Source: Candidatus Baltobacteraceae bacterium (GTDB taxonomy: Bacteria > Vulcanimicrobiota > Vulcanimicrobiia > Vulcanimicrobiales > Vulcanimicrobiaceae). Taken from it: 63,917 bases of DNA. A program made the position numbers and the translations under genes. The stretch lies in the NCBI GenBank assembly GCA_035502855.1, contig DATJTX010000004.1:1-63917 (forward strand), in the 5' to 3' direction. Below the pieces are notes generated by a model. That model was not told the origin of the DNA. It saw nothing but the letters and a program-made list of their open reading frames with translations, and searched no databases. Below are positions 1-63,917 of this stretch, one piece after another. The stretch's first letter is position 1. Each line of letters opens with the position of its first letter.

Positions 1-69
1 GCCGGCCTGGAGCCGCTCCACGGCCGCCAGGCGGGTAATTTCGGAGGTCGACATCGTGAGAAGCTCCAT
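1..69 (-). CDS. Transposase N-terminus, cut by the window edge
   Basis: The minus strand from 69 down to 1 is open and reads [20 protein letters not shown], then continues out of the window. An internal ATG at 54 would give the start MSTSEITRL. Short N-termini of the pattern MST-E-x-x-R-L-x-V-x-x-R are typical of helix-turn-helix integrase-core transposases (ISNCY/IS481-like). The adjacent repeated GGGGACATCTCTAT sequence at 90-136 matches what is usually seen at the ends of such elements. The catalytic domain is not in the window, so the family call rests on 23 residues and on context. Confidence 0.55.
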
Positions 70-89
70 GGGGAGGGGTTCCTCTCGAC

Positions 90-138
90 GGGGACATCTC
101 TATTGAGTCCAAATGGGGACATCTCTATCGAGCTCCGA
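90..138. repeat. IS terminal direct repeats (two copies)
   Basis: Two near-identical 21-base direct repeats begin with GGGGACATCTCTAT, at 90-110 and 115-135. They differ only in the last few bases (TTGAGTCC versus CGAGCTCC). They lie between the transposase start codon at 69 and the rpmA promoter at 157, which is where the transposase-binding end of an IS would be. The true outer tip cannot be fixed from one copy; it should lie near 136-145. Confidence 0.5.
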
Positions 139-156
139 TAGGCGCGATTCGGGTCC

Positions 157-186
157 TTGCCAAGCTTTCCGGGGCTTTGGTATACT
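157..186 (+). promoter_or_regulatory. rpmA promoter
   Basis: A -35 box TTGCCA (157-162), an 18-base spacer and a strong -10 box TATACT (181-186) precede rpmA. Transcription would start around 192-195, and the ATG is at 196. The mRNA would therefore be leaderless or nearly so, in line with the absence of a Shine-Dalgarno sequence before this ATG. Confidence 0.6.
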
Positions 187-195
187 CCGCAAGCT

Positions 196-480
196 ATGTT
201 CCAGTTCGACCTGCAGCTTTTTGCGTCCAAAAAGGGCGCCGGCTCAACCCGTAACGGACGCGATTCGAATGCCCAGCGTCTGGGCGTCAAGCGCTTCGGC
301 GGCGAGCGCGTGCTCGCGGGCAATATTCTCGTGCGGCAGCGCGGCACCAAGTTCTATCCCGGTGAAAACGTAGGAATCGGCAAGGATCACACGCTCTTCG
401 CGCTCGCCGAAGGAACGGTCGAATTCTCAGGCCGCCGTAATCGCAAGCACGTCAACGTGCGGCCGCTCTCCGCGGCGTAA
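196..480 (+). CDS. rpmA: Large ribosomal subunit protein bL27 with cleavable leader
   Basis: 94 aa. This is bL27, whose flexible N-terminus reaches the peptidyl-transferase centre of the 50S subunit. The family signature [20 protein letters not shown] starts at residue 11. It is preceded by [10 protein letters not shown], which closely resembles the Firmicutes leader MLKLNLQFFA removed by the cysteine protease Prp. A processing protease is therefore expected, but none is encoded in the window; prp normally sits between rplU and rpmA, beyond the left edge. The start at 196 is chosen because it begins this leader. The gene has its own promoter and terminator and is cut off from rplU by the IS end. 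Confidence 0.95.
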
Positions 481-502
481 CCGCGTCGCCGTTTTGGTAG
501 TT

Positions 503-527
503 GAGAGGGCCGATCCGGCCCTCTTTC
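503..527 (+). terminator. rpmA intrinsic terminator
   Basis: A perfect stem GAGGGCCG/CGGCCCTC (505-512 with 516-523) has a 3-base loop, extends one further A-T pair, and is followed by TTTCGCTT. It lies 23 bases after the rpmA stop codon and isolates rpmA transcription from the following gene pair. Confidence 0.75.
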
Positions 528-549
528 GCTTCGGTAGGACCAGGCGCGG

Positions 550-578
550 TTGCGGCTGTTGCTCGAAAGTGCTATGTT
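550..578 (+). promoter_or_regulatory. Promoter of the toxin-antitoxin-like pair
   Basis: TTGCGG (550-555), a 17-base spacer and TATGTT (573-578) form a plausible sigma-70-type promoter. The -10 box overlaps the ATG at 574 but lies 7 bases before an in-frame GTG at 586. That fits leaderless translation from 586 rather than initiation at 574. Confidence 0.4.
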
Positions 579-1620
579 GCTCGCAGTGAACAACGCCGAT
601 GTTCTGAGCAACAAGCTACTGGCAAACCTTGAGTACATTCTGCCCGAGGGATGGGGTGTTTACCTCACGCCGGGCCGCTCTACCGGCGAGCCTGACGGCC
701 TACTAGAGGTTACGTCACCGTCCGGAAACCGAACCGTATTTGTCGTCGAGACAAAGTCTCGCTTCGAGCCGCGAGATATCGACTACGTCGAGCATAAGCT
801 CGAACGCCTTAACGCGTTCGGGTCCCCTCTGCTCGTCACTACGGCGCTTAGCGGGCGTTCGCGTGAGCTTCTCAAAGAACGAAATTTCTCGTATGCGGAC
901 GACAACGGGAACATTCGGCTTTCATCCAATTTGTTTTTCGTCGAACACGAGAGCGACACGAAACGCGAGCACACACGCGGCGACCTTCCAAGAAGCTCCC
1001 TACGTGGACCGAAAACCGGCCGCCTCGTGCGGTACCTTCTCGATGCTCGACCCCCGCTTAAGGTGCGAGACATCGCGGACGTTACGGCCGTCAATCCAGG
1101 CAATGTATCGCGCCTATTGCGGTTGCTCGATCACGACCGTTTGATTACGCGCGACGACCGGGGAATGGTGACGGCAGTCGAGTGGGAAGCCTTGATCCGC
1201 CAGTGGAGCGAGTCGCTAAAGAAAGATCGGCATTACCATTCGGTCTTGGAGCCTCACGGAATCCAGGCCTTCGTCGGGAACCTCCGCGCGAGACAGCACT
1301 ACGCAGTCACAGGATCGTACGGAGCTGCGCTAATCGCTCCAGCAGCGCACACCTCGGCGATTGACGTATACGTTACATCCGCCAGTCAGTGGATAAAAGA
1401 ACTGAATCTTCGTGAAGCCGAGGGATTCGGCAACATACGCCTGATCGATGCATTTGATAAAGTCGCCTTCGAAAGAACCATTCAGCGGAGTGGGCTCATC
1501 GTTGCAAACCCGTCACAAGTTGCGGCCGATCTCCTAACACTTCCGAAACGCTCGAGCGACGAATATAATACCCTTATTGCCTGGATGAAGAGCAATGAGC
1601 GAGCCTGGCGCCTGGCCTGA
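574..1620 (+). CDS. PD-(D/E)xK plus winged-helix protein, AbiEi-like antitoxin/regulator
   Basis: 348 aa (344 if translation starts at GTG 586). Three parts are visible. The N-terminal region (about 35-75) has PDGLLEV followed by VFVVETKSR, the D...ExK spacing of a restriction-endonuclease-like fold. A central winged helix (about 155-200, PLKVRDIADVTAVNPGNVSR) follows. The C-terminal half resembles AbiEi-family antitoxins (VTGSYGAALIAP). The gene overlaps the downstream nucleotidyltransferase by 26 bases, as AbiEi/AbiEii (type IV toxin-antitoxin) pairs often do. The nuclease-like domain is unusual for a plain antitoxin, and whether it is active is unknown. The pair sits between rpmA and obgE, which are normally adjacent, so it was inserted as a unit. 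Confidence 0.6.
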   Translation: MLLAVNNADVLSNKLLANLEYILPEGWGVYLTPGRSTGEPDGLLEVTSPSGNRTVFVVETKSRFEPRDIDYVEHKLERLNAFGSPLLVTTALSGRSRELLKERNFSYADDNGNIRLSSNLFFVEHESDTKREHTRGDLPRSSLRGPKTGRLVRYLLDARPPLKVRDIADVTAVNPGNVSRLLRLLDHDRLITRDDRGMVTAVEWEALIRQWSESLKKDRHYHSVLEPHGIQAFVGNLRARQHYAVTGSYGAALIAPAAHTSAIDVYVTSASQWIKELNLREAEGFGNIRLIDAFDKVAFERTIQRSGLIVANPSQVAADLLTLPKRSSDEYNTLIAWMKSNERAWRLA

Positions 1621-2440
1621 AGGTTATGCGATCTCGCGCGCCACGCTCATCGACGCGCTGAGAGCACTTGCGCCCTTGTCATCGGATGGGTTCATTCTCG
1701 TCGGGGCGCAGGCGGTCTATCTCCGGTCCTCCCAAGTGGAGCTTCCGATTCCCGCCTACACTCTCGATGGTGACGTCGTCGTCGATCCACGAAAGATACG
1801 ACGGCCAAGAGTGATCGCCGATTCGCTCGAAGCCGCTGGGTTTGCCCTTCGGGGACACAACGGCTTATACCACCGCTATCGCGCGCCCCTCGAGCACCTC
1901 CGCGCAACTGAGATCGACGTCTTTGTTCCGGCTCGGTTCGATGCCGACTGGAATCTCGAGGGCTACAATTCCCGCGACGTCGCTGCAGTCATGTCACAGG
2001 CAGGTCTGGAGCTGGCCCTTGTGGATCATTCACCGATGCCCCTAGAAGCGATCTCCGAACCCCGAGCGCCGCTCGTGGTAGAAGTCGCCGGCATCACGGC
2101 ACTGGTCGTCGGAAAAGCATGGAAGCTCGGGGAGCGACACGCGCAAGGTCCTGAGGAGTTCTCAAAGGTAGCGAAAGACGTTCTCGACGTTTATCGACTT
2201 CTACAAGGAAGTAACCCGTCGCAACTGGTGATTGCTTTGCAAGCAATTCCTCGCGAGCGGCGGTATTCGGAAACCGCTCATCAAGCCGTTGACTACCTCC
2301 GCGCTCTTTGCACCCAAGATGGGCTGGGGCTTTCGCTGCTTTCCACAATCTTGGGCGATGGCAACGAGACCTTGATTGTCAGCGCTTCGCTCAGCGCGCT
2401 CGTTGATGAATTTTGCTCGCTTTGCGAGCGGCACCTATAG
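1595..2440 (+). CDS. Nucleotidyltransferase, AbiEii/MNT-like toxin candidate
   Basis: 281 aa. The N-terminus has the pol-beta-type nucleotidyltransferase signature: LVGAQAVYLRS (about residue 35) followed by TLDGDVVVD, a T-x-D-x-D metal-binding pattern. The rest is helical. AbiEii and MenT toxins of this superfamily add nucleotides to tRNA or proteins; the substrate here is not known. The start lies inside the upstream regulator gene and gives translational coupling. The stop codon is only 4 bases before the obgE start, so the essential downstream gene abuts the module directly. Confidence 0.6.
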   Translation: MSEPGAWPEGYAISRATLIDALRALAPLSSDGFILVGAQAVYLRSSQVELPIPAYTLDGDVVVDPRKIRRPRVIADSLEAAGFALRGHNGLYHRYRAPLEHLRATEIDVFVPARFDADWNLEGYNSRDVAAVMSQAGLELALVDHSPMPLEAISEPRAPLVVEVAGITALVVGKAWKLGERHAQGPEEFSKVAKDVLDVYRLLQGSNPSQLVIALQAIPRERRYSETAHQAVDYLRALCTQDGLGLSLLSTILGDGNETLIVSASLSALVDEFCSLCERHL

Positions 2441-2441
2441 A
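2413..2441 (+). promoter_or_regulatory. Possible obgE promoter inside the toxin gene end
   Basis: TTGCTC (2413-2418), a 17-base spacer and TATAGA (2436-2441) lie across the end of the preceding gene. The spacing is ideal, but the -10 box is only 3 bases from the obgE ATG, which is too close for a transcript covering the ATG. Either another promoter is used or initiation is unusual. No Shine-Dalgarno precedes obgE. Confidence 0.3.
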
Positions 2442-2444
2442 ATA

Positions 2445-3710
2445 ATGCAATTCATTGACGAAGCGACGATCGCCGTAGCGGCCGGTAACGGCGGCGACGG
2501 CATCGTTGCATGGCGCCGGGAGAAGTACATTCCCAAGGGCGGTCCGGCCGGCGGTGACGGCGGCGGCGGCGGCAGCATCTATCTGCAGGCCACCAACGAA
2601 CGCTCGACGCTCGTTGAATTTCGTTACAAGCGCCAGTTCAGCGCGGAGTCGGGTAAGGCCGGCGGACAGTCGAACAAATCCGGACGCAGCGGCGCCGATC
2701 TCACCGTTCCGGTTCCGGTCGGCACCCTGATCTACCGCACCTTCGAAGGCAAGGCCGAAACCTTTCTCGCCGATCTCGCGCACGACGGCGATCGCGTGCA
2801 GGTTGCGCGCGGCGGAAAGGGCGGGCTCGGCAACCAACACTTCGCCACCAGCACGCGACAAGCGCCGCGCATCGCCTACAACGGCGAGCCCGGTGAACGC
2901 TGCACGCTTCGGCTCGAGCTCAAATTGCTCGCCGACTGCGGCGTAATCGGCGTTCCCAATGCCGGCAAATCGACGCTGCTCTCGGTCGTCTCGGCCGCGC
3001 GCCCCAAGATCGCCGATTATCCGTTCACCACGATCGAACCGCAGCTCGGCGTGGTCCGGGTCTCCGAGGACGAGTCGTTCGTGATGGTCGACGTTCCCGG
3101 CCTGATCGAAGGGGCGCACGAAGGCGCCGGGTTGGGCGATCAATTCCTCAAACACGTCGAGCGCACGCGCGCACTGGTGCATCTGCTCGACGGTGCAAAA
3201 CCGCTCGATGCGATCCTGCACGACAAGACGACGATCGAAAGCGAATTGCGCGCCTGGAATCCGCGCCTGCTCGAGAAACCGATGCTGCTCGCGGTCAGCA
3301 AGCTCGATTTGCCCGATGCGCGCGAGCGTTTGAACGAACTGCGCGAACGCTTTCCCGAGGTGCGCGGCATCAGTTCCGCCACCGGCGAGGGTGTGCAAGA
3401 GTTGGTCTACGCGATCTGGCAGACGATCGAGAACGCGCCGCCTCCAGAGATCGTCATTCCCCCGCCCGCGCTGATCGAGCTGGTGCCCAGCGAAGCCTTC
3501 ACCGTCGATCGCGACACCAGCGGTGCCTTCATCCTGCGAGGGGAGCGCATCGAGCGGCTGGCGGCGGTGACGAATTTCGACTCCGACGAAGGTCTGGCAC
3601 GCTTCGAACGCGCGCTCGCAAAGATGGGCGTCGAGAAGAAATTACGTGAGTTGGGTGCCGCTGAAGGGGATACGGTGCGCATCGGCCCGTACGAGTTCAC
3701 CTACTCATGA
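2445..3710 (+). CDS. obgE: GTPase Obg/CgtA
   Basis: 421 aa, normal length. The glycine-rich Obg domain occupies about 1-158 (GNGGDGIVAWRREKYIPKGG). The GTPase domain follows with G1 GVPNAGKS, G3 DVPG, G4 SKLD and G5 SSATGEG. A C-terminal OCT domain occupies about 345-421. Obg couples 50S subunit maturation to nucleotide and stress status. The ATG at 2445 is chosen because MQFIDEATIAV is the conserved family N-terminus. The stop codon overlaps the nadD start (ATGA). Confidence 0.97.
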   Translation: MQFIDEATIAVAAGNGGDGIVAWRREKYIPKGGPAGGDGGGGGSIYLQATNERSTLVEFRYKRQFSAESGKAGGQSNKSGRSGADLTVPVPVGTLIYRTFEGKAETFLADLAHDGDRVQVARGGKGGLGNQHFATSTRQAPRIAYNGEPGERCTLRLELKLLADCGVIGVPNAGKSTLLSVVSAARPKIADYPFTTIEPQLGVVRVSEDESFVMVDVPGLIEGAHEGAGLGDQFLKHVERTRALVHLLDGAKPLDAILHDKTTIESELRAWNPRLLEKPMLLAVSKLDLPDARERLNELRERFPEVRGISSATGEGVQELVYAIWQTIENAPPPEIVIPPPALIELVPSEAFTVDRDTSGAFILRGERIERLAAVTNFDSDEGLARFERALAKMGVEKKLRELGAAEGDTVRIGPYEFTYS

Positions 3711-4327
3711 GGCTCGGCATTTTCGGCGGCACGTTCGATCCGATTCACAACGCGCATCTCTTTCTCGCCGAGTCCGCGCGCTTGCTCGAGAATCTCGATC
3801 GCGTACTCTTCGTCCCGACCAAGGAACAGAAGCACTACCGCGACAACGCGCAGGTTGACGCGGCACATCGCTGCGCGATGATCCTGGGAGCAATCGAGGG
3901 TAACGACGGCTTTGCGCTCGACCAGAGCGATCTGCGCGAGGACGCGACCGGCTACACGGCCGACCTGATTCCGCTGCTCAAGAAAAAGTATCCGCGCTCG
4001 GCCTTCACCTTCATCATCGGCGCGGACTCGCTGGCGAACTCGCCTTGGGAGCGCTTCGACGAGGTGCTCGAGCAGCTCGAACGCTTCGTGATCGCGCCGC
4101 GCATCGGCGTTCGCTCCGACGCGCTGCAGCGCGTGATCGCCGCCGTCCCCAAGGCGCTGCGCGAGCGCATCGCCACCCTGAACATGCCCGAGCTCACCGA
4201 ATCGGCAACCCTCGTTCGCACCTTGCTCTCGCAGGGACGCAGCGTACGCTATCTCGTACCCGAAGCGGTATGGCAGTACATCGTCGCCCACCGGCTCTAC
4301 GGCATCGAACTCTCGGCCTCGCGTTAG
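3707..4327 (+). CDS. nadD: Nicotinate-nucleotide adenylyltransferase
   Basis: 206 aa. It converts nicotinate mononucleotide and ATP to deamido-NAD in NAD synthesis. The nucleotidylyltransferase signature GGTFDPIHNAHL is at residues 7-18, and the family C-terminal element VRYLVPEAVWQYI is present. It is coupled to obgE by a 4-base overlap. The obgE-nadD order is common in bacteria; the usual next gene rsfS is not present here. Confidence 0.95.
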   Translation: MRLGIFGGTFDPIHNAHLFLAESARLLENLDRVLFVPTKEQKHYRDNAQVDAAHRCAMILGAIEGNDGFALDQSDLREDATGYTADLIPLLKKKYPRSAFTFIIGADSLANSPWERFDEVLEQLERFVIAPRIGVRSDALQRVIAAVPKALRERIATLNMPELTESATLVRTLLSQGRSVRYLVPEAVWQYIVAHRLYGIELSASR

Positions 4328-4713
4328 CCTTGCTCTGCATCAGCGGATGCGGCGGCGGTGCGGCGGAGCAACCGAATAACGCGCAGATCTGCTCGCTCTA
4401 CGCGAGCGGCCGTTCCGGCGTCGAGGTCATCGGCCAGGGCACCGTCCTCGCCGTGATCGGTACGCACGCGGGGCCGAGCGGCGAACACGAGGGCTTTCTC
4501 GTCAAACTCGAGCGGCAATGCGACCTGCTGCTGCGCATCGAGGCGAACGTCGGCATCACTGGATCGATCCCGCTGCACGAAGGCGAGACGGTAACGGTCA
4601 AAGGGCAATTCGAAGACGATCCGACCGGCGGCATGATTCACTGGACGCATCACGATCCCGCCGGCCGGCACGTGGCCGGTTACGTGATCGCCGGCGGCAA
4701 GATTTACCAATAA
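4270..4713 (+). CDS. DUF3465-family lipoprotein
   Basis: 147 aa. The N-terminus has arginines, a hydrophobic stretch and a lipobox ending ISGC, so it is probably a lipoprotein whose mature part begins CGGG. The C-terminal region GGMIHWTHHDPAGRH followed by a terminal YQ is the hallmark of DUF3465, a small OB-fold-like family of unknown function. The ATG at 4270 lies 58 bases inside nadD but gives a complete signal peptide; no later ATG does. The stop is 2 bases from the convergent permease gene. Confidence 0.75.
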   Translation: MAVHRRPPALRHRTLGLALALLCISGCGGGAAEQPNNAQICSLYASGRSGVEVIGQGTVLAVIGTHAGPSGEHEGFLVKLERQCDLLLRIEANVGITGSIPLHEGETVTVKGQFEDDPTGGMIHWTHHDPAGRHVAGYVIAGGKIYQ

Positions 4714-4715
4714 CG

Positions 4716-5831
4716 CTAGCGGGTGGTGCGGGCAAAACGGATGCTCGCCATGACAAAGATGATCACGCCGTAGGCGAGCATCGGAACGATCGAGGGCCAG
4801 AGCTGCGCGACGCCGGCACCGCGGATGATGATGCCGCGCAGAATTTCGATGTAGTACGTGAGCGGAATCACGTAGCCGAAGATTTGCATCGGAACCGGCA
4901 TCAGCGAGCGCTCGAAGACGGCGCCGCTTACCAGCACCGAGGGCAACAATATGAAGATCGCCATCAGCTGCGCTTGGATTTGCGTCTGCGCGACGGTCGA
5001 GACGAAAAGCCCCAGGCCGAGCGAAACGAGCAGGAAGCACAGTGAGAGCAGCGCGAGCAAAAGCACGCTCCCCGCAATCGGCACGTTGAAGACGAAGCGC
5101 ATGCCGAGCAGCACGGCGATGAATTGCAGAGCCGCGACCATCACATAGGGGACGAGCTTGCCGAGCATCAGCCCCGCCGTTCCGATCGGCGTCACCAGCA
5201 GTTGATCGAGGGTCCCGCGCTCGCGTTCGCCGACGATCGCGAGCGCGGTGAGCATGATCGTGATGTTCTGCAGCACCAGGCCGATCAAACCCGGCACGAA
5301 GAAGTTTGCGCTGCGCATCGCCGGGTTGAACAACACGACCGGACGCACCTCGAACGGTGAGGTCACGCCGCTGGTGAGATTGCGCAGCGGAATGCCGCTA
5401 AGCGTCACGGCCGAACCGTACGCGACCTGCGCGATCGCCGAGTCGGAACCGTCGATGAAAGCGCCGACCGCGGGGTCGCGGCCGGCGAGCAAATCGGCGG
5501 TAAAGTTCTGCGGGATGTCGAACGCCGCGCGCACCCGTCCGGAAACGATCGTATCGAGCAGCGCCTTTCGGCTCGACACGTAGGCGACCACGTCGAAGGT
5601 GCGCGAGCCGGCCAGAGAGTCGATGAAGGCTTGTGCCGCGGGGCCGCGATCTTCGTTGTAGACGGCGGCGGGAACGTGTTCGACCGTCGTGTTGATCGCA
5701 TAGCCGAGCAACAGCATTTGCACGAGCGGAACGCCGATCGCGAGAAAGAGCGTGAACCGGCTGCGCAGGATCTGACGCAGTTCCTTGTAGATGACCGCGT
5801 TGATCCCGGAGAAATCGAAGAGTTCGCTCAT
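4716..5831 (-). CDS. ABC-2 type efflux permease
   Basis: 371 aa. One N-terminal membrane helix (about 28-48) is followed by a roughly 130-residue extracytoplasmic loop and then five hydrophobic helices, the layout of YbhS/YbhR-like ABC-2 permeases. The motif ERERGTLDQLLVTPI before the second helix block is characteristic of drug and lipid exporters of this class. It is last in the operon and overlaps the ATPase gene by 4 bases (ATGA). Confidence 0.88.
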   Translation of the reverse strand: MSELFDFSGINAVIYKELRQILRSRFTLFLAIGVPLVQMLLLGYAINTTVEHVPAAVYNEDRGPAAQAFIDSLAGSRTFDVVAYVSSRKALLDTIVSGRVRAAFDIPQNFTADLLAGRDPAVGAFIDGSDSAIAQVAYGSAVTLSGIPLRNLTSGVTSPFEVRPVVLFNPAMRSANFFVPGLIGLVLQNITIMLTALAIVGERERGTLDQLLVTPIGTAGLMLGKLVPYVMVAALQFIAVLLGMRFVFNVPIAGSVLLLALLSLCFLLVSLGLGLFVSTVAQTQIQAQLMAIFILLPSVLVSGAVFERSLMPVPMQIFGYVIPLTYYIEILRGIIIRGAGVAQLWPSIVPMLAYGVIIFVMASIRFARTTR

Positions 5832-6763
5832 GCCGCCGCGTCGGTCTTACGGGTGAGCGCCACGAATGCGTCCTCGAGCGAAGGCCGGATCACCGAAACA
5901 CGCGATGCGTCGACGCCGAGGCCCTTGGCCAGATCCTCCCCGCTGACCGAACGATCGACGACCACGTGAATGTCGCGTCCAAAAATCGTCGCATCGCGCA
6001 CGCTGCGCACGTCGTGGACGCGCCGGAAGGTTTCCATCACGTCATCGGTTGCGATGGCGTAGCGCACGGTGCCCGGCAGCGTGACGTCGGGGAGCGAGCA
6101 AATCTCGTCGGGCGAACCGCTCGCGAGCACGTGACCTTGGTAGATGTAGGCGAGCGAGGAACACCGTTCGGCTTCGTCCATGTAATGTGTGGTGACGAAG
6201 AACGTCTTGCCGCCGGAGGCGAGCTGGAAGAGCAGGTCCCATAGGTCGCGACGCGCGACCGGATCGATGCCCGCCGTGGGCTCATCGAGAAAGACGACCG
6301 GCGGATCGTGCAGCAGCGCGCACGCAAGCGCGAGCCGGCGCTGCCATCCGCCCGAGAGGCTCGACGAAAGATAGTTCGTGTACTCCCCGATCCCAACGAT
6401 CTCGATCACCCGGGCCTTGCGCGCTTCGCGATCTTTTCCAATGCCGTACGCGAGCGCGTAGAACTCGAGGTTCTCGTCGACGGTCAGGTCACCGTACATC
6501 GAGAAACCCTGCGCCATATAACCGATCGAGCGCCGCACGCTGCTCGACTGCGTTTCGACGTCGTATCCGGCGACGTGCGCGCTGCCGGCGCTTGGACGCA
6601 CCAACCCGCACAGCATCTTGATCGTCGTCGTCTTGCCGCTGCCGTTCGGCCCGAGAAACCCGAAGATGTTCCCCGATTCGATCGAAAACGTCACGCCGTC
6701 GACGACCGTTCGCTCGCCGTAGCGTTTGGTGAGGCCGTCGAGCACGATCGCCGGAGCGCTCAT
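5828..6763 (-). CDS. ABC transporter ATP-binding protein
   Basis: 311 aa. Walker A GPNGSGKT, signature LSGGWQRRLALACALLHDP, Walker B VVFLDEPTAGID and the switch histidine (TTHYMDEAERC) are all present. In the ABC signature, W replaces the usual Q or M, which is tolerated in this subfamily. A C-terminal domain of about 80 residues follows, as in YbhF/DrrA-type exporters. The start MSAPAIVLDGLTKRYGERTV was chosen because it begins the ATPase fold and overlaps the adaptor gene by 4 bases. Confidence 0.92.
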   Translation of the reverse strand: MSAPAIVLDGLTKRYGERTVVDGVTFSIESGNIFGFLGPNGSGKTTTIKMLCGLVRPSAGSAHVAGYDVETQSSSVRRSIGYMAQGFSMYGDLTVDENLEFYALAYGIGKDREARKARVIEIVGIGEYTNYLSSSLSGGWQRRLALACALLHDPPVVFLDEPTAGIDPVARRDLWDLLFQLASGGKTFFVTTHYMDEAERCSSLAYIYQGHVLASGSPDEICSLPDVTLPGTVRYAIATDDVMETFRRVHDVRSVRDATIFGRDIHVVVDRSVSGEDLAKGLGVDASRVSVIRPSLEDAFVALTRKTDAAA

Positions 6764-7854
6764 CGGAGCGTCACGGTGACGGTGGTGCCGTCGAGCAGTT
6801 CGTGCTCGGGATCGTGAATTCGGATCTTGACGCCGTAGACGAGTTCGGCGCGCTGATCTTCGGTTTCCACGTTTTGCGGCGTGAATTGCGCGGTGCGATC
6901 GTAGGCTTCGACTCGTCCGCTGAAGGTACCGGCGCCCGCGTCGGAGTGCACGATCAGGGATTTCGCCGAGCGAATGCGTTGCAGATCGCCCTGCGATGCG
7001 TAGATGTACACGTACGGATCCGCGAACGTGTCGATGATCGCCGCGATTTGATTGGCGGCGAGGATGTCGCCCGGATGCAGATTGAAGCTCGCCACGACCC
7101 CGCCGGTCGGGGCGGACACGGTCGCTTCGCGCAATTCCGCGAGCGCGTGCGCGGCCGAGGCCGCGGCATCGCGCACCTGCGCTTGTGCTTGGGCGAGCTG
7201 CGCAGGGCGCGCGCCGTTCGCCAGCGCCTCGTAACTGCGGCGAGCCGCGACGGCGTTGGCGCGCGCGGCCGCCGTTTCGCCCGGAATATCGGCGCGTTCG
7301 AGCTGGGTGAGCTGCGCCTGCGCCTGGCGCACGCCGGCGCGTGCCTGGTCGCGCGCCGCACGCGCCTCGTCCAAACTCTGCCGCGAGACGTCGCCGGTCG
7401 CGGTGAGCGAACTGGTTCGTTGGTAGTTCCGCTCCGCGAGCACCGCGTTCGCGCGCGCGTTGGCGAGCGCGGCCCGCGCGGCGGTGATGCGATCCTTCGC
7501 ACCGCCTACGGTTTGCGTGTAGTTCGCGCGTGTGGCGAGGCGCGAGCCGCGGGCTTGTTCGATTTGACTGGGCAGCGTACCCGAGCGAAGCGCGCGCAGC
7601 GCATCCTGGGCGGCGCGTTCTTGCGCCAGCGCTTCCTCGTACTGCGCTTGCGGCAGCGCCGGATCGAGCCGGACGATGATCGCGCCGCGCCGGACCGTTT
7701 GCCCGGCCGAGACCTCGGTCGCGATCACCCGGCCGCCGACGGTACTTCCTACCGAAACGTACTCGGTCTGCACCGTTCCGCTGAAACCCGGCGGCGAGGC
7801 GTTGCAACCGGCCAGCGCCAGCACGGCGAGCACGAACGCGAGCGGCCCTCTCAT
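6760..7854 (-). CDS. HlyD-family periplasmic adaptor (lipoprotein)
   Basis: 364 aa. The signal peptide ends in the lipobox ALAGC. A biotinyl-lipoyl half (VGSTVGGRVIATEVSAGQTV) leads into a long alpha-helical hairpin rich in Ala, Gln and Arg (about 75-230), then the second half (ATVSAPTGGVVASFNLHPGD) and a beta-barrel. This resembles the YbhG adaptor that joins ABC-2 exporters to an outer-membrane channel and so suggests a second membrane. No outer-membrane channel gene is in the window. It overlaps the TetR stop codon (ATGA). Confidence 0.88.
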   Translation of the reverse strand: MRGPLAFVLAVLALAGCNASPPGFSGTVQTEYVSVGSTVGGRVIATEVSAGQTVRRGAIIVRLDPALPQAQYEEALAQERAAQDALRALRSGTLPSQIEQARGSRLATRANYTQTVGGAKDRITAARAALANARANAVLAERNYQRTSSLTATGDVSRQSLDEARAARDQARAGVRQAQAQLTQLERADIPGETAAARANAVAARRSYEALANGARPAQLAQAQAQVRDAAASAAHALAELREATVSAPTGGVVASFNLHPGDILAANQIAAIIDTFADPYVYIYASQGDLQRIRSAKSLIVHSDAGAGTFSGRVEAYDRTAQFTPQNVETEDQRAELVYGVKIRIHDPEHELLDGTTVTVTLR

Positions 7855-8582
7855 CGAATGAGTATGCGTGCGATCACTTCGCCCCATAGATCGATCTCCT
7901 CATCACTGACGCTTGCACCGTCGAAGGCGACCCGGCGCTGCAGTCCCTCGGCAACGCTCGTCATCAGCGCGGCGAGTTTCGCAGGATCGTCACCGTAGCC
8001 GACCCCGTTCGCGTTCAATTCGGCGATGTAGTTGCGCCAAAGCACCTGGCGCTCGCGCGCAAACGCTTGCCAATGCGCGGCGATCGCCCGATCCCGCGAC
8101 TGCATCTCTTGCATCGCGCGCGCCAGTCCGCTGCGAATCGTCGGATGCGTAACCACGCGCCGGATGAAACCCTTGACGCGCGCGCGTTCGACCTGCGGAT
8201 CACCTCCGGCTTTGAAGACCGCCGGAAAGTCGAGCTCGCCGCGCGTGCGCTGCAGGAGCGCAAAGAGCAGCGAGCGCTTGTCTTTGAAGTGACGATACAA
8301 AGTCGCCGGGGTGACGCCGGCGCGCGCGGCGATCGTTTCGACCGTGGTGGACGCGTAGGATTGCGCGGCGATCAAACGCGCGAAGGCATCGAGCAGGCGC
8401 CCTGCGGTCGAGTCGGCACGCCCGCCGCGCTGGGCCGGCGCGGCTTCGTCGCACCGGCCCAGATACCGCCAGCGCCCTTTGCTCTTGCCGGTTTGCGGAT
8501 CGCGATACGAGCTCACCTCATACCGGTAGGCCCGCTTGCCGACATGTTTGACGACCTCGTAAGGCAACCGGCACCTCGTCAT
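7851..8582 (-). CDS. TetR-family regulator with an added N-terminal domain
   Basis: 243 aa. A normal TetR DNA-binding domain lies at about 60-105 (YASTTVETIAARAGVTPATL, then YRHFKDKRSLL), followed by a helical ligand-binding half. It is preceded by about 55 extra residues, including YRDPQTGKSKGRWRYLGRCD. That pattern resembles the small basic domain at the N-terminus of some transposases. The start at 8582 is supported by continuous reading through this domain. It heads the efflux operon and probably autorepresses through the palindrome at 8592-8608. Confidence 0.85.
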   Translation of the reverse strand: MTRCRLPYEVVKHVGKRAYRYEVSSYRDPQTGKSKGRWRYLGRCDEAAPAQRGGRADSTAGRLLDAFARLIAAQSYASTTVETIAARAGVTPATLYRHFKDKRSLLFALLQRTRGELDFPAVFKAGGDPQVERARVKGFIRRVVTHPTIRSGLARAMQEMQSRDRAIAAHWQAFARERQVLWRNYIAELNANGVGYGDDPAKLAALMTSVAEGLQRRVAFDGASVSDEEIDLWGEVIARILIR

Positions 8583-8591
8583 GGTACGCAG

Positions 8592-8608
8592 TGATATGCG
8601 CTATATCA
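8592..8608. promoter_or_regulatory. Palindromic TetR operator
   Basis: TGATAT-GCGCT-ATATCA is a perfect inverted repeat with a 5-base centre. It is extended outward by the imperfect arms GTACGC and GCATAC (8585-8614). It lies between the divergent TetR and maf genes and covers minus-strand promoter-like boxes such as TATGAT, the usual arrangement for TetR autorepression. Confidence 0.6.
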
Positions 8609-8668
8609 TAGCATACCACGACGGAAGTGCGCCCGCTCGACGCTCTCGTCACGTGGTACGATCCTGCC

Positions 8669-9274
8669 GTGATTCTCGATGAGATTATCCTCGCGAGCGC
8701 GTCTCCGCGCCGGTTCGAACTCTTGCGCTCGCTGGGCCTCACGGTTCGAGTGGAGCCGAGCACGTACGACGAGCCCGACGATCCGGCGGTGACGCCGGCC
8801 GCGCTTGCCGTTCGCCACGCCGCGGCGAAGGCGCGCGACGTGCAGGCCCGATTCCCCGCCGCGCTGATCGTCGCCGCCGACACGGTGGTCGACCTGGACG
8901 GGATCGCGCTGAACAAGCCGCGGGATTCCGCCGACGCGGCGCGGATGTTGCGCGCGCTCGCCGGCCGCGAGCACCGGGTCCACACCGCGTTTGCGCTTGC
9001 TCGTCCGGGCGAGGCGGCGCTGATCGAAGAATGCGAGACGACGGCCGTTCGCTTTCATCCGCTCACCGACGACGACATCGCCGAGTATGTCGCGACCGGC
9101 GAACCGCTGGATAAAGCCGGCGGCTACGGCATTCAGGGGCGCGCCGCCTCGCTCGTACACTCGATTGCAGGCGACTTTTACACCGTGATGGGCTTCCCAC
9201 TCGGCCGCTTCATCCGGTTGCTGCGGCGGTTGGGTTTTTCGTTACCGGCGGCGAAGAGCACGCCTAACGAATAG
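8669..9274 (+). CDS. maf: Maf-family nucleotide pyrophosphatase
   Basis: 201 aa. It hydrolyses non-canonical or modified nucleoside triphosphates and is linked to septum inhibition in other bacteria. The conserved N-terminus LASASPRRFELL, the ADTVVDLDG segment with NKPRD, and the C-terminal DKAGGYGIQGRA are all present. The GTG at 8669 begins the family N-terminus and is preceded by TACGAT (8657-8662) without a Shine-Dalgarno. It heads the mreC-mreD-PBP2 group. Confidence 0.93.
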   Translation: MILDEIILASASPRRFELLRSLGLTVRVEPSTYDEPDDPAVTPAALAVRHAAAKARDVQARFPAALIVAADTVVDLDGIALNKPRDSADAARMLRALAGREHRVHTAFALARPGEAALIEECETTAVRFHPLTDDDIAEYVATGEPLDKAGGYGIQGRAASLVHSIAGDFYTVMGFPLGRFIRLLRRLGFSLPAAKSTPNE

Positions 9275-9294
9275 GCCTTTTCCGGGAGCCGGCC

Positions 9295-10101
9295 ATCTTT
9301 ACTTATCGCGACGAGCGCAAATTATTCGCGCTGATTGCCGTCATCATTGTGGCGGCAACGCTTGCCCTCGTGCAAATCAACGCGGAACGTGCGGGAACGA
9401 TCAGTCCGCTTGCATCGATTGCGACCTCGCTCGCGTCGTTTGCCGAGAGCGCGTCGACGATTGCGATCGACGGCGGTCAGAGCGCGGTTCATTCCGTCAT
9501 CTCGCTGCCGATGCTCGAACGCGAGAACGCGCAATTACGCGAGCAGAACCGTGCGCTCTCGGCCGAGAACGCGCGCCTGCACGAACTCGCTGCGCAGTAC
9601 GCCTCGGAGGTCAGCATTCGCCCCGCAGTCGATCTGTATCCCAAGGGTATCGAAGCGCGCGTAATCGGTTTCCCGCCGGAGGACGATTCACGTACGGTGA
9701 CGATCGATCGCGGCAGCAACGCCGGTGTGCGCACCGACGACGGCGTGATCGCGAGCGGCGGTGTCGTCGGCCGGGTCGCGTCGGTCGGTCCGCTCTCCAG
9801 TGAAGTCGTCCTCATCACCGATTACACCAGCCGCATTCCGGCGATCACGCGTCAGGGACGCTACTGGGGCATCGCGCGCGGCAATCTCTCGAGCGTGCGC
9901 GTCGAGTACATCCCGCAAGACGCGCCGCTGAAAACCGGTGAGACGATCGTGACCGGCGCCGGACGCTCGTTCCAATCCGGCGTGCCGATCGGGACGATCG
10001 TTTCGATCGAGCGCAGCGATGCCGCGCTGTACCAAACCGCCGTTCTCCGCCCCGCCGTGAAGCTCGGCGCGCTCGATCGCGTTGTCGTCCTCCCGCACTA
10101 G
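9295..10101 (+). CDS. mreC: Rod-shape protein MreC, probable ATC start
   Basis: 268 aa from ATC 9295 (250 aa from GTG 9349). MreC links the cytoplasmic MreB/MreD complex to periplasmic cell-wall enzymes. From 9295 the N-terminus reads FTYRDERKLFALIAVIIVAA, a complete basic-then-hydrophobic membrane anchor, and GGGAG stands 5 bases upstream (9285-9289). The first conventional start (GTG 9349) would cut this helix in half. The in-frame stretch back to the TAA at 9263 has no ATG, GTG or TTG. A coiled coil (about 70-100) and the beta-barrel domain (VTIDRGSNAGVRTDDGVIAS) follow. The stop codon TAG doubles as the target duplication of the inserted element. Confidence 0.88.
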   Translation: MFTYRDERKLFALIAVIIVAATLALVQINAERAGTISPLASIATSLASFAESASTIAIDGGQSAVHSVISLPMLERENAQLREQNRALSAENARLHELAAQYASEVSIRPAVDLYPKGIEARVIGFPPEDDSRTVTIDRGSNAGVRTDDGVIASGGVVGRVASVGPLSSEVVLITDYTSRIPAITRQGRYWGIARGNLSSVRVEYIPQDAPLKTGETIVTGAGRSFQSGVPIGTIVSIERSDAALYQTAVLRPAVKLGALDRVVVLPH

Positions 10102-10368
10102 GTGTTCCGCGCCACACGTAGCGGCACATTCGGTGCGATCATCGGCCCGCGCGGACGAGACGCGATGAGCGACAAAAGCAGCGCTTTGCGAGCGAAGAGC
10201 AACGACGTCCGCGCGGTGCCGATGACGCAACCCTTCGGGCTGGGCCGGCATAAGCCGGATCCTTCGTCGCTCGTCGGTCACAGAGCCTCGGCTATTCTCC
10301 CTCCTCGCTCCTCGGCTTCGGCTTATGCCGGCTCCAGCGAATGCGCCGGTACGTATGGCGCGGAACAC
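10102..10368. mobile_element. 267-bp non-coding foldback (MITE-like) insertion
   Basis: The ends are 31-base terminal inverted repeats (10102-10132 and 10338-10368) matching at 28 of 31 positions and beginning GTGTTCCGCGCCA. TAG (or CTAG) flanks both sides, at 10099-10101 and 10369-10371. Inside are two further hairpins: 10132-10157 with 10206-10232, and 10240-10257 with 10319-10337 (arms containing GCCGGCATAAGCCG). The whole element can fold as a three-way junction. It encodes nothing convincing. A CTAG target would suit mobilisation by an IS5-like transposase, but none is seen here. Confidence 0.75.
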
Positions 10369-10879
10369 TAGAATCCACATTGCGCGCGTCATCGCGCCTA
10401 CGTGGTACATCTGTGCTGCGTGGTTGGTTCTTGCGATATTCTTGCAAGTGCGGTTCATGCACTTGCTTGCGATCCGCAACGTTGAGCCGAGTCTGGTGTT
10501 GGTCGCGGTCGTCTGGTACGCGATTCGCGTCGAGCCGTGGCGCGCCGCCGCCTTCGGTCTGGCCGGCGGCATCGCCGAGGATCTGCTCTCGTACGGGACC
10601 GGCGGCGCGTGGACGATCTCGACGACGGTGGTCGCAATCGTTGCCGGCATGATCTCACGCGGTTTCTTCGCCGACTCACTGCCGCTCGTCGCCACCATCA
10701 CCTTCGTCGCGACGCTCGTACGACAGCTGGTCTTTTGGGTCGTGATGGGATTTGAAGGGTATCCGAGCGGCCTTGGCATGATGCATTTTCACGAAGCGCT
10801 CTTCGAGGGACTGCTCAACGCTGCCACCATGATGATCGTGATGCTGGTGATGCGCCGGTTCGACCGTAACTACGCATGA
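10355..10879 (+). CDS. mreD: Rod-shape protein MreD
   Basis: 174 aa, about five membrane helices, normal for MreD, the membrane partner of MreC in the elongasome. The first 14 bases of the gene, including the ATG at 10355, lie within the right arm of the inserted element. An ATG at 10325 is an alternative. Before the insertion the reading frame would have joined sequence overlapping the end of mreC, where a TTG (about 10082) is available. The stop codon overlaps the PBP2 start (ATGA). Confidence 0.85.
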   Translation: MARNTRIHIARVIAPTWYICAAWLVLAIFLQVRFMHLLAIRNVEPSLVLVAVVWYAIRVEPWRAAAFGLAGGIAEDLLSYGTGGAWTISTTVVAIVAGMISRGFFADSLPLVATITFVATLVRQLVFWVVMGFEGYPSGLGMMHFHEALFEGLLNAATMMIVMLVMRRFDRNYA

Positions 10880-12750
10880 TCATCGACCGGCGCCGTACGC
10901 CGCGCGTCTCGTGGGAACGTTCCCCGTGGCGCATCGCGGGCTTCATCGTCGTCGTCGCGATCGCGATCATCGCGCTCGTCGTCCAACTCGTGCACGTGCA
11001 GCTCGTCATGGGTCAGGTCTATCGTGCGGCCGCGATGGAGAATCAAGTGCGTCTGATCGAGGTCGCCGCGCCGCGCGGAATGATCTACGGCCGCGACGGG
11101 CGCGTCCTCGTACGCAGCCGGCCGTCGTTCGTCGTCGGCTTGATTCCCTCCGAAGTAACCGACATCGACAGCGAGCTCACCACGCTGGCACGCACGCTCG
11201 GCGAAGATCCGGCCAAGCTTCGCTACCGCCTGCTGCACCACCGCGGGGTCAACTACACCGACTTCGCGCAAGTCCAAACCTACGAACCGTACGGGCCGGT
11301 GGTGCTCGCGAGCGATCTGCCGGTTGCAAAAGTGGCGCGGCTCTCGGAATTGCTCGGCGATCTGCCCGGCGTCGACTTAGAAGTGCAGCCGATCCGCGAC
11401 TATCCGCTCGGCGCCACCGGCTCCGCCGTGTTCGGCTACGTCGGTCAGATTACCGAGAGCGAATACCAACGCCTCAAGGATGACGGCTACACGCCCAACG
11501 ACGTCATCGGAAAAGATGGTCTCGAGTACGTGTACGACAAGTATCTGCGCGGCGTCGCCGGCGGACAACGTGTCGTCGTCGACGCGCAAGGGCAAGTCGT
11601 TCCGAGCATCAAGCTGCCCTCGAAAGCGGCGATTCCGGGCGACGAACTGATCACCAACATCGACGGCCGGCTCGAACGGATCGCGCAGCAAGCGCTCGAT
11701 GCCGGCATCAAAAAAGTTTCGTACGGACGGCAGCTCGCCGGCGGCGTCGTCATCGAGGACCCGTGGACCGGCGGCATCTTGGCGCTTGCGAGCTATCCGG
11801 ATTTCGATCCCAACGCGTTCGCCGCCGACGACTACAAAAAGGTCGCGCACTACCTGCTCGATCCGGCCGACCCGCTCTTCGACAACGCGATCGGCGCGGC
11901 TACGCCGACCGGCTCGACCTTCAAGATGGTGACCGGCACCGCCGCGCTGAGCGAAGGCGTGGTCAAACCGAACCAAGTGATCTACGATTCCGGCGCGTGG
12001 GATTGCTACGGTTACGAGATTCGCGATCTGCTCGGCGGCATCGGCAACACGACCTTCGTCCCCGCGCTCGCGGCGTCATCGGACGGTTATTTTTACCAGC
12101 TCTCGTGGCGACTCGGCATCGCCCGTCTGACCAAATGGGCGCACTACTTCGGCATCGGCAGCAAGACCGGCATCGACCTTCCCGGCGAGAACGCCGGTAA
12201 CTGGCCGACGAACGCGTGGGAACTCAAAAACTTCGGCGTGCCGATGGAGCCGAGCGAAGTGTGCATGCTCGGCATCGGTCAAGGCGCGATGCAAGCGACG
12301 CCGCTGCAGATCGCCAACGTCGCGTCCGCGGTGATCAACGGCGGGACGCTCTGGCGTCCCGAGATCGTGCACGAAATTCGCACGCCCGACGGCAAGCACA
12401 TCATCAAAACGATCGAACCGCAGGTGCTTCGTCACGTTCCCGGTACGCCGCAGGCGTTTTACTACGAGCGCGCGGGCATGGCAAAAGTGACCGATCCCGG
12501 CGGTACGGCGTACGGTTGGAAGATCAAGGGGCTGCCGTTCTCCGGCAAAACCGGCACCGCCGAAACCGGCGTGAACGGATCCGGCGCAAACACGACCTGG
12601 TTCGTTGCCTGGGCGCCGACCGATCACCCCGTGCTCGCGATGGCGGTTTTCGTGTGGCACAGCGGCGGCTACGGTGCAACCGTGGCGGCCCCGATCGCAC
12701 GCGAGATTCTCGTCAAGTATTTTCACAAGAGCGCAGCCATCATTCAATAG
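10876..12750 (+). CDS. mrdA: Penicillin-binding protein 2 (elongation transpeptidase)
   Basis: 624 aa. One N-terminal membrane anchor (about 20-45) is followed by a pedestal domain (about 60-230) and the transpeptidase domain. Active-site motifs are STFK at 347-350 (Ser347 nucleophile), SSD at 401-403, the SxD form seen in PBP2-class enzymes, and KTGTAE from residue 558. It crosslinks lateral-wall peptidoglycan with MreCD. rodA and mreB are not in the window. It ends 3 bases from the convergent RES gene. Confidence 0.95.
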   Translation: MIIDRRRTPRVSWERSPWRIAGFIVVVAIAIIALVVQLVHVQLVMGQVYRAAAMENQVRLIEVAAPRGMIYGRDGRVLVRSRPSFVVGLIPSEVTDIDSELTTLARTLGEDPAKLRYRLLHHRGVNYTDFAQVQTYEPYGPVVLASDLPVAKVARLSELLGDLPGVDLEVQPIRDYPLGATGSAVFGYVGQITESEYQRLKDDGYTPNDVIGKDGLEYVYDKYLRGVAGGQRVVVDAQGQVVPSIKLPSKAAIPGDELITNIDGRLERIAQQALDAGIKKVSYGRQLAGGVVIEDPWTGGILALASYPDFDPNAFAADDYKKVAHYLLDPADPLFDNAIGAATPTGSTFKMVTGTAALSEGVVKPNQVIYDSGAWDCYGYEIRDLLGGIGNTTFVPALAASSDGYFYQLSWRLGIARLTKWAHYFGIGSKTGIDLPGENAGNWPTNAWELKNFGVPMEPSEVCMLGIGQGAMQATPLQIANVASAVINGGTLWRPEIVHEIRTPDGKHIIKTIEPQVLRHVPGTPQAFYYERAGMAKVTDPGGTAYGWKIKGLPFSGKTGTAETGVNGSGANTTWFVAWAPTDHPVLAMAVFVWHSGGYGATVAAPIAREILVKYFHKSAAIIQ

Positions 12751-12753
12751 CGG

Positions 12754-13284
12754 TCACGCCGGGTGCGGGTCCGGGTACCACTGCTCAAACGATCGGCGCG
12801 AGCGCTCGACCAGCAGCGGCGATCGATCGAACCACGCAAGCTCTTCGCCGATCCAATCCGTCGCAGTACATTCGGCTGCCGAGCGGCAGGCTATGCCGCG
12901 CAATCGTCGTTGCGCGTACGCATTCTTTCCGATCGGCCGGCAGCGTGCATGCGCCACACGCCAGGGATAATTCGCCGGGAGGTCGAGCGCGGCGATTCCC
13001 GCATCGGTAACGACGTCGAGAGCGAGACTACGTGGAACGTCGAGAGTGAGAAGATGCGGCCGCCGATCCGGCTTGAGGTCGAAGAGTCCGATAGCGCGTC
13101 CGGCGTGGCGACGACGCGCGTTCGCCGCGGCTACGGCGTACGTCGCGTTCAAGTAGAGCACGCCAAACGTATGCGGCGCATTCCATCGTCCGCCTCGTTC
13201 CAGGCTGTAACTCGGATCGAGCGGATCCGACCAGCCTGGTTTGAAGACGCGAAAGTAGTCTCCCGACCGAACGATCGCCTTCAC
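12754..13284 (-). CDS. RES-domain toxin
   Basis: 176 aa. RES-domain toxins of RES-Xre (MbcT/ParT-like) modules degrade or use NAD. The conserved start FRVFKPGWSDPLDPSYSLERGGRWNAP gives the essential Arg in the RGGRW segment. The expected Glu of the helix after YLNATYAV is not obvious here (AVAAANARRR), so catalytic competence is uncertain. The GTG start at 13284 overlaps the antitoxin stop (GTGA). The gene is adjacent to its partner and convergent with PBP2. Confidence 0.8.
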   Translation of the reverse strand: MKAIVRSGDYFRVFKPGWSDPLDPSYSLERGGRWNAPHTFGVLYLNATYAVAAANARRRHAGRAIGLFDLKPDRRPHLLTLDVPRSLALDVVTDAGIAALDLPANYPWRVAHARCRPIGKNAYAQRRLRGIACRSAAECTATDWIGEELAWFDRSPLLVERSRRSFEQWYPDPHPA

Positions 13285-13619
13285 GCCTGGTAGCTGAAGA
13301 GGCGGCGGAGATAGCCGTAAACGGGCTCGACGCCGTGTAACGCGATAGTCTCGAGGATCGAGCGGTTTTCGAGCCACTGGTCTCTCGTCCGCACGATCTC
13401 CGGGATGCGCGACTCCTTCACTTCGCGTGCAAGCACCCGAGCGAGATCGAGAAGCCGCTCTACCGATGCCCGGCGTGCTCGGGGAATCCCAGCTTCCCGC
13501 CACCCCGACACGGAGGGTCGGCGGATTCCGAACAGATCGGCTAGCTCGGTTTCCTTAAGACCAAGCTTCTCCTCGATCTCGTCGAGCATTTCACAGGCTT
13601 CACAATTGAGCGTCGGCAT
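13281..13619 (-). CDS. Xre/MbcA/ParS-type antitoxin
   Basis: 112 aa. The N-terminal half has a helix-turn-helix (LKETELADLFGIRRPSVSGW). The C-terminal half has the toxin-binding domain typical of these antitoxins (DQWLENRSILETIALHGVEP). It precedes and overlaps the RES toxin gene. TAGGAT (minus strand, 13631-13626) lies 6 bases before its ATG and GTAGG/CCTAC half-sites surround it, so self-repression is likely. CEAC (residues 6-9) near the N-terminus is a notable cysteine pair. Confidence 0.82.
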   Translation of the reverse strand: MPTLNCEACEMLDEIEEKLGLKETELADLFGIRRPSVSGWREAGIPRARRASVERLLDLARVLAREVKESRIPEIVRTRDQWLENRSILETIALHGVEPVYGYLRRLFSYQA

Positions 13620-13625
13620 AGCCTC

Positions 13626-13654
13626 ATCCTACCATCCTTCGTAGGAGCCTACAA
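13626..13654 (-). promoter_or_regulatory. RES-Xre promoter and operator
   Basis: On the minus strand TTGTAG (13654-13649), a 17-base spacer and TAGGAT (13631-13626) stand 6 bases before the antitoxin ATG, with no Shine-Dalgarno. Half-sites CCTAC (13628-13632), GTAGG (13641-13645) and CCTAC (13648-13652) form two overlapping palindromes across this promoter, suitable for binding of the helix-turn-helix antitoxin. Confidence 0.55.
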
Positions 13655-13659
13655 GTTGC

Positions 13660-13977
13660 CTACGCAGGGTTGCGAGCCCGTATGACCATGAGCGCGGCGT
13701 CGGCGGCGTCTCGCACGCCCGGATCATCATTCCGGTCGCGCATCGCTTCCAACTCCCGGATACCGGCGGCATCGCCGCGCTCGAGCAGTTCGTCGATACG
13801 CGCGAAATAATCGAACGGCGCCGCATCTGCGGGTTGCGGCGGCGGCGATGCGGGCCGCGGCCGGCGCTCGCGCCGCACCATTACGGTGCCGATCGCAAAG
13901 AAGGCCGCGCCGATCAAAAAGACGACGACGAGAATGACGACGCCGGGATTATTATTCAGTGGCAACGCGCGCTGCAC
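13660..13977 (-). CDS. Small membrane-anchored helical protein (unit B)
   Basis: 105 aa, function unknown. One membrane helix lies at about 13-34 (VVILVVVFLIGAAFFAIGTV), followed by a basic and proline-rich linker, then a short HEAT-like helical segment (IDELLERGDAAGIRELEAMR). The GTG start overlaps the end of the giant repeat protein gene by 26 bases. The same arrangement of membrane helix plus helical repeats occurs in the protein at 17218-17619, which sits between the two giant genes, so the two appear to be equivalent partners. Confidence 0.7.
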   Translation of the reverse strand: MQRALPLNNNPGVVILVVVFLIGAAFFAIGTVMVRRERRPRPASPPPQPADAAPFDYFARIDELLERGDAAGIRELEAMRDRNDDPGVRDAADAALMVIRARNPA

Positions 13978-16900
13978 CGCGGAGCGATTCGATCGCCTGC
14001 GTGAGCGCGTCGTCCAGCGTGCGGTTCACACTCGACGTGATGACGCGGTGAAACTCCTCGATCGGCAATTCGTCGAGCACCGAAAGCACGCGCAGCAGCT
14101 CGCCGCGGTACTGTTCGAGCGCCTCGGAACGGTCGGCACCGTGGTACACGATGCCGCCCAGAACCTGCGCGTTGATCAGCCAAGGCGTCACCGCCCCGAG
14201 CGGCGACGATTCCAGATCCGGAAGCAGCGTGCGAATCACGTCGAGCTCGACCGCGCCCGCGACGCGGACGACGCCGTCGGCGGGAGCTGCCGGTGAGGCC
14301 GTCGGCGCAAAGCTGAGGCTTTCGACCACGTCGCGCAGGGCATCGCGGCTTTCGCGATCCTCCAGATCCTTGCCCGTAATGGTCAGTCGCGGCATGCGCA
14401 GACGGACGAACAGCTTTTCGAGCGGCGCGCGCAGCGCGCGGGCGGCGTTCGCGAACGCCTCGTCGACGCTCGCCGGCGCGTTCTGCGCGTGCTCGGGGAA
14501 GAGCAAACGCAGCGCGAAGAGATGCTGCACCAAACCGCCGGCGCTGTTGCTGCGCTCGAGCATGCGCAGCGTATTGGTCAGACGCTCGGGGCTGAAATCG
14601 ACGTAGAGCACCGGCGCGGAGACCGCGCGCGCCTGCGCGACTTCAACGGTCTCTTCGACTGGAACCGCCGGCTGCGCGCTCTGGATCGTCTCGACGATTT
14701 CTTGCAACGCTCTGGGTTGCGCGGCGACGGGCGGCGGCGGTTCGGGAATCGGCTCGGGCTCGGGCAGCGGCGGCGCTTCCACCGCGATCTGCTCCGACGG
14801 GAAGATGCGCGCGATCGAGAGCGGCGTGCCCGCGGTCGATTCACTCAAACTCGGCTGCGCCTGCACGCGAACGGTCGGCGCCGCCACCGCGAACGTCGTT
14901 CCCTCGCCCCATTCCAAAATCGCGCGTGAATCGAGCGCGGTGCCGGCGGCGAGCGGCGACATCACCATCATCTCCCACCGCACGCGCAGATCGAGATTGG
15001 GATTGACGTCCGCAAGCACCAGCCCGCGTGCCGACCAGAGTTGCGAAACGCCGGCGTCGTCGGGAATCGCCATGCCGTTGATCGTCGTCGACGCCGGGAC
15101 GTACACCGCCAAATTCGTCGCGACCACGCGTACGGTCAGCCGATCGGCGGGACCGTCGCCGTCGTTGCGCAGACGAATTTCGTAGTAGAGGCGTTCGCCC
15201 GCGTTGACGTTCTCGGAAGGAATCGCGAGAATTTGCGCACTTTGCGCGAACTGCGCCTGCGCGTACGTGGTAACGTCGAGCGGCGCGAATTGTACCGGGC
15301 TGATGCCCTTACCGTGGAGCCACCCTTCGAGCGCGAGGGTGCGGTTGTTCGGCACCGCGCGCAAGAGACGCAGCGTCATGCGCGATTCGTGGGTCGTCTC
15401 GGCTGCGATGTCGGTGAAGGCCAAACCCTCGCGATCGCGCCGCGCATCGACCGCGCGTTCGATCGCCAGTTCGGGCGGTAAGGTCAGCGAGAGGCGCGCG
15501 TCGCGCAGCACGTCGGATCCCGAATTATGCACGCGCACGATCGCATCGACCGTCCGCCCCGGCCGCAGCGGCTCGTGAGAGACCAGCTCCCACGCGACGC
15601 TCTCGACGCTGGGACGCGAACGCACGACCGCGCTCGCCGTTCCGAGGTCGATCGCACCGTCGCCGTGTTCGAGGATCGCGCCGAGCGTCACCGTCGAACG
15701 ATCCGGAACGCGCGATGCGATCGTCGCGAGTACGGTAAAGGCGCGTTCCTGGTGCGGATGCACGAACCCAAGCGCAACCGGAACGTCGTAGGGAATCGTG
15801 TCATCGGCGCTTTCGCCGATGCGAACGTCGGTCAGATACAGCCCCGGCGTCAAGCGCAAGCGCACGTCGGATTCGGGCGCGGTTCCGTCGTTGAACACGT
15901 GCACGGTGAACGCCAGCTCTTCGCGTGCCTGCACCACGCCGCGGTCGGCCTCGACGTAGTTGCGCGCGCGGCTGAAACGCGGTGCGACGCGTACCGAGAG
16001 CCGGCGCGTGAAGGTTCGTTCGCCGCCCTTCCAGCGCAGCGCGGCATCGACCGGCAGCGCCAGCTCGGCCGTCGTCGGCACGGCGACGGTCGCCGAGAGC
16101 CCGGCTTCGATCATGCGTCCGGCCGCAAGCGATCCGAGCGAGAACGTCAAATTCGCGATCGCATCGTCGCTCACCGGCTGACCGTCGACGTGCGCCGTGC
16201 CGGGCGCATAGATCAAACCTTGCGGCAGCGTGAAGGCGATCTGCACGCGCTCGGCGATGCCGGTGCCGACGTTCATCGCGCGCAGCAACATCGGGATGCG
16301 CATGCCCGGCACGACGACGTCGTCGCTGAGCACCATGAAGCTGGTATCTTCACCGTCGAAGTCGACCGGCGATGCGACCACGATCTCGTTCGAGCCGATC
16401 GAGAATTCGCTGGTCTCGCGCGAACCGACCGTTCCCGCAGCCTTGATCCGGGTGGCGTCGGCGAGCGGTGAGTCGATCGTCGCCTGGTATTCGATGACGA
16501 CCGATTGCGCCGGCGCGAGCCGTTCGCTCACGATCGTCGCACTGTCGTAGTCGAACACCTCGCCATCGATCGCGCCGACGACCCGGCCGTCGATGCGCGC
16601 GCTGCGCGCCACGTAGGTCGTATGGTCGGGGGCGGGAAGCACGACGATGACGTCGTGCGCACTCGAACTGCCGGTGTTGCGCACGACGGCACGCACGGTG
16701 ATCGCATCGCCGGGGCGCGGCGTGCTCGGCGCAGCGATCGTCACGAAGGTTGCGCTGTTCTCCAGCTCGGGGCGGCTGCGAACGAAAAGCCGCTCGATAT
16801 TCGATGCGACGAGCGGCGTTTGATCGGTCACGAGCGCGGCTTGGAAAACGAGTTCGCTGCCGTCTTCGATCGTCGCGTTCACCCGAAAGACGCAGGAAAC

Positions 16901-17206
16901 GCGGCGCTGACCGTTCGGTTCGAGGTCGCCGATCAGCGCGCCGTTCGCGTCGACCAGCGTTCCTTCGGCGAGCGCGGCGCCGTCGATTGCATCGCCGGCC
17001 GCGAGGTGATCGACGCCCTGGGGATGCGCAAAGCGCACCCGCACACCGGTCGCCGGCGCGCCGCCCAGGTTCGAAAACGAAAACGTGGCCCGTATCTCTT
17101 CGCCCGGCGCCACCACCCGGCTGGGCTCGAGCACGAGGGTCCGCAGACTCTCGACCAACGCAGGTGAGCCCGGCGCGAAAATGCCCGTCAACGACGTCGA
17201 AGCCAC
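13952..17206 (-). CDS. Giant Ig-like (DUF11/CARDB-type) repeat protein B
   Basis: 1084 aa, function unknown. About six tandem beta-rich repeats of roughly 130 residues span 1-800; each contains a V-R-N-x-G-x-x-x-A-x-x-V-x-V core (for example LRNDGDGPADRLTVRV). A proline-glutamate linker follows (EAPPLPEPEPIPEPPPPV, about 850), then a C-terminal domain of about 230 residues shared with protein A (FSPERLTNTLRMLERS, HLFALRLLFPE). No signal peptide or membrane helix is visible, which is odd for a repeat type usually found outside the cell. The GTG start at 17206 follows AAAGGAGG at 5 bases. Sequence similarity over the whole length shows it is a paralogue of the protein at 17622-20870. Confidence 0.85.
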   Translation of the reverse strand: MASTSLTGIFAPGSPALVESLRTLVLEPSRVVAPGEEIRATFSFSNLGGAPATGVRVRFAHPQGVDHLAAGDAIDGAALAEGTLVDANGALIGDLEPNGQRRVSCVFRVNATIEDGSELVFQAALVTDQTPLVASNIERLFVRSRPELENSATFVTIAAPSTPRPGDAITVRAVVRNTGSSSAHDVIVVLPAPDHTTYVARSARIDGRVVGAIDGEVFDYDSATIVSERLAPAQSVVIEYQATIDSPLADATRIKAAGTVGSRETSEFSIGSNEIVVASPVDFDGEDTSFMVLSDDVVVPGMRIPMLLRAMNVGTGIAERVQIAFTLPQGLIYAPGTAHVDGQPVSDDAIANLTFSLGSLAAGRMIEAGLSATVAVPTTAELALPVDAALRWKGGERTFTRRLSVRVAPRFSRARNYVEADRGVVQAREELAFTVHVFNDGTAPESDVRLRLTPGLYLTDVRIGESADDTIPYDVPVALGFVHPHQERAFTVLATIASRVPDRSTVTLGAILEHGDGAIDLGTASAVVRSRPSVESVAWELVSHEPLRPGRTVDAIVRVHNSGSDVLRDARLSLTLPPELAIERAVDARRDREGLAFTDIAAETTHESRMTLRLLRAVPNNRTLALEGWLHGKGISPVQFAPLDVTTYAQAQFAQSAQILAIPSENVNAGERLYYEIRLRNDGDGPADRLTVRVVATNLAVYVPASTTINGMAIPDDAGVSQLWSARGLVLADVNPNLDLRVRWEMMVMSPLAAGTALDSRAILEWGEGTTFAVAAPTVRVQAQPSLSESTAGTPLSIARIFPSEQIAVEAPPLPEPEPIPEPPPPVAAQPRALQEIVETIQSAQPAVPVEETVEVAQARAVSAPVLYVDFSPERLTNTLRMLERSNSAGGLVQHLFALRLLFPEHAQNAPASVDEAFANAARALRAPLEKLFVRLRMPRLTITGKDLEDRESRDALRDVVESLSFAPTASPAAPADGVVRVAGAVELDVIRTLLPDLESSPLGAVTPWLINAQVLGGIVYHGADRSEALEQYRGELLRVLSVLDELPIEEFHRVITSSVNRTLDDALTQAIESLRGAARVATE

Positions 17207-17217
17207 CGTGCCTCCTT

Positions 17218-17619
17218 TTAGTCGAGCACGGCCAACGCCTGCGCGATTCGATCGGCCCGAGCGCCGGGATGATCGGCGAGAAACGCCTCGACCACCGGCC
17301 GGCGCCCGTGTCCGGCAAGCGCGTGCGCGGCCGCCAGCGAGACTGCCTCGGCCGGATCGTTCAGCGCGTGCTCCAGCAGCCGCTGCGAGCGTTCGTCGTC
17401 GAGCGCGGCGACCGCAAAGACCAAATCGCAACGCGCCGCCTCGGATAGGCCGGCAAACTCCTCACCGGCCTCGTTCGTCCACGCGGTCGTCACTTGCAGC
17501 GGCGACCCTTCGCGCACGCGCATCCGCTCCGCGACGCGGCGCGGCGCAAGCCAGGCGTAGAGGCCGAGCACGATGCCGGTAAAGAGGACGAGCAGTGCCG
17601 CGATCGCGATCGCGCTCAC
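17218..17619 (-). CDS. Small membrane-anchored HEAT-like protein (unit A)
   Basis: 133 aa, function unknown. An N-terminal membrane helix (about 3-25) is followed by roughly 100 residues of helical repeat (FAVAALDDERSQRLLEHALN and AEAVSLAAAHALAGHGRRP). It starts 2 bases after the stop of giant protein A and ends 11 bases before giant protein B, so the four genes form a single transcript with the order big-small-big-small. The pairing suggests a membrane dock for the giant protein, by inference only. Confidence 0.75.
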   Translation of the reverse strand: MSAIAIAALLVLFTGIVLGLYAWLAPRRVAERMRVREGSPLQVTTAWTNEAGEEFAGLSEAARCDLVFAVAALDDERSQRLLEHALNDPAEAVSLAAAHALAGHGRRPVVEAFLADHPGARADRIAQALAVLD

Positions 17620-17621
17620 CG

Positions 17622-20600
17622 CTACACCACGTTGGCGTGCAGCGAGGTGCGCACCACGTCGAGCGCGGCATCAAGCGCCACGTCGCGCCGGCGCTGCAGC
17701 GCGTCGAGAAATTCGGTGCTGTCGGCGTCGGCCAGACTGTCGAGCCGCGCCACCAGCATCGCGCGATAGTGCGCGAGCTGCGCGCTGCCGTCGGGCAAGA
17801 ACCGCGCGAGAATCGCCCACGGCAGCGCGGAGGCAAGTTCGGTTTCGGCCAGCCGGTCGGTGAGCTCACCCATGACGTGCGGATCGTAGCTGCCGCGCAG
17901 CACCACCGCGGCGCCCGGCGTTTCGGCCGGAATGCCGCGCGCGCCGCTCACGTCGTGCAGCAACCGTTCGACCGTCGCGCGCATCGAGGGCGTTTCGATA
18001 TCGCGCGGCGCGATCACGTAGCTGGGCAGACGCAATTTGATGAAGAGACGGTCGGTCTCGTCGCGCAGCATCTCGCGCATCGACGCGACCGCGCCGACGT
18101 GCGTGTCGCCGATCGCTTCGGGGAAGAACGCGCGCATCGCGAACAGATGCGTCACCAAGCCGTCGAAGCGCGCCTCATCGAGGAAACGCAGTACGCGCGC
18201 GTGCCGTTCGGCGGTAAACGTGATCGAGACGCCGATCCGGTCGGCGGCGGCGGCACCGTCGACCGCCCCGCCCTCCGCCGAGCCGTTGGTCAGCCCGGTC
18301 GGGAGCGCCGGGTATTCGGCGCCGGTGATGCGGCTGCTGCCCTCGCCGTTTCCCGCCACCGGCTGCGCCGGCGGCAGTTCCATGAACCGATCCTCGGTCA
18401 GCATCCGCGGACCGCCGCCGAACGAGGGGCCGACCATGCCGTCGAGGCCGAACGGCAAACCGGGAATCGCATTGGCGAACACCGGCGTCGCGCGAACTTT
18501 GAGTTCGTTCGAGGGCATCTCGTCCTGCCGCTCGCCGTCGTAGTGAATGTACGCGGTGCGCACGATCGCCTCGCCGGCCGGTAAGCCGTTGTGCACGACG
18601 TCGCGGAAGCGAATCGTCGCCTCGACGCCGGGATCGACGTCGTTGAGCACGATGCCGCGTTCGCTCGAGAGCGCCGAGAGCGCGCCGACGTCGCGAATCG
18701 GAACGTCGTTGACCGTGGTCGAATTCGGCACGTAGATCAGCGAGTTGGGCTGCGCGCAAAAGATCTGTACGCGCCGCGCCGGCCCGTCGCCGCCGTTGCG
18801 CACGTGCAGCGTCCATTCGATCGTCTCGCCCACGTCGACCACGTCGATCGGTTCGCTGCGCAGCGACCCGACCGAAAAATCCGGCTCGGCGGTCGTCGCG
18901 ATGGTGAGGCGTTCGAGCGGCACCGGCAGCATTGCATCGGCGGTGAGCACGGCGTCGACCGTCACCGGATATTCGCGCGCCAAACTGCGCAGCAGCCGTA
19001 GCCCCAGCCGCGCTTCCGCGGTCGCGCCGGGCGCGATCTCGCCGAAGACGAGCTTCGATTTCTCCCGGGTGGCGCCGTCGACGGTTTCCAGCCGCGCTTC
19101 GGGCGAGATGTAGAGCCGTACGCGCACGTTGTGCGCAACGTCGCTGCCGACGTTGGTGATGCGTACCGCGACGTCGGCGAGTTGATTGGGGCGCAGCACG
19201 TCGTCGCTCTCGAGGCGCAGGCTCGAACTCTGCGGGGAGAAGGCCGGATGCGAATCGACCCGCCAGGTGACTTCACCGAGCGCGGTTTCGCCGAGTTCGC
19301 GCGTGTGCACGCTCGCGCCGATGCGCAGTTCGCTGCGGTCGGCATAGGGACTGCGAACGCGCGCGCGCAGCACGAACCGGCGCTGCGCGTACGGATCGAC
19401 CGTCCCGATCTCGGCGGTGTCGCCGTCGAGCGCGACGCGCGACGAGCGTTCGGTCAGGCGCAGCTCGTCGAGCGCCGGATCGACGCGCAGATGCAGCACC
19501 GCGTCGGTTGCGCTCGCACTGCCCTCGTTGGCGATCACGATCGTCGCCTCGACCTCCTCGCCCGGCTTGACGACCTCGCCGTGGGTGCGCGCGATCGCGT
19601 TGCGCCGCGGCGGCAGCGCCGGTTCCGAATGGATCGCCACCGTACGCTCGAACCGCCGCTGCGAATCGTCGCCGCGCGCCGGCTCCCAGGAAAGCGTCGC
19701 CGCCACCTCGACCGTGCTGCCGTCGGGCAGCGGCGAGACGACGATCGCTTCGCACAGCAAATCGACGCGTTCTTCCGAATCGACGCGCCCGAGGTCGAAC
19801 GTCAGCGCATCTTTTTTCTTGGCTTCTTTGATCGGACGCCCGTCGATCACCGTCGCGCCGCGCACCGGCACCACCGTGTCGGGCAGTTCGATCGTCGCGC
19901 TGACGTTTTCGGCTGCCGCGGAACCGGCGTTGAAGGCGGAGAGCGCCAGCGTGATGCGCTGACCGGGACGCACGTCGTACGCCGGTTCGATCGAAAACGT
20001 CGTGCGGTCGTCGTCGAAGTCGGGCGTCGAACGCACCACCAGCGACGCGCCCTCGAGATCGAACGACGCGGTCTCCTGCGAGGCGACCTGCGCGTGCGCG
20101 ACGATCGGCGTTCCGTCGTGGAGCGGCGAGGCGATGCGCACGCGATACACCAAGGTGGAACTGGCGCTCGCGGCGAGGTTCGGCGTGACGATCGGCGCGT
20201 GCACGCGGTCGAAGGGCTGACCGAGATCGCGTTCGATCTCGCGACCGTTCACGCGTGCCGAGTTCGGCACGTAGCGCGTATGCTCGGGGATCGGCGCGAC
20301 CACCACCACGTCGTGCGCGCTCGATTCACCGGCGTTGTGCAGACGCACGGTGATCTGCGCCTCGGCGCCCGGGACCGGCTCCGAGCGCGCCTCGATCGCG
20401 ATGCCGGTCAGCGCGTTCTCGAGCTGCGGACGGCTGCGCGCGATCAACCGGACGATGTTCGAGCCGACCGGCGGCACTTCGAAGGAAGCAACCGCGGCCT
20501 GCAATTCGATCATCGTGCCGTTCTCGATCGCGCCGGCCACGCTGTAACCGATCTCGATTCGGCGTTCCTCGCCCGCGTCGATGTCGCCGATGTGGGCGCC

Positions 20601-20870
20601 GGCGCGCGAGAGCAAGGGCGAATTGCCCTGCTCGTCGTCGAGAGAGGTGCCGTCGAGTTGGCCGGTTCCGACCAAATAGACCAGGCCGTCGGGAAGGTTG
20701 AAGCGCACGCGCACGCCGGTTGCCGGCGCGCCGCCCTGGTTGCGGAAGGTGAAGCTCGCACGCACGGTCATCCCAGGTTCCAACTCGCGGTCGGGCGAAA
20801 CGACGAGCGTCCGAAGGCCTTCCGGCAACGTCGGCGCTCCAGGCGCAAAAACTTCGGATAGCGTGCGCAT
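17622..20870 (-). CDS. Giant Ig-like (DUF11/CARDB-type) repeat protein A
   Basis: 1082 aa, function unknown. It starts with FAPGAPTLPEGLRTLVVSPD, closely matched in protein B (FAPGSPALVESLRTLVLEPS). Six beta-sandwich repeats are recognisable from phrases such as RNQGGAPATGVRVRFNLPDG, HNAGESSAHDVVVVAPIPEH and RNGGDGPARRVQIFC. Then come a glycine-rich linker (about 800-850) and a conserved C-terminal alpha/beta domain (FTAERHARVLRFLDEARFDG, HLFAMRAFFPE). No signal peptide, anchor or cysteine-rich region is visible. It is first of the four-gene unit and divergent from an aminotransferase 53 bases away. Confidence 0.85.
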   Translation of the reverse strand: MRTLSEVFAPGAPTLPEGLRTLVVSPDRELEPGMTVRASFTFRNQGGAPATGVRVRFNLPDGLVYLVGTGQLDGTSLDDEQGNSPLLSRAGAHIGDIDAGEERRIEIGYSVAGAIENGTMIELQAAVASFEVPPVGSNIVRLIARSRPQLENALTGIAIEARSEPVPGAEAQITVRLHNAGESSAHDVVVVAPIPEHTRYVPNSARVNGREIERDLGQPFDRVHAPIVTPNLAASASSTLVYRVRIASPLHDGTPIVAHAQVASQETASFDLEGASLVVRSTPDFDDDRTTFSIEPAYDVRPGQRITLALSAFNAGSAAAENVSATIELPDTVVPVRGATVIDGRPIKEAKKKDALTFDLGRVDSEERVDLLCEAIVVSPLPDGSTVEVAATLSWEPARGDDSQRRFERTVAIHSEPALPPRRNAIARTHGEVVKPGEEVEATIVIANEGSASATDAVLHLRVDPALDELRLTERSSRVALDGDTAEIGTVDPYAQRRFVLRARVRSPYADRSELRIGASVHTRELGETALGEVTWRVDSHPAFSPQSSSLRLESDDVLRPNQLADVAVRITNVGSDVAHNVRVRLYISPEARLETVDGATREKSKLVFGEIAPGATAEARLGLRLLRSLAREYPVTVDAVLTADAMLPVPLERLTIATTAEPDFSVGSLRSEPIDVVDVGETIEWTLHVRNGGDGPARRVQIFCAQPNSLIYVPNSTTVNDVPIRDVGALSALSSERGIVLNDVDPGVEATIRFRDVVHNGLPAGEAIVRTAYIHYDGERQDEMPSNELKVRATPVFANAIPGLPFGLDGMVGPSFGGGPRMLTEDRFMELPPAQPVAGNGEGSSRITGAEYPALPTGLTNGSAEGGAVDGAAAADRIGVSITFTAERHARVLRFLDEARFDGLVTHLFAMRAFFPEAIGDTHVGAVASMREMLRDETDRLFIKLRLPSYVIAPRDIETPSMRATVERLLHDVSGARGIPAETPGAAVVLRGSYDPHVMGELTDRLAETELASALPWAILARFLPDGSAQLAHYRAMLVARLDSLADADSTEFLDALQRRRDVALDAALDVVRTSLHANVV

Positions 20871-20923
20871 GACGCGGTGAACCTTCGCCGCTCGGCGGTT
20901 GCTACCTTGAGGAGAATTTCAAC

Positions 20924-22120
20924 GTGCTCGCCACAGAAAAATCGTTCATCACTCGCTCGCTCTCTCGCCTTGGCTCGGAGAACGCGTTCGCGGTGCTCGC
21001 GCGTGCGCGCGAAATCGAGGCGACGGGACGACGCGTCGTGCACATGGAGGTCGGCGAGCCCGATTTCGATACGCCTGAATTCATCAAGCGCGCCGCGGTC
21101 GAATCGCTGATGGCGCACGACACGCATTACACACCTTCGCAGGGCACGCACGACCTGCGCGAAGTCGTCGCCGACTACGTGTCGCGCTTCCGCAAAATGC
21201 CCAAGGCATATACCGCGGCCAACGTGACGATCTCGCCGGGCGCGAAGCCGATCATCTGGAACATTCTCTCGGCGATCCTCGACCCGGGCGACGAGTTCGT
21301 CTACTTCGATCCCGCCTATCCGGCGTACGCATCGGCCTCGAGCTATCTGCAGGCGAACGTGATCCGCATTCCGCTGCGCGAGGCGCGCGACTGGCGCATG
21401 GATCTCGACGAGCTGGCGGGCCGCGTTTCGGATAAGACGAAAGCGCTGGTGATCAACTCGCCGCACAATCCCACCGGCGGCGTGCTGCTCAAAGCCGATC
21501 TCGAACGGATCGCGGAGCTGGCGCAAAAACACAACTTCCTGGTGATCGCCGACGAGATCTACTCGCGCAACTTCTATCTCGAAACCGAGTTCGTCTCGAT
21601 CGCGTCGCTGCCCGGGATGCAAGAGCGCACGATCATCGTCGACGGCTTCTCGAAAGCGTACGCGATGACCGGATGGCGCCTGGGCTATGCGATCATGGCC
21701 GAACCGCTCTGCAAAGCAGTCACGCTGTTCAATAACAACACCTTCAGCTGCGTCACCAGCTTCGTTCAGAAGGCCGGCATCGCCGCGCTCACCGGCCCCG
21801 ATGCACCGGTGCGCGAGATGAACGAGATCTTCCGCAGCCGCCGTGACAAATTGGTGAACGGCCTCAACGCGATTCCAAACGTGAGCTGCACGCTGCCCGA
21901 AGGCGCGTTCTACGCGTTCCCCAACATCTCGAAGATCACCAAGGACGATAAGGCGCTGGCGAGCTTCCTTTTAGAGGAAGCGGGCGTCGCGTGCGGCGGC
22001 GGCTCGAGCTTCGGACCGGCCGGCGCGGGCTATCTGCGCTTCTCCTACGCGGCCTCGCTCGACGACATCGATTACGCGCTGATTCAGCTCGGCGAGTACT
22101 TGCCGAAGTTCAAGGGCTAG
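20924..22120 (+). CDS. PLP-dependent aminotransferase, class I/II
   Basis: 398 aa. Fold-type I aminotransferase of the aspartate/alanine group. Visible are GEPDFDTPEFI, INSPHNPTGG and the PLP lysine in DGFSKAYAMTGWRLGY (Lys about 243). It transfers amino groups between amino acids and 2-oxo acids; the substrate cannot be fixed from the sequence. The GTG at 20924 follows GAGGAG at a good distance. The acyl-CoA synthetase follows after 4 bases, so the two are cotranscribed. Confidence 0.9.
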   Translation: MLATEKSFITRSLSRLGSENAFAVLARAREIEATGRRVVHMEVGEPDFDTPEFIKRAAVESLMAHDTHYTPSQGTHDLREVVADYVSRFRKMPKAYTAANVTISPGAKPIIWNILSAILDPGDEFVYFDPAYPAYASASSYLQANVIRIPLREARDWRMDLDELAGRVSDKTKALVINSPHNPTGGVLLKADLERIAELAQKHNFLVIADEIYSRNFYLETEFVSIASLPGMQERTIIVDGFSKAYAMTGWRLGYAIMAEPLCKAVTLFNNNTFSCVTSFVQKAGIAALTGPDAPVREMNEIFRSRRDKLVNGLNAIPNVSCTLPEGAFYAFPNISKITKDDKALASFLLEEAGVACGGGSSFGPAGAGYLRFSYAASLDDIDYALIQLGEYLPKFKG

Positions 22121-22124
22121 TGAT

Positions 22125-23726
22125 GTGAGCGCTCCGCCGGTCAGCGCACCGGTCCACCTGCGGCGGCTCGATCCGATCGACTTTTTGGAGCGAAGCGCGG
22201 AAGTCTATCGAGAAAAACCTGCGGTCGTCTACGATTCTGAGCGCCTGACCTATCCCGAGCTGCTCGAGCGCGTCTATCGCCTCGCGGATGCATTGCGTAC
22301 GTTGGGCGTCCAGCCGGGCGACCGCGTGGCGGTGATCGCACCGAACGTACACCAACTGCTCGAAGCACACTTCGCCGTGCCGCTCGTCGGCGGCATACTC
22401 TGCGCGCTGAACATTCGGCTCGCGCCAAACGAAATTGCGTATATCTTAGAGCATTGCGGCGCAAAGGTCGTTATCTACGACGCCGAGTTCGAGCACCTCG
22501 TGGCGCAACGGCGCACCGATCCCACGCTGCTGCGCATTGGTCCCGGAGAAATCGCTTCGGCGCTCGATTTCGAAGCGCTGGTCGACCGCGCTTCACCGCA
22601 GCCCACCCGGAGCGAACCCACGAGCGGGGACGCCACGATTTCGGTCAACTACACGAGCGGAACGACTGGTCAGCCGAAAGGCGTGATGTACACCAATCGC
22701 GGCGTGTATTTGAATGCCATGGCAGAAATATTCCACGCCAACCTTCGCCCGGAGAGCGTCTATCTGTGGACGCTGCCGATGTTTCACTGCAACGGGTGGT
22801 GCTTTCCATGGGCGGTGACCGCCGCCGGCGCGACGCACGTCTGCTTGCGCAAGGTCGAACCCGCTGCAGTGCTCGAGGCGATCGAGCGTGAGCGCGTCAC
22901 GCATTTCTGCGCCGCGCCCACCGTGCTGGTCGGGATCGCGAATCTTCCCGGCGCGAAGCCCTTCGCCCGGCCGGTGAACGTCACGACGGCGGGCGCACCG
23001 CCGGCGCCGCGCACGATCGCGCAGATGGAAGCACTCGGTGCAACGGTCACGCAAGTCTACGGCCTGACCGAAACCTACGGACCGATCACCGTGTGCGCCT
23101 GGAAAACCGACCAGTGGGACGAACTCGGCATGGACGAACGCGCACGTCTGAAGGCGCGGCAGGGCGTGGCGATGTTCACCGTCGCGTCGCGCGACGTTCG
23201 CGTGGTCGATGCCGACATGAACGACGTTCCCGCCGACGGCACGACGCAAGGCGAGATCGTCATGCGCGGCAACAACGTGATGAAGGGCTACTACAACGAC
23301 CCGGCGGCCACCGAGCGCGCGTTTGCGGGCGGCTATTTCCACAGCGGCGACGTGGCGGTGATGCATCCCGACGGCTACATCGAGATCTGCGATCGCATGA
23401 AAGACGTCATCATCAGCGGCGGCGAGAACATCTCGACCGTGCAAGTCGAGAAGGTCATCATGGAACACCCGGCCGTGCTGGAGGTCGCGGTCGTCGCGAC
23501 TCCCGACGACCGGTGGGGCGAAGTACCGAAGGCTTTCATCACACTGAAGCCCGGGATGAGCGCGGATGCCGAGGCGATCATCTCCTTCTGCCGCGCACGC
23601 CTGGCGGGCTTCAAGACGCCGAAAGCCGTAGAGTTCACCGAGCTCCCGAAGACGTCAACCGGCAAGATCCAAAAGTTCGTGCTGCGCGAACGTGAGTGGG
23701 CCGGCCGCGCCAAGCGCGTCAACTGA
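22125..23726 (+). CDS. Acyl-CoA synthetase (AMP-forming)
   Basis: 533 aa. ANL-superfamily enzyme activating a carboxylic acid as acyl-AMP and then the CoA thioester. The P-loop-like motif YTSGTTGQPKGVMYTN, the GLTETYGP core, the hinge region YIEICDRMKDVIISGGENIS and the terminal catalytic lysine in PKTSTGKIQKF are complete. It resembles the medium-chain and plant-type acyl-activating group. The GTG start lies 4 bases after the aminotransferase stop. Confidence 0.9.
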   Translation: MSAPPVSAPVHLRRLDPIDFLERSAEVYREKPAVVYDSERLTYPELLERVYRLADALRTLGVQPGDRVAVIAPNVHQLLEAHFAVPLVGGILCALNIRLAPNEIAYILEHCGAKVVIYDAEFEHLVAQRRTDPTLLRIGPGEIASALDFEALVDRASPQPTRSEPTSGDATISVNYTSGTTGQPKGVMYTNRGVYLNAMAEIFHANLRPESVYLWTLPMFHCNGWCFPWAVTAAGATHVCLRKVEPAAVLEAIERERVTHFCAAPTVLVGIANLPGAKPFARPVNVTTAGAPPAPRTIAQMEALGATVTQVYGLTETYGPITVCAWKTDQWDELGMDERARLKARQGVAMFTVASRDVRVVDADMNDVPADGTTQGEIVMRGNNVMKGYYNDPAATERAFAGGYFHSGDVAVMHPDGYIEICDRMKDVIISGGENISTVQVEKVIMEHPAVLEVAVVATPDDRWGEVPKAFITLKPGMSADAEAIISFCRARLAGFKTPKAVEFTELPKTSTGKIQKFVLREREWAGRAKRVN

Positions 23727-23730
23727 CAGC

Positions 23731-24453
23731 ATGCCGGTTTCGCATGCCCTTCGCTGCATCTTCATCCATGTGCCGAAGGCGGCCGGCTCCTCGATCCTGA
23801 GCGCATTACGCGCCTATGACGATAATCTCGAATTCGCCGGACGCGGCTTGTGGGACATCCTGCGCGACCGCAACGACGCCGGACCGATCGTAAGCCACGT
23901 GCGTCGCATGTCCTCTTCCACGACGCTCGACGGATTTGCGCAAACGCATTTTCCTGCGGCGGCACTGCGCGAACTTGTAAACGAGCATCTCTGGAATCAG
24001 TACCTGAAATTCGCCTTTGTTCGCAATCCCTGGGATCTCGTCGTTTCGACCTACCATTACCAGCGTGGGCGTGCACGGCAACCGCAGACACGATCCGTTG
24101 ATCCCGACGTAGTCGCAATGCTGGATCGCTGTGATACTTTCTCTGACTATGTGCGGCTTTATCCGGCGTTGCGCTCAGACATGAGCTCGATGCTCGCGGA
24201 TGCGTCGGACCGGCTCCTAGTTGAATTCATCGGCCGGTATGAATCCCTCGAATCGGACCTAAGCAAGGTAAGCGAGAGACTCGGATTCACGCTCGCGCTT
24301 CCACACGAGAACCGCTCCGAACACGAGGCATATGAGGATTACTACACACCCAGGACGCGCGCAATCGTCGCACGTCATTTCTCGCGGGATATTGATCGTT
24401 TCGGGTACACCTTTTCTAAGAGGATGTCCTCAAGGCCAATCTTCGGCGATTGA
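23731..24453 (+). CDS. Sulfotransferase-family protein (Sulfotransfer_2-like)
   Basis: 240 aa. Transfers sulfate from PAPS, typically to a glycan. The 5'-phosphosulfate loop IFIHVPKAAGSSI is at residues 11-23, and the 3'-phosphate-binding segment is KFAFVRNPWDLVVSTYHYQR. The ATG at 23731 starts 4 bases after the acyl-CoA synthetase stop and gives the conserved N-terminus. It is the first gene of the glycan island. PAPS-synthesis genes are not in the window. Confidence 0.85.
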   Translation: MPVSHALRCIFIHVPKAAGSSILSALRAYDDNLEFAGRGLWDILRDRNDAGPIVSHVRRMSSSTTLDGFAQTHFPAAALRELVNEHLWNQYLKFAFVRNPWDLVVSTYHYQRGRARQPQTRSVDPDVVAMLDRCDTFSDYVRLYPALRSDMSSMLADASDRLLVEFIGRYESLESDLSKVSERLGFTLALPHENRSEHEAYEDYYTPRTRAIVARHFSRDIDRFGYTFSKRMSSRPIFGD

Positions 24454-24493
24454 CGCCACGGCGGTGCCCGGCCGCGGACGCAAAAACGCGGTT

Positions 24494-26677
24494 TTATCGG
24501 CGCGTGTCGCTCCGCCCAAGCAGCCGAGAAACCGTCCGTTTGAAGGCCCAAAAGCGGCTGGACTGAATTTCGTCAATCATTCCCGCGATCTGTTGAGCCT
24601 CTTCACGCGTCCGTGAAAGGCTGACGTTTACGTGCTCGAGGAAGCGCAGCGAGGTTTCTTCCAGCGTCTTGTGAGTTACGCGGTGCTGGACGCGCAGCGC
24701 TTCGAGTTCGGTCCGCACGGCCAGTTCGCGCTCTAAGGATTCTTTCAGCTCGGCGGCGACCGCAGCCGCCCTTTGCTGTTCCGCGGCCACCGCCTCGTTT
24801 TGCATGGCATTGGCCGTGCGCACCTCAGCGAGCGCTGCCCGCAAAGACGCCTCGCGTTCGCGGGTTTCCTCTAAGGCTGAAGCAAACGACTCCGAGGCAA
24901 CCTCGTACTCGGCGCGCATGTTCTCGAGTTCGTTCGCGAGTGCGTTTATGCGAGTCCGGGCGCTCTCGATCTCTGCATCGTGCCGGACTTGGCTCTCAGC
25001 GAGCTCCGTTTCGAACTGCGAGCGCAGGGTGACCGTCGCTTCACGCTCCGCTGCGAGCGTTTGCGTAACGCCTTCGAGTTGATCGAGCCAGCCGAGCAAC
25101 TCGGTTCTCGTCGACGCAGCTTCCGCAATCGCCGCGCCACTGCGCTCCTCGATCGTCGCGACGTGAACGTGAAGTTCCTTGACACGGCTGTTCGCGGCGT
25201 CGAGTTCGCGCACGAGGTCGTCTGCACGACGTTGCGTTTGCGCAGCTTGCGCTACGAACGTACGAGCGCGCAGCATCTCTGCTTCGAACTCCGCTTGAAC
25301 GGCGCGCAGCCGATCGTTCGTACCGATCAACTCGGCCGCAAGCTCGCCGGAACGTCGCTCGGATTCAACCATCCGCTCTGAAAACGCGTCGCGCTCGTGT
25401 TGGGCGATATGAAGCTGCGCGCTCATCTTCGCGAGCTCCACCTCCGCCTGGTGAAAGCGCTCGGTGTGCTCGACGACGCGCAATTCGGCACGCGCGAGCG
25501 AGGCGATGCGCTCGTCGAGCCTAATCAAGGCCCCGTCGCGCTCGGAGCGCGCCGCTTGAAGTTGCTCCTGCGTGCGAACGAGTTCCAGCTGGGTGACGTG
25601 CGCGCCCGCCTGCAATGCGGCGAGCTGCTCCGCCGCCGCCGTCGTTCGCGCCGTCTGCTCGTTGAATGCACCCTGCGCCCGCCGCATTTCCGCATCGGCG
25701 GTCGCCAGCAGCGTGCGCGCTTCGCAAAGCTCACTCTCACGTTCCAGCAGCAGGGCCTCCAGTTCGGCCGTCTCCCGCCCTTCCGTCGTGACTGCCGCAC
25801 CGGCCGATCGCCGTTCCGCCGCCCAGTTCTCGAAAAAAACGGCGCGCGCGCGCTTGGAGGAGACGGGGGAGTCGCGGTAGACCCCGGCCGCAAGATCCGC
25901 CTCGCCCTCGAGGTCGACGAAAAGCCGCTCGGTTTCGGGAAGCAGGTAGCGCAGCAGCACCGGTTCGACGCGCTCCGGCGCCATTTGATGACTCAGGTCG
26001 GGATCGTAGGTCGACGGCGCCCTCGTGTCCACCTCGATCGAAAACCGGGACGCGACGATCGAAAGAAAGCCCTCGGGGTTGCGCGCGACGACGGCGGAAT
26101 TCGCCAACACGCAGCGCGCCCGGTTCATGCGGGTGAACCGCAGCAGGGTTTCGTTGTAGGCGAGCCACGCTCGAGCGGCTGCCTCCGGCGTGGTGGCGAG
26201 GGTTGCGTCACCGCGGCGGAACAGCGAGTCGAGAACCTCGGCCGGCTCGCGGTAGAGCAGAACGTAGAACGCACCGGGGCTGACGCGGGCCCAGAAGTCC
26301 AAGAGCAGCGTGCAGCGCGGATCTTTCCAGCCCCACGGGCCTTCGCGCGCGTTGGCAGCAAGGATTTCGCGCGCCTCGGCGTACGCATCGTCGCTAAAAG
26401 AATCCGCCTCGATCGCCGCAGGACCGGCGGCTAAAAGGCCAGCCTCGTCGTAGCCGATCGAGCGAAGCATGCGTTCCTGAAATTCGACGAAGTCCAGGTT
26501 CTCGAAGTGGCCGCGCTCGTTGCCCCTACTGCCCTCCATCAGACGCTCGCCCATGTGAACGCCGGCGGCCAAAAGGAGCGAGGCAACAAACGACGTTCCC
26601 GACCGATGCATACCGGTCACGATGATGGGTGATTCCTGCGCTGTCCGGGTTAGGTCCCACGCCGAAAAGGAGGCCAC
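24494..26677 (-). CDS. Sulfotransferase fused to a long coiled coil
   Basis: 727 aa. Residues about 15-290 form a Sulfotransfer_3-like domain: PAPS loop VTGMHRSGTSFVASLL and the region GPWGWKDPRCTLLL...FYVLLYREPAEVLDSL. Residues about 305-690 are an almost uninterrupted coiled coil rich in Glu, Ala, Arg and Gln, ending in a basic tail (WAFKRTVSRLLGR). The C-terminal pattern SSRFWAFKRTVSRLLG resembles the membrane-proximal linkers of large glycan-assembly proteins. TAAACT lies 7 bases before the GTG start, and a divergent gene begins 27 bases away. Confidence 0.82.
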   Translation of the reverse strand: MASFSAWDLTRTAQESPIIVTGMHRSGTSFVASLLLAAGVHMGERLMEGSRGNERGHFENLDFVEFQERMLRSIGYDEAGLLAAGPAAIEADSFSDDAYAEAREILAANAREGPWGWKDPRCTLLLDFWARVSPGAFYVLLYREPAEVLDSLFRRGDATLATTPEAAARAWLAYNETLLRFTRMNRARCVLANSAVVARNPEGFLSIVASRFSIEVDTRAPSTYDPDLSHQMAPERVEPVLLRYLLPETERLFVDLEGEADLAAGVYRDSPVSSKRARAVFFENWAAERRSAGAAVTTEGRETAELEALLLERESELCEARTLLATADAEMRRAQGAFNEQTARTTAAAEQLAALQAGAHVTQLELVRTQEQLQAARSERDGALIRLDERIASLARAELRVVEHTERFHQAEVELAKMSAQLHIAQHERDAFSERMVESERRSGELAAELIGTNDRLRAVQAEFEAEMLRARTFVAQAAQTQRRADDLVRELDAANSRVKELHVHVATIEERSGAAIAEAASTRTELLGWLDQLEGVTQTLAAEREATVTLRSQFETELAESQVRHDAEIESARTRINALANELENMRAEYEVASESFASALEETREREASLRAALAEVRTANAMQNEAVAAEQQRAAAVAAELKESLERELAVRTELEALRVQHRVTHKTLEETSLRFLEHVNVSLSRTREEAQQIAGMIDEIQSSRFWAFKRTVSRLLGRSDTRR

Positions 26678-26684
26678 GGGTCAC

Positions 26685-26698
26685 AGTTTAGGCATGAT
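26685..26698. promoter_or_regulatory. Divergent -10 boxes for the two glycan genes
   Basis: Between the GTG starts at 26677 (minus) and 26705 (plus) lie only 27 bases. The minus strand has TAAACT (26690-26685) 7 bases before its start, and the plus strand has CATGAT (26693-26698) 6 bases before its start. Both mRNAs would be leaderless, and the -35 regions would lie inside the opposite genes. Confidence 0.4.
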
Positions 26699-26704
26699 CG
26701 CGAG

Positions 26705-28951
26705 GTGCCCTTCACTGTGCGACTCGCGACCATCTGCGAAGGTGGCGATTTCGGCCCGGAGGAATTCGGAATCGTGGACCAGGCCCAGATAGATGCGGCC
26801 CTGCAAGAGCTTTCTGAGGAACAGGCACTTCTCAATAAGCTCCGTTCCGACTATGCCATCGTGACAAGAAGTAGGCTCTTCGGCCTACGCGCGTTATGGT
26901 CGTCGACCAAAAGCTTGTTCGGGGCGCGTTACGCAAGCGCGGCGCCGATCAACCGGCCCTCGTCCGTACTCGGCATCAATACCCACTCTCTTCTCGCAAA
27001 GGCGGAGTACGCACGACTCGTCGGAGCCTGGCACGCGCGTGCCGCGGCGCGGCCGTTGAGCGAAACGCCCCTCGTCTCCGTCGTGATTCCAGCGCATAAC
27101 CACATCGATGCGACCGTAGCCTGCTTACAATCCATTGCCGACACGTGGTTTGAAACGCTCGCCGTACAAATCATTCTCGTCGACGACGGATCCCAGGACG
27201 AGACCAGCGCGCTCGTCGCGCTGCTGCAAGGCGTCGACGTCGTAAGCAACGGAAGCAACCAGGGGTTCGTGCGCGCGTGTAACCGCGGAGCCGCGATCGC
27301 GCGCGGTAAGTACATCTGTTTCTTGAACAACGACACGATCGTTCGCAACGCTTGGCTCGACGAACTCGTCTCGGTAGCCGAGGCCGACCATCGGATCGGC
27401 GCGGTCGGCGCCAAGCTCGTGTATCCCGACGGAAAATTGCAGGAAGCCGGTGCGATCATCTTTCGCGACGGCAACGGCTGGAATTACGGGCGCTCGGGAA
27501 ATCCCGACGATCCCCGGTACAATTTCGTCCGCGAGGTCGATTACTGCTCGGGGGCAGCGTTGCTCGTCCGTGCGGCGGCGTTTCGCGACCTCGGCGGCTT
27601 CGACGATCAGTATGCACCGGCATATTACGAAGACGCCGATCTCTGCTTCGGTCTTCGGACCCTGGGATTGCGCGTCGTCTATCAGCCGCGATCCGTGGTC
27701 GTTCATCGCGAGGGCCTCTCCTCCGGAACCGATCTCGCGAGCGGGGCAAAACGCTTTCAAGAATTCAACCGCGTCAAGTTCGCAAAGAAATGGGGTGACG
27801 TACTCCAGCGCCAGGCAGGCGGTGACGCTAAGCACGTAGCCAATGCCGCGCGACGGCGCCGCGGACGCACGATCCTCATCATTGACTCTTACGTCCCGCT
27901 CTACGACAAAGAAGCCGGCTCCGATCGTTTGTTCAAGATATTGAAGATTCTTGTCGATGCCGGCTATTATGTGTTCTTCCTTCCGGACAATTACGCTCCA
28001 CTTCAGCCCTATACCAGCGAGCTGCAAGCGCTGGGGATCGAAGTGCTGCATCATGTGCCGGAGGGTCGTCCGGCCGGCGAAGCCCTCGACGAGACGCTGC
28101 CGATGCTCGATTTTGCTTGGATTTGCCGTCCCGAGCTTTTCGAGAAGTATGCACCGATCGTGCGGCGCAACAACGCCACAAGAATCATATACGATACGAT
28201 CGATCTCCACTTCGTACGAAAGAAGCGCGAAGCCGAACTGCTGAACGATCCCGATTCGAGTGCCTGGAAAGAGATGGAACGGATCGAAGTCGGCGCCGCG
28301 CGCTCGGCGCACATCACGCTCACCGTCAACGACCAGGAGCGTGCGGCGCTCGTGGAACGCGGTGTGTCGAACGTGGTGATCGTTCCGACGATTCACAATA
28401 CGAGGAGCGCGCAGCAGCGACCGTTTGGCGATCGAGACGGTATCCTTTTCATCGGTGGTTACAACCACCCGCCCAACGTCGACGCTGCGCAATGGCTCTG
28501 CAGCGAAATCATGCCGCTCGTCTGGGCGCGTTTGCCGGGCGTAACCCTCACTCTGCTCGGCAGCAATCCGTCGCAATCCGTGAGAAACCTCGCCACCGAT
28601 CGCGTGAGCGTCCCCGGTTATTTGCGCGACGTATCGTCGTACTTCGAGCGCAGTCGCGTTTTCGTCGCGCCGATCCGGTTCGGTGCCGGCCTCAAGGGAA
28701 AGATCGGTCATAGTTTGGAATTCGGCTTGCCGGTGGTTACGACAACGGTGGGGGCCGAGGGCTTCCCGTTACGCAACGAGGAGAATTGCTACATCGCCGA
28801 TACGGCTGAAGCATTCGCCGACGCCGTAGTCCGGCTCTACACGAGCGAGGCAACGTGGTCGTCATTCGCGAGCGCGTCGGATAAGCTACTGGGCGAATTC
28901 ACGGCTGAAGCAGTTGGCCCACGAATCTGCGAGATGTTGGAAGCTCGATGA
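26705..28951 (+). CDS. Two-domain glycosyltransferase (GT2 plus GT4-like)
   Basis: 748 aa. A short N-terminal coiled segment (28-60) precedes a GT2 domain (about 122-350: VSVVIPAHNHIDATVACLQS, DDGSQDE, LNNDT, YYEDADLCFGLRTLG). A GT-B domain of the GT4 type follows (about 385-748: FIGGYNHPPNVDAA, VPGYLRDVSSYFERSRVFVA and the donor-site PIRFGAGLKGKIGHSLEFGL). Such bifunctional enzymes add two sugars in succession during polysaccharide or surface-layer glycan synthesis. The stop overlaps the next start (ATGA). Confidence 0.87.
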   Translation: MPFTVRLATICEGGDFGPEEFGIVDQAQIDAALQELSEEQALLNKLRSDYAIVTRSRLFGLRALWSSTKSLFGARYASAAPINRPSSVLGINTHSLLAKAEYARLVGAWHARAAARPLSETPLVSVVIPAHNHIDATVACLQSIADTWFETLAVQIILVDDGSQDETSALVALLQGVDVVSNGSNQGFVRACNRGAAIARGKYICFLNNDTIVRNAWLDELVSVAEADHRIGAVGAKLVYPDGKLQEAGAIIFRDGNGWNYGRSGNPDDPRYNFVREVDYCSGAALLVRAAAFRDLGGFDDQYAPAYYEDADLCFGLRTLGLRVVYQPRSVVVHREGLSSGTDLASGAKRFQEFNRVKFAKKWGDVLQRQAGGDAKHVANAARRRRGRTILIIDSYVPLYDKEAGSDRLFKILKILVDAGYYVFFLPDNYAPLQPYTSELQALGIEVLHHVPEGRPAGEALDETLPMLDFAWICRPELFEKYAPIVRRNNATRIIYDTIDLHFVRKKREAELLNDPDSSAWKEMERIEVGAARSAHITLTVNDQERAALVERGVSNVVIVPTIHNTRSAQQRPFGDRDGILFIGGYNHPPNVDAAQWLCSEIMPLVWARLPGVTLTLLGSNPSQSVRNLATDRVSVPGYLRDVSSYFERSRVFVAPIRFGAGLKGKIGHSLEFGLPVVTTTVGAEGFPLRNEENCYIADTAEAFADAVVRLYTSEATWSSFASASDKLLGEFTAEAVGPRICEMLEAR

Positions 28952-30390
28952 GACCGCAGCTCGATACGTCCTCACTCCTACAGGCGATAGCGGCGGCGCG
29001 GGAACGCTTCGCCGTCGCAGCGCCGGCTCATTTGGAACTCAACCGGCGGTATGACGCGACGTACTGGCTCGATCAGTCGCCCGAGTGGCTACCGCGCGTC
29101 GCCGAGATCGACGCGACCCTCTCGGGGCCTGCGCCGTGGTACGAGCTGGAAATCTTTCTAGCGTCCGGTCCGACCGAGCTCTACCGCTATTTTCCGTTCG
29201 CCGCGTACATCTACATCGACGGCATTGCGCAAGCCGTGCTCGAGTTCGACGGCCCCGACGAAGTACGCCGAGCCGTCGTCAACGTCCCGATGGGGAAGCG
29301 CTTTACCATCACGGCCGTGAGCGAACTGAGCGCTCCGCCCACCGAGGCCGACGAGCGGGAGCTGGCGGTTATCCTGCATGATATTTCCGTCGGCAAAGAG
29401 CTTCGGCAACAGCCGCAGCGCACGGCGTGGACGGAAGTCGACGCGAACGCGCAGCGAACGACGCCGCTGCTTGAAAAATTGCCGCGCCCGATCTTCGTCG
29501 TGGGCTCCTATCGTTCGGGAACCAGCGTTCTTACCTGGGCGCTTGGGCAGCATCCCAACATCTGGGCGCTCGACGAAACGCGCTGGCTGCAACTGCTCGG
29601 CTCCGGGGCTCTAGCCGCGTACGCCGTCGCAACCGACGCACCCGTCCACTACTTTGGCGTTTACGATGTAACGCGAAGCGAGTATATGGCCTATCTCGGA
29701 TCTGCGATCGACCGCTTCGTCACGACCACGAGCAAGCGCCGCGCCGAAGAGGTTGCGCTGAAACGCCTTTCCGGCCTTGATCCGCGCTATCATCCGCATT
29801 TTCAACTTCGCCGGAGCGCCCTCGCGCCAAAGCAGCGCTGGATCGACGGTACCCCGGAAAATGCGGATTGCATCCTCTTGCTGCACGAGCTTTTCCCGGC
29901 GGCGCGGTTCGTCTGCGTTCTGCGCGATCCCCGTGACGTGATTGCATCGATGCTGCACTTTCACCGCGCCGGCGGCTTGGCGATGGACGTGGAGACGGCA
30001 GGCTCGATGTGGCTGCAAAAGTTAAACAATTGCCTGCTCGCCTATCAGGCTTTGGGCCCGCAGTTCGTGCGCGTCGTTCCGTACGAAACGTACGCCGAGC
30101 CCGCCGCCACCCTTCGCGACCTATTTGCGTTCCTGGACGAACCGGACTTTCCGCGTGCGATAGACACCTTCGGGGAGCGGATCAACACCTCGTCGCTCAC
30201 CGCCGACGAACGCCGAGCCGCATATGACGAAATCGATCGAACACCCGACAGCGCGAGCGCCGTTTCCGAACTCTACGAACGCTTCAAGGCAGCGGTCTCG
30301 ACGCCATGGGAATACGATGACGCCGCGCATGTCAAGTTGCGCGACATCCAAAACGAGATCGTCCATCGAATGGTCGAGGCCGTCGTCTAG
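28948..30390 (+). CDS. Sulfotransferase-family protein with N-terminal extension
   Basis: 480 aa. Residues 1-170 form an unassigned alpha/beta domain (WYELEIFLASGPTELYRYFP). The sulfotransferase domain starts at about 178 with the PAPS loop FVVGSYRSGTSVLTWALG and includes FVCVLRDPRDVIASMLHFHR as 3'-phosphate site. It is coupled to the glycosyltransferase by a 4-base overlap and followed after 4 bases by the acyl-AMP ligase. The N-terminal domain may recognise the glycan acceptor, by inference. Confidence 0.82.
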   Translation: MRPQLDTSSLLQAIAAARERFAVAAPAHLELNRRYDATYWLDQSPEWLPRVAEIDATLSGPAPWYELEIFLASGPTELYRYFPFAAYIYIDGIAQAVLEFDGPDEVRRAVVNVPMGKRFTITAVSELSAPPTEADERELAVILHDISVGKELRQQPQRTAWTEVDANAQRTTPLLEKLPRPIFVVGSYRSGTSVLTWALGQHPNIWALDETRWLQLLGSGALAAYAVATDAPVHYFGVYDVTRSEYMAYLGSAIDRFVTTTSKRRAEEVALKRLSGLDPRYHPHFQLRRSALAPKQRWIDGTPENADCILLLHELFPAARFVCVLRDPRDVIASMLHFHRAGGLAMDVETAGSMWLQKLNNCLLAYQALGPQFVRVVPYETYAEPAATLRDLFAFLDEPDFPRAIDTFGERINTSSLTADERRAAYDEIDRTPDSASAVSELYERFKAAVSTPWEYDDAAHVKLRDIQNEIVHRMVEAVV

Positions 30391-30394
30391 AAAG

Positions 30395-32023
30395 ATGCCC
30401 ACCGATCCCAACATCGCCCTGGGCTCTAGCCTTGCGGCGCGCTTGCGCGACGCTGCGGCGCTGACCCCGCAAAAGCCGTTTTGCACGTTCCTCTCGCGAG
30501 GCAAGGACGAGGCGATCACCTACGGCGAGCTCTACGATCGAAGTTGCGCGTACGCGCGGTTCCTTAGCGGGCACGGTGTAGCACCCGGCGCCGTCGTACT
30601 CATCATCCTCCGGCACAGCCCTCATCTCTTTTACAGCTTCTTCGGCGCCGTGCTGGCGGGCGCGATCCCGTCATTCATGCCGTTTCCTACGCCAAAACAG
30701 CGCGGCGATCTCTATTGGTCCGATCATGAAACGCTTTTCGCCCGGATTGAACCGGCGCTGATCGTAACCTACAAAGAGAATCGCGACACCGCTCTCGCAG
30801 CCTTACCGCATCTGCGCGTCCCAATCGTAGTCGAGGAAGAGACAGCCCTCGTAACGCCGGATTCTCGGGAGTACCCCGGCCTCCACGCAGAGTATGATAG
30901 CGTCGCTTGTCTTCAACATAGCTCGGGCACCACAGGACTCAAGAAGGGCGTGATGCTCACGCACCGCGCGATCGACCTCCAAGTCGGCGCCTACGCGGAA
31001 TCGATCGGCCTCGATTCGAACGACCGCGTCGCCTCATGGCTTCCGCTCTATCACGACATGGGGTTCATCACGAGCTTTCTGATGGTCGTTCTGCGCGGCT
31101 TGCACGTGGTCGCCCTGGACCCATTCGAATGGGTGATGCGGCCGGGTTTGCTGCTCGATTCCATTGAAAAATATCGTGCAACGTTGACCTGGCTTCCCAA
31201 CTTCGCCTTCGCGCATCTCGCAAATGCGACCAAGCCGGGCGCGCGTTGGGATCTTTCCTCGATGCGCGCATTCATCAGTTGCTCGGAGCCCTGCAAACCG
31301 CGGGCTTTCGAGCGGTTCCTTTCCCGCTTTCGTGATTGCGGGGTTACCGAGCAGATGCTGGCCATAAGCTACGCGATGGCCGAAAATGTATTCGGCGTGA
31401 CGCAAACGAAGCTCGGCGGCGCACCGCGCACCGTTCGAGGTGTACTCTCTTGCGGTGAGCCGCTCCCCGGAGTCCGGGTTGCTGTCGCTCGCGGCGAGAA
31501 CTTCGCCGAAAATGGGACGGTCGGCGAGATTGCGGTCACGAGCCCTTTTCTTTTCAGCGGCTATTACGGGCTGGCCGATGCAACCAGATCGAAACTTCGC
31601 GACGGATGGTACGCAACGGGAGACCTCGGATTCGTCGACGGAGGCGAGCTCTTTGTAACGGGCCGGCTCGATGACATGCTCATCGTGAACGGCCGCAACT
31701 ATTATGCGCACGACATCGAGGAGGCCGTCAGCGAGCTGCCCGGCTGCATCCCGGGTCGCGCGGTCGCGATCACCGTCGAGGATCCCGCTACCGGCGCCGA
31801 GGGACTGGTCGTGATTGCCGAGCATGAAGACGCCGCCGAACCGGCAATGACCGCAGTCGGAATCAAGGCTTCCCTGCTCGAGCGGTTTGGTCTCGCGGTT
31901 CACGCCGTTGTGGTGCTTCCCGCGGGCCGGTTGGTCAAGACGACCAGTGGAAAGATCGGTCGCAACAAAAACAAGGAGCTCTATCTTGCCGGGGACTTTG
32001 CCGGAGCCGAGACTAACGTATGA
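30395..32023 (+). CDS. Fatty-acyl-AMP ligase-like (FAAL) enzyme
   Basis: 542 aa. ANL enzyme with HSSGTTGLKKGVMLTHRAI, SYAMAENVFGVTQT, GDLGFVDGGELFVTGRLDDM and a C-terminal TTSGKIGRNKN lysine motif. The overall pattern (GRNYYAHDIEE) is that of FAALs, which load fatty acids onto carrier proteins rather than CoA. The overlapping downstream gene encodes an acyl carrier protein, which fits loading of that carrier. The ATG at 30395 is preferred over more upstream starts inside the sulfotransferase gene. Confidence 0.87.
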   Translation: MPTDPNIALGSSLAARLRDAAALTPQKPFCTFLSRGKDEAITYGELYDRSCAYARFLSGHGVAPGAVVLIILRHSPHLFYSFFGAVLAGAIPSFMPFPTPKQRGDLYWSDHETLFARIEPALIVTYKENRDTALAALPHLRVPIVVEEETALVTPDSREYPGLHAEYDSVACLQHSSGTTGLKKGVMLTHRAIDLQVGAYAESIGLDSNDRVASWLPLYHDMGFITSFLMVVLRGLHVVALDPFEWVMRPGLLLDSIEKYRATLTWLPNFAFAHLANATKPGARWDLSSMRAFISCSEPCKPRAFERFLSRFRDCGVTEQMLAISYAMAENVFGVTQTKLGGAPRTVRGVLSCGEPLPGVRVAVARGENFAENGTVGEIAVTSPFLFSGYYGLADATRSKLRDGWYATGDLGFVDGGELFVTGRLDDMLIVNGRNYYAHDIEEAVSELPGCIPGRAVAITVEDPATGAEGLVVIAEHEDAAEPAMTAVGIKASLLERFGLAVHAVVVLPAGRLVKTTSGKIGRNKNKELYLAGDFAGAETNV

Positions 32024-32274
32024 GCGATAGGGAGGAGAGCTTTAGCGGGGTACGCGAGGCGATCGTGCGCACGTTTGCGCTTCGCAGCGGTGACTCGATC
32101 GCGGCGGGAACGACGAGCGCCGACGTTCCCGGGTGGGATTCGCTCTCACATTCGTTGCTGCTGATGGCAATCGAGGAGCGTTTCGGCATCGATCTTCCGC
32201 TCGACCGCGTTTACGAAGCTCGAAATGTTGGTGACCTCGTCGACTTGGTCGAGGCGGCTCGGTCTCACGTCTAA
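32020..32274 (+). CDS. Acyl carrier protein
   Basis: 84 aa. The phosphopantetheine attachment site is Ser41 in GWDSLSHSLLLMAIEE, followed by helix III FGIDLPLDRV. It is a stand-alone carrier, overlaps the FAAL gene by 4 bases and is 2 bases before the WcbI gene. It is clearly distinct from fatty-acid-synthase ACPs, whose motif is DSLD/DSLE with a more acidic helix. Confidence 0.9.
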   Translation: MSDREESFSGVREAIVRTFALRSGDSIAAGTTSADVPGWDSLSHSLLLMAIEERFGIDLPLDRVYEARNVGDLVDLVEAARSHV

Positions 32275-32276
32275 AG

Positions 32277-33152
32277 ATGGAAACGCTGATCGTATACGGC
32301 AACTGCCAAGCCGAGGCAGTCGCCACGGTGCTTCGCAAACATCCACGCGTGCAGGCAGCCTACGACGTGGTATATTTCCGCAGCTTCGAGCATCCGACGG
32401 AAGGAACCGGCATCCTTAACGAGGCCGACGCAGCCCGCTGCCGACTCTTATTCGAGCAGTATGATGCTAAAGCGCCGTTTCCGTCGGCGGAGAAGCTTCC
32501 GGAAGGTGCAAAGCGCGTTAGATTTCCGGCCGCTGATCTGCATCTGCTCTGGCCGCTTGGTTCGGTCAACCCCGCAAACGTGCCTGAGCCCCCGCGCTTC
32601 CCGCATGGGCGGTTCAGTTACGGTGACGCGGCCATCATACGTCGGATCCAAAGTGGCGCTACGGCCGCAGAAGTGCTCGAATATTACCTCGAGCGCTCCG
32701 ACCAGGAGTTGCCTGATCTCGAAAAATTTCTGCGCCTGGAACGCGCGCGATTGGAGCAGCGCGATGCGAAGTGCGACGTCAAAATCGCTGCGTATATTCT
32801 CGAGCACTTCGCGCGCGAGAGACTCTTTTGGACGGTAAATCATCCGACCCACGACTTACTTCGGGTTCTCATAAATGCTCTGCTCTCCCACGGCGCATCG
32901 AGTGAACCTCGTCTCGCAGGCATGACGCTCGACGCCTCGTTCTTCGCAGAATGCTTTCCAAGCGAGGTGCTCGGACCTATCGCTGTACCGATCCATCCAA
33001 AGGTGGCGGATCATTTCGGCTTGGCTTGGTACGACCGAAACGAGCAGTGGCAATATTACGGCGAAACGCGAACATACGAATCATACTTCCGCGAGATGAT
33101 TGAGCATGGGGTCGCGGCTCGAACCTCGCCCCAGGAGGCGACGTCAGAGTAG
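32277..33152 (+). CDS. WcbI-family polysaccharide acyltransferase
   Basis: 291 aa. It starts METLIVYGNCQAEAVATVLR; the YGNCQ motif near the N-terminus is the mark of WcbI, an SGNH-like fold implicated in acetylation of capsular sugars. Further pieces are SYGDAAIIRRIQSGATAAEV and VNHPTHDLLRVLI. Its place directly after FAAL and ACP suggests that it may transfer an ACP-bound acyl group to the glycan instead of acetyl-CoA. That is inference. Confidence 0.78.
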   Translation: METLIVYGNCQAEAVATVLRKHPRVQAAYDVVYFRSFEHPTEGTGILNEADAARCRLLFEQYDAKAPFPSAEKLPEGAKRVRFPAADLHLLWPLGSVNPANVPEPPRFPHGRFSYGDAAIIRRIQSGATAAEVLEYYLERSDQELPDLEKFLRLERARLEQRDAKCDVKIAAYILEHFARERLFWTVNHPTHDLLRVLINALLSHGASSEPRLAGMTLDASFFAECFPSEVLGPIAVPIHPKVADHFGLAWYDRNEQWQYYGETRTYESYFREMIEHGVAARTSPQEATSE

Positions 33153-33243
33153 GGTAGCCGTGACACGCCCGGCTCGCGGGAAGCTTTTCGAAGCGATATG
33201 ACGCCCAGGCGCCATTTCCGGCGCCAGAGAAACTGGCCCACCA

Positions 33244-35205
33244 GTGTACGCACTCACCCAGATTGCAATCGGCTTGACCGTCGCCCATGTTCTATGGGCA
33301 ATTTTCTATTTGACAGGCTCCGTAGTGTGGCGCCGCGAGCCGGTGGGCCAGACGAGCTCGGGCCGCGCGATGCTGCTCTTGGTCGTAGCGACGGCCTCAG
33401 GTCTTGCAATCTACGGGCTCGAAGGCGTCGGGCTTGGCCTTGCGGGTCTGATGACACCGCTTGGGTGGTATGTCGCGACCGCCATCAACGGCGTGCTGCT
33501 CGTTTTTCTGACCCCAAGGGAGCTGCGAGCGCGCTGGTGGCACACCCGTCTCGCGGTCGTTCGCAACGCTGTCGTAGGACCCGGCATCGTCGCGTATTTT
33601 GCCATGCTGGTGCTCAGCGCCCACGCCGCCCTCCCTGACTACTCTGATGATGGCGTGCGTTTTCATCTGGCTTACGCATACGAATGGTGTCGCGCGGGCC
33701 GAATTTTCGTCGATCACCATTTTCGCTTTCCTTATTACACCTTCAACACGGAGGTCGTCTACGCGTGGATGTTCGTGCTCCGCATCGGGCGCTACATTCC
33801 ATTTTTGAATTGGATGGTCGGGACGTGCGCCGTGCTGTCCATATACGGTTTGATCGCTACCGTCGACGAGACCGGACAGCGCTTACGGTCGCCACTCGGA
33901 CGCGGGGCCGCATGCGTAGTTTACGCAGTCATGCCTTTGAGTATGGTGATTGCGGCGATTTTCTTTCGCTGGGTTGATACAGCGATGCCCGACGCGATGT
34001 CGAGCATGGTTTTCGCAGCCGCGAGCGCAGCGATCGTGCTGGTGATCTGCGGCTCCGCGCCGGAGCTACTTTTCGGCGCGGTACTCGCCGTCGCGTTCCT
34101 CGCCGGCATGAAACCTACGTACGTGGTCCTCATCCCACTCTTCGGCCCTTTCATGATCATCGCGGCGCGTCGTTCGCGCGCCAGTGCCGCAAGCATCGCC
34201 GTAATCTTAGCGGCGACATGTGTGCTGTCGCTCCCGTGGTACGTGCGCAATCTGATCGCCGACGGCGATCCCCTTCCGCCGTTCTTGCACATGGCTCTGG
34301 GAAGAACCGACCCGGATCTTTCGCGGACCGATATCGAACTGCAGGAGGAGGATTTGCGCCCCAAAAACGTCTCGCTTCGATCTATCGAGGGTTATCCGCT
34401 CAGGCTCTTTAGCAGTGCGGACAGCGCGGAGTTTCGGGAATACGGCGTCAGCGCGGTGGTTCTAAGTCTCTACGTTACCGTCTTCGCCGCATTATCACTG
34501 ACCTTCAAGCCGCAGAAGAGCACGGCGGAAGTCTCGCTGATTTCGCTCGTCTGGATCACGCTTGGCGGCTGCGTCTACCTTTTTGCAACGTCGATTCTTG
34601 CGCGCTACACGCTCCTCTTTTATCCGACCGTCGCGGCCTCGGCGGGCTGCCTACTTCTTTACTACGCATCTATGATACGTTATGGCATTTTGGCGGCTCC
34701 GGCGATTGCGGCATTAATGGCCGTCCCCAGCCCATCCGCCCTCGAGTTTATGGGCGATTTTTCTTCACTCGCATACAACTCGCTTGCTGCCATCATGCCG
34801 AGCGACCAGTCCGCTCTCGAGCAGCTCCTCAGCGGCTACAAGGAATCGGAACCGGTGCTGATTTCCGCGGCGCGGGTGCCACGCACCGACCGAACCGTTT
34901 TGCTGGTGAACGCGGACATTCAGTACTACGCCGAACTGTACGGCTGGGAGCCCTTCGGCGATTGGTTCGGAACCGGACGCTATGCCGACTTTGCGGCGGC
35001 GATCGATCGGAACCGGGCACTCGCCTATCTCCACAAACATCATGTCGGGGCGATCCTTATTCGGCGAGAACACGGCGTGCTAACTGTTCCCGAGCTCGAT
35101 TCTTTGCGCGAGCAGCTCGCGCACCACGGTTTCGCAGAGCTTGCTTCTTCGGACGAATACTACGACGTCTTTTTGCGGCTCAGTCCTTCGCCTTCGCGAC
35201 CTTGA
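33244..35205 (+). CDS. Polytopic membrane protein, probable GT-C-like enzyme
   Basis: 653 aa with about 12 hydrophobic helices in the first 500 residues, and a soluble C-terminal part (about 515-653). A large loop between helices near the N-terminus contains acidic residues (LPDYSDDGVRFHLAYAYEW), as in polyprenyl-sugar-dependent GT-C transferases. It could be a glycosyltransferase or a polymerase. GTG 33244 is the likely start, though no Shine-Dalgarno is seen. Its last 26 bases overlap the convergent gene on the other strand. Confidence 0.6.
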   Translation: MYALTQIAIGLTVAHVLWAIFYLTGSVVWRREPVGQTSSGRAMLLLVVATASGLAIYGLEGVGLGLAGLMTPLGWYVATAINGVLLVFLTPRELRARWWHTRLAVVRNAVVGPGIVAYFAMLVLSAHAALPDYSDDGVRFHLAYAYEWCRAGRIFVDHHFRFPYYTFNTEVVYAWMFVLRIGRYIPFLNWMVGTCAVLSIYGLIATVDETGQRLRSPLGRGAACVVYAVMPLSMVIAAIFFRWVDTAMPDAMSSMVFAAASAAIVLVICGSAPELLFGAVLAVAFLAGMKPTYVVLIPLFGPFMIIAARRSRASAASIAVILAATCVLSLPWYVRNLIADGDPLPPFLHMALGRTDPDLSRTDIELQEEDLRPKNVSLRSIEGYPLRLFSSADSAEFREYGVSAVVLSLYVTVFAALSLTFKPQKSTAEVSLISLVWITLGGCVYLFATSILARYTLLFYPTVAASAGCLLLYYASMIRYGILAAPAIAALMAVPSPSALEFMGDFSSLAYNSLAAIMPSDQSALEQLLSGYKESEPVLISAARVPRTDRTVLLVNADIQYYAELYGWEPFGDWFGTGRYADFAAAIDRNRALAYLHKHHVGAILIRREHGVLTVPELDSLREQLAHHGFAELASSDEYYDVFLRLSPSPSRP

Positions 35206-35815
35206 GGTCGTCGAAGGAAACGACGGTTTTGTTATTTGATACTTTGCCGACAATGACAGCCAGCACGAATTGGCGAGCAACGCCGTTGGGCTTGTAGGCA
35301 AATGCAAAGGGGAACGTCCCTAAGCCGTTCTTTCTCCAAGCGCTGAAGCCCATTGTTCCTCGGCCTGAGGAATCGACGAACATTATGCCGGCTGACGTAT
35401 CCCCGGGCAGCGGCGCGCCTGAGATACGTATTCGGCCGGTTGCAATAAGCGATCCGGCCGGCGGCGCGCCCAGGAATTGATAAACTTCCTGAACCGAGTT
35501 TTTAGCTCCGTCAATACGTATGTCCACTCGACCGCTGCCTTTGCTAATCGTCACCTGCATCGGCTGCGCGTTGTGGTACTCAACCCAGCCTTGCATACCT
35601 TGCGAGAACGAGGGATTTTCCAGAAGATTTGATCCGGTCGTTGCCAGGTTGACAGGCGCGTTTACAATGGGCGGTGCCGGCTTCTCCGAAAAGACGTGCG
35701 CCAGCCATAAGCTGAGAGCGATTATCACGACGGGGAGGAGCCAAATTGGGTTCCAATACCACGGCGCTCCTCTCCGATCCTGAGCCGGGGTCGCGTCATC
35801 GGTGCCCGTAGACAT
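35180..35815 (-). CDS. Single-pass membrane protein with beta-sandwich domain
   Basis: 211 aa, not assigned to a family. A membrane helix at about 22-42 (WLLPVVIIALSLWLAHVF) is followed by a proline-rich stretch. An extracytoplasmic domain of about 150 residues then reads like a carbohydrate-binding jelly roll (NLLENPSFSQGMQGWVEYHN, DTSAGIMFVDSSGRG). ATG 35815 is chosen because GGAG stands 6 bases upstream. It is the last gene of the coupled minus-strand chain and overlaps the preceding GT gene by 20 bases. Confidence 0.65.
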   Translation of the reverse strand: MSTGTDDATPAQDRRGAPWYWNPIWLLPVVIIALSLWLAHVFSEKPAPPIVNAPVNLATTGSNLLENPSFSQGMQGWVEYHNAQPMQVTISKGSGRVDIRIDGAKNSVQEVYQFLGAPPAGSLIATGRIRISGAPLPGDTSAGIMFVDSSGRGTMGFSAWRKNGLGTFPFAFAYKPNGVARQFVLAVIVGKVSNNKTVVSFDDLKVAKAKD

Positions 35816-36785
35816 GTTCATCTCCGTCTTTCGGTCGCGAGACGCTTTTGCGGAAGTCAGCACCCAAGTTCGTGCGGTACAGCCGCCGTATCGTCGTGTA
35901 GGGCCCGCGCTTGCTCTCCGACAGGATGTTCGCAATGTAAATGCCGAGGATGCCCAAGATCAGCGTGATGAGGCCACCGAAGAACCACACTGACATAATG
36001 GTCGACGTCCATCCGTCGACGTGAATGCCGGCGAAAAGATACTGGAGCAGAAAGTAGACGATCGCGGCACCCGCAATGCCCGCGATCGTAAGGCCAGTGA
36101 ATAGAACCAAATAGAGCAACCTCGTGGAGGTCGTGGTCATGTACCGTATAGCCATGTCGAACCGATTCGCCAGTGTATACGTGGACGGGGACGTCGACAA
36201 TTTGACCACGCTAACCGGCTGCTGCACGAAGCCGGCCATGACGAACAGATGACCAAGAACGAACTCGCGGTGACGATGTCGCACCAGCGCACGTACATAG
36301 TCATGGGTCATGAGCCGCGCGGTTATCGTATTGGGTGGCATTTTCTGATCGCAGATGCTGTTCGCCGCCCAAAAGAACAGGTGCCCCGACACCTTTTCGA
36401 AGAGACCGCCCTTCCGGCTCTTCTGGACGCCGAAGACGACGTCAGCACCGGTTTCCTCGAGCTTTTGGTAAAACTGGGCGAGATACTCCGGCTGTTCTTC
36501 CAGATCGCTATCGAGCAGGAATACGAGATCCCCGTGCGCGTGCGCGAGGCCGGTCATGATTGCCTTATGGTGGCCGTAGTTCCGCGATAAATCGACTACC
36601 GTAATGCGCGGATCGCCGGCGCGAAGTCTGAGCGCCCGTTGAAGGCTGTCATCGGGCGATCCATCATTCACCAGGATCATCTCGATGTCGGTGAAGAGAG
36701 GTTCGGCCGATGCAAATGAACGCCGCACGAACTCATCGACTGTCGATTCCGATTTAAACAGCGTCGCGACGATTGATAACATCAT
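35796..36785 (-). CDS. Polyprenyl-phosphate glycosyltransferase (GtrB/ArnC-like)
   Basis: 329 aa. GT2 domain with LVNDGSPDDSL, FLLDSDLEEQPE (DxD) and SRNYGHHKAIMTG, then two C-terminal membrane hairpins (about 235-290). This family moves a sugar from a nucleotide donor to undecaprenyl phosphate for export. It overlaps the ATP-grasp gene by 4 bases, which suggests that the modified sugar made by the upstream enzymes is its donor. Confidence 0.88.
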   Translation of the reverse strand: MMLSIVATLFKSESTVDEFVRRSFASAEPLFTDIEMILVNDGSPDDSLQRALRLRAGDPRITVVDLSRNYGHHKAIMTGLAHAHGDLVFLLDSDLEEQPEYLAQFYQKLEETGADVVFGVQKSRKGGLFEKVSGHLFFWAANSICDQKMPPNTITARLMTHDYVRALVRHRHREFVLGHLFVMAGFVQQPVSVVKLSTSPSTYTLANRFDMAIRYMTTTSTRLLYLVLFTGLTIAGIAGAAIVYFLLQYLFAGIHVDGWTSTIMSVWFFGGLITLILGILGIYIANILSESKRGPYTTIRRLYRTNLGADFRKSVSRPKDGDEHVYGHR

Positions 36786-38008
36786 AGTGCGATCCCTCGT
36801 TGCTCTTCGACCTCTATCCGCACCAATTGCTTCGCCCGTTCGGCAATGGCGATGACTTCAGCGCGGGTTTCGCCGTAAACGACGACGTAGCCCGGTCGGG
36901 CCCGGTCATTCTCGGCTCCTTTGAAGCTGGAGCCGACTGAAAGTTCAAGGCCTAGGTCGGCAACTCCCGGAAGGCGCGCGGCTTCCGCAACTCCCTCGAT
37001 CGATCGAATCGTTCCGATCGGAACGTCGAAAAAATCGAGGATCGCCGCACGCGCCACCCCGTCGGGTTGCGGCCACGGGTCATCGCTGCCTAAGGTCCAT
37101 TCCAGGTAACACCGCGGAAGCGGGACCCCGGAAAGATACGGTACGATATGCGTGTATAGACGGTTTCCGCCACCGCGCGCGGCAATCTCGACGAAATAGA
37201 TACGGCCATCCGGCGTCACCACGTATTCCGCGTGCGTAACGCCGGTTCGCAGACCAAGCGCCCCGATCACGGCGACATTCGCATGGCGAATCGCGGCGAC
37301 CACCTCGTCACTCATCGCAGGAGGATACGTCAACCGCGACGCGATCTGCGGGGTTCGTGCGTAGCGCTCTTTGTCCGAAATGCCTAGGGCACTCACGCGC
37401 CCCCCAAAGCACATGCCCTCGACGGTTACTTCCGTGCCGTCGATCCATTCTTCGACCAGCACCCGCTTGACGTTCGAGTGCTCGAGCGCATCCCGAACGG
37501 CGCTTTCAAGTTCTGCTCGGCTTCCGACCTTGTGAACACCGCGGCTTGCCTGGTTGTCCACCGGTTTCACTGCTAACGGAAACCGCATTTCTGCGATTTG
37601 ACCGAGTTCTTCCGCACCGGAAAGCACGACATACGCCGGTTGCAGCACACCGGCCTTCGCGGCAGCTTCCCGCATCAGAGCCTTGTCGGTAAAGCGCAAC
37701 GCGGTTTCGTAACCGATGCCTTGCAGTCCAAGCTCGTCGGCCACGTATGCAGCCGTGGGTACGCCCACGTCGGTCGTGTCGCAGATGATCCCATCGATTC
37801 GATGTTGACGCGCAGAAGCTAGCGTACGCGCCCTATCGCGAATGTCGATTCTTTCATGGTCATCCGCGTAAGCATAACCGGGGGCATCCTCGTACATGTC
37901 GGTCACGAGCACCGCATAACCGAGACTCTTCGCGAGACGGATCGTGGGGATTTGCCAAGCACCTCCCCCAAGAACGTGCACACGTTTGCGCGAAATTCCC
38001 GGGCTCAC
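36782..38008 (-). CDS. ATP-grasp carboxylate-amine ligase
   Basis: 408 aa. Three-domain ATP-grasp: N-terminal Rossmann-like part (HVLGGGAWQIPTIRLAKSLG), ATP-binding FPLAVKPVDNQASRGVHKVG, and YFVEIAARGGGNRLYTHIV with the metal-binding acidic residue. Such enzymes join a carboxylate to an amine via acyl phosphate. Flanked by a sugar aminotransferase and a class I aminotransferase, it may attach an amino or oxo acid to the 4-amino sugar. The substrate is not determinable from the sequence. Confidence 0.82.
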   Translation of the reverse strand: MSPGISRKRVHVLGGGAWQIPTIRLAKSLGYAVLVTDMYEDAPGYAYADDHERIDIRDRARTLASARQHRIDGIICDTTDVGVPTAAYVADELGLQGIGYETALRFTDKALMREAAAKAGVLQPAYVVLSGAEELGQIAEMRFPLAVKPVDNQASRGVHKVGSRAELESAVRDALEHSNVKRVLVEEWIDGTEVTVEGMCFGGRVSALGISDKERYARTPQIASRLTYPPAMSDEVVAAIRHANVAVIGALGLRTGVTHAEYVVTPDGRIYFVEIAARGGGNRLYTHIVPYLSGVPLPRCYLEWTLGSDDPWPQPDGVARAAILDFFDVPIGTIRSIEGVAEAARLPGVADLGLELSVGSSFKGAENDRARPGYVVVYGETRAEVIAIAERAKQLVRIEVEEQRGIAL

Positions 38009-39168
38009 CCGGCGGTTTCCCGAACGAGCGCTGCGACTTGAGCTAACGCTGCGGTGACGTTCTCGAAGGACTCCGTTCCTATCGAGACGCGCACGAAGCC
38101 GTCGCAGCTAGAACCGTACCCCACTCCAGGTACGACACAGACGTGTTTTTCCTCGAGCAGCCGAACGCAAAACGCCTCAGACCCGAGCCGCGAAGGCGCG
38201 ATAGAAACAAAGAAGTAAAACGTGCTGTCCCCCGGCAGATACTTCAGGCCGATGCCGTCCATGAAGGCCGCAACCCTTGACCGCTTTTCCAAGAGTGCCG
38301 CGATCTGCGGTTTGGTAACCGTGAGAATGTCGGAGAAATGTCTCTCGATATAATACTCGAGGATCGTCGCCGGACACGTACTGAGATGTTGGTTCACCTT
38401 CAGAATCTGATCGGTGAGTGCGGCATTGGCAATGACGTAACCCAGCCGCCATCCGGAAATACCGCAATTTTTCGAAATGGAGTTGAACACCACGACGTGG
38501 CTCTTGCTTTGGTCGAAGTGGGCCGTCGACGCAAATTCGGCGTCGGGTGTGAAGTCGCTATACGCCTCGTCGGAGAGAACCCACAGGCCATGCCGTCGCG
38601 CAACCTCCACCACGTACTGCAGCTCCTTCTCGGAGTATCGATAGCCCGTCGGATTTTGCGGGTTATTGATGACCAGAGCTTTGGTCCGCCCCGTGATGTA
38701 TTCGCTCCAGGCCGTTACACCTTCCGTATACGGGATTCCGATGGGGACGCCGTGACAGAGCCGGACCTGTTCGCTGTAGCTGACCCACGCCGGCTCAGGA
38801 ATCAACACCTCGTCGCCCGGATCGAGCACCGCCAAAAGCGCCATGTAAATCGCGAGCTTCGAGCCGGCGGTGAGAATGATCTCCGCCTCCGGATCGACCG
38901 TCAAGCCATACCGAGAACCATAGTACGCCGCGATGCTCCGCCGCAGCTCGGGAATGCCTCGCGAATCCGAGTAGTGAAAGATCTGTGGATGCGGTAGATC
39001 GCGGACGTCGGCCACGGGTAGGTCGAAAAACGCCTCGCCGAGACTCAGCACGCTCACGGACTTTCCGGCGCGCTTGAGTTCATACACCATCGTGTTGAAC
39101 TTGATCGACATCGCTTCGACGATCGCCGCGACGTTGGCTGAGCGTTCCGGGAGCCGCGGTGCCGTCAC
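38005..39168 (-). CDS. PLP-dependent class I aminotransferase
   Basis: 387 aa. Motifs are LGEAFFDLP, NNPQNPTGY, DEAYSDF and the PLP lysine in NSISKNCGISGWRLGYVIAN. It is distinct from the aminotransferase at 20924 (different N-terminus, FYFFVSIAPSRLG near the end). It lies between the ATP-grasp ligase and the amidohydrolase with 4-base overlaps on both sides, so it is probably dedicated to the same pathway, perhaps making the amino acid that is ligated. Confidence 0.87.
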   Translation of the reverse strand: MTAPRLPERSANVAAIVEAMSIKFNTMVYELKRAGKSVSVLSLGEAFFDLPVADVRDLPHPQIFHYSDSRGIPELRRSIAAYYGSRYGLTVDPEAEIILTAGSKLAIYMALLAVLDPGDEVLIPEPAWVSYSEQVRLCHGVPIGIPYTEGVTAWSEYITGRTKALVINNPQNPTGYRYSEKELQYVVEVARRHGLWVLSDEAYSDFTPDAEFASTAHFDQSKSHVVVFNSISKNCGISGWRLGYVIANAALTDQILKVNQHLSTCPATILEYYIERHFSDILTVTKPQIAALLEKRSRVAAFMDGIGLKYLPGDSTFYFFVSIAPSRLGSEAFCVRLLEEKHVCVVPGVGYGSSCDGFVRVSIGTESFENVTAALAQVAALVRETAG

Positions 39169-39887
39169 GTTGTTCCCAACAATTCAGCAGCGTTGGCGTA
39201 GAGGATACGATCCATGTCCTCGGAGGTGAGGGCGAGCGCCTTCCCGATCTCGAGAAGTATCTTATATTGACGCCGTGGCGAAGCGAAAGGAAAGTCCGAC
39301 CCGAACAGGATTCTGGACTTGTCGGTGAATTTGATCAATTTTTTGAGATCCAGCAACGCAGATGAATCCTCGAGATACTGCAGCGAAAGCGCGAGTTCGT
39401 ACCAACAATTCCGGAATTCACGAAGATGGAAGAAGTACTCGAGGATACGATGGCCGCCCGAGTGCGCGACCACAAAGCGCCGCTCTGGAAAGGTGGAAAG
39501 CAGGCTGATGATCCCGTTGAGCGATGGCTGGCAATCCAGGTTGCTTCCGTAATAGAAGGCATCGACGATTACGGGAAGGTTCGGCGGCATCGGCCGGAGG
39601 CGCGTGATAACCGCATCCCAGCCGGTCGCGGTGATTTTTTGCAGTCTCGAATGAATTTTCAGCGCTGCAAGACCGCCGGCCTCAGCTTCGCTGCGAACGA
39701 AATCCGCTTCGCGACCAAGATCGAGAACGAGCGATACGGTTGTGCCTTCGGACCGATAGCGCGCGTGGTGTTCTCGATATGACGCGACGTCATTGAAAAT
39801 GATGTTCTTACCTGTGACCTCGAGATCGTACGCGGCGAGCCCCTGATGGACATGGACATGAGCATCGAAAATCCTCGGCGTAGTCAT
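39165..39887 (-). CDS. Amidohydrolase_2-family metal-dependent hydrolase
   Basis: 240 aa TIM barrel. Metal ligands are visible as HVHVH (residues 10-14), the HSGGH region and FGSDFPFAS. Amidohydrolase_2 enzymes hydrolyse or decarboxylate small acids. In the coupled chain it may supply or process the acyl group of the sugar, which I cannot prove. It overlaps its neighbours on both sides by 4 bases. Confidence 0.8.
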   Translation of the reverse strand: MTTPRIFDAHVHVHQGLAAYDLEVTGKNIIFNDVASYREHHARYRSEGTTVSLVLDLGREADFVRSEAEAGGLAALKIHSRLQKITATGWDAVITRLRPMPPNLPVIVDAFYYGSNLDCQPSLNGIISLLSTFPERRFVVAHSGGHRILEYFFHLREFRNCWYELALSLQYLEDSSALLDLKKLIKFTDKSRILFGSDFPFASPRRQYKILLEIGKALALTSEDMDRILYANAAELLGTT

Positions 39888-41032
39888 ACATTCTCCGCCA
39901 CGCGAGGCCGAAACATGCGGATCGCCTCGACAACTCGATCCTGTTCTTCGACCGTCATGTCATTGTACATCGGTAAGCGTACTAGGGACGCGCCTGCCGA
40001 TTCGGTAACCGGAAGCTGCCCGGCGCGATAGCCGAGGGCTTTACCGTACTCGGAGACATGAAGCGGGACGTAATGGAAGACGGCCTCGATGTCATTCGAA
40101 CGCAGCATGTCGATCAGCGCATCCCGAACGCGCGGCGACGGGAGCAGCAGATAATAGAGATGGTAGGCCGGTTGACACTCGCCCGGAACGTTGGGCCGGC
40201 CTACGCCATTGCGTTCCGCCCAGCTTTGCAAGCCGGAGTGATACCGGTCCCAAATCGACTGACGCCGGCGCTGGATCTCTCCGCTAGCCTCAAGCTGCCC
40301 ATACAGATACGCCGCCAGCAGATCGCTTGGCAGATACGACGACCCGGGACCAACCCATGAGTATTTGTCGACGAGCCCACGAAAATACCGGCTGCGGTTC
40401 GTGCCCTTTTCGCGAACGATCTCCGCCCGCTCACCGTAGCCCGGATCGTTGATGATGAGCGCGCCGCCCTCGCCGCAGCTCACATTTTTCGTCTCATGAA
40501 AGCTCAGGGTCGCGAACACGCCGAGCGACCCGAGTGGACGGCCCTTGTACGCACCGAAAAGGCCGTGGGCGTTATCCTCGATCACAGCGAGCCCATGCCG
40601 CCGCGCAATATCGAGGATCGCGTCCATCTGGCATGCGACGCCGGCGTAATGAACGACGACGATTGCCCGCGTTCGCTTCGTGATCGCCTCCTCGATCAGT
40701 GCTTCGTCGATGTTGAGCGTATCGGCGCGGATATCGACGAACACCGGGCGCGCACCGCGCAGCACGAACGCATTCGCCGTGGAGACAAACGTGAACGACG
40801 GCATGATCACTTCGTCTCCCGGCGCGATGTCCAACAGAAGGGCGCACATTTCGATTGCATGCGTACATGACGTCGTCATCAAGGCGCGACCGCCGCCCAT
40901 TATTTCCTCGAGGCAGCGATGGACCAGCTTCGTGTAATGCCCGTCTCCAGAGATGTGCATACGTGCTATCGCATCGGTCATATACCGCTGCTCGTTGCCC
41001 ATTGTTACCGGACGGTTAAACGGGATTTTCAT
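39884..41032 (-). CDS. wecE: DegT-family sugar aminotransferase (WecE/RffA-like)
   Basis: 382 aa. PLP enzyme converting a dTDP-4-keto-6-deoxy-hexose to the 4-amino sugar. The motif LSFHETKNVSCGEGGALI contains the catalytic lysine in the HETKN form found in WecE. The N-terminus KIPFNRPVTMGNEQRYMTDA and the C-terminus LVRLPMYNDMTVEEQDRVVE are typical. It heads the coupled chain. The exact sugar isomer is inferred only from similarity. Confidence 0.85.
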   Translation of the reverse strand: MKIPFNRPVTMGNEQRYMTDAIARMHISGDGHYTKLVHRCLEEIMGGGRALMTTSCTHAIEMCALLLDIAPGDEVIMPSFTFVSTANAFVLRGARPVFVDIRADTLNIDEALIEEAITKRTRAIVVVHYAGVACQMDAILDIARRHGLAVIEDNAHGLFGAYKGRPLGSLGVFATLSFHETKNVSCGEGGALIINDPGYGERAEIVREKGTNRSRYFRGLVDKYSWVGPGSSYLPSDLLAAYLYGQLEASGEIQRRRQSIWDRYHSGLQSWAERNGVGRPNVPGECQPAYHLYYLLLPSPRVRDALIDMLRSNDIEAVFHYVPLHVSEYGKALGYRAGQLPVTESAGASLVRLPMYNDMTVEEQDRVVEAIRMFRPRVAENV

Positions 41033-41044
41033 TGCATTTCCATG

Positions 41045-42622
41045 TTAACGCAATCGCTTTACCACCGCCAAACCAAGCGCGGGGAAGTAGGCCGCATGTT
41101 TGAAATCGTACCCATCCCTTCTCATTCGCCGTATCACCACGTCATTGATCTTCTTCTCTTCGGCCGGACCGAGACGTGTCTGGGCCCCGTTATAAACCCG
41201 AGTCTTGACCTGCTTCGCGGACCAAAGCACGGCATAATCTGCGCTATCTATATCGGCCGGGAAGAACTGCAAGGTGCGACTACGATACAGGAATGGCATG
41301 CCGGACTCGGTCGTGGATACGATGACATTTCTTGGAACAGCGGCATCGATCTCATCGGCCTCCGCGCGTCCCTCCACACCCTTCTCGCCGAAATAGGTAC
41401 TCATCGCTCCTGGGAGCTGCTCGAAGAGGCTTTCACGGATATTGGCCGGCTGGATGCTGATCGGATCGTATGCCGCCCAATTAATCATGCTAATAAATAG
41501 AATTAGCCCGACGATTCCAATATAGAAAGGCACTCGCCGTCGCTGTAGCGCGGCCCTTCGAAACAGTCCCCCATAGCCAAGAAGCGCGGCCCAGATCAGC
41601 GCTGGGAAATAATATGACGAGTAATGCGTCGACCACCCTATTTTCTCGCCACCGCCGATACTTCCAATGAGATTCGGCAGCATCATCACCGCAGCTATTG
41701 CAGCCATCCGCGGTGCGAAGAGGGACAACAAAAGCAGCGGCGAGTTGACCAATAAGAACAGCTCCGTCTTCTGGGCGAAAGGCGGATATCGAAACTCAGA
41801 AAAAAGATTCTTTATGCTTATCGGAAGGTAGTGCGAATAGTATACGTCTACGAGCACGAATTTGACCAGGATCACGGCATAGCCGACCAGGCACAACCCC
41901 AGTATCAGCATGGGAACTCGTTTCGCCGCGAGCTGCTTCCAATACAAAACAACGAAAGCGAGAAGAAATATCCCCGCCATCAATGCGCCCCGCTCGTTCG
42001 TCACGGCGCACAGCACACCCATGAAAGCCAGCGCAGCCATCGGCACTTTATCGCGAGACGCCAAATACATGAAGATAAGGCCGAAAAGAACGAACAGTCT
42101 GTCGGGATAAAACTGACCCCACAGTACCGGCTGCCACCAGGCGGGGTGCGAAGCGACGAGCAGACAAAAAAGGCACGCGCCAAGAATAGAGACGTTCCTT
42201 TGTCGAAGTGCAACGTATGCTATCAGCAAAACACCGGCGAAGGTTATGGCAAACAGCGCCATCAACAGGATCTTGGCGGGAACAACCTTTGCAAACAGTG
42301 ATATGGGGTACAGCACGTAATACGCGTGACCGTGTAGTATGTTGTCCGTCATTGGGGACGGTACGTTGAGCGAGCTCTTTGCCAGTTCGTCGGCAGTCAT
42401 CTTGAGATAACCACTCTGGAACAAATAAGCGACGGTGGCCCCAAACGTTTGGCTTGTTGCGACGCCCTTGCTTGCGAGATTCTCGGTCGCCTGGAAGAAC
42501 GCCGCCGAGTCCCCCTCGAGCGCATTCACGTCAAGTACCTTGTAGCTCGTGAGGATCATGGTGATCATTACAAAGATCCCTAGAGCAACCAGATACTCGC
42601 GCCGGCCCGCTTGAACCCTCAT
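41045..42622 (-). CDS. Polytopic membrane protein, DUF2079-like
   Basis: 525 aa from ATG 42622 (a TTG at 42640 is possible). About ten membrane helices; an early loop has acidic residues (NALEGDSAAFFQ), and HYSSYYFPALIWAALL near residue 345 recalls DUF2079 membrane proteins. The likely role is a lipid-linked-sugar glycosyltransferase or polymerase, by analogy with the island. A -35-like TTGACG stands upstream. The gene is visibly richer in AT than its neighbours. Confidence 0.6.
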   Translation of the reverse strand: MRVQAGRREYLVALGIFVMITMILTSYKVLDVNALEGDSAAFFQATENLASKGVATSQTFGATVAYLFQSGYLKMTADELAKSSLNVPSPMTDNILHGHAYYVLYPISLFAKVVPAKILLMALFAITFAGVLLIAYVALRQRNVSILGACLFCLLVASHPAWWQPVLWGQFYPDRLFVLFGLIFMYLASRDKVPMAALAFMGVLCAVTNERGALMAGIFLLAFVVLYWKQLAAKRVPMLILGLCLVGYAVILVKFVLVDVYYSHYLPISIKNLFSEFRYPPFAQKTELFLLVNSPLLLLSLFAPRMAAIAAVMMLPNLIGSIGGGEKIGWSTHYSSYYFPALIWAALLGYGGLFRRAALQRRRVPFYIGIVGLILFISMINWAAYDPISIQPANIRESLFEQLPGAMSTYFGEKGVEGRAEADEIDAAVPRNVIVSTTESGMPFLYRSRTLQFFPADIDSADYAVLWSAKQVKTRVYNGAQTRLGPAEEKKINDVVIRRMRRDGYDFKHAAYFPALGLAVVKRLR

Positions 42623-42640
42623 GCGTACAGAAGCCCCCAA

Positions 42641-43009
42641 AGGTCTGACGTCAACTCCGATTCGACCGCGGATGATCTTCGCCGATCAAAAAGAACTACG
42701 GTCGAACTACGATGAAATTCGAAGGAGCGTACCGATTCGAACCCATCACAGCAGAGCGCGGATTGCGCTCGCCTAAGGCCGCACTCCTGCGGGGGTGTTT
42801 CGTAGGGCGCATCAGTACATCGAGGAATGCTCCTCCTCGGGAGCCCCGCGAGGGGACTGCTCCCGTCAATACGGCGACCGATCCAGGCCATCGGGGTACG
42901 GCCCCTTCACAAAGCCACGGGCTAAGGCTTTAGGAACGGCTCTTCGGATGACCGACCTCGTCGAACTTGTGAGGCCAACTCTGCTGCGTGCGTCGGTGTT
43001 TGGCGCGAG
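42641..43009. other. Intergenic region without a convincing gene
   Basis: About 370 bases between two divergently oriented genes. It contains a GGGAGC/GCTCCC stem (42839-42844 with 42859-42864). The plus-strand open frames here are short, proline- and arginine-rich and lack recognisable domains. It presumably holds promoters for both sides; TTGACG (minus strand, about 42650) is the clearest box. Confidence 0.4.
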
Positions 43010-43846
43010 ATGAAGTGCGTGGCGGTGACCGGCGCGAGTGGATTCGTGGGTGGCCATCTCATACAGACTTTCGCCGGCGCAGGCTGGCGAATCGACGCGC
43101 TCGCCCGACGCGAGACCCCGGCACTTGCACGCATGGGAATCACCGTCCGTCCCTACGGGTTGGAGGCCCCCGCGGTGCCCGACCTCAGCGGGGTCGATGT
43201 ACTGATTCATTGCGCGTACGGTGGGAGAGGCGCTGACATCTCGGCCGCAAAGCGCCTCTTTGAGCAGGCCCGGCGTAGCGGCGTGGCCTCGATCGTGTTC
43301 GTCTCGTCCCTTCTCGCAAGTGAAACCGGGTCTTCGCGATATGCAAAAGAGAAGTTCGCGATCGAGACAATGCTCGATCCAGCGCGGGACATCGTGCTGC
43401 GCCCCGGACTCATCATCGGAGGCGGCGGCCTATTCGAGGCCATGACGCGTTCAATCAGCCGGTTCCCAGTGGCGCCGCTAACCGAAGGTGAGCGCCCGGT
43501 CTACACGATCGCGATTGACGACCTGACCGCAGCAACGTTCGACATCATCAGTGAAGGTGCTGCCGGCGTCTATCTGCTTGCCGCATCGCGCCCAACGACG
43601 CTGCGCGCGCTCTACGGTGAGATAGGGCGGCGAGCGGGAAAACGCGTGACGATCGTCAGCCTGCCGTATAGCGCACTTCTCGCCACGGCGCTGATCGCCG
43701 AGCGGCTTGGGCTGCACGTCCCGGTGACGGCGGAGAACCTTCGCGGCCTGCGGAACCTCAGGACCTTTGAGATTCCGGAATATCCTATTGTGAAAAGGCG
43801 ATTCCGATCATTACACGAGGACGGCCTCACCTGTTCGACACACTGA
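43010..43846 (+). CDS. NAD-dependent epimerase/dehydratase (extended SDR)
   Basis: 278 aa. Rossmann start VTGASGFVGGHLIQTFAGAG (GxxGxxG), active-site YAKEK (Tyr-x-x-x-Lys) near residue 110, and the PxLIIGGGGLFEAM region. Such enzymes change nucleotide-sugar configuration. The substrate pocket is not decipherable here. The gene lies between the AT-rich intergenic region and an overlapping small membrane-protein frame. Confidence 0.87.
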   Translation: MKCVAVTGASGFVGGHLIQTFAGAGWRIDALARRETPALARMGITVRPYGLEAPAVPDLSGVDVLIHCAYGGRGADISAAKRLFEQARRSGVASIVFVSSLLASETGSSRYAKEKFAIETMLDPARDIVLRPGLIIGGGGLFEAMTRSISRFPVAPLTEGERPVYTIAIDDLTAATFDIISEGAAGVYLLAASRPTTLRALYGEIGRRAGKRVTIVSLPYSALLATALIAERLGLHVPVTAENLRGLRNLRTFEIPEYPIVKRRFRSLHEDGLTCSTH

Positions 43847-44043
43847 AACCGCCAAACGCCGAAATCGAACGGCTCGCGTTGCATGAAACCGATCCGACAT
43901 GTGCGCGCGCCTTTGAACCGATAACGCCTGGGCCGATCGCGGCGCTTCTTGTGTTCGCGCTCGTTGTGCTTGCCGGAATCGTGATGTTGCCGTTTCGGCT
44001 GATTACAAACGCACGCCAATCGAGAGATCGTGGCGGACGCTGA
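43831..44043 (+). CDS. Small single-pass membrane protein, uncertain start
   Basis: 70 aa if started at CTG 43831, or 54 aa from TTG 43879. There is no ATG in the frame. A hydrophobic helix (PIAALLVFALVVLAGIVMLP) is followed by a basic tail (RLITNARQSRDRGGR). GAGGA lies about 9 bases before 43831. It overlaps the epimerase end by 16 bases and the oxidoreductase start by 14 bases, which suggests a real coupled gene. Function unknown; a chance frame cannot be excluded. Confidence 0.4.
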   Translation: MFDTLKPPNAEIERLALHETDPTCARAFEPITPGPIAALLVFALVVLAGIVMLPFRLITNARQSRDRGGR

Positions 44044-45655
44044 CGTCATCGTCATCGGCTCTGGTCCATCGGGCGCGCACGCCGCAAAGCAAGCTCATGA
44101 CGCCGGTATTCGGGTCGTGATGCTCGATTACGGAAACGATGCGCCCGAAGCACGTAACGCGATTCCCGAAGGTACGTTCGCTGAGCTGCGCCGGCGCGAT
44201 CGCGGCCAGCGCGCGTATTTTCTCGGCACGGGTTTCAGCGAAGAACTTGAGCGGAACGACCGGCTCGGCGCCCATTTCACGGCTCCGCGCGCATTCGTGA
44301 GCGCCGACTCGGCGAGACTTCTTCCCGTAGCCTCCGCAACGTTCTCGCCGGTGCAGAGCCTCGCGCTTGGCGGACTCGGCGCGGGCTGGGGCGCCGGTGC
44401 GCCCACCTTCGAGCGCTTCGAACTCGAAGCCGTCGGCCTTGCGCCCGAGACGATCAGCCGCTATTACGACGACGTCGTCGAGGACATCGGGGTTAGCGCG
44501 GCGCGTGAGGACGATACCGCCGAATCCGTGGTCGCCAGCGCGCTCGTACAGCCGCCGTCCGATGTCGACAGCAACGCGTGCTCGTTGCTCGACGCCTATC
44601 GCGTGCGCCGCGACACGCTGCGCGATCGCGGCTTCGCCCTGGGACGCGCGCCGCTCGCACTTCTCACGCGTCCAATCATGCGCGGGGGTCTCGAACGTTT
44701 CGCGAATCCGTACAACGACATGGATTTTTACGGCGATGCCCGCCGATCGGTTTACCGCCCGCGGTACACCGTAGAGGAACTTCGTTCGAGCGATCGCTTC
44801 CGCTACATCGGGGGCGTTCTCGTCCAGAGGTTCGAGGAAAACGAGCACGGCGTGCGGGTCGTGTTCGTCGACCGCAATGGCGACCGCGGCTCGATCACCG
44901 GCCGCACTCTGCTGCTCGCCGCCGGCGCATTGAATACCGCGCGTATCGTGTTGCGCTCCCGTAATCTAAGCGGCGTCAAGCTCCCGCTCTTGTGCAACAC
45001 GATGTCGTTCGTTGCTTGCGTCAACCGCCGAATGTTCGGTCGTCCCGCTCGCGATCGGCGTCACAGCCTTGCTCAACTGATGGCGGTCTACACGCCGCCG
45101 CACCGCGGTGGCGATCGCGTCGTCGGAGCGTTCTACTCGTACCGGTCGCTGCTCAATTACCGGTTGGTCAAAGACATGCCGCTGCCGGTCCCACTCGGAC
45201 TTCTGGCGACGCGGCTCTTGCTAACGTCACTGACGATCGTCGGCGTGCATCATCCGGAACGGCCCTCAGCGGATAAGTGGATATCGCTGAGGCCCGGCAC
45301 CGACATCCTCGACGCACAGTATGAGGTTTCTGCCGACGAACGCTCAGCGATCGCGCACGACCTGGCGGGATTCGAGGGCTGCCTCCGCGATCTCGGCTGC
45401 GTCAAGCTCGGTCAATTTCCGACCCCCGCCGGCTCGAGCATCCACTATGCCGGGACGATTCCGAGCCGCAACGACCGGGCACCGCTGCAGTCCGAGGGAA
45501 GCGGAAGGCTGCGCGGTTGCGAGCGTGTCTTCCTCGCGGACTCTTCGACGTGGAACGCGTTGCCCGCCAAAGGCCTCACATTGACGCTCATGGCCAACGC
45601 ACGACGCGTGGCGTCTGAAGCCGTGGCGGCGTTACGCGCCGGATCGATCACGTAG
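44030..45655 (+). CDS. FAD-dependent GMC-like oxidoreductase
   Basis: 541 aa. FAD-binding motif VIVIGSGPSGAHAAKQAHDAG at residues 6-26, a second glycine-rich part (LALGGLGAGWGAG), and a GMC-type C-terminus VFLADSSTWNALPAKGLTLT with MANARRVA. GMC enzymes oxidise alcohols or sugars. The GTG start at 44030 is inside the small membrane frame. Its last 8 bases overlap the convergent methyltransferase. Confidence 0.82.
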   Translation: MADADVIVIGSGPSGAHAAKQAHDAGIRVVMLDYGNDAPEARNAIPEGTFAELRRRDRGQRAYFLGTGFSEELERNDRLGAHFTAPRAFVSADSARLLPVASATFSPVQSLALGGLGAGWGAGAPTFERFELEAVGLAPETISRYYDDVVEDIGVSAAREDDTAESVVASALVQPPSDVDSNACSLLDAYRVRRDTLRDRGFALGRAPLALLTRPIMRGGLERFANPYNDMDFYGDARRSVYRPRYTVEELRSSDRFRYIGGVLVQRFEENEHGVRVVFVDRNGDRGSITGRTLLLAAGALNTARIVLRSRNLSGVKLPLLCNTMSFVACVNRRMFGRPARDRRHSLAQLMAVYTPPHRGGDRVVGAFYSYRSLLNYRLVKDMPLPVPLGLLATRLLLTSLTIVGVHHPERPSADKWISLRPGTDILDAQYEVSADERSAIAHDLAGFEGCLRDLGCVKLGQFPTPAGSSIHYAGTIPSRNDRAPLQSEGSGRLRGCERVFLADSSTWNALPAKGLTLTLMANARRVASEAVAALRAGSIT

Positions 45656-46439
45656 CCGCGATCTTTCGAATTCGGATGTGCCAGTGCAGAGCGCACAGTC
45701 GCGCCCAGCCTTGTGTGGCTCCGTCGACCGCAGCTATCAGCGGCGCGATTCGATTCGGAACAAAGTTACGTCGCGTTACGCCGCCCGACACGAGGTACGC
45801 TAACCAAGGGAGCGGCTCGATACTCTCTATCCGCAGCGTTGGAAACCGCTGCTCGAAGACCGCGCGATCCCGTGTAAACACAATCCAGGAGAGTGCCTGA
45901 TTTGCGCCTCCCTGCGGTTGACTAGTGTCCAGCTTCCACTGCCGGGCGCTTTCATCGTACGCCTCGGGATGAAACTTGCCGAAGAGTATTTTTGCGAGCG
46001 TGCTGCGTGCTACGTCGATCATGCTAATGACGCCGCCTGGAACAAGCACACGGTCAGCTTCCTCGAGGAACTGCGAAACATCCGGGATGTGGTGAAACAC
46101 GTGTGTCAGTAAAATTGCGCGCAGGGAGGCATCGCCAAAGGGCAGTGAATGCGCATCGACCACCATGTCGGAATGGCCTTCCACGATATCTGAAGTGATG
46201 ACCGAGGCGTCGACAGTCTTCACGTATCCCGAGCCGCTTCCAATCTCCAGGATTGCGCCGTCGCTGCCGATGGGAACAGTCGCCGCATCACCCAACATCA
46301 TTCGGTACCATGATTCGTATGTTCGCTTTACGAGAGGACGCGACGCAATTAGCACACGTTGTTGCTCAAACCACTCCGTGGAACCGATGGCAGCGCGAGC
46401 GAGACTGGGGTCGCTAAAGAGAAACTCGCGCTGCTTCAC
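45648..46439 (-). CDS. SAM-dependent methyltransferase (type 11)
   Basis: 263 aa. Motif I ILEIGSGSGYVKT (about residues 62-74), then VVDAHSLPFGDASL and ALILTHVFHHIPD as motifs II/III. The small-molecule acceptor is unknown. It overlaps the upstream glycosyltransferase by 4 bases (ATGA), so it may methylate a lipid-linked sugar. Confidence 0.85.
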   Translation of the reverse strand: MKQREFLFSDPSLARAAIGSTEWFEQQRVLIASRPLVKRTYESWYRMMLGDAATVPIGSDGAILEIGSGSGYVKTVDASVITSDIVEGHSDMVVDAHSLPFGDASLRAILLTHVFHHIPDVSQFLEEADRVLVPGGVISMIDVARSTLAKILFGKFHPEAYDESARQWKLDTSQPQGGANQALSWIVFTRDRAVFEQRFPTLRIESIEPLPWLAYLVSGGVTRRNFVPNRIAPLIAAVDGATQGWARLCALHWHIRIRKIAAT

Positions 46440-47488
46440 TGTTTCCTTGACCGCGATTCGGGCCAGGTCACTCGATGAACTTTGAGTTCGTGTTGGGTTC
46501 GGGGCGAGAATTGCACGTCATACATCAGCGCATTGAGAAGTAGCTGGAACCCCATCAAGAACGGTAATACCGCTAACATGACCGTCCCGGTTGCTCGCGG
46601 CACGTTCGTTATGATGCTTTGAACCCACTCAAAGCCGCCGAATATCAGGCCGAAAAGCGCCAGCAGCGTACCAACGACGAAATAAATCGTTCCGAGGTTT
46701 ACGTCGAAGATGAAATATTGGAGCAGTATGCGCTTTGCGAGTGCGCGCACGAGCCGCGGCGGGAACTCGAATATTACGCGCGTCAGCGACAGCGAGCTTG
46801 GAGCCGACGTGTAAATCGTCGGCATCTCGAGTTCGGCGATCGGAAGGCGCTTCAGTCCGAGCTCGCACAGAACGGAAAGTTCGAAGAAGTACGAGTTGCC
46901 GAACGAGCGCCAATCCAGCACTTGCAAAACCGGCGCTTTGAACGCCACGTATCCGTTTGTCGGATCGATGATGTTCCAATAGCCCGAAGCCCACTTCGCC
47001 ATGAGCGACAGGATCGCGTTTCCAAGGAAGCGCACCTTCGGCATTTTCCGCAGCGCGCCTGAATCGAAAAAGCGGTTTCCCTTGACGTACGCCAGAGACG
47101 GATTTTCGAGAAAGAGCTCACGGATGTCTCCAATGAACGCCGCGTCCATCTGTCCGTCAGCATCAAGTTTTACGATGACGTCCGCGCCGCGCTGCAGCGC
47201 GGCATCGATCCCACTTTTGGTTGCCGCGCCCACCCCGCCATTGCGCGAGCGAAGGACAACGTGCACGCGCGCGTCATCGCCGTACGCGGCGGCGACCGCC
47301 GCACCCGAACCTTCGGGACACGCATCGTCGACGACGATCACCTCATCGGCGTAGAGCAGCGCTTGCTGCACGACTTCGACGACGGTCCGCGCGGCACGAT
47401 ACGCCGGGATGACGCAAGACACGCGTAAACCGGCGCCCTCGATAGGCTCCGATGCGAATGACGCCTGCTCCCGGCCCTCGGTTATCAT
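46436..47488 (-). CDS. Polyprenyl-phosphate-type glycosyltransferase (DPM1-like)
   Basis: 350 aa. GT2 domain (residues about 25-240): VSCVIPAYRAARTVVEVVQQ, VVDDACPEGSG, VIVKLDADGQMD with the DxD motif. Two C-terminal membrane hairpins (about 265-325) are those of bacterial polyprenyl-monosaccharide synthases. It is a second such enzyme in the island besides the one at 35796. Confidence 0.87.
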   Translation of the reverse strand: MITEGREQASFASEPIEGAGLRVSCVIPAYRAARTVVEVVQQALLYADEVIVVDDACPEGSGAAVAAAYGDDARVHVVLRSRNGGVGAATKSGIDAALQRGADVIVKLDADGQMDAAFIGDIRELFLENPSLAYVKGNRFFDSGALRKMPKVRFLGNAILSLMAKWASGYWNIIDPTNGYVAFKAPVLQVLDWRSFGNSYFFELSVLCELGLKRLPIAELEMPTIYTSAPSSLSLTRVIFEFPPRLVRALAKRILLQYFIFDVNLGTIYFVVGTLLALFGLIFGGFEWVQSIITNVPRATGTVMLAVLPFLMGFQLLLNALMYDVQFSPRTQHELKVHRVTWPESRSRKQ

Positions 47489-47690
47489 TGCGGTAAAGAA
47501 CCTCTACGGCAGGGCGAGCGTCGGCGCCTCTCGCCACCGAGGTGAGCGCTGATTCCCGCACGAGCGCGTACCGCGGATCGTTTCCCCACAGCGCGAGCAC
47601 CGCGCCGGGAATCAGGACAACGCGCCACGCCGAAAAACGCGATCGCGTAAAGCGCGAACGCCGTCACCACCAGCACTCGTATCCAATTGA
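47485..47690 (-). pseudogene. Frameshifted small membrane protein remnant
   Basis: On the minus strand one frame gives IRVLVVTAFALYAIAFF. The next frame then gives AWRVVLIPGAVLALWGNDPR and continues YALVRESALTSVARGADARP. Joined by a one-base shift at the TTTTTC run (about 47631-47636), they would form one continuous membrane-protein N-terminus. Neither frame alone is convincing. This could be a decayed gene or a local sequence error. The downstream frame runs into the start of the glycosyltransferase gene. Confidence 0.35.
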
Positions 47691-47822
47691 TCGCACGTTC
47701 ACGTCATCCGCATACTTAGCAGCTTTTCCTCAGAGTCCGCTAATGATTCGCACCGCGCGCACCAACGGCGCGATCTTCCGGTCGCCCGACAAGAAGGGCG
47801 ACTCGCCTACCGGCGTCGATCA

Positions 47823-47915
47823 TGCTATCATGGTGCTATCATGGCTCACATCATCGTGCGAAATCTCGACGAACGTGTCGAGACGTTTAGCCCGCCATCG
47901 GCGGCGGTACCATAA
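47823..47915 (+). pseudogene. Truncated FitA-like antitoxin with promoter repeat
   Basis: ATG 47841 starts MAHIIVRNLDERVETF, a close match to the FitA/plasmid-stability antitoxin N-terminus (MAxIIVRNLDExV), but the frame stops after 24 codons and no VapC/FitB toxin follows. Two tandem copies of TGCTATCATGG (47823-47833 and 47834-47844) precede it. The first contains TATCAT 9 bases before the ATG, a leaderless-type promoter. The rest of the module is gone. Confidence 0.5.
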
Positions 47916-47941
47916 GAGCGGTACATATGGACCCACAAGAT

Positions 47942-47972
47942 AAGGCCCGGCGTGAGTAAGCGACCGGGCCTT
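47942..47972 (-). terminator. Terminator-like hairpin after trpS
   Basis: Perfect 9-bp stem AAGGCCCGG/CCGGGCCTT (47942-47950 and 47964-47972) with a 13-base loop, 4 bases past the trpS stop codon. The U-run in the minus-strand transcript is weak (ATCTTGTG), so it may be only partly rho-independent. Confidence 0.6.
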
Positions 47973-47976
47973 GCGT

Positions 47977-48978
47977 TTACAACCGCATTGCGCGACGCAC
48001 GTCGGCCATCACCGACGCGGCGATCTCGCGCACGTGCGCGGTTCCCTGGTCGATGATGCGCTCGACCTGGGCGGGATCGGCGCGGTAAAGGGCGAGGCGT
48101 TCGCGCACCGGGCGCAGATACTCGTTGAGCTGGTCGGCGAAGTCGCTCTTGTCGGCCACGCACCCCAGCGCGCCGCTGCGGCATTCGGCCGCGATGCCGT
48201 CCACTTTGAGCGGATTGACGAATTTCCACAAGGCGAAGACCGGACACACTTCGGGGCGCCCGGGGTCTCCGCGCCGGATCTTCTGCGGGTCGGTGATCAT
48301 GCCGCGCACTTTCGCCGTCGTGGCCGCGTCGTCGTCGGCAATCAGAATTGCGTTGTCGTACGACTTCGACATCTTGCGCCCGTCGGTGCCGGGGATTTCG
48401 GCGAATTCCGTCAGGGTGGGATGCGGTTCCACCAGCACCTGCGCGCCCTCGCCGTAGAGATAATTGAATCGCCGCACGACTTCGCGCCCGAACTCCAGGT
48501 GCGCGACCTGGTCGCGCCCGACCGGCACGCGTTCGCCGCGCACCACGGCAACGTCGCACAGCTGCAAGAGCGGATAGCCCAGAAAGCCGACGGTTGCGAT
48601 CTGCGACCCCAGCGCTTCGATTTGCCCCTTGTAGGTCGGCACGCGCTCGAGCCACGAAACCGGCGTGATCATCGAGAGCAGTGTGTAGAGTTCCATGATC
48701 TCCGGCACCGCCGACTGCAGGTAGATCGTCGCTTTGTGGGCGTCGACGCCGGCGGCCAGCCACACCGCGACCATCTCGATGCGCGCGTCGCGAATCGCTT
48801 GCGGATCCTCGAACCCGGTCGTATACGCGTGCAGATCGGCGATTTCGAAGAACGCCTCGGCGGTCTCGCAGTAGGTCGCCCACTGCGTGAGCACGCCGAC
48901 CAGGTGGCCGAGATGAAGGCCGCCGGTCGGACGCATTCCCGACATCACCCGCGGTTTGGCAAGGGTAGCGCTGGTCAT
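47977..48978 (-). CDS. trpS: Tryptophanyl-tRNA synthetase
   Basis: 333 aa class I synthetase that charges tRNA-Trp. The HIGH-type motif is GGLHLGHL (about 19-26) and the KMSKS loop is DGRKMSKSYDN. Length and motif spacing are normal. It is the last gene of the run that starts at the CCA enzyme. The start overlaps the thiD stop by 4 bases (ATGA). Confidence 0.96.
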   Translation of the reverse strand: MTSATLAKPRVMSGMRPTGGLHLGHLVGVLTQWATYCETAEAFFEIADLHAYTTGFEDPQAIRDARIEMVAVWLAAGVDAHKATIYLQSAVPEIMELYTLLSMITPVSWLERVPTYKGQIEALGSQIATVGFLGYPLLQLCDVAVVRGERVPVGRDQVAHLEFGREVVRRFNYLYGEGAQVLVEPHPTLTEFAEIPGTDGRKMSKSYDNAILIADDDAATTAKVRGMITDPQKIRRGDPGRPEVCPVFALWKFVNPLKVDGIAAECRSGALGCVADKSDFADQLNEYLRPVRERLALYRADPAQVERIIDQGTAHVREIAASVMADVRRAMRL

Positions 48979-49706
48979 GGGTTGGCTTGTGCGATTTTCT
49001 CACGCACGAAACCTCGCGCGAAGATCACCGCGTCGACGAGCGTCTCGCCCCCCGCGAGCGCGCAGGCCAGCGCCATCGCGAGCGTGCAGCCCGTTCCCCG
49101 CATCTCGCCGGCGATGCGTTCGCCCTCGAAAACTTCGACGCCCGCGGCGCTTGCGAGCACGTCGACCGGTGCGCCCGCGAGGTGCCCGCCCTTGAGCAGC
49201 ACGCCCCGCGCGCCGCGCGCCTGCAACTGCGCGGCAGCATCCTCGAGGTTGGCGCGTTCGATGCGCAAACCGCCGAGCAGCACGCCGGCTTCGGCGAGAT
49301 TCGGCGTCAGGATCGCGGTCGGCATCGGCAGCAGCCTATCGTGGATCGCGCGGATCGCGGCCTCGTCGGCGAATTCGCCGCCGCGGGTCGCCGCGAAGAC
49401 CGGATCGACCACGACCGGAATGCCCGGAACGCGCACCGCCTCGGCCAGGGCGTAGACCGCTTCGGCCGATCCGGCCGCGCCGATTCGCACCGCGTCGACG
49501 CGATCCCACGGAATCGAGGCGAGCTCGGCTTCGATCACCGCGCGCGGCACCGGATGCAGCGCGTGCAAGCCATGCGCGTCCTGCGCGCTGACCGCGCACA
49601 CGACGGTGAGGACCCGCACGCCCAGCTCCGCGCCGATGCGCAGATCGAGCCCCACGCCGGCGATGTTCCACGGGTGCGTCGTCCCGATCGAGAGCACCGT
49701 GGTCAC
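48975..49706 (-). CDS. thiD: Hydroxymethylpyrimidine (phosphate) kinase
   Basis: 243 aa from GTG 49706, which overlaps the previous stop as GTGA; GTG 49715 is an alternative. Thiamine pathway kinase that makes HMP-PP. The ribokinase-fold anion hole is MRGTGCTLAMALACALAGG near the C-terminus, and the early IAGVGLDLRIGAELGVRVL and VDPVFAATRGG regions fit ThiD. The usual N-terminal GSDPSGGAGIQADL pattern is divergent (GTTHPWNIAGVGLDL). It is paired with thiE two genes upstream. Confidence 0.9.
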   Translation of the reverse strand: MTTVLSIGTTHPWNIAGVGLDLRIGAELGVRVLTVVCAVSAQDAHGLHALHPVPRAVIEAELASIPWDRVDAVRIGAAGSAEAVYALAEAVRVPGIPVVVDPVFAATRGGEFADEAAIRAIHDRLLPMPTAILTPNLAEAGVLLGGLRIERANLEDAAAQLQARGARGVLLKGGHLAGAPVDVLASAAGVEVFEGERIAGEMRGTGCTLAMALACALAGGETLVDAVIFARGFVREKIAQANP

Positions 49707-50071
49707 TTCACCCACCCCAATCGCGCGTAGAGATCAAACCCCGCATCAACCAGCGCGGAGAGTTCGACCAGCAGCTCGCGCTCCGGCCGCACGAAGTTGA
49801 AGCACGACTTCCCGTGCAGATGCCGGCGCAGCGCATCGCTGATCCGCCCGAGCAATTCCGGATGCGAGTAGACCGGCAAGAGATGAAAGCTGACGTAGGC
49901 GCGGCGGATCTGCACGCCCCCGAACGGCATCGCGCGCTTGAACGCGGGCACGTACTCGCCGTCGAGCATGTAAAAGCTCGCCGTGTCCTGCGCCGCGTGC
50001 AGGCGCGGCGCGTACGGTTCGAGCAGCGCCCGCAGCACGCGAAACGTGCCTTCGAAATCACGCGCCGGCAT
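49703..50071 (-). CDS. Small conserved protein of unknown function
   Basis: 122 aa. No confident family. It has features of the DUF1801-like fold (YVPAFKRAMPFGGVQIRRAY, GKSCFNFVRPERELLVELSA). The ATG at 50071 begins MPARDFEGTFRV and overlaps the thiE stop by 14 bases. It is placed between two thiamine genes, but a thiamine role is not implied by its sequence. Confidence 0.7.
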   Translation of the reverse strand: MPARDFEGTFRVLRALLEPYAPRLHAAQDTASFYMLDGEYVPAFKRAMPFGGVQIRRAYVSFHLLPVYSHPELLGRISDALRRHLHGKSCFNFVRPERELLVELSALVDAGFDLYARLGWVK

Positions 50072-50720
50072 TCCACGCTTCCACCAGCGCGCGCGCCGCG
50101 CGACGCGCATCGCTCGCACTCGCAAGCGCGGAGATGACCGCCGCCATCGCCACGCCGCTGCGGCACACTTCGCCGAGCTGCGCGGCGCCGATGCCGCCGA
50201 TCGCGGCCACCGGATAGCGGCTCACCGCCGCCACGCGCCGCAAACCCTCGATGCCGATCGGTTCGCCTGCGTCGGCTTTGGAACCGGTCGCGTAGACCGA
50301 CCCCACGCCGAGATAATCCGCGTCTTCTTCGCCGGCGCGCTCCGCTTCGGCAACGCTCCCGCAGGAAAGCCCGATCAACCGTTCGCCCAGCACCGCGCGC
50401 ACCGGCGCGACCGCGGCAAACCCTTCATCGTCCGGCCCCAGATGCACGCCGTCGCAATCGAACGCCAGCGCCGCGCGCCAGTCGTCGTTGACGATCAAGA
50501 GCGCACCGAGCGCGCGCGTGCGCGCGCGCAACGTCTGCAATTGCGTCGCGTCGATACCGGATTTCGCGCGATATTGCACCACGCGCACGCCCGCGTCGAG
50601 CGCCGCCTGCGCCAGCGTGAGCGCGCGTTCGTCCGCGTTGACGATCGCGTAGATGCCGTGCAGGCGCGCCGCGCGTTCGGTGCGGGTCGGCGCTACGATC
50701 GGCGCTTCATCCGTCGCCAC
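50058..50720 (-). CDS. thiE: Thiamine-phosphate synthase
   Basis: 220 aa. Joins HMP-PP and thiazole phosphate. The fold signature is VRVVQYRAKSG, VNDDWRAALAFDCDGVHLGP and VGVGSVYATGSKADAGEPIG, with the glycine-rich phosphate site AAIGGIGAAQL. The GTG start overlaps the 59-aa membrane protein by 28 bases. Together with thiD it gives the end of the thiamine pathway; thiC and thiG are not in the window. Confidence 0.92.
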   Translation of the reverse strand: MATDEAPIVAPTRTERAARLHGIYAIVNADERALTLAQAALDAGVRVVQYRAKSGIDATQLQTLRARTRALGALLIVNDDWRAALAFDCDGVHLGPDDEGFAAVAPVRAVLGERLIGLSCGSVAEAERAGEEDADYLGVGSVYATGSKADAGEPIGIEGLRRVAAVSRYPVAAIGGIGAAQLGEVCRSGVAMAAVISALASASDARRAARALVEAWNAGA

Positions 50721-50872
50721 AGCACGAAATTCGCGACGAGATAGATGGCAAAGAGCACCGGAACACCGATCGCGATGAACATTTGGTGACGCTGAATCGC
50801 GAGCGGAACGATCAAGACGAAGCAGATCGCTGCGAACATCGCGACGGTCATGAAGCGAGTAAAGGGAATCAT
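50693..50872 (-). CDS. 59-aa two-helix membrane protein
   Basis: [20 protein letters not shown] and then MFIAIGVPVLFAIYLVANFV form two hydrophobic helices with a basic C-terminus (LWRRMKRRS). The ATG overlaps the parB stop codon (ATGA) and the end overlaps thiE, so it is translationally coupled to both. Function unknown. Its small size and exact overlaps suggest a real gene. Confidence 0.7.
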   Translation of the reverse strand: MIPFTRFMTVAMFAAICFVLIVPLAIQRHQMFIAIGVPVLFAIYLVANFVLWRRMKRRS

Positions 50873-51720
50873 CGGTCGAGCAACAGATCGGAGAGGCGCA
50901 GCAATTCGGCCTCGCTGGAAAAGCGGAACTCGATCTTGCCGCCCTTGCCTCCGCGCACCAGCGCGACGTGCGTGCCGTACCGTTCGCGCAAGCGGGCTTC
51001 GAAGTCGGCTTCGTCGGGCGAGAGTTCGCGCAGGCGATCGGGCGGAAGCGCTTTTACCGCGCCGGCGATCCGCTCGAGCGCGCGCACCGAGAGCCCGTCT
51101 TTGATTGCGCGCTGGGCGAGCTTGAGCCGGTCCCCGGCCGGCGCGGCGAGCAGCGCGCGGCCGTGTCCGGCGGTGAGACGTCCGTCGGCGAGCATGGCTT
51201 TGATCGCATCCGGTAACGCGAGCAAACGCAGCGCGTTCGCGATCGCCGGGCGGCTCTTGCCCAGGCGCTGCGCCAGATCTTCCTGGGTGAAGCCGTACTC
51301 GTCCATCAGGCTCGAAAAGCCGGCCGCTTCTTCGATCGGATTGAGATTTTCGCGCTGCAGATTTTCGATGATTGCGACTTCGAGCGTGTCGCGATCGTCG
51401 GAGTCACGGACGATCGCCGGAATCGTGGGTCGTCCCAGCGCCGCGCACGCGCGCCAGCGCCGCTCGCCTGCGACCAGTTCGAAATTCTCGCCGCGCCGGC
51501 GCACGATGATCGGCACCAGCACGCCGTACTCGCCGATCGAGCTGCGCAGATCGTCCATCGCCGCGGCGTCGAAATGCTTGCGCGGCTGAAACGGATTGGG
51601 CGTGATGCGCGCAACCGGAATCTCGCGCAGCGTATCCTGTGCGATTGCCGACGTCGGCATCGGCGCGTCGCCGAGCAGCGCACCCAGACCCTTGCCCAAG
51701 CCGCGTTTGGGCTGACTCAT
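50869..51720 (-). CDS. parB: Chromosome partitioning protein ParB
   Basis: 283 aa. CTP-switch domain with [13 protein letters not shown] and GERRWRA (the ENLQR box follows: [16 protein letters not shown]). Central helix-turn-helix [20 protein letters not shown] reads parS. C-terminal dimer domain present. It spreads from parS (two candidate sites at 53909-53946) and loads SMC. The start overlaps the parA stop (ATGA). Confidence 0.96.
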
Positions 51721-52487
51721 ACGGCTGCGTGCGCTCCGAGCAATTCTTTCGCCAGAGCGATATAGGCTTGCGCACCGCGGCTCTTCACGTCGAACAGAAT
51801 CACCGGTTTGCCGAACGAGGGCGCTTCCGACAGGCGGATGTTGCGCGGAATCTGCGTCTTGAACATCTGCTCGGGGAAGAATTTTTCGAGCTCGTCGAGC
51901 ACTTCGAGCGCGAGACGCGTGCGCCCGTCGAACATCGTTACCAGCACGCCGCTCACGTGCAGCGTCGGATTGAGCGCTTCGCGCACGCGGCGCACGACCG
52001 CGGTGAGCTGCGAGAGGCCTTCGAGTGCGTAGTATTCGGCCTGCACCGGAATGATGATCTCTTCGGCCGCGGTGAGCGCGTTGATCGTGAGCAATCCGAG
52101 CGACGGCGGACAGTCGATCAAGACGAAATCGTACCGCGTCGCGATCGGGAGCAGCGCTTGGCGCAGGCGGGTTTCGCGCGACAGCGCCGAGACCAGCTCG
52201 ATTTCCGCGCCGGCCAAATTGATCGTTGCCGGAACGAGCGTGAGCGTGTCGATCTCGGTGCGCACCGCGACTTCGTCGACGTTGGCTTCTTGCAGCAGCA
52301 CATTGTAGATGTCGCGCTGCATGCCGTGTTTTTCGATGCCGAATCCGGTCGTCGTGTTGCCTTGCGGATCGCAATCCACGACGAGAACGCGCCGGCCTTC
52401 AACAGCCAGCGCGGCACCGAGATTGACGGCTGTCGTGCTCTTGCCGACGCCGCCTTTTTGATTTACGAGGGCGATAATCCGACTCAA
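51717..52487 (-). CDS. parA: Chromosome partitioning ATPase ParA (Soj)
   Basis: 256 aa. Deviant Walker A KGGVGKST at residues 11-18, switch [12 protein letters not shown], and Walker [12 protein letters not shown]. Its TTG start overlaps the stop of the CCA gene (TTGA). It moves ParB-parS complexes along the nucleoid. Confidence 0.96.
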
Positions 52488-53875
52488 CCGATGGCTCTGT
52501 CAAGAACGGCTAAGTGGCCGTCCAGGAGTGCGAGGAGGGTTTGGCGCTCGTTACGCCCGGGGTGGTCCGTGACCTGCTCGAACAACCACCGCAGCGCTGC
52601 GCCGACACGCGCATCGCCATGAAATCCGGGCGCTGCAAATCCGCGTGCAACCATCGCTGCGATCACGTCGTCGCCGTCGATCGCAAGGTCGGCTATCGAA
52701 AATGCAGGCTTGCGCTGCACTTCTTGCCAGACGCGCGCTTCGAAACGCTCGTTCGAATCGTCGCGTTTGGGCAGACCCGATCCGACGATGTCGGCACGGC
52801 GCACGGCAAACAGCCGCGCCAGCCGATCCGGTCCGATGCGCCGGATGAAGCGGCGGATCGCGGCGTCGCTCAAGTCGGGATCCTGGACGTACATGTGCTG
52901 GCGCACGAGCTGCTCGACCGTCTCGATCGTCTCGTTCGCAAACCGCAACCGGCGCAGCATCGCCGCCGCCATTTCGGCGCCGAGCTGCTCGTGGCGGTAG
53001 AAATGCGGCCCCTCCTTCGTCCGGGGCTTGCCGATATCGTGGAGCAAAGCAGCTAGGCGAAGCACGGCGTCGCCCGGCGGCGTCGCGTCCATCGTCGCCA
53101 GGTTGTGTTGCCAGACATCATAAGCATGCCACTCGTTCTGTTCTACGCCCACGCCCTCGAGGAGTTCCGGCCAAAACTGGGCCAGCACGCCGGTTTCCGC
53201 CAGGAGTTCCAGCCCTACCGAGGGCCGGGGAGCCAGCGCGAAGAGCTTTTGCAGCTCGTCGTGGATGCGTTCGGGCGCGACCGTGCGCACCAGCGGCGCG
53301 GCCGCTCGCATCGCCGCGATCGTGGCCGGCGTGGGCTCGTAGCCGAACCGCGCGGCGAACTGGGCGGCGCGCAGCATCCGCAGCGGGTCTTCTTCGAAGG
53401 CGGCCGGCGTGAGGATGTCGATCCGGCGGGCGGCGATATCGGCTTGGCCGCCGTAGGGGTCGACCAGCTCGGCGGAAGGGAGGGCGCGGGCGATCATGTT
53501 CATGCGGAAGTCGCGCCGGGCGAGGTCGTCCTCGAGGGGAATGTCGGGCCCGCTCTGGATCTCGAACTCGCGATGGCCATGCCCGGTCGAACGCTCGCGT
53601 CGGGGCAAGGCGACGTCGACCGTGAGCCCGCCGGTGGTCAGCTTGGCGACCGCAAAGGCGGCGCCGACCAGGTCGACCCGGCCGAGGGTTTCGAGGCGCG
53701 CGGTCAGCTCCTGGAGGGCGAGGCCGGTGACGACGTAGTCGAGGTCCTTGGCGGGCAGCTCGACGCCTTCGAGGTCCGCGCGGATCTCGTCGCGCACGCG
53801 CCCGCCGACCGCGTAGAGCGCTCCCGGTGCCAGGGCTTGCGCGAGCCGCGCGTCGAGCGGATGGGGCTGATACAT
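52484..53875 (-). CDS. cca: CCA-adding/poly(A) polymerase-type nucleotidyltransferase
   Basis: 463 aa. N-terminal polymerase head with [10 protein letters not shown] and the metal-binding KDLDYVV, the [10 protein letters not shown] motif, then [18 protein letters not shown]. It has a C-terminal HD domain ([12 protein letters not shown], about 280). Adds or repairs CCA at tRNA 3' ends; pure poly(A) polymerase activity cannot be excluded. AGGAGG is only 2 bases from the ATG, while TACCAT stands 8 bases upstream, so initiation may be leaderless. Confidence 0.88.
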
Positions 53876-53883
53876 CGCCTCCT

Positions 53884-53889
53884 ATGGTA
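53884..53889 (-). promoter_or_regulatory. -10 box of the CCA-parAB operon
   Basis: Minus-strand TACCAT, 8 bases before the ATG at 53875, adjoining the parS pair. It would give a leaderless or nearly leaderless transcript for the whole CCA-parA-parB-thi-trpS run. Confidence 0.4.
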
Positions 53890-53908
53890 CCAGCGTTCGA
53901 AAGCCGCC

Positions 53909-53924
53909 AGTTTCACGTGGAACA
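53909..53924 (+). promoter_or_regulatory. parS: parS site 1
   Basis: AGTTTCACGTGGAACA differs by one base from TGTTTCACGTGGAACA, the reverse complement of the conserved bacterial parS consensus. It lies about 2.2 kb upstream of parB's start and 1.4 kb upstream of parA's start, as expected for a primary partition locus. Confidence 0.88.
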
Positions 53925-53930
53925 CCGGCC

Positions 53931-53946
53931 AGTTTCACGTGGAACG
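53931..53946 (+). promoter_or_regulatory. parS: parS site 2
   Basis: AGTTTCACGTGGAACG repeats site 1 with a one-base change at each end relative to the consensus. It starts 22 bases after site 1, about two helical turns, so ParB dimers on both sites would face the same side of the DNA. Confidence 0.85.
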
Positions 53947-54019
53947 CGTTTCGCGCGGATGTTACTGAGGCGAAGGGCTCGGGGTGACAAGGGAGCGTGC
54001 GCCGAACGTCATCGGCGGA

Positions 54020-54715
54020 ATGAAGATCGGGCTCAGCTACGATCAAGGGGACCCGAAGTATCGCCTTTATGCAGGCGCGCTGCTTGCCGCATCCGAGCAG
54101 GCGAACATCGACGTTCAGCCGTTCTGGCTCGCCGGCGCCGACCGCGATACCGATCGCGCGGCGATCGAGACGATGGACGGCCTGATCCTCACCGGCGGCG
54201 CCGACGTCGAACCGCACCGCTACGGTTTCATCGACAGCGAGAACGTCTGCACCATCTACCCTGGGCGCGATGAGGTCGAGTGGGACATCCTCGATGCCGC
54301 CTTTGCCCGCCGCCTCCCGATGCTCGCTATCTGCCGCGGGATGCAGTTACTCAACGTTTACGCCGGCGGCACCCTCGTCCCCGACATCCCGGCCCTCGCG
54401 AATCACCAGCTCGACGACGAGCAGCGCCACCTCATTACCTGCGAACCCTACTCGGCGCTCTCGATTCTGGTGGGTGAAAGCGCCGGCGAAGTGACGTCCA
54501 CCCACCATCAAGCCGTCGCGGCGGTGGGACGCGGCCTCCAAATTGCTGCCCGCCACGCCGACGGCACGATCGAAGCGATCGAATGGAGCCAGCCGATGCG
54601 AAAACCGTGGCTCGCCGCGGTACAGTGGCATCCCGAGCGGATGGGTTTGGACGAACCGTTTTCCGGCGCGCTCTTTCGGGGATTTCTGCAAGCCGTCGCG
54701 CTCACGCACGTTTAA
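54020..54715 (+). CDS. Class I glutamine amidotransferase-like hydrolase (peptidase C26)
   Basis: 231 aa. Nucleophile Cys in AICRGMQLLNVY, His/Glu pair in AVQWHPERM, and GLILTGGADVEPHRYG near the N-terminus: the gamma-glutamyl-gamma-aminobutyrate hydrolase (PuuD) group. A GTG at 53984 would add 12 residues. No other polyamine genes are near. Its stop overlaps the convergent rsmG stop by 4 bases. Confidence 0.85.
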   Translation: MKIGLSYDQGDPKYRLYAGALLAASEQANIDVQPFWLAGADRDTDRAAIETMDGLILTGGADVEPHRYGFIDSENVCTIYPGRDEVEWDILDAAFARRLPMLAICRGMQLLNVYAGGTLVPDIPALANHQLDDEQRHLITCEPYSALSILVGESAGEVTSTHHQAVAAVGRGLQIAARHADGTIEAIEWSQPMRKPWLAAVQWHPERMGLDEPFSGALFRGFLQAVALTHV

Positions 54716-55413
54716 AGGCAGAGCGGGCGCTTCTCGGGCACGCCGATCCGGCGCGGAAAGCGCGAAGGCGTGGCCGAGACCTTGCGCACCATGATCACGC
54801 GCCGCTCGCCCTCGAGCGACATCTCGCTCTCAACTTGACCGCCGAGCATCAGCGCCGCATCGCTGAGCGCGTGCCGCTCGCGTTCGTCGATCGAGCCGCG
54901 CTGCAGCACGGCCGCTCCGCCGATTGCCAGCAGCGGCAGGACCAGCTCGGCCACCGTCGGCGGGCTCGCCACCGCGCGAGCCGTGCCGGTCGCAAAGCGC
55001 TCGCGCAAGCGCTGGTCGTGCCCGGCCACCTCGGCCCGCTCGGCCACGACCGCGCCCTGCAGACCCAGTTCACGCAGCGTCGCCTCGAGAAAGCGCGCTT
55101 TTTTCACCGTCGTTTCGATCAGCGTGACCGGCACGCCGATCACGATCGCCAGCGGAATACCGGGCAGGCCGCCGCCCGAACCGACGTCGACCAGTGACTC
55201 GCGAACCAGCCCCGCGATGCTGAGGCTATCGAGGATGTGCGGTGCGAATTCCGCCGCCGTCTTCGCCCCGGTCAGGTTGAAGCGGCGATTTGCCTCAAGA
55301 ACCGCTTCGCCGTACCGCGTGAGGCGATCGAGATGCTCGCTCGGAGCGCCGCCCGCCTCAAGAAGCGCGCGAAGGTCGCTCACGCTCGACGTAGAGCCCA
55401 ACGATCGCGACAT
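54712..55413 (-). CDS. rsmG: 16S rRNA (guanine527-N7)-methyltransferase
   Basis: 233 aa. SAM-binding [18 protein letters not shown], with [20 protein letters not shown] and HILDSLSIA before it, as in all RsmG proteins. Translation from ATG 55413 gives a 56-base overlap with mnmG; GTG 55383 (26-base overlap) is an alternative. The mnmG-rsmG order near parAB is the classic gid region. Confidence 0.93.
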
Positions 55414-57217
55414 CGGCCGGCGTCACGCCGGGAATCCGGCTCGCCGCGCCGAGCGTGCGTGGACGCTGCGCGCTCAATTTCTCGCGTGCTTCTCGTGAGA
55501 GTGCCGAAATTTCGGCATAGTCAAAATTCACCGGAATCACGACGCGCTCGGTTTTGGCGGCGCGCTCGATAGCGAGTTCCTGGCGGCGCACGTAGCCGGC
55601 GACCTTGAGCTCGATCGCCAGGCGTTCGCCGATTTCCGGCGTCAGCGGCGGCTCGAACCGCTCGGCGACGTCCTCGTACGCGAGCGTCGGGCGACGCAGC
55701 GCGTCGGCCAGCGTCGCCCCCGCCTCGAACCGTTGATCCCGAATCCGTTCCGCCCGCACGCGCGTGCGTTCGGCACGCACGATCGCTTCGCGCAACGCCG
55801 CTTGCCGCTGCTCGAACGCATCCCAGTCCGCATCGTCAACGAGCCCGACGCGCCGGCCAACCGGCGTAAGCCGCGTGTCCGCATTGTCGTGACGCAGCAG
55901 CACCCGATGCTCGGCGCGCGAGGTGAACATGCGATAGGGTTCGTCGACGCCTTTGGTCACCAGATCGTCGATCAACACGCCGATGTACGCTTCGCTGCGC
56001 GCGAGGCGTAGCGGTTCGCGCCCGAGCGCGGCACGCGCCGCGTTGACGCCGGCAATCAATCCTTGCGCCGCCGCTTCCTCATATCCCGAGGTTCCGTTGA
56101 TTTGTCCGCAGTGATACAAGCCGTCGATGCGGCGCGTTTCGAGCGTGTCATGCAACTGCGTCGGCGGCACCATGTCGTATTCCACCGCATAGCCGGCGCG
56201 CAGCATCACGCACTCTTCCAATCCAGGCAGCGTGTGCAGCATCTCGAGTTGAATCTCGGCCGGCAGCGACGTGGAAAATCCGCCGACGTAGAGCGTCGGC
56301 TCGTTCCACCCTTCGGGTTCGATGAAGAGCTGATGCGAAGGATTGTGCGCGAATTTCACCACTTTGTCTTCGATCGACGGACAGTAGCGCGGGCCGATCC
56401 CTTCGATCAAATCCAATCCGTAGAGCGGCGAATAGAGCAAGTTGTCGCGCACCAGCGTGTGCGTGCGCGCGTTGGTTTCGGTGATATAACACGGCACTTG
56501 CGGACCCGCGAATTCCTTTGCGCTCGTGTACGAAAACAACAGCGGCTGCGTACTCGGCGACTGCATCAACATCGCGTCGTAATCGACGCTCTGCTTGTCG
56601 ATGCGCGGCGGCGTCCCGGTCTTCAATCGTTTGGTGGGAAAGCCGAGCCGGCGCAGCGCGTGCGCAAGTCCGATCGCGGGCGCTTCACCGAACCGCCCTT
56701 CGGCCTGCACCACGCTGCCGCGAAAAGTTTTACCGCCGAGAAACGTTCCGGTCGCGAGTACGACGCTGCGCGCAACGTAACGCGCGCCGTCCGCGCACGC
56801 GACGCCGCGCACCGCTTCCGCTTCCACGATCAGATCTTCGACCAGCCCCTGCACGATCGTCAGGCTCGGCTGGGCGCGCAACACCGCGAGCGCGAGGCGC
56901 GCGTAGGCGGGCTTGTCCATCTGCTGGCGCAGCGCGCGCACTGCCGGGCCCTTGCTCTCGTTCAGGAAGCGCGCATGCAGACTGCAGCGATCGGCCATCT
57001 TCGCCATCGCACCGCCGAGCGCGTCGATCTCGCGCACCAGCTGGCCTTTGGCGCTGCCGCCGATCGACGGATTGCACGGAAGCGTGCAGATTTTCTCCGG
57101 ATCGCCGGTCACCAGCAGCGTCGGCACGCCCAGGCGCGCGGAAGCCAGGGCCGCTTCGACGCCCGCGTGACCTCCCCCGACGACGATGACACCGGCGTCA
57201 TCACCACGCCTATTCAC
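55358..57217 (-). CDS. mnmG: tRNA uridine-5-carboxymethylaminomethyl modification enzyme MnmG (GidA)
   Basis: 619 aa, full length. FAD-binding [49 protein letters not shown] and the C-terminal [20 protein letters not shown] interaction helix. It works with MnmE on wobble uridine of tRNAs. The GTG start has TAGACT 8 bases upstream and no Shine-Dalgarno. Confidence 0.97.
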
Positions 57218-57224
57218 AATCTGG

Positions 57225-57231
57225 TAGTCTA
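57225..57231. promoter_or_regulatory. Shared divergent -10 boxes of mnmG and the secreted protein
   Basis: TAGTCT (plus, 57225-57230) stands 7 bases before the ATG at 57238, and TAGACT (minus, 57231-57226) stands 8 bases before the mnmG GTG at 57217. The boxes overlap on opposite strands, so the polymerases compete for the same bases, and both mRNAs would be leaderless. Confidence 0.5.
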
Positions 57232-57237
57232 GCAGAT

Positions 57238-57576
57238 ATGTCTAACGCTTACATCCGCGGCATCGCCGGCTTCGCGCTTGCCTTGGTCACCTTTTGGGGC
57301 ACGCTGCTCGATCAGACGACAAATCAGCCGCTCACGGCCGTCCAGGTGAACGCCACCGGACCCAGCACCGCCCGCGCTTCAACCAATTCGCGCGGCAAGT
57401 TCACCCTGAACAATCTCAAGCCCGGACACTACACCATCACCGTGCAATCGAAAGACGTGCCGCCGCAGCAGTTCGACTACAAGATCACGCGCAGCACGAC
57501 GCAAACGATCAAAGCCTGCAGCACCACGCTCGACTACCACTGCGCGGGTCCCGGCGGCGGCCCCGGCGGCGGCTAA
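57238..57576 (+). CDS. Small secreted carboxypeptidase-regulatory-like protein
   Basis: 112 aa. A hydrophobic signal segment ([20 protein letters not shown]) is followed by one CarboxypepD_reg/transthyretin-like beta-sandwich ([20 protein letters not shown]) and a glycine-rich tail (GPGGGPGGG). The signal-peptide cleavage site is not obvious, so it may stay membrane-anchored. Function unknown. It overlaps the convergent gene by 4 bases. Confidence 0.7.
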
Positions 57577-58118
57577 GCCGGTCCGTGCACGTGCGAGCGT
57601 AAGCGGAACGAGAAGCCGATCATCAGCACGCCGAAGAGAATCGCGTACGCGCCGATCAGATAGATCACCGTCAGCACGCCGATCAGCGGATAGATGACGA
57701 GCAGCACCCCGAAGGCGACCGAGACGATGCCGCTGAGAATCAACAGCCATTCGCCCGGGATCATCTTGCGCAGTTGGAACGCGGCCACGATCTCGAGGAT
57801 GCCGGTCAGCACCGCCCAGACCGCGATCGTGATATAGAGCGCGATCGCCGCGATCAGCGGATGGAAGAACACGATCGCCGCGATGATCAGGCCGATGACG
57901 CCCTCGATCGCGAATGCGATCCAGCGTTGGTGCGCCTCCGCCGCGCGAATCGCGGAGATCAAGGCGAAGATGCCGTCAACGAAGGCCCAGGCACCGAAGA
58001 GTATCACCAGCGCGAAGCCCGTGGCCCCGGGCCAAAAGAACGCCAATAGCCCGAAGATGACCGCGATGATGCCCCGGATCAGCAGTGCCCACCAGTTGCG
58101 CGCCAGAGCGTGAAGCAT
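57573..58118 (-). CDS. HdeD-family membrane protein
   Basis: 181 aa. Six membrane helices in three repeated pairs with GxxAxxxG patterns (IRGIIAVIFGLLAFFWPGAT; IEGVIGLIIAAIVFFHPLIA; LSGIVSVAFGVLLVIYPLIG), the HdeD layout linked to acid stress in enterobacteria. The mnmE stop TAG overlaps its Shine-Dalgarno (TAGGAG). An acid-stress role is only by family. Confidence 0.85.
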   Translation of the reverse strand: MLHALARNWWALLIRGIIAVIFGLLAFFWPGATGFALVILFGAWAFVDGIFALISAIRAAEAHQRWIAFAIEGVIGLIIAAIVFFHPLIAAIALYITIAVWAVLTGILEIVAAFQLRKMIPGEWLLILSGIVSVAFGVLLVIYPLIGVLTVIYLIGAYAILFGVLMIGFSFRLRSHVHGPA

Positions 58119-58129
58119 GTGCGATACTC

Positions 58130-59470
58130 CTATTTTCCGATGCAGAAGCGAGCAAAGACGCCGGTCAACACGTCGTCGGCTGCGACGTCTCCGGTGACGT
58201 GCCCGAGCGCAGCATAGGCCTCCTGCAAGTCGCCCACGATCAAATCGATCGGTTGCCCGCCGCGCAGCGTTTCGCCGGCGGCCTCGAGCGCGCGCAGCGC
58301 CGCGTTCACCGCGTCGAACTCCCGGGCCGAGGCCAGATGTGGGTGCTCGAGATCGGGAACTTCGCTGTTCCACCCCACCCGCGCCAGCGCCGCGCGCAGC
58401 AAGCGGATCGTTCCCGCTTCGTACACGCTGCCCGAAATCGCGTCCGGCACCGCCGCTTCGCGCGCGCCTGCCTCACCCAGGTCGGCCTTGTTGAAGAAGA
58501 TGACGCGTTCGCGCGCGGCGGTCTGCGCCAGCAGCGCGCGCGCTTCGTCCGAAAGCGGAGCGGACCCATCGAGCACGAGGAGCGCGATGCGCGCCCCGGC
58601 GAGCGCACGCCGGGAACGCTCGATGCCCGCTGCTTCCAACCGGTCGGCGTGTTCACGAATGCCGGCGGTATCGACCAGCCGCACGCGCACGCCGTCGATC
58701 GCGATCGACTCCTCGATCGTATCGCGCGTGGTGCCGGCAATCTCCGAGACGATCGCACGCTCTTCACCCAGCAACGCGTTGAGGAGCGAGGACTTGCCCG
58801 CGTTCGCCGGCCCGACGATCGCGACGCTCACGCCCTCGCGTACCAGCCGTCCCACGTCGCCCTCGCGCTGCAAGCGCTGCAGTTGCGCGATCGTCGTATC
58901 GAGCACGTTCAGCATGCGCGTGCGATCCGGATCCGGAACCTCCTCGGGAAAATCGATCGCGCCGCTGCAATCCTCAACGATCGCGGCGAACTGCGCGCGC
59001 AGCGCGTTGATTTCGTTCGCAAGCCCGCCGCCGAGATTGGCGAGCGCCGCGCGTGCGGCCGAGCGCGTCTCCGCTTCGATCACGTCGGCGACCGCCGCGG
59101 CCGCGGGCAGATCCATTTTGCCGTGCATGAACGCGCGCTGTGTGAACTCGCCCGGGTTGGCCAGACGCGCTCCGAAAGCGAAGAGCGCGCGCAGCACCTC
59201 GCGCGCGATCACCGGCGAGCCGTGAATCTGCAGCTCGAGCGTATCCTCGCCGGTATAGCTGTGCGGTGCGGCGGCAAAGATCGCGACGCCGCGATCGATG
59301 AGCTCGCCGCCTTCGTCGACGATCGCGGTGTAGCAGGCGTAGTGTGGCTGTAGCGCAGCCGCCGGCACGATGCGCGCGGCAATTGCACGCACCTGCGGAC
59401 CGCTTACGCGCACGATCGCGATCGCGCCTCGCCCGGGCGGCGTTGCCAGCGCCGCAACGGTCTCGTTCAC
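58130..59470 (-). CDS. mnmE: tRNA modification GTPase MnmE
   Basis: 446 aa. N-terminal tetrahydrofolate-binding domain (ATPPGRGAIAIVRVSG), GTPase with GPANAGKSSLLNALLG, DTAGIRE and NKAD, and the C-terminal FCIGK motif whose Cys is needed in catalysis. Partner of MnmG. The GTG at 59470 overlaps the binding-protein stop codon (GTGA) and begins the conserved N-terminus; further upstream sequence is not MnmE-like. Confidence 0.96.
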   Translation of the reverse strand: MNETVAALATPPGRGAIAIVRVSGPQVRAIAARIVPAAALQPHYACYTAIVDEGGELIDRGVAIFAAAPHSYTGEDTLELQIHGSPVIAREVLRALFAFGARLANPGEFTQRAFMHGKMDLPAAAAVADVIEAETRSAARAALANLGGGLANEINALRAQFAAIVEDCSGAIDFPEEVPDPDRTRMLNVLDTTIAQLQRLQREGDVGRLVREGVSVAIVGPANAGKSSLLNALLGEERAIVSEIAGTTRDTIEESIAIDGVRVRLVDTAGIREHADRLEAAGIERSRRALAGARIALLVLDGSAPLSDEARALLAQTAARERVIFFNKADLGEAGAREAAVPDAISGSVYEAGTIRLLRAALARVGWNSEVPDLEHPHLASAREFDAVNAALRALEAAGETLRGGQPIDLIVGDLQEAYAALGHVTGDVAADDVLTGVFARFCIGK

Positions 59471-61020
59471 GGCAGCGACCAGTCCTGCGTCTGACCGAAG
59501 TTGTAGAGCATGTTCGGTGCGAAGCCGTGCAGCGCCGGATTGATCGCTTCGAATTCGGTGCGATAGACCAGGAAAATCAGCGGCACCTGATTCGCGATGC
59601 GCGCTTGCATCAGCGCGAACTGCTTCGTGCGTACCGCCGGATCGAGCGTGCGCTGTTGGGCAGCAAACGCGGCGTCGTAGCGCGCATCGCACCAGCGCGC
59701 GACGTTCGGACCGTTCGGCGCGCGGTTGGCGCAGACCCAAGGCTCCGACGCTTCCGGATCGAGCCCGCCGTACCAGCCACCGATCTCCAGATCGAATTTC
59801 CCGTCGTAGAGAATGCCGCCGTTCGCGGGCGGCGCGTAGAGTAGGCTGGGCGTTGCGCCGTCGAGTGTTGCATCGACGCCGACCGCGCGCAGGTCGGCTT
59901 GGATCACCGTCGCCACCGTCTTATAGACGTTCTCCGAGAGGTTGAAGGTGATGCGCGCGCTGACGTGCCGGCCGCGCAGCAATGCACGCGCACGCGCCGG
60001 ATCGAACGGCGGCGCGGCAATGGCGGCATCGTGTTCCGGAAAGAGCGGCGCGATCTCGGTCGTGGCGAGGGGACTGTAGCCATGATAAACCGTCCGCGCA
60101 ATGCCCGCCCGGTCGATCGCGTACGATAGCGCGCGGCGCACGGCGAGATCGCGCAGATGTTCGGTTTGGAATTCGACGTCGTCGACTTCGTTGCGCGCAA
60201 CCGCAACGACCGCAATCCCGGGCGCGGCCCGGGCGCGCGCCACCTGGTCATAGGTGATGTCGGTGAAGTCGATCGCATGCGCGAGCAGATCGACGTAGGC
60301 CGAGTTCTCGTCGGCGACCATCTTCACGATCACGCGCTGCAGCTTGGGCGGCTGCCAGGCGTAGGGATTGCGGCCGAAAACGACCGAGTCGCCGTGGTTC
60401 CACTGCGTCACGCGAAAGGGTCCGGTTCCGAACGGCTTTTCGTTCCACGCGGTCGCGTGCACGAGATCGGTGTCGTCGTGAAATGCGTGCGCCGGCAAGA
60501 TGCCGTAAACGTAATCGGTTGCGGCAAAGAGTTCGTGCACCGCACCCGACCACGGATGCTTCAACCGAATGCGCACGGTGTAGGGATCGGGTGTCGTCAG
60601 CGAGGCGATGCGCCGGTAGGGCTCGGCCTCGGTGACCGGATTGCGTGGGTCGAGGATCGCGCGGTAAGTGAATGCGACGTCGCGCGACGTGAACGGCACG
60701 CCGTCGGCGAAGCGCACGCCGCGCCGCAGATGATAGGTGATCGTGAGGCCGTCGCGCGAGATGCCGCCGTTCGCCACGCTCGGCACCGCCGTGCACAGAA
60801 TCGGAATCGCGCGGTTCTGCGGGCTGATGCCGACCAACGGCTGGGCGTAGAGTTGGGTGAGATCGATCAGGCGCTGCCCGAACGCGATCAGCGGATCGAG
60901 CGTGTAGATCGTGCCGAGATAGCCGATGCGCACATCGCCGGGCGTGCCCCATCCAGCGCCGGCGCGGGTGCACGCACACAACACCAGGAGCAGCAGCGCG
61001 AGTCGAGCGTTACGCGGCAC
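59467..61020 (-). CDS. ABC peptide/solute-binding lipoprotein (SBP_bac_5)
   Basis: 517 aa. Signal sequence ARLALLLLVLCACTRAGAG with a cysteine at the lipobox position. Mature protein is a family-5 oligopeptide/nickel-binding fold (DGLTITYHLRRGVRFADGVP, FTSRDVAFTYRAILDPRNPV). No permease or ATPase genes of an import system are adjacent. The gene lies unusually inside a mnmE-khpB cluster. It overlaps the upstream gene by 11 bases. Confidence 0.88.
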   Translation of the reverse strand: MPRNARLALLLLVLCACTRAGAGWGTPGDVRIGYLGTIYTLDPLIAFGQRLIDLTQLYAQPLVGISPQNRAIPILCTAVPSVANGGISRDGLTITYHLRRGVRFADGVPFTSRDVAFTYRAILDPRNPVTEAEPYRRIASLTTPDPYTVRIRLKHPWSGAVHELFAATDYVYGILPAHAFHDDTDLVHATAWNEKPFGTGPFRVTQWNHGDSVVFGRNPYAWQPPKLQRVIVKMVADENSAYVDLLAHAIDFTDITYDQVARARAAPGIAVVAVARNEVDDVEFQTEHLRDLAVRRALSYAIDRAGIARTVYHGYSPLATTEIAPLFPEHDAAIAAPPFDPARARALLRGRHVSARITFNLSENVYKTVATVIQADLRAVGVDATLDGATPSLLYAPPANGGILYDGKFDLEIGGWYGGLDPEASEPWVCANRAPNGPNVARWCDARYDAAFAAQQRTLDPAVRTKQFALMQARIANQVPLIFLVYRTEFEAINPALHGFAPNMLYNFGQTQDWSLP

Positions 61021-61453
61021 CTTGGCGGAATCGTTCGATAGCCTGCAAGAGTCCTTGCGGATCGTCCGTTCCGAGCGTTACCCGGCGGCCGTCGGTCTTG
61101 GTGATCTCGACCGCCCGGAATCCGCCGACGTTCCAGAGCCAGCCGTGCCAGATCGTATAGTGAATCCCCCAGCCCTCGAGAAAATTCGTACTCGTGAGCT
61201 CCGCGCCGGCAATATCGCGCAGCGCAATCGCACCGGCGGGCCAACCCCATCCCATGTACCACGAAACCGCCTCGCCGTCGACGTGAATCGTGAGCCGCGC
61301 GAAGATCGCGAGGATTGCAACGATCGGAACCACCACCGCGATCGCGGGCGCTAGGGTTGCGATGCTCGGGCTGAGTCCCCACGCCACGACCAGCGGCAGC
61401 GCCGCCAGAAGAATGAACCACATCCAGCGGGCGTGTTGCGTGCGTTCATACAT
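61010..61453 (-). CDS. Small membrane protein with PH-like C-terminus
   Basis: 147 aa. Two adjacent membrane helices (about 10-55) then a beta-rich domain (EAVSWYMGWGWPAGAIALRD, WGIHYTIWHGWLWNVGGFRA) resembling bacterial PH-like domains, with a C-terminal helix (PQGLLQAIERFRQG). Function unknown. It lies between khpB (9 bases) and the binding lipoprotein (overlap), so it is part of the operon. Confidence 0.65.
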   Translation of the reverse strand: MYERTQHARWMWFILLAALPLVVAWGLSPSIATLAPAIAVVVPIVAILAIFARLTIHVDGEAVSWYMGWGWPAGAIALRDIAGAELTSTNFLEGWGIHYTIWHGWLWNVGGFRAVEITKTDGRRVTLGTDDPQGLLQAIERFRQGAA

Positions 61454-61462
61454 GAGATACGT

Positions 61463-62149
61463 CTACGTCGGGAAGATCACCACGCAGCGTTCGGGCTCTT
61501 CGCCCTCCGACTCGGTGCGAACGGCCGGATTGTCGGCGATCGCCAAATGCACGATCTTGCGTTCCGAGGGTAGCATCGGTTCGAGTTTGTGCGGCTTGCC
61601 GTCGCGTAATACGCGCTCGGCGCTGGCAATCGCGAGGTCGGTGAGCTGATCGGCGCGGCGCGCACGGTAGCCTTCGGCGTCGATCGTGTAGTAGCGCCGG
61701 TTGTTGCGCACGCCGGCGTTGATGATGTTGTTGAAGATCAGGTTCAGCGCTTCGAGCGTGTTGCCGTGGCGGCCGATCAGCATCGCCAGATCCGGCCCGG
61801 TGACTTCGAGATACTCGCCCTCTTTGCGCGGAATGTAGCCGATGTCGACGTGCTCCATCCCCATCTGATTCAAGATCGAAGCGAGCAGATCGCGCGCGGG
61901 CTTGGCGTCGTCGGGCAGCTCGTGCGTCGAGCGCTCGCGCGGCGTATGTTGGTATCCGCCCCCGCCGCGCCGGTTGCCGTATCCGCCGCCGCCGCCGCGG
62001 CGTCCACCGCCGCCGCCGCCGCTTCCGCCACGGCGTCCGCCGCCGCCGCCGCTCGCGCCGGTGCGTTCACCGGTGGTTTTTCCGGGAATCTGCCGGTCGC
62101 GAATGTTGGCCGGTTGTTCTTCGTATTCGTAATCGTCTTCGTACAGCAT
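61463..62149 (-). CDS. khpB: RNA-binding protein KhpB (Jag) with a glycine/arginine-rich N-terminus
   Basis: 228 aa. Residues about 85-160 are a KH domain (LAMLIGRHGNTLEALNLIFN, GxxG loop GRHG) and about 165-222 an R3H domain (GYRARRADQLTDLAIASAER). The usual Jag_N domain is replaced by an acidic start (MLYEDDYEYEEQ) and about 40 residues of alternating Gly and Arg (RRGG/GGYGNRRGG), an RGG-like disordered RNA-binding element. It follows yidC by 3 bases, the standard order. Confidence 0.92.
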   Translation of the reverse strand: MLYEDDYEYEEQPANIRDRQIPGKTTGERTGASGGGGGRRGGSGGGGGGRRGGGGGYGNRRGGGGYQHTPRERSTHELPDDAKPARDLLASILNQMGMEHVDIGYIPRKEGEYLEVTGPDLAMLIGRHGNTLEALNLIFNNIINAGVRNNRRYYTIDAEGYRARRADQLTDLAIASAERVLRDGKPHKLEPMLPSERKIVHLAIADNPAVRTESEGEEPERCVVIFPT

Positions 62150-62152
62150 GAC

Positions 62153-62986
62153 TTAGGATTTCGCGCCTTTCTTGTTCTTGCGCTTCGAGGCACCGTTGCC
62201 GCTCGTCAGCGCGGCCGGAGCCGCCGCGGCGGGCGGAATATTTTCGGTAATGACGTGGGTGCTATCGAGAAACGAGAGCGGTTCGTGGAAACGGCGCAGC
62301 ATGTAAAGCTGCTGCCCCATTTGGAAGAGGTTGGAGCAGAGCCAATACAGTACCAGCGCCGACGGCCACGCATACTTGAAGCCGATGAAGAAGAGCATCG
62401 CCGGCGAGAGGAACGCCATCATCTTTTGCGTCTGCGCCTGCGATGGATCGGTTGCGGGCATCGTGCCGAATCGGATGCTCAAGTACATCGAGAGGCCGTA
62501 GAGCACGAGCAGAACCGCATCGGCCTGCGCGAGGCTCGGCGCGAAGAGCGCGACGCCGAAGATCTTCGGCGTGTGTGCCGCGAGCGCCGAACCGACCCAC
62601 AGGAAGCTCGTGTGTGCGTACAGCTCCTTGTGCTGGATGACCATGTAGAACACGCTGATGAGGAACGGATACTGCACCAGCATCGGGAGACAACCGGCGA
62701 GCGGATTCACGCCCTCGCTCTTGTAGAGCGCCATCGTTTCCTGCTGTATTTTCTGGTTGTCGCCCTTGTACTTGGTCTGCAGCGCCTTGATCTTAGGCGC
62801 TACTTTCTGCATTGCCATCATCGAACTGAACTGCTTTGCATTGAGCGGCCAGAAGAAGACGCGCAGGATCAGCGCAAGCGTGACCAGGCTCAGGCCCAAA
62901 TTGTGCAGCGGAATGTTGATCTCGTTGACCAGCCACGACATCCCGAAGACGATCGGATCCAGCCAGCCTGCCAGTAGGAGGTGCAA
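62153..62986 (-). CDS. yidC: Membrane protein insertase YidC/Oxa1 (short form)
   Basis: 277 aa. About five hydrophobic helices in the conserved Oxa1 core, including the coiled region QKVAPKIKALQTKYKGDNQK and the GCLPMLVQYPFLISVFYMVI motif. The large periplasmic P1 domain of classic Gram-negative YidC is missing, and the C-terminus is basic (ASKRKNKKGAKS), fitting ribosome binding. It is flanked by khpB and yidD by 3 bases each side. Confidence 0.95.
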   Translation of the reverse strand: MHLLLAGWLDPIVFGMSWLVNEINIPLHNLGLSLVTLALILRVFFWPLNAKQFSSMMAMQKVAPKIKALQTKYKGDNQKIQQETMALYKSEGVNPLAGCLPMLVQYPFLISVFYMVIQHKELYAHTSFLWVGSALAAHTPKIFGVALFAPSLAQADAVLLVLYGLSMYLSIRFGTMPATDPSQAQTQKMMAFLSPAMLFFIGFKYAWPSALVLYWLCSNLFQMGQQLYMLRRFHEPLSFLDSTHVITENIPPAAAAPAALTSGNGASKRKNKKGAKS

Positions 62987-62989
62987 AAA

Positions 62990-63226
62990 TTACCTTTCGA
63001 TGGAACGCGGCACGCGATCGGGAACCTGGTCGACGCCGCCCGGGTGCCACGGATGGCAGCGCAGGACGCGCATCAGCGCGAGTGCGGTGCCGTGTAGGGC
63101 TCCGTGTTTCTGGATCGCCTCGGCCGCATACTGCGAGCAGCTCGGATAGAACCGGCAGCGCGGGCCGATCAGCGGCGAAACGAGCCGTTGGTAGAGCCGG
63201 ATCGAGAACATCAGCAGCGTCCGCAC
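62990..63226 (-). CDS. yidD: Membrane protein insertion efficiency factor YidD
   Basis: 78 aa. Family signature RLYQRLVSPLIGPRCRFYPSCSQYAAEAI with CHPWHPGG near the C-terminus. The GTG at 63226 is preferred over ATG 63211 because AGGA stands 5 bases upstream and the resulting RTLLMFSIRLYQRL matches the family start. It is 7 bases after rnpA. Confidence 0.94.
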   Translation of the reverse strand: MRTLLMFSIRLYQRLVSPLIGPRCRFYPSCSQYAAEAIQKHGALHGTALALMRVLRCHPWHPGGVDQVPDRVPRSIER

Positions 63227-63233
63227 GTCAATC

Positions 63234-63551
63234 CTATACCAATGCCCGCTCGAGTTCGTTTCGAAGCTGGGCGAAGGGCGCGGCGGCAGCCGTCGGCCGG
63301 GCGACCACCAGCATCCGGAGGCGCCGGCCGCGCAGGAGCTGCTGCAAAATCGCCGCCACGCGGCGGCGAACTTTGTTGCGGACGACCGCCTTGCCGACCG
63401 GCCTACCGACGGTGATGCCGACGACGGCGGTGCGGTCAGCCTTGTAGGGGTCGGCCCGGTAGACGGTGAGTGCGCCAAGCGAGAAGCGCCGGCCGCGTTG
63501 GCGCAGCCGGGAAAATTCCGCGGTGCGCCGCAGGCTGGCATAGGGCCGCAT
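63234..63551 (-). CDS. rnpA: Ribonuclease P protein component
   Basis: 105 aa. Assists the RNase P RNA in 5' tRNA processing. RNR-type motif AVVRNKVRRRVAAI, with the FSLGALTVYR start. The start codon shares one base with the rpmH stop (TGATG). Confidence 0.94.
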   Translation of the reverse strand: MRPYASLRRTAEFSRLRQRGRRFSLGALTVYRADPYKADRTAVVGITVGRPVGKAVVRNKVRRRVAAILQQLLRGRRLRMLVVARPTAAAAPFAQLRNELERALV

Positions 63552-63685
63552 CAGACGCTGAGCCGGTGACGCCCCTTCTTGCGGCGACGCGCGAGAACCG
63601 CGCGGCCGTTCTTCGTACGCATCCGTTCGAGGAACCCGTGGACGCGCTTGCGGCGCCGGTTGTGCGGCTGGAACGTCCGCTTCAT
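63551..63685 (-). CDS. rpmH: Large ribosomal subunit protein bL34
   Basis: 44 aa. The complete short basic protein begins [20 protein letters not shown] and has the classic [19 protein letters not shown] core. AGGAG is 10 bases upstream. dnaA and oriC usually lie just beyond this gene, but here IS-like sequence starts about 100 bases away. Confidence 0.97.
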
Positions 63686-63743
63686 GGTCGACTCGTACTC
63701 CTAGGAAAAAATCGGCCGCCCTGCCGGCGGCACACAGCCCCTA

Positions 63744-63773
63744 AGTATAGGGGCGACCCGGGTCAGCCGTCAA
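63744..63773 (-). promoter_or_regulatory. rpmH operon promoter
   Basis: On the minus strand -35 TTGACG (63773-63768), an 18-base spacer and -10 TATACT (63749-63744). The -10 box is embedded in the palindrome CCCCTA-AGTA-TAGGGG. This would give a leader of about 50 bases with a Shine-Dalgarno for rpmH, followed by rnpA, yidD, yidC and khpB. Confidence 0.7.
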
Positions 63774-63783
63774 CAGCGCGAAT

Positions 63784-63870
63784 CGCGCCAAGCTAGATCT
63801 TACCAGGGAGGGTATCGTCGCGCCAAAATGGGCCTTACCGGAGGGGGAGGGCGCTGGCGAAGCGCCGCCC
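63784..63870. repeat. IS-end-like degenerate direct repeats
   Basis: Two copies of about 27 bases start with CGCGCCAA and share TTACC further on, at 63784-63810 and 63819-63845, matching at about 19 of 27 positions. Repeated transposase sites of this kind are typical of IS21-type ends. A GGCGCT-GGCG-AAGCGCC hairpin (63850-63866) follows before the partial reading frame. The element type is not proven. Confidence 0.4.
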
Positions 63871-63917
63871 ATGGAAGCGAAGGCCTGCCGCGAGTATGCC
63901 AAAGAGATGCGCAGCCG
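63871..63917 (+). CDS. Partial reading frame at the window edge, possible transposase
   Basis: Starts MEAKACREYAKEMRSR and leaves the window after 15-16 codons. The position beside repeated IS-like ends suggests the first gene of a mobile element. The residues alone do not identify a family. Confidence 0.3.
   Translation, partial: MEAKACREYAKEMRS

Follow-up and report, generated by a model that had tools for sequence, protein, structure and literature searches.

A foldback MITE-like element on the mreC stop codon of a Candidatus Baltobacteraceae bacterium and its relatives sharing a hairpin module in at least nine phyla

Descriptions of bacterial MITEs are usually confined to one genus and based on the ends. 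The closest described relatives, in behaviour, of the element reported here are RUP, with its partner IS630-Spn1, and MITEPsy1. RUP of Streptococcus pneumoniae is a non-autonomous element of about 107 bp, proposed to be mobilised by IS630-Spn1, whose ends resemble those of the co-resident IS630 and which folds with its ends paired (PMC3049150). It is, however, an element of streptococci with a single end type, whereas in the present case a single module accompanies a variety of ends, in nine phyla or more. MITEPsy1 of Pseudomonas syringae, which is derived from ISPsy2, has a CTAG or YTAA target and ends (GGAAGGTCTGAAAAAGCC) like those of a subfamily with GGAAGCTCTGAAGAAGTC ends found here (PMC3189936), but it is 100 nt long, makes a 4-nt duplication and has ends unlike those of the element under study. 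The CIR repeats of Caulobacter are likewise intergenic, with two long hairpin arms and a linker (PMC2229807); by description only, they differ in being about 110 bp in length and GANTC-bearing, with no terminal inverted repeats or YTAR boundaries described. The GTAG/CGTC-tagged REPs are palindromic, are found in several phyla, lie downstream of genes and frequently come as inverted pairs (PMC3733652), but measure 20-40 bp, carry an unpaired GTAG or CGTC tag and lack terminal inverted repeats and TA boundaries. IS630 elements, of the Tc1/mariner superfamily, insert at TA with duplication of the TA (PMC2170065), and copies in the genome studied here lie at CTAG and TTAG, one of them on a stop codon; unlike the present element they encode a transposase, and none of the IS630 copies examined showed the hairpin module.

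The window, the whole stretch of 63,917 nucleotides that was analysed, contains a foldback element of exactly 267 bp at positions 10102-10368. Its terminal inverted repeats are 31 bases each, on the left at 10102-10132 (forward strand, GTGTTCCGCGCCACACGTAGCGGCACATTCG) and on the right at 10338-10368 (reverse strand), and are complementary at 28 of 31 positions; the ends begin GTGT. The element is flanked by TAG at 10099-10101 and 10369-10371 or, read more broadly, by CTAG on both sides (10098-10101 and 10368-10371), of which TA (10099-10100) is the minimal duplication common to the group. Size, ends and flanks were therefore as originally predicted, on the evidence of the sequence and the comparison of ends, and the window copy is compatible with a duplication of either 2 or 4 bp. 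With 31-bp terminal repeats in 267 bp, no transposase, TAG/CTAG flanks, an empty counterpart site and dispersed related copies, the element is a MITE by its anatomy.

Between the ends lie two hairpins, H1 (10137-10223, reverse strand; covariance model R1, 40.1 bits, E 6e-9), which has a variant apical loop, and H2 (10246-10333, forward strand; exact pattern, and 72.4 bits with E 3e-19 in model R1, whose alignment includes the H2 sequence itself), which carries GGTCAC..TCTCCCTC at 10276-10303. As they match the covariance model in opposite orientation, H1 and H2 are inverted copies of one module. The DNA fold also contains a small linker hairpin, CCCTTCGGG, at 10231-10239, and CCC..GGG linkers of this kind occur between the hairpins of elements in other phyla. 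The three-way junction of the original prediction was accordingly refined: its two internal hairpins are present, but the third makes the junction three- or four-way. The predicted RNA fold of the element reached -161.6 kcal/mol versus -113.7 +/- 5.0 for shuffled sequences (z -9.6; matched by 0 of 200 shuffles), and folding as DNA gave a z of -8.35. An 89-codon frame with a GTG start, beginning directly after the mreC stop, spans the whole element to the right TAG (10102-10371) and is probably due to chance.

The element separates mreC (9349-10101, forward strand, start approximate; open reading frame list and Pfam MreC PF04085, 1.4e-36) from mreD (10355-10879, forward strand; open reading frame list and Pfam MreD PF04093, 2.9e-6), with maf upstream of the pair and a penicillin-binding protein gene downstream. 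The left target copy, TAG at 10099-10101, is the stop codon of mreC, as had been claimed. G001, which of all the relatives searched is the only genome from the same genus (MreC match 84% identical), has an empty site: mreC ends CAATAGAATTCACAT, its TAG is intact and the mreD frame continues. When the window flanks were joined they aligned to G001 without gaps, with 117 of 153 positions identical. In other family members an mreD-like frame overlaps or directly follows the mreC stop, again with no element.

As the mreD frame of the congener overlaps the end of mreC, the insertion replaced the ancestral mreD start. The codons ATC GCG TTG TCG, which lie within mreC and are shared with the congener, now meet a stop codon within the element, and judging from the sequence their TTG was probably the ancestral start. 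The expectation that both reading frames were preserved holds in that mreC and mreD remain open, but not for the start of mreD. The right arm does supply in-frame ATGs, at 10355 and 10325, and mreD translation probably now begins at the right-arm ATG, with 10355 taken as the start above and 10325 also possible.

The search for further copies likewise argued for mobility. A full-length copy, 80% identical, is present elsewhere in G001 (G001:C371:2069-2337), together with several relatives whose outer arms have diverged but are still complementary within each copy. In the source genome, G000 (3.33 Mb, 39 contigs, 96.6% complete), no second copy with the ends of the window element was found, so that its subfamily is represented there by one copy. 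Elements with other ends nevertheless share its second hairpin: the core pattern gave 29 exact matches in G000, located in complete elements or at contig ends, versus 0 for a reversed-pattern control. The commonest ends in G000 are CTAGGGAAGCTCTGAAGAAGTC, with 33 matches at no more than two mismatches. A two-hairpin element with different ends (L403:4080-4370; G000:C31:204 kb) sits exactly on the stop of the first of two adjacent genes that we take, from their sequences, to be kdpA and kdpB. As many core matches in G000 lie within 150 bases of contig ends, the repeats probably broke its assembly. When 1.2 Mb was scanned de novo for foldbacks of the strict form YTAG...CTAR, only two complete copies were returned; the majority of copies are at contig ends, and some deviate from the rule by one base. 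Contigs ending inside copies of the GGGAAGCTC subfamily were seen at C18:38, C20:42, C21:42 and 330683, C22:107862, C29:78 and C39:245271. Several altered forms were also encountered. At L190:1480-1530 (G000:C11:32.4 kb) a remnant consists of two GGGAAGCTC-subfamily terminal repeats back to back, followed directly by an IS630 end. Two diverged solo hairpin modules (L440:6905-6993, G000:C29:46.9 kb; L390:15999-16090, G000:C25:76 kb), one just upstream of an apparent tRNA gene and the other directly after the TAG stop of a gene, are possibly relics or host-adopted. A related element, L032 (G001:C385), has a further hairpin, GGGCAACCAAAAGTATGCGATCGCGTACTTTTGGTTGCCC, that is near-perfect and apparently nested within its module.

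The module itself consists of GGTCAC, a covarying stem-loop and GCTCCCTC, above repeated tandem G.A mismatches, its consensus being CGTTGCTC-N-TCGGTCAC, an apical stem-loop, and GCTCCCTC-N'-TCGCGCC; the invariance of GGTCAC and GCTCCCTC is partly imposed by the search pattern. In the apical stem, at positions left free by the search, up to four Watson-Crick types were found per pair, and N-N' formed GC, CG, AT or TA in 147 of 169 hairpins, with six further G-T pairs. Across 59 aligned hairpins, 205 double-change cells were counted versus 67.3 +/- 7.5 in shuffles (0 of 500), and the covariation score was 0.521 versus 0.138 in shuffles and at most 0.114 for slid structures. T.C/C.T mismatches lie between paired positions, and the opposite strand reads tandem G.A/A.G, presumably as sheared pairs; it is probably this strand, with its G.A/A.G mismatches in register, that adopts the conserved fold. 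Rfam searches gave no relevant family, whether run on 17 related loci or on a 20-kb part of the window (E up to 1), and the open-access papers searched contain no description of the module.

A scan with one genome per species located the module in at least nine phyla, among the matches listed, inside elements with unrelated ends. These matches include Candidatus Eremiobacterota, Sphingomonas, Novosphingobium, Sphingopyxis and Acidobacteria, as well as Verrucomicrobia and Akkermansia, Elusimicrobia, Myxococcales, Acidimicrobiia, Saprospiraceae and Nitrospinota. Up to 39 copies were present per genome, with zero control matches, and the spread is patchy: among 150 genomes from the phylum to which one Sphingomonas belongs, a strict pattern hit 2, and among 2.9 million viral contigs it hit a single record. 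Neither the window element nor a Novosphingobium element had a blastn match in plasmids. Relative to RUP and MITEPsy1, the group differs in that a single covarying module recurs with different ends and in different phyla, and in its stop-codon niche.

The target was examined in 45 non-redundant elements with many different ends and YTA-G...C-TAR boundaries (hyphens marking the element junctions), a set collected under the TA rule in that extraction required TA-G. Those with one module measure about 150-190 bp, and those with two reach 280 bp. For most of the group the target is YTAR, and TA is common to all family members; L140 and L155 begin TA-A, making the general rule TA-R, which is still a stop. 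Unequal left and right tetramers, such as TTAG/CTAA, are seen in many members and agree with a TA duplication, and some members fit a 4-bp duplication (C5:23379, TTAG/TTAG). As TAR (TA followed by A or G) is always a stop codon, insertion at a stop regenerates the stop. Of the 39 elements whose flanks are long enough, 33 mark the end of an open frame of 100 codons or more, to one side or to both, versus 62 of 195 background YTAR sites in the same loci (p 9e-10), and 12 of 25 outer ends in G000 finish a coding-like frame versus 325 of 2658 YTAG sites (p 1.4e-5). Insertion at stop codons is thus a property of the group and not a coincidence. Single-module elements at which one gene ends were evenly divided, eight with the left gene only and eight with the right only (8 TC-strand and 8 GA-strand sense), which argues against a strand-specific function in mRNA.

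The cause of this bias is a separate matter. Purifying selection alone, with insertion at any YTAR and survival of the harmless events, is favoured by the finding that many harmless sites are stops, 323 of 1389 YTAR sites outside called genes in G000 being at stops by a crude gene call that scores 80% of the genome as coding. The same figure suggests that selection against insertion within genes does not easily explain the whole bias, since 33 of 39 insertions lie at stops versus 23% of non-genic YTAR sites (p 3e-15, a comparison across differing gene criteria and with that crude, 80%-coding gene caller). We regard selection alone as a serious contender that falls somewhat short of an even chance, and the insertions at stops may in part be survivors of selection rather than targeted.

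With regard to identity, a native structured intergenic or leader RNA controlling mreD would account for the strong fold, the operon location and the covarying module, but it is very improbable given the gapless empty site in G001 and the overlapping genes of relatives, the occurrence of related elements at unrelated loci (kdpA-kdpB) and in many phyla, the lack of orientation bias of single-hairpin elements towards the upstream gene, and the absence of an Rfam match. The pattern expected of a native spacer, namely the same sequence at orthologous positions and no copies elsewhere, was not found. REP/BIME-like palindromes moved by a Y1 tyrosine (RAYT/TIRYT) transposase would explain the paired inverted hairpins, the position downstream of genes and a broad taxonomic spread such as REPs show (PMC3733652). 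This origin appears scarcely credible for elements of 160-280 bp with long terminal inverted repeats and a TA/YTAR target and boundaries; the units are about 88 nt within 267 bp bounded by terminal repeats, as opposed to REP units of 20-40 bp with a GTAG/CGTC tag. The mobile foldback element on the mreC stop that the original prediction described is instead supported by the empty G001 site, the overlapping junctions of relatives and the related elements in the genome, genus, family and other phyla.

The type of transposase was considered next to these alternatives, as the original prediction had looked to an IS5-like enzyme with matching ends. An IS5-group MITE with a 4-bp YTAR/CTAG duplication would fit the CTAG on both sides of the window element, the TTAG/TTAG copy at C5:23379 and the abundant sister subfamily, whose GGAAGCTCTGAAGAAGTC ends resemble the published ends of MITEPsy1 and ISPsy2 (CTAG or YTAA, 4 nt; PMC3189936). 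However, no match to DDE_Tnp_1, the IS5-type transposase, was found in the 96.6% complete G000, from whose assembly repeat-rich parts may be missing; unequal tetramers such as TTAG/CTAA are not given by a 4-bp duplication, albeit in a set collected under the TA rule; and the window ends begin GTGT like those of the co-resident IS630. What G000 does contain is two intact IS630 transposases (NF033545, 260-270 bits), in elements with GTGTAGTGTCTCG ends inserted at CTAG/TTAG, one of which begins precisely at the stop codon of the gene before it. The window element matches one IS630 end at 9 of 14 bases and other elements match at up to 12 of 14, and no autonomous element with the window element's own ends was found. 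An IS5-group partner is consequently judged unlikely for the window element, at perhaps one chance in several. The likeness of the GGAAGCTC subfamily to MITEPsy1/ISPsy2, with its CTAG or YTAA targets (PMC3189936), means that more than one transposase may act, and different transposases may move different subfamilies.

The preferred reading, in which we have good though not complete confidence, is that of a non-autonomous, MITE-like transposon belonging to a group that is widespread in bacteria and takes YTAR tetramers as its target. Its 31-bp ends would have been recognised by a transposase acting in trans, most likely an IS630-type enzyme (bacterial Tc1/mariner), which would have inserted the element at the TA of the CTAG ending mreC, so that the stop was recreated and mreC left unchanged; the overlapping mreC and mreD would thereby have been split by 267 bp, with ATGs of the element probably now starting mreD. 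The module is probably kept for the life cycle of the element, through DNA folding or binding of a common factor, and not for control of mreD. A more speculative and rather doubtful extension is that the module is a transposase-independent passenger or helper, taken up or retained by many MITE families that target YTAR but are otherwise unrelated, in nine phyla or more, through the action of a widely conserved cellular factor, and that the group settled on stops as a safe niche.

Elements of at least nine phyla whose ends are unrelated are united by one structured core that neither Rfam nor the papers searched contain, which poses the question of what recognises the conserved hairpin. An autonomous partner would be expected to carry GTGTTCCGCGCC ends. 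Together with the YTAR target, the stop-codon niche offers a simple, testable account of how such elements live harmlessly inside operons.
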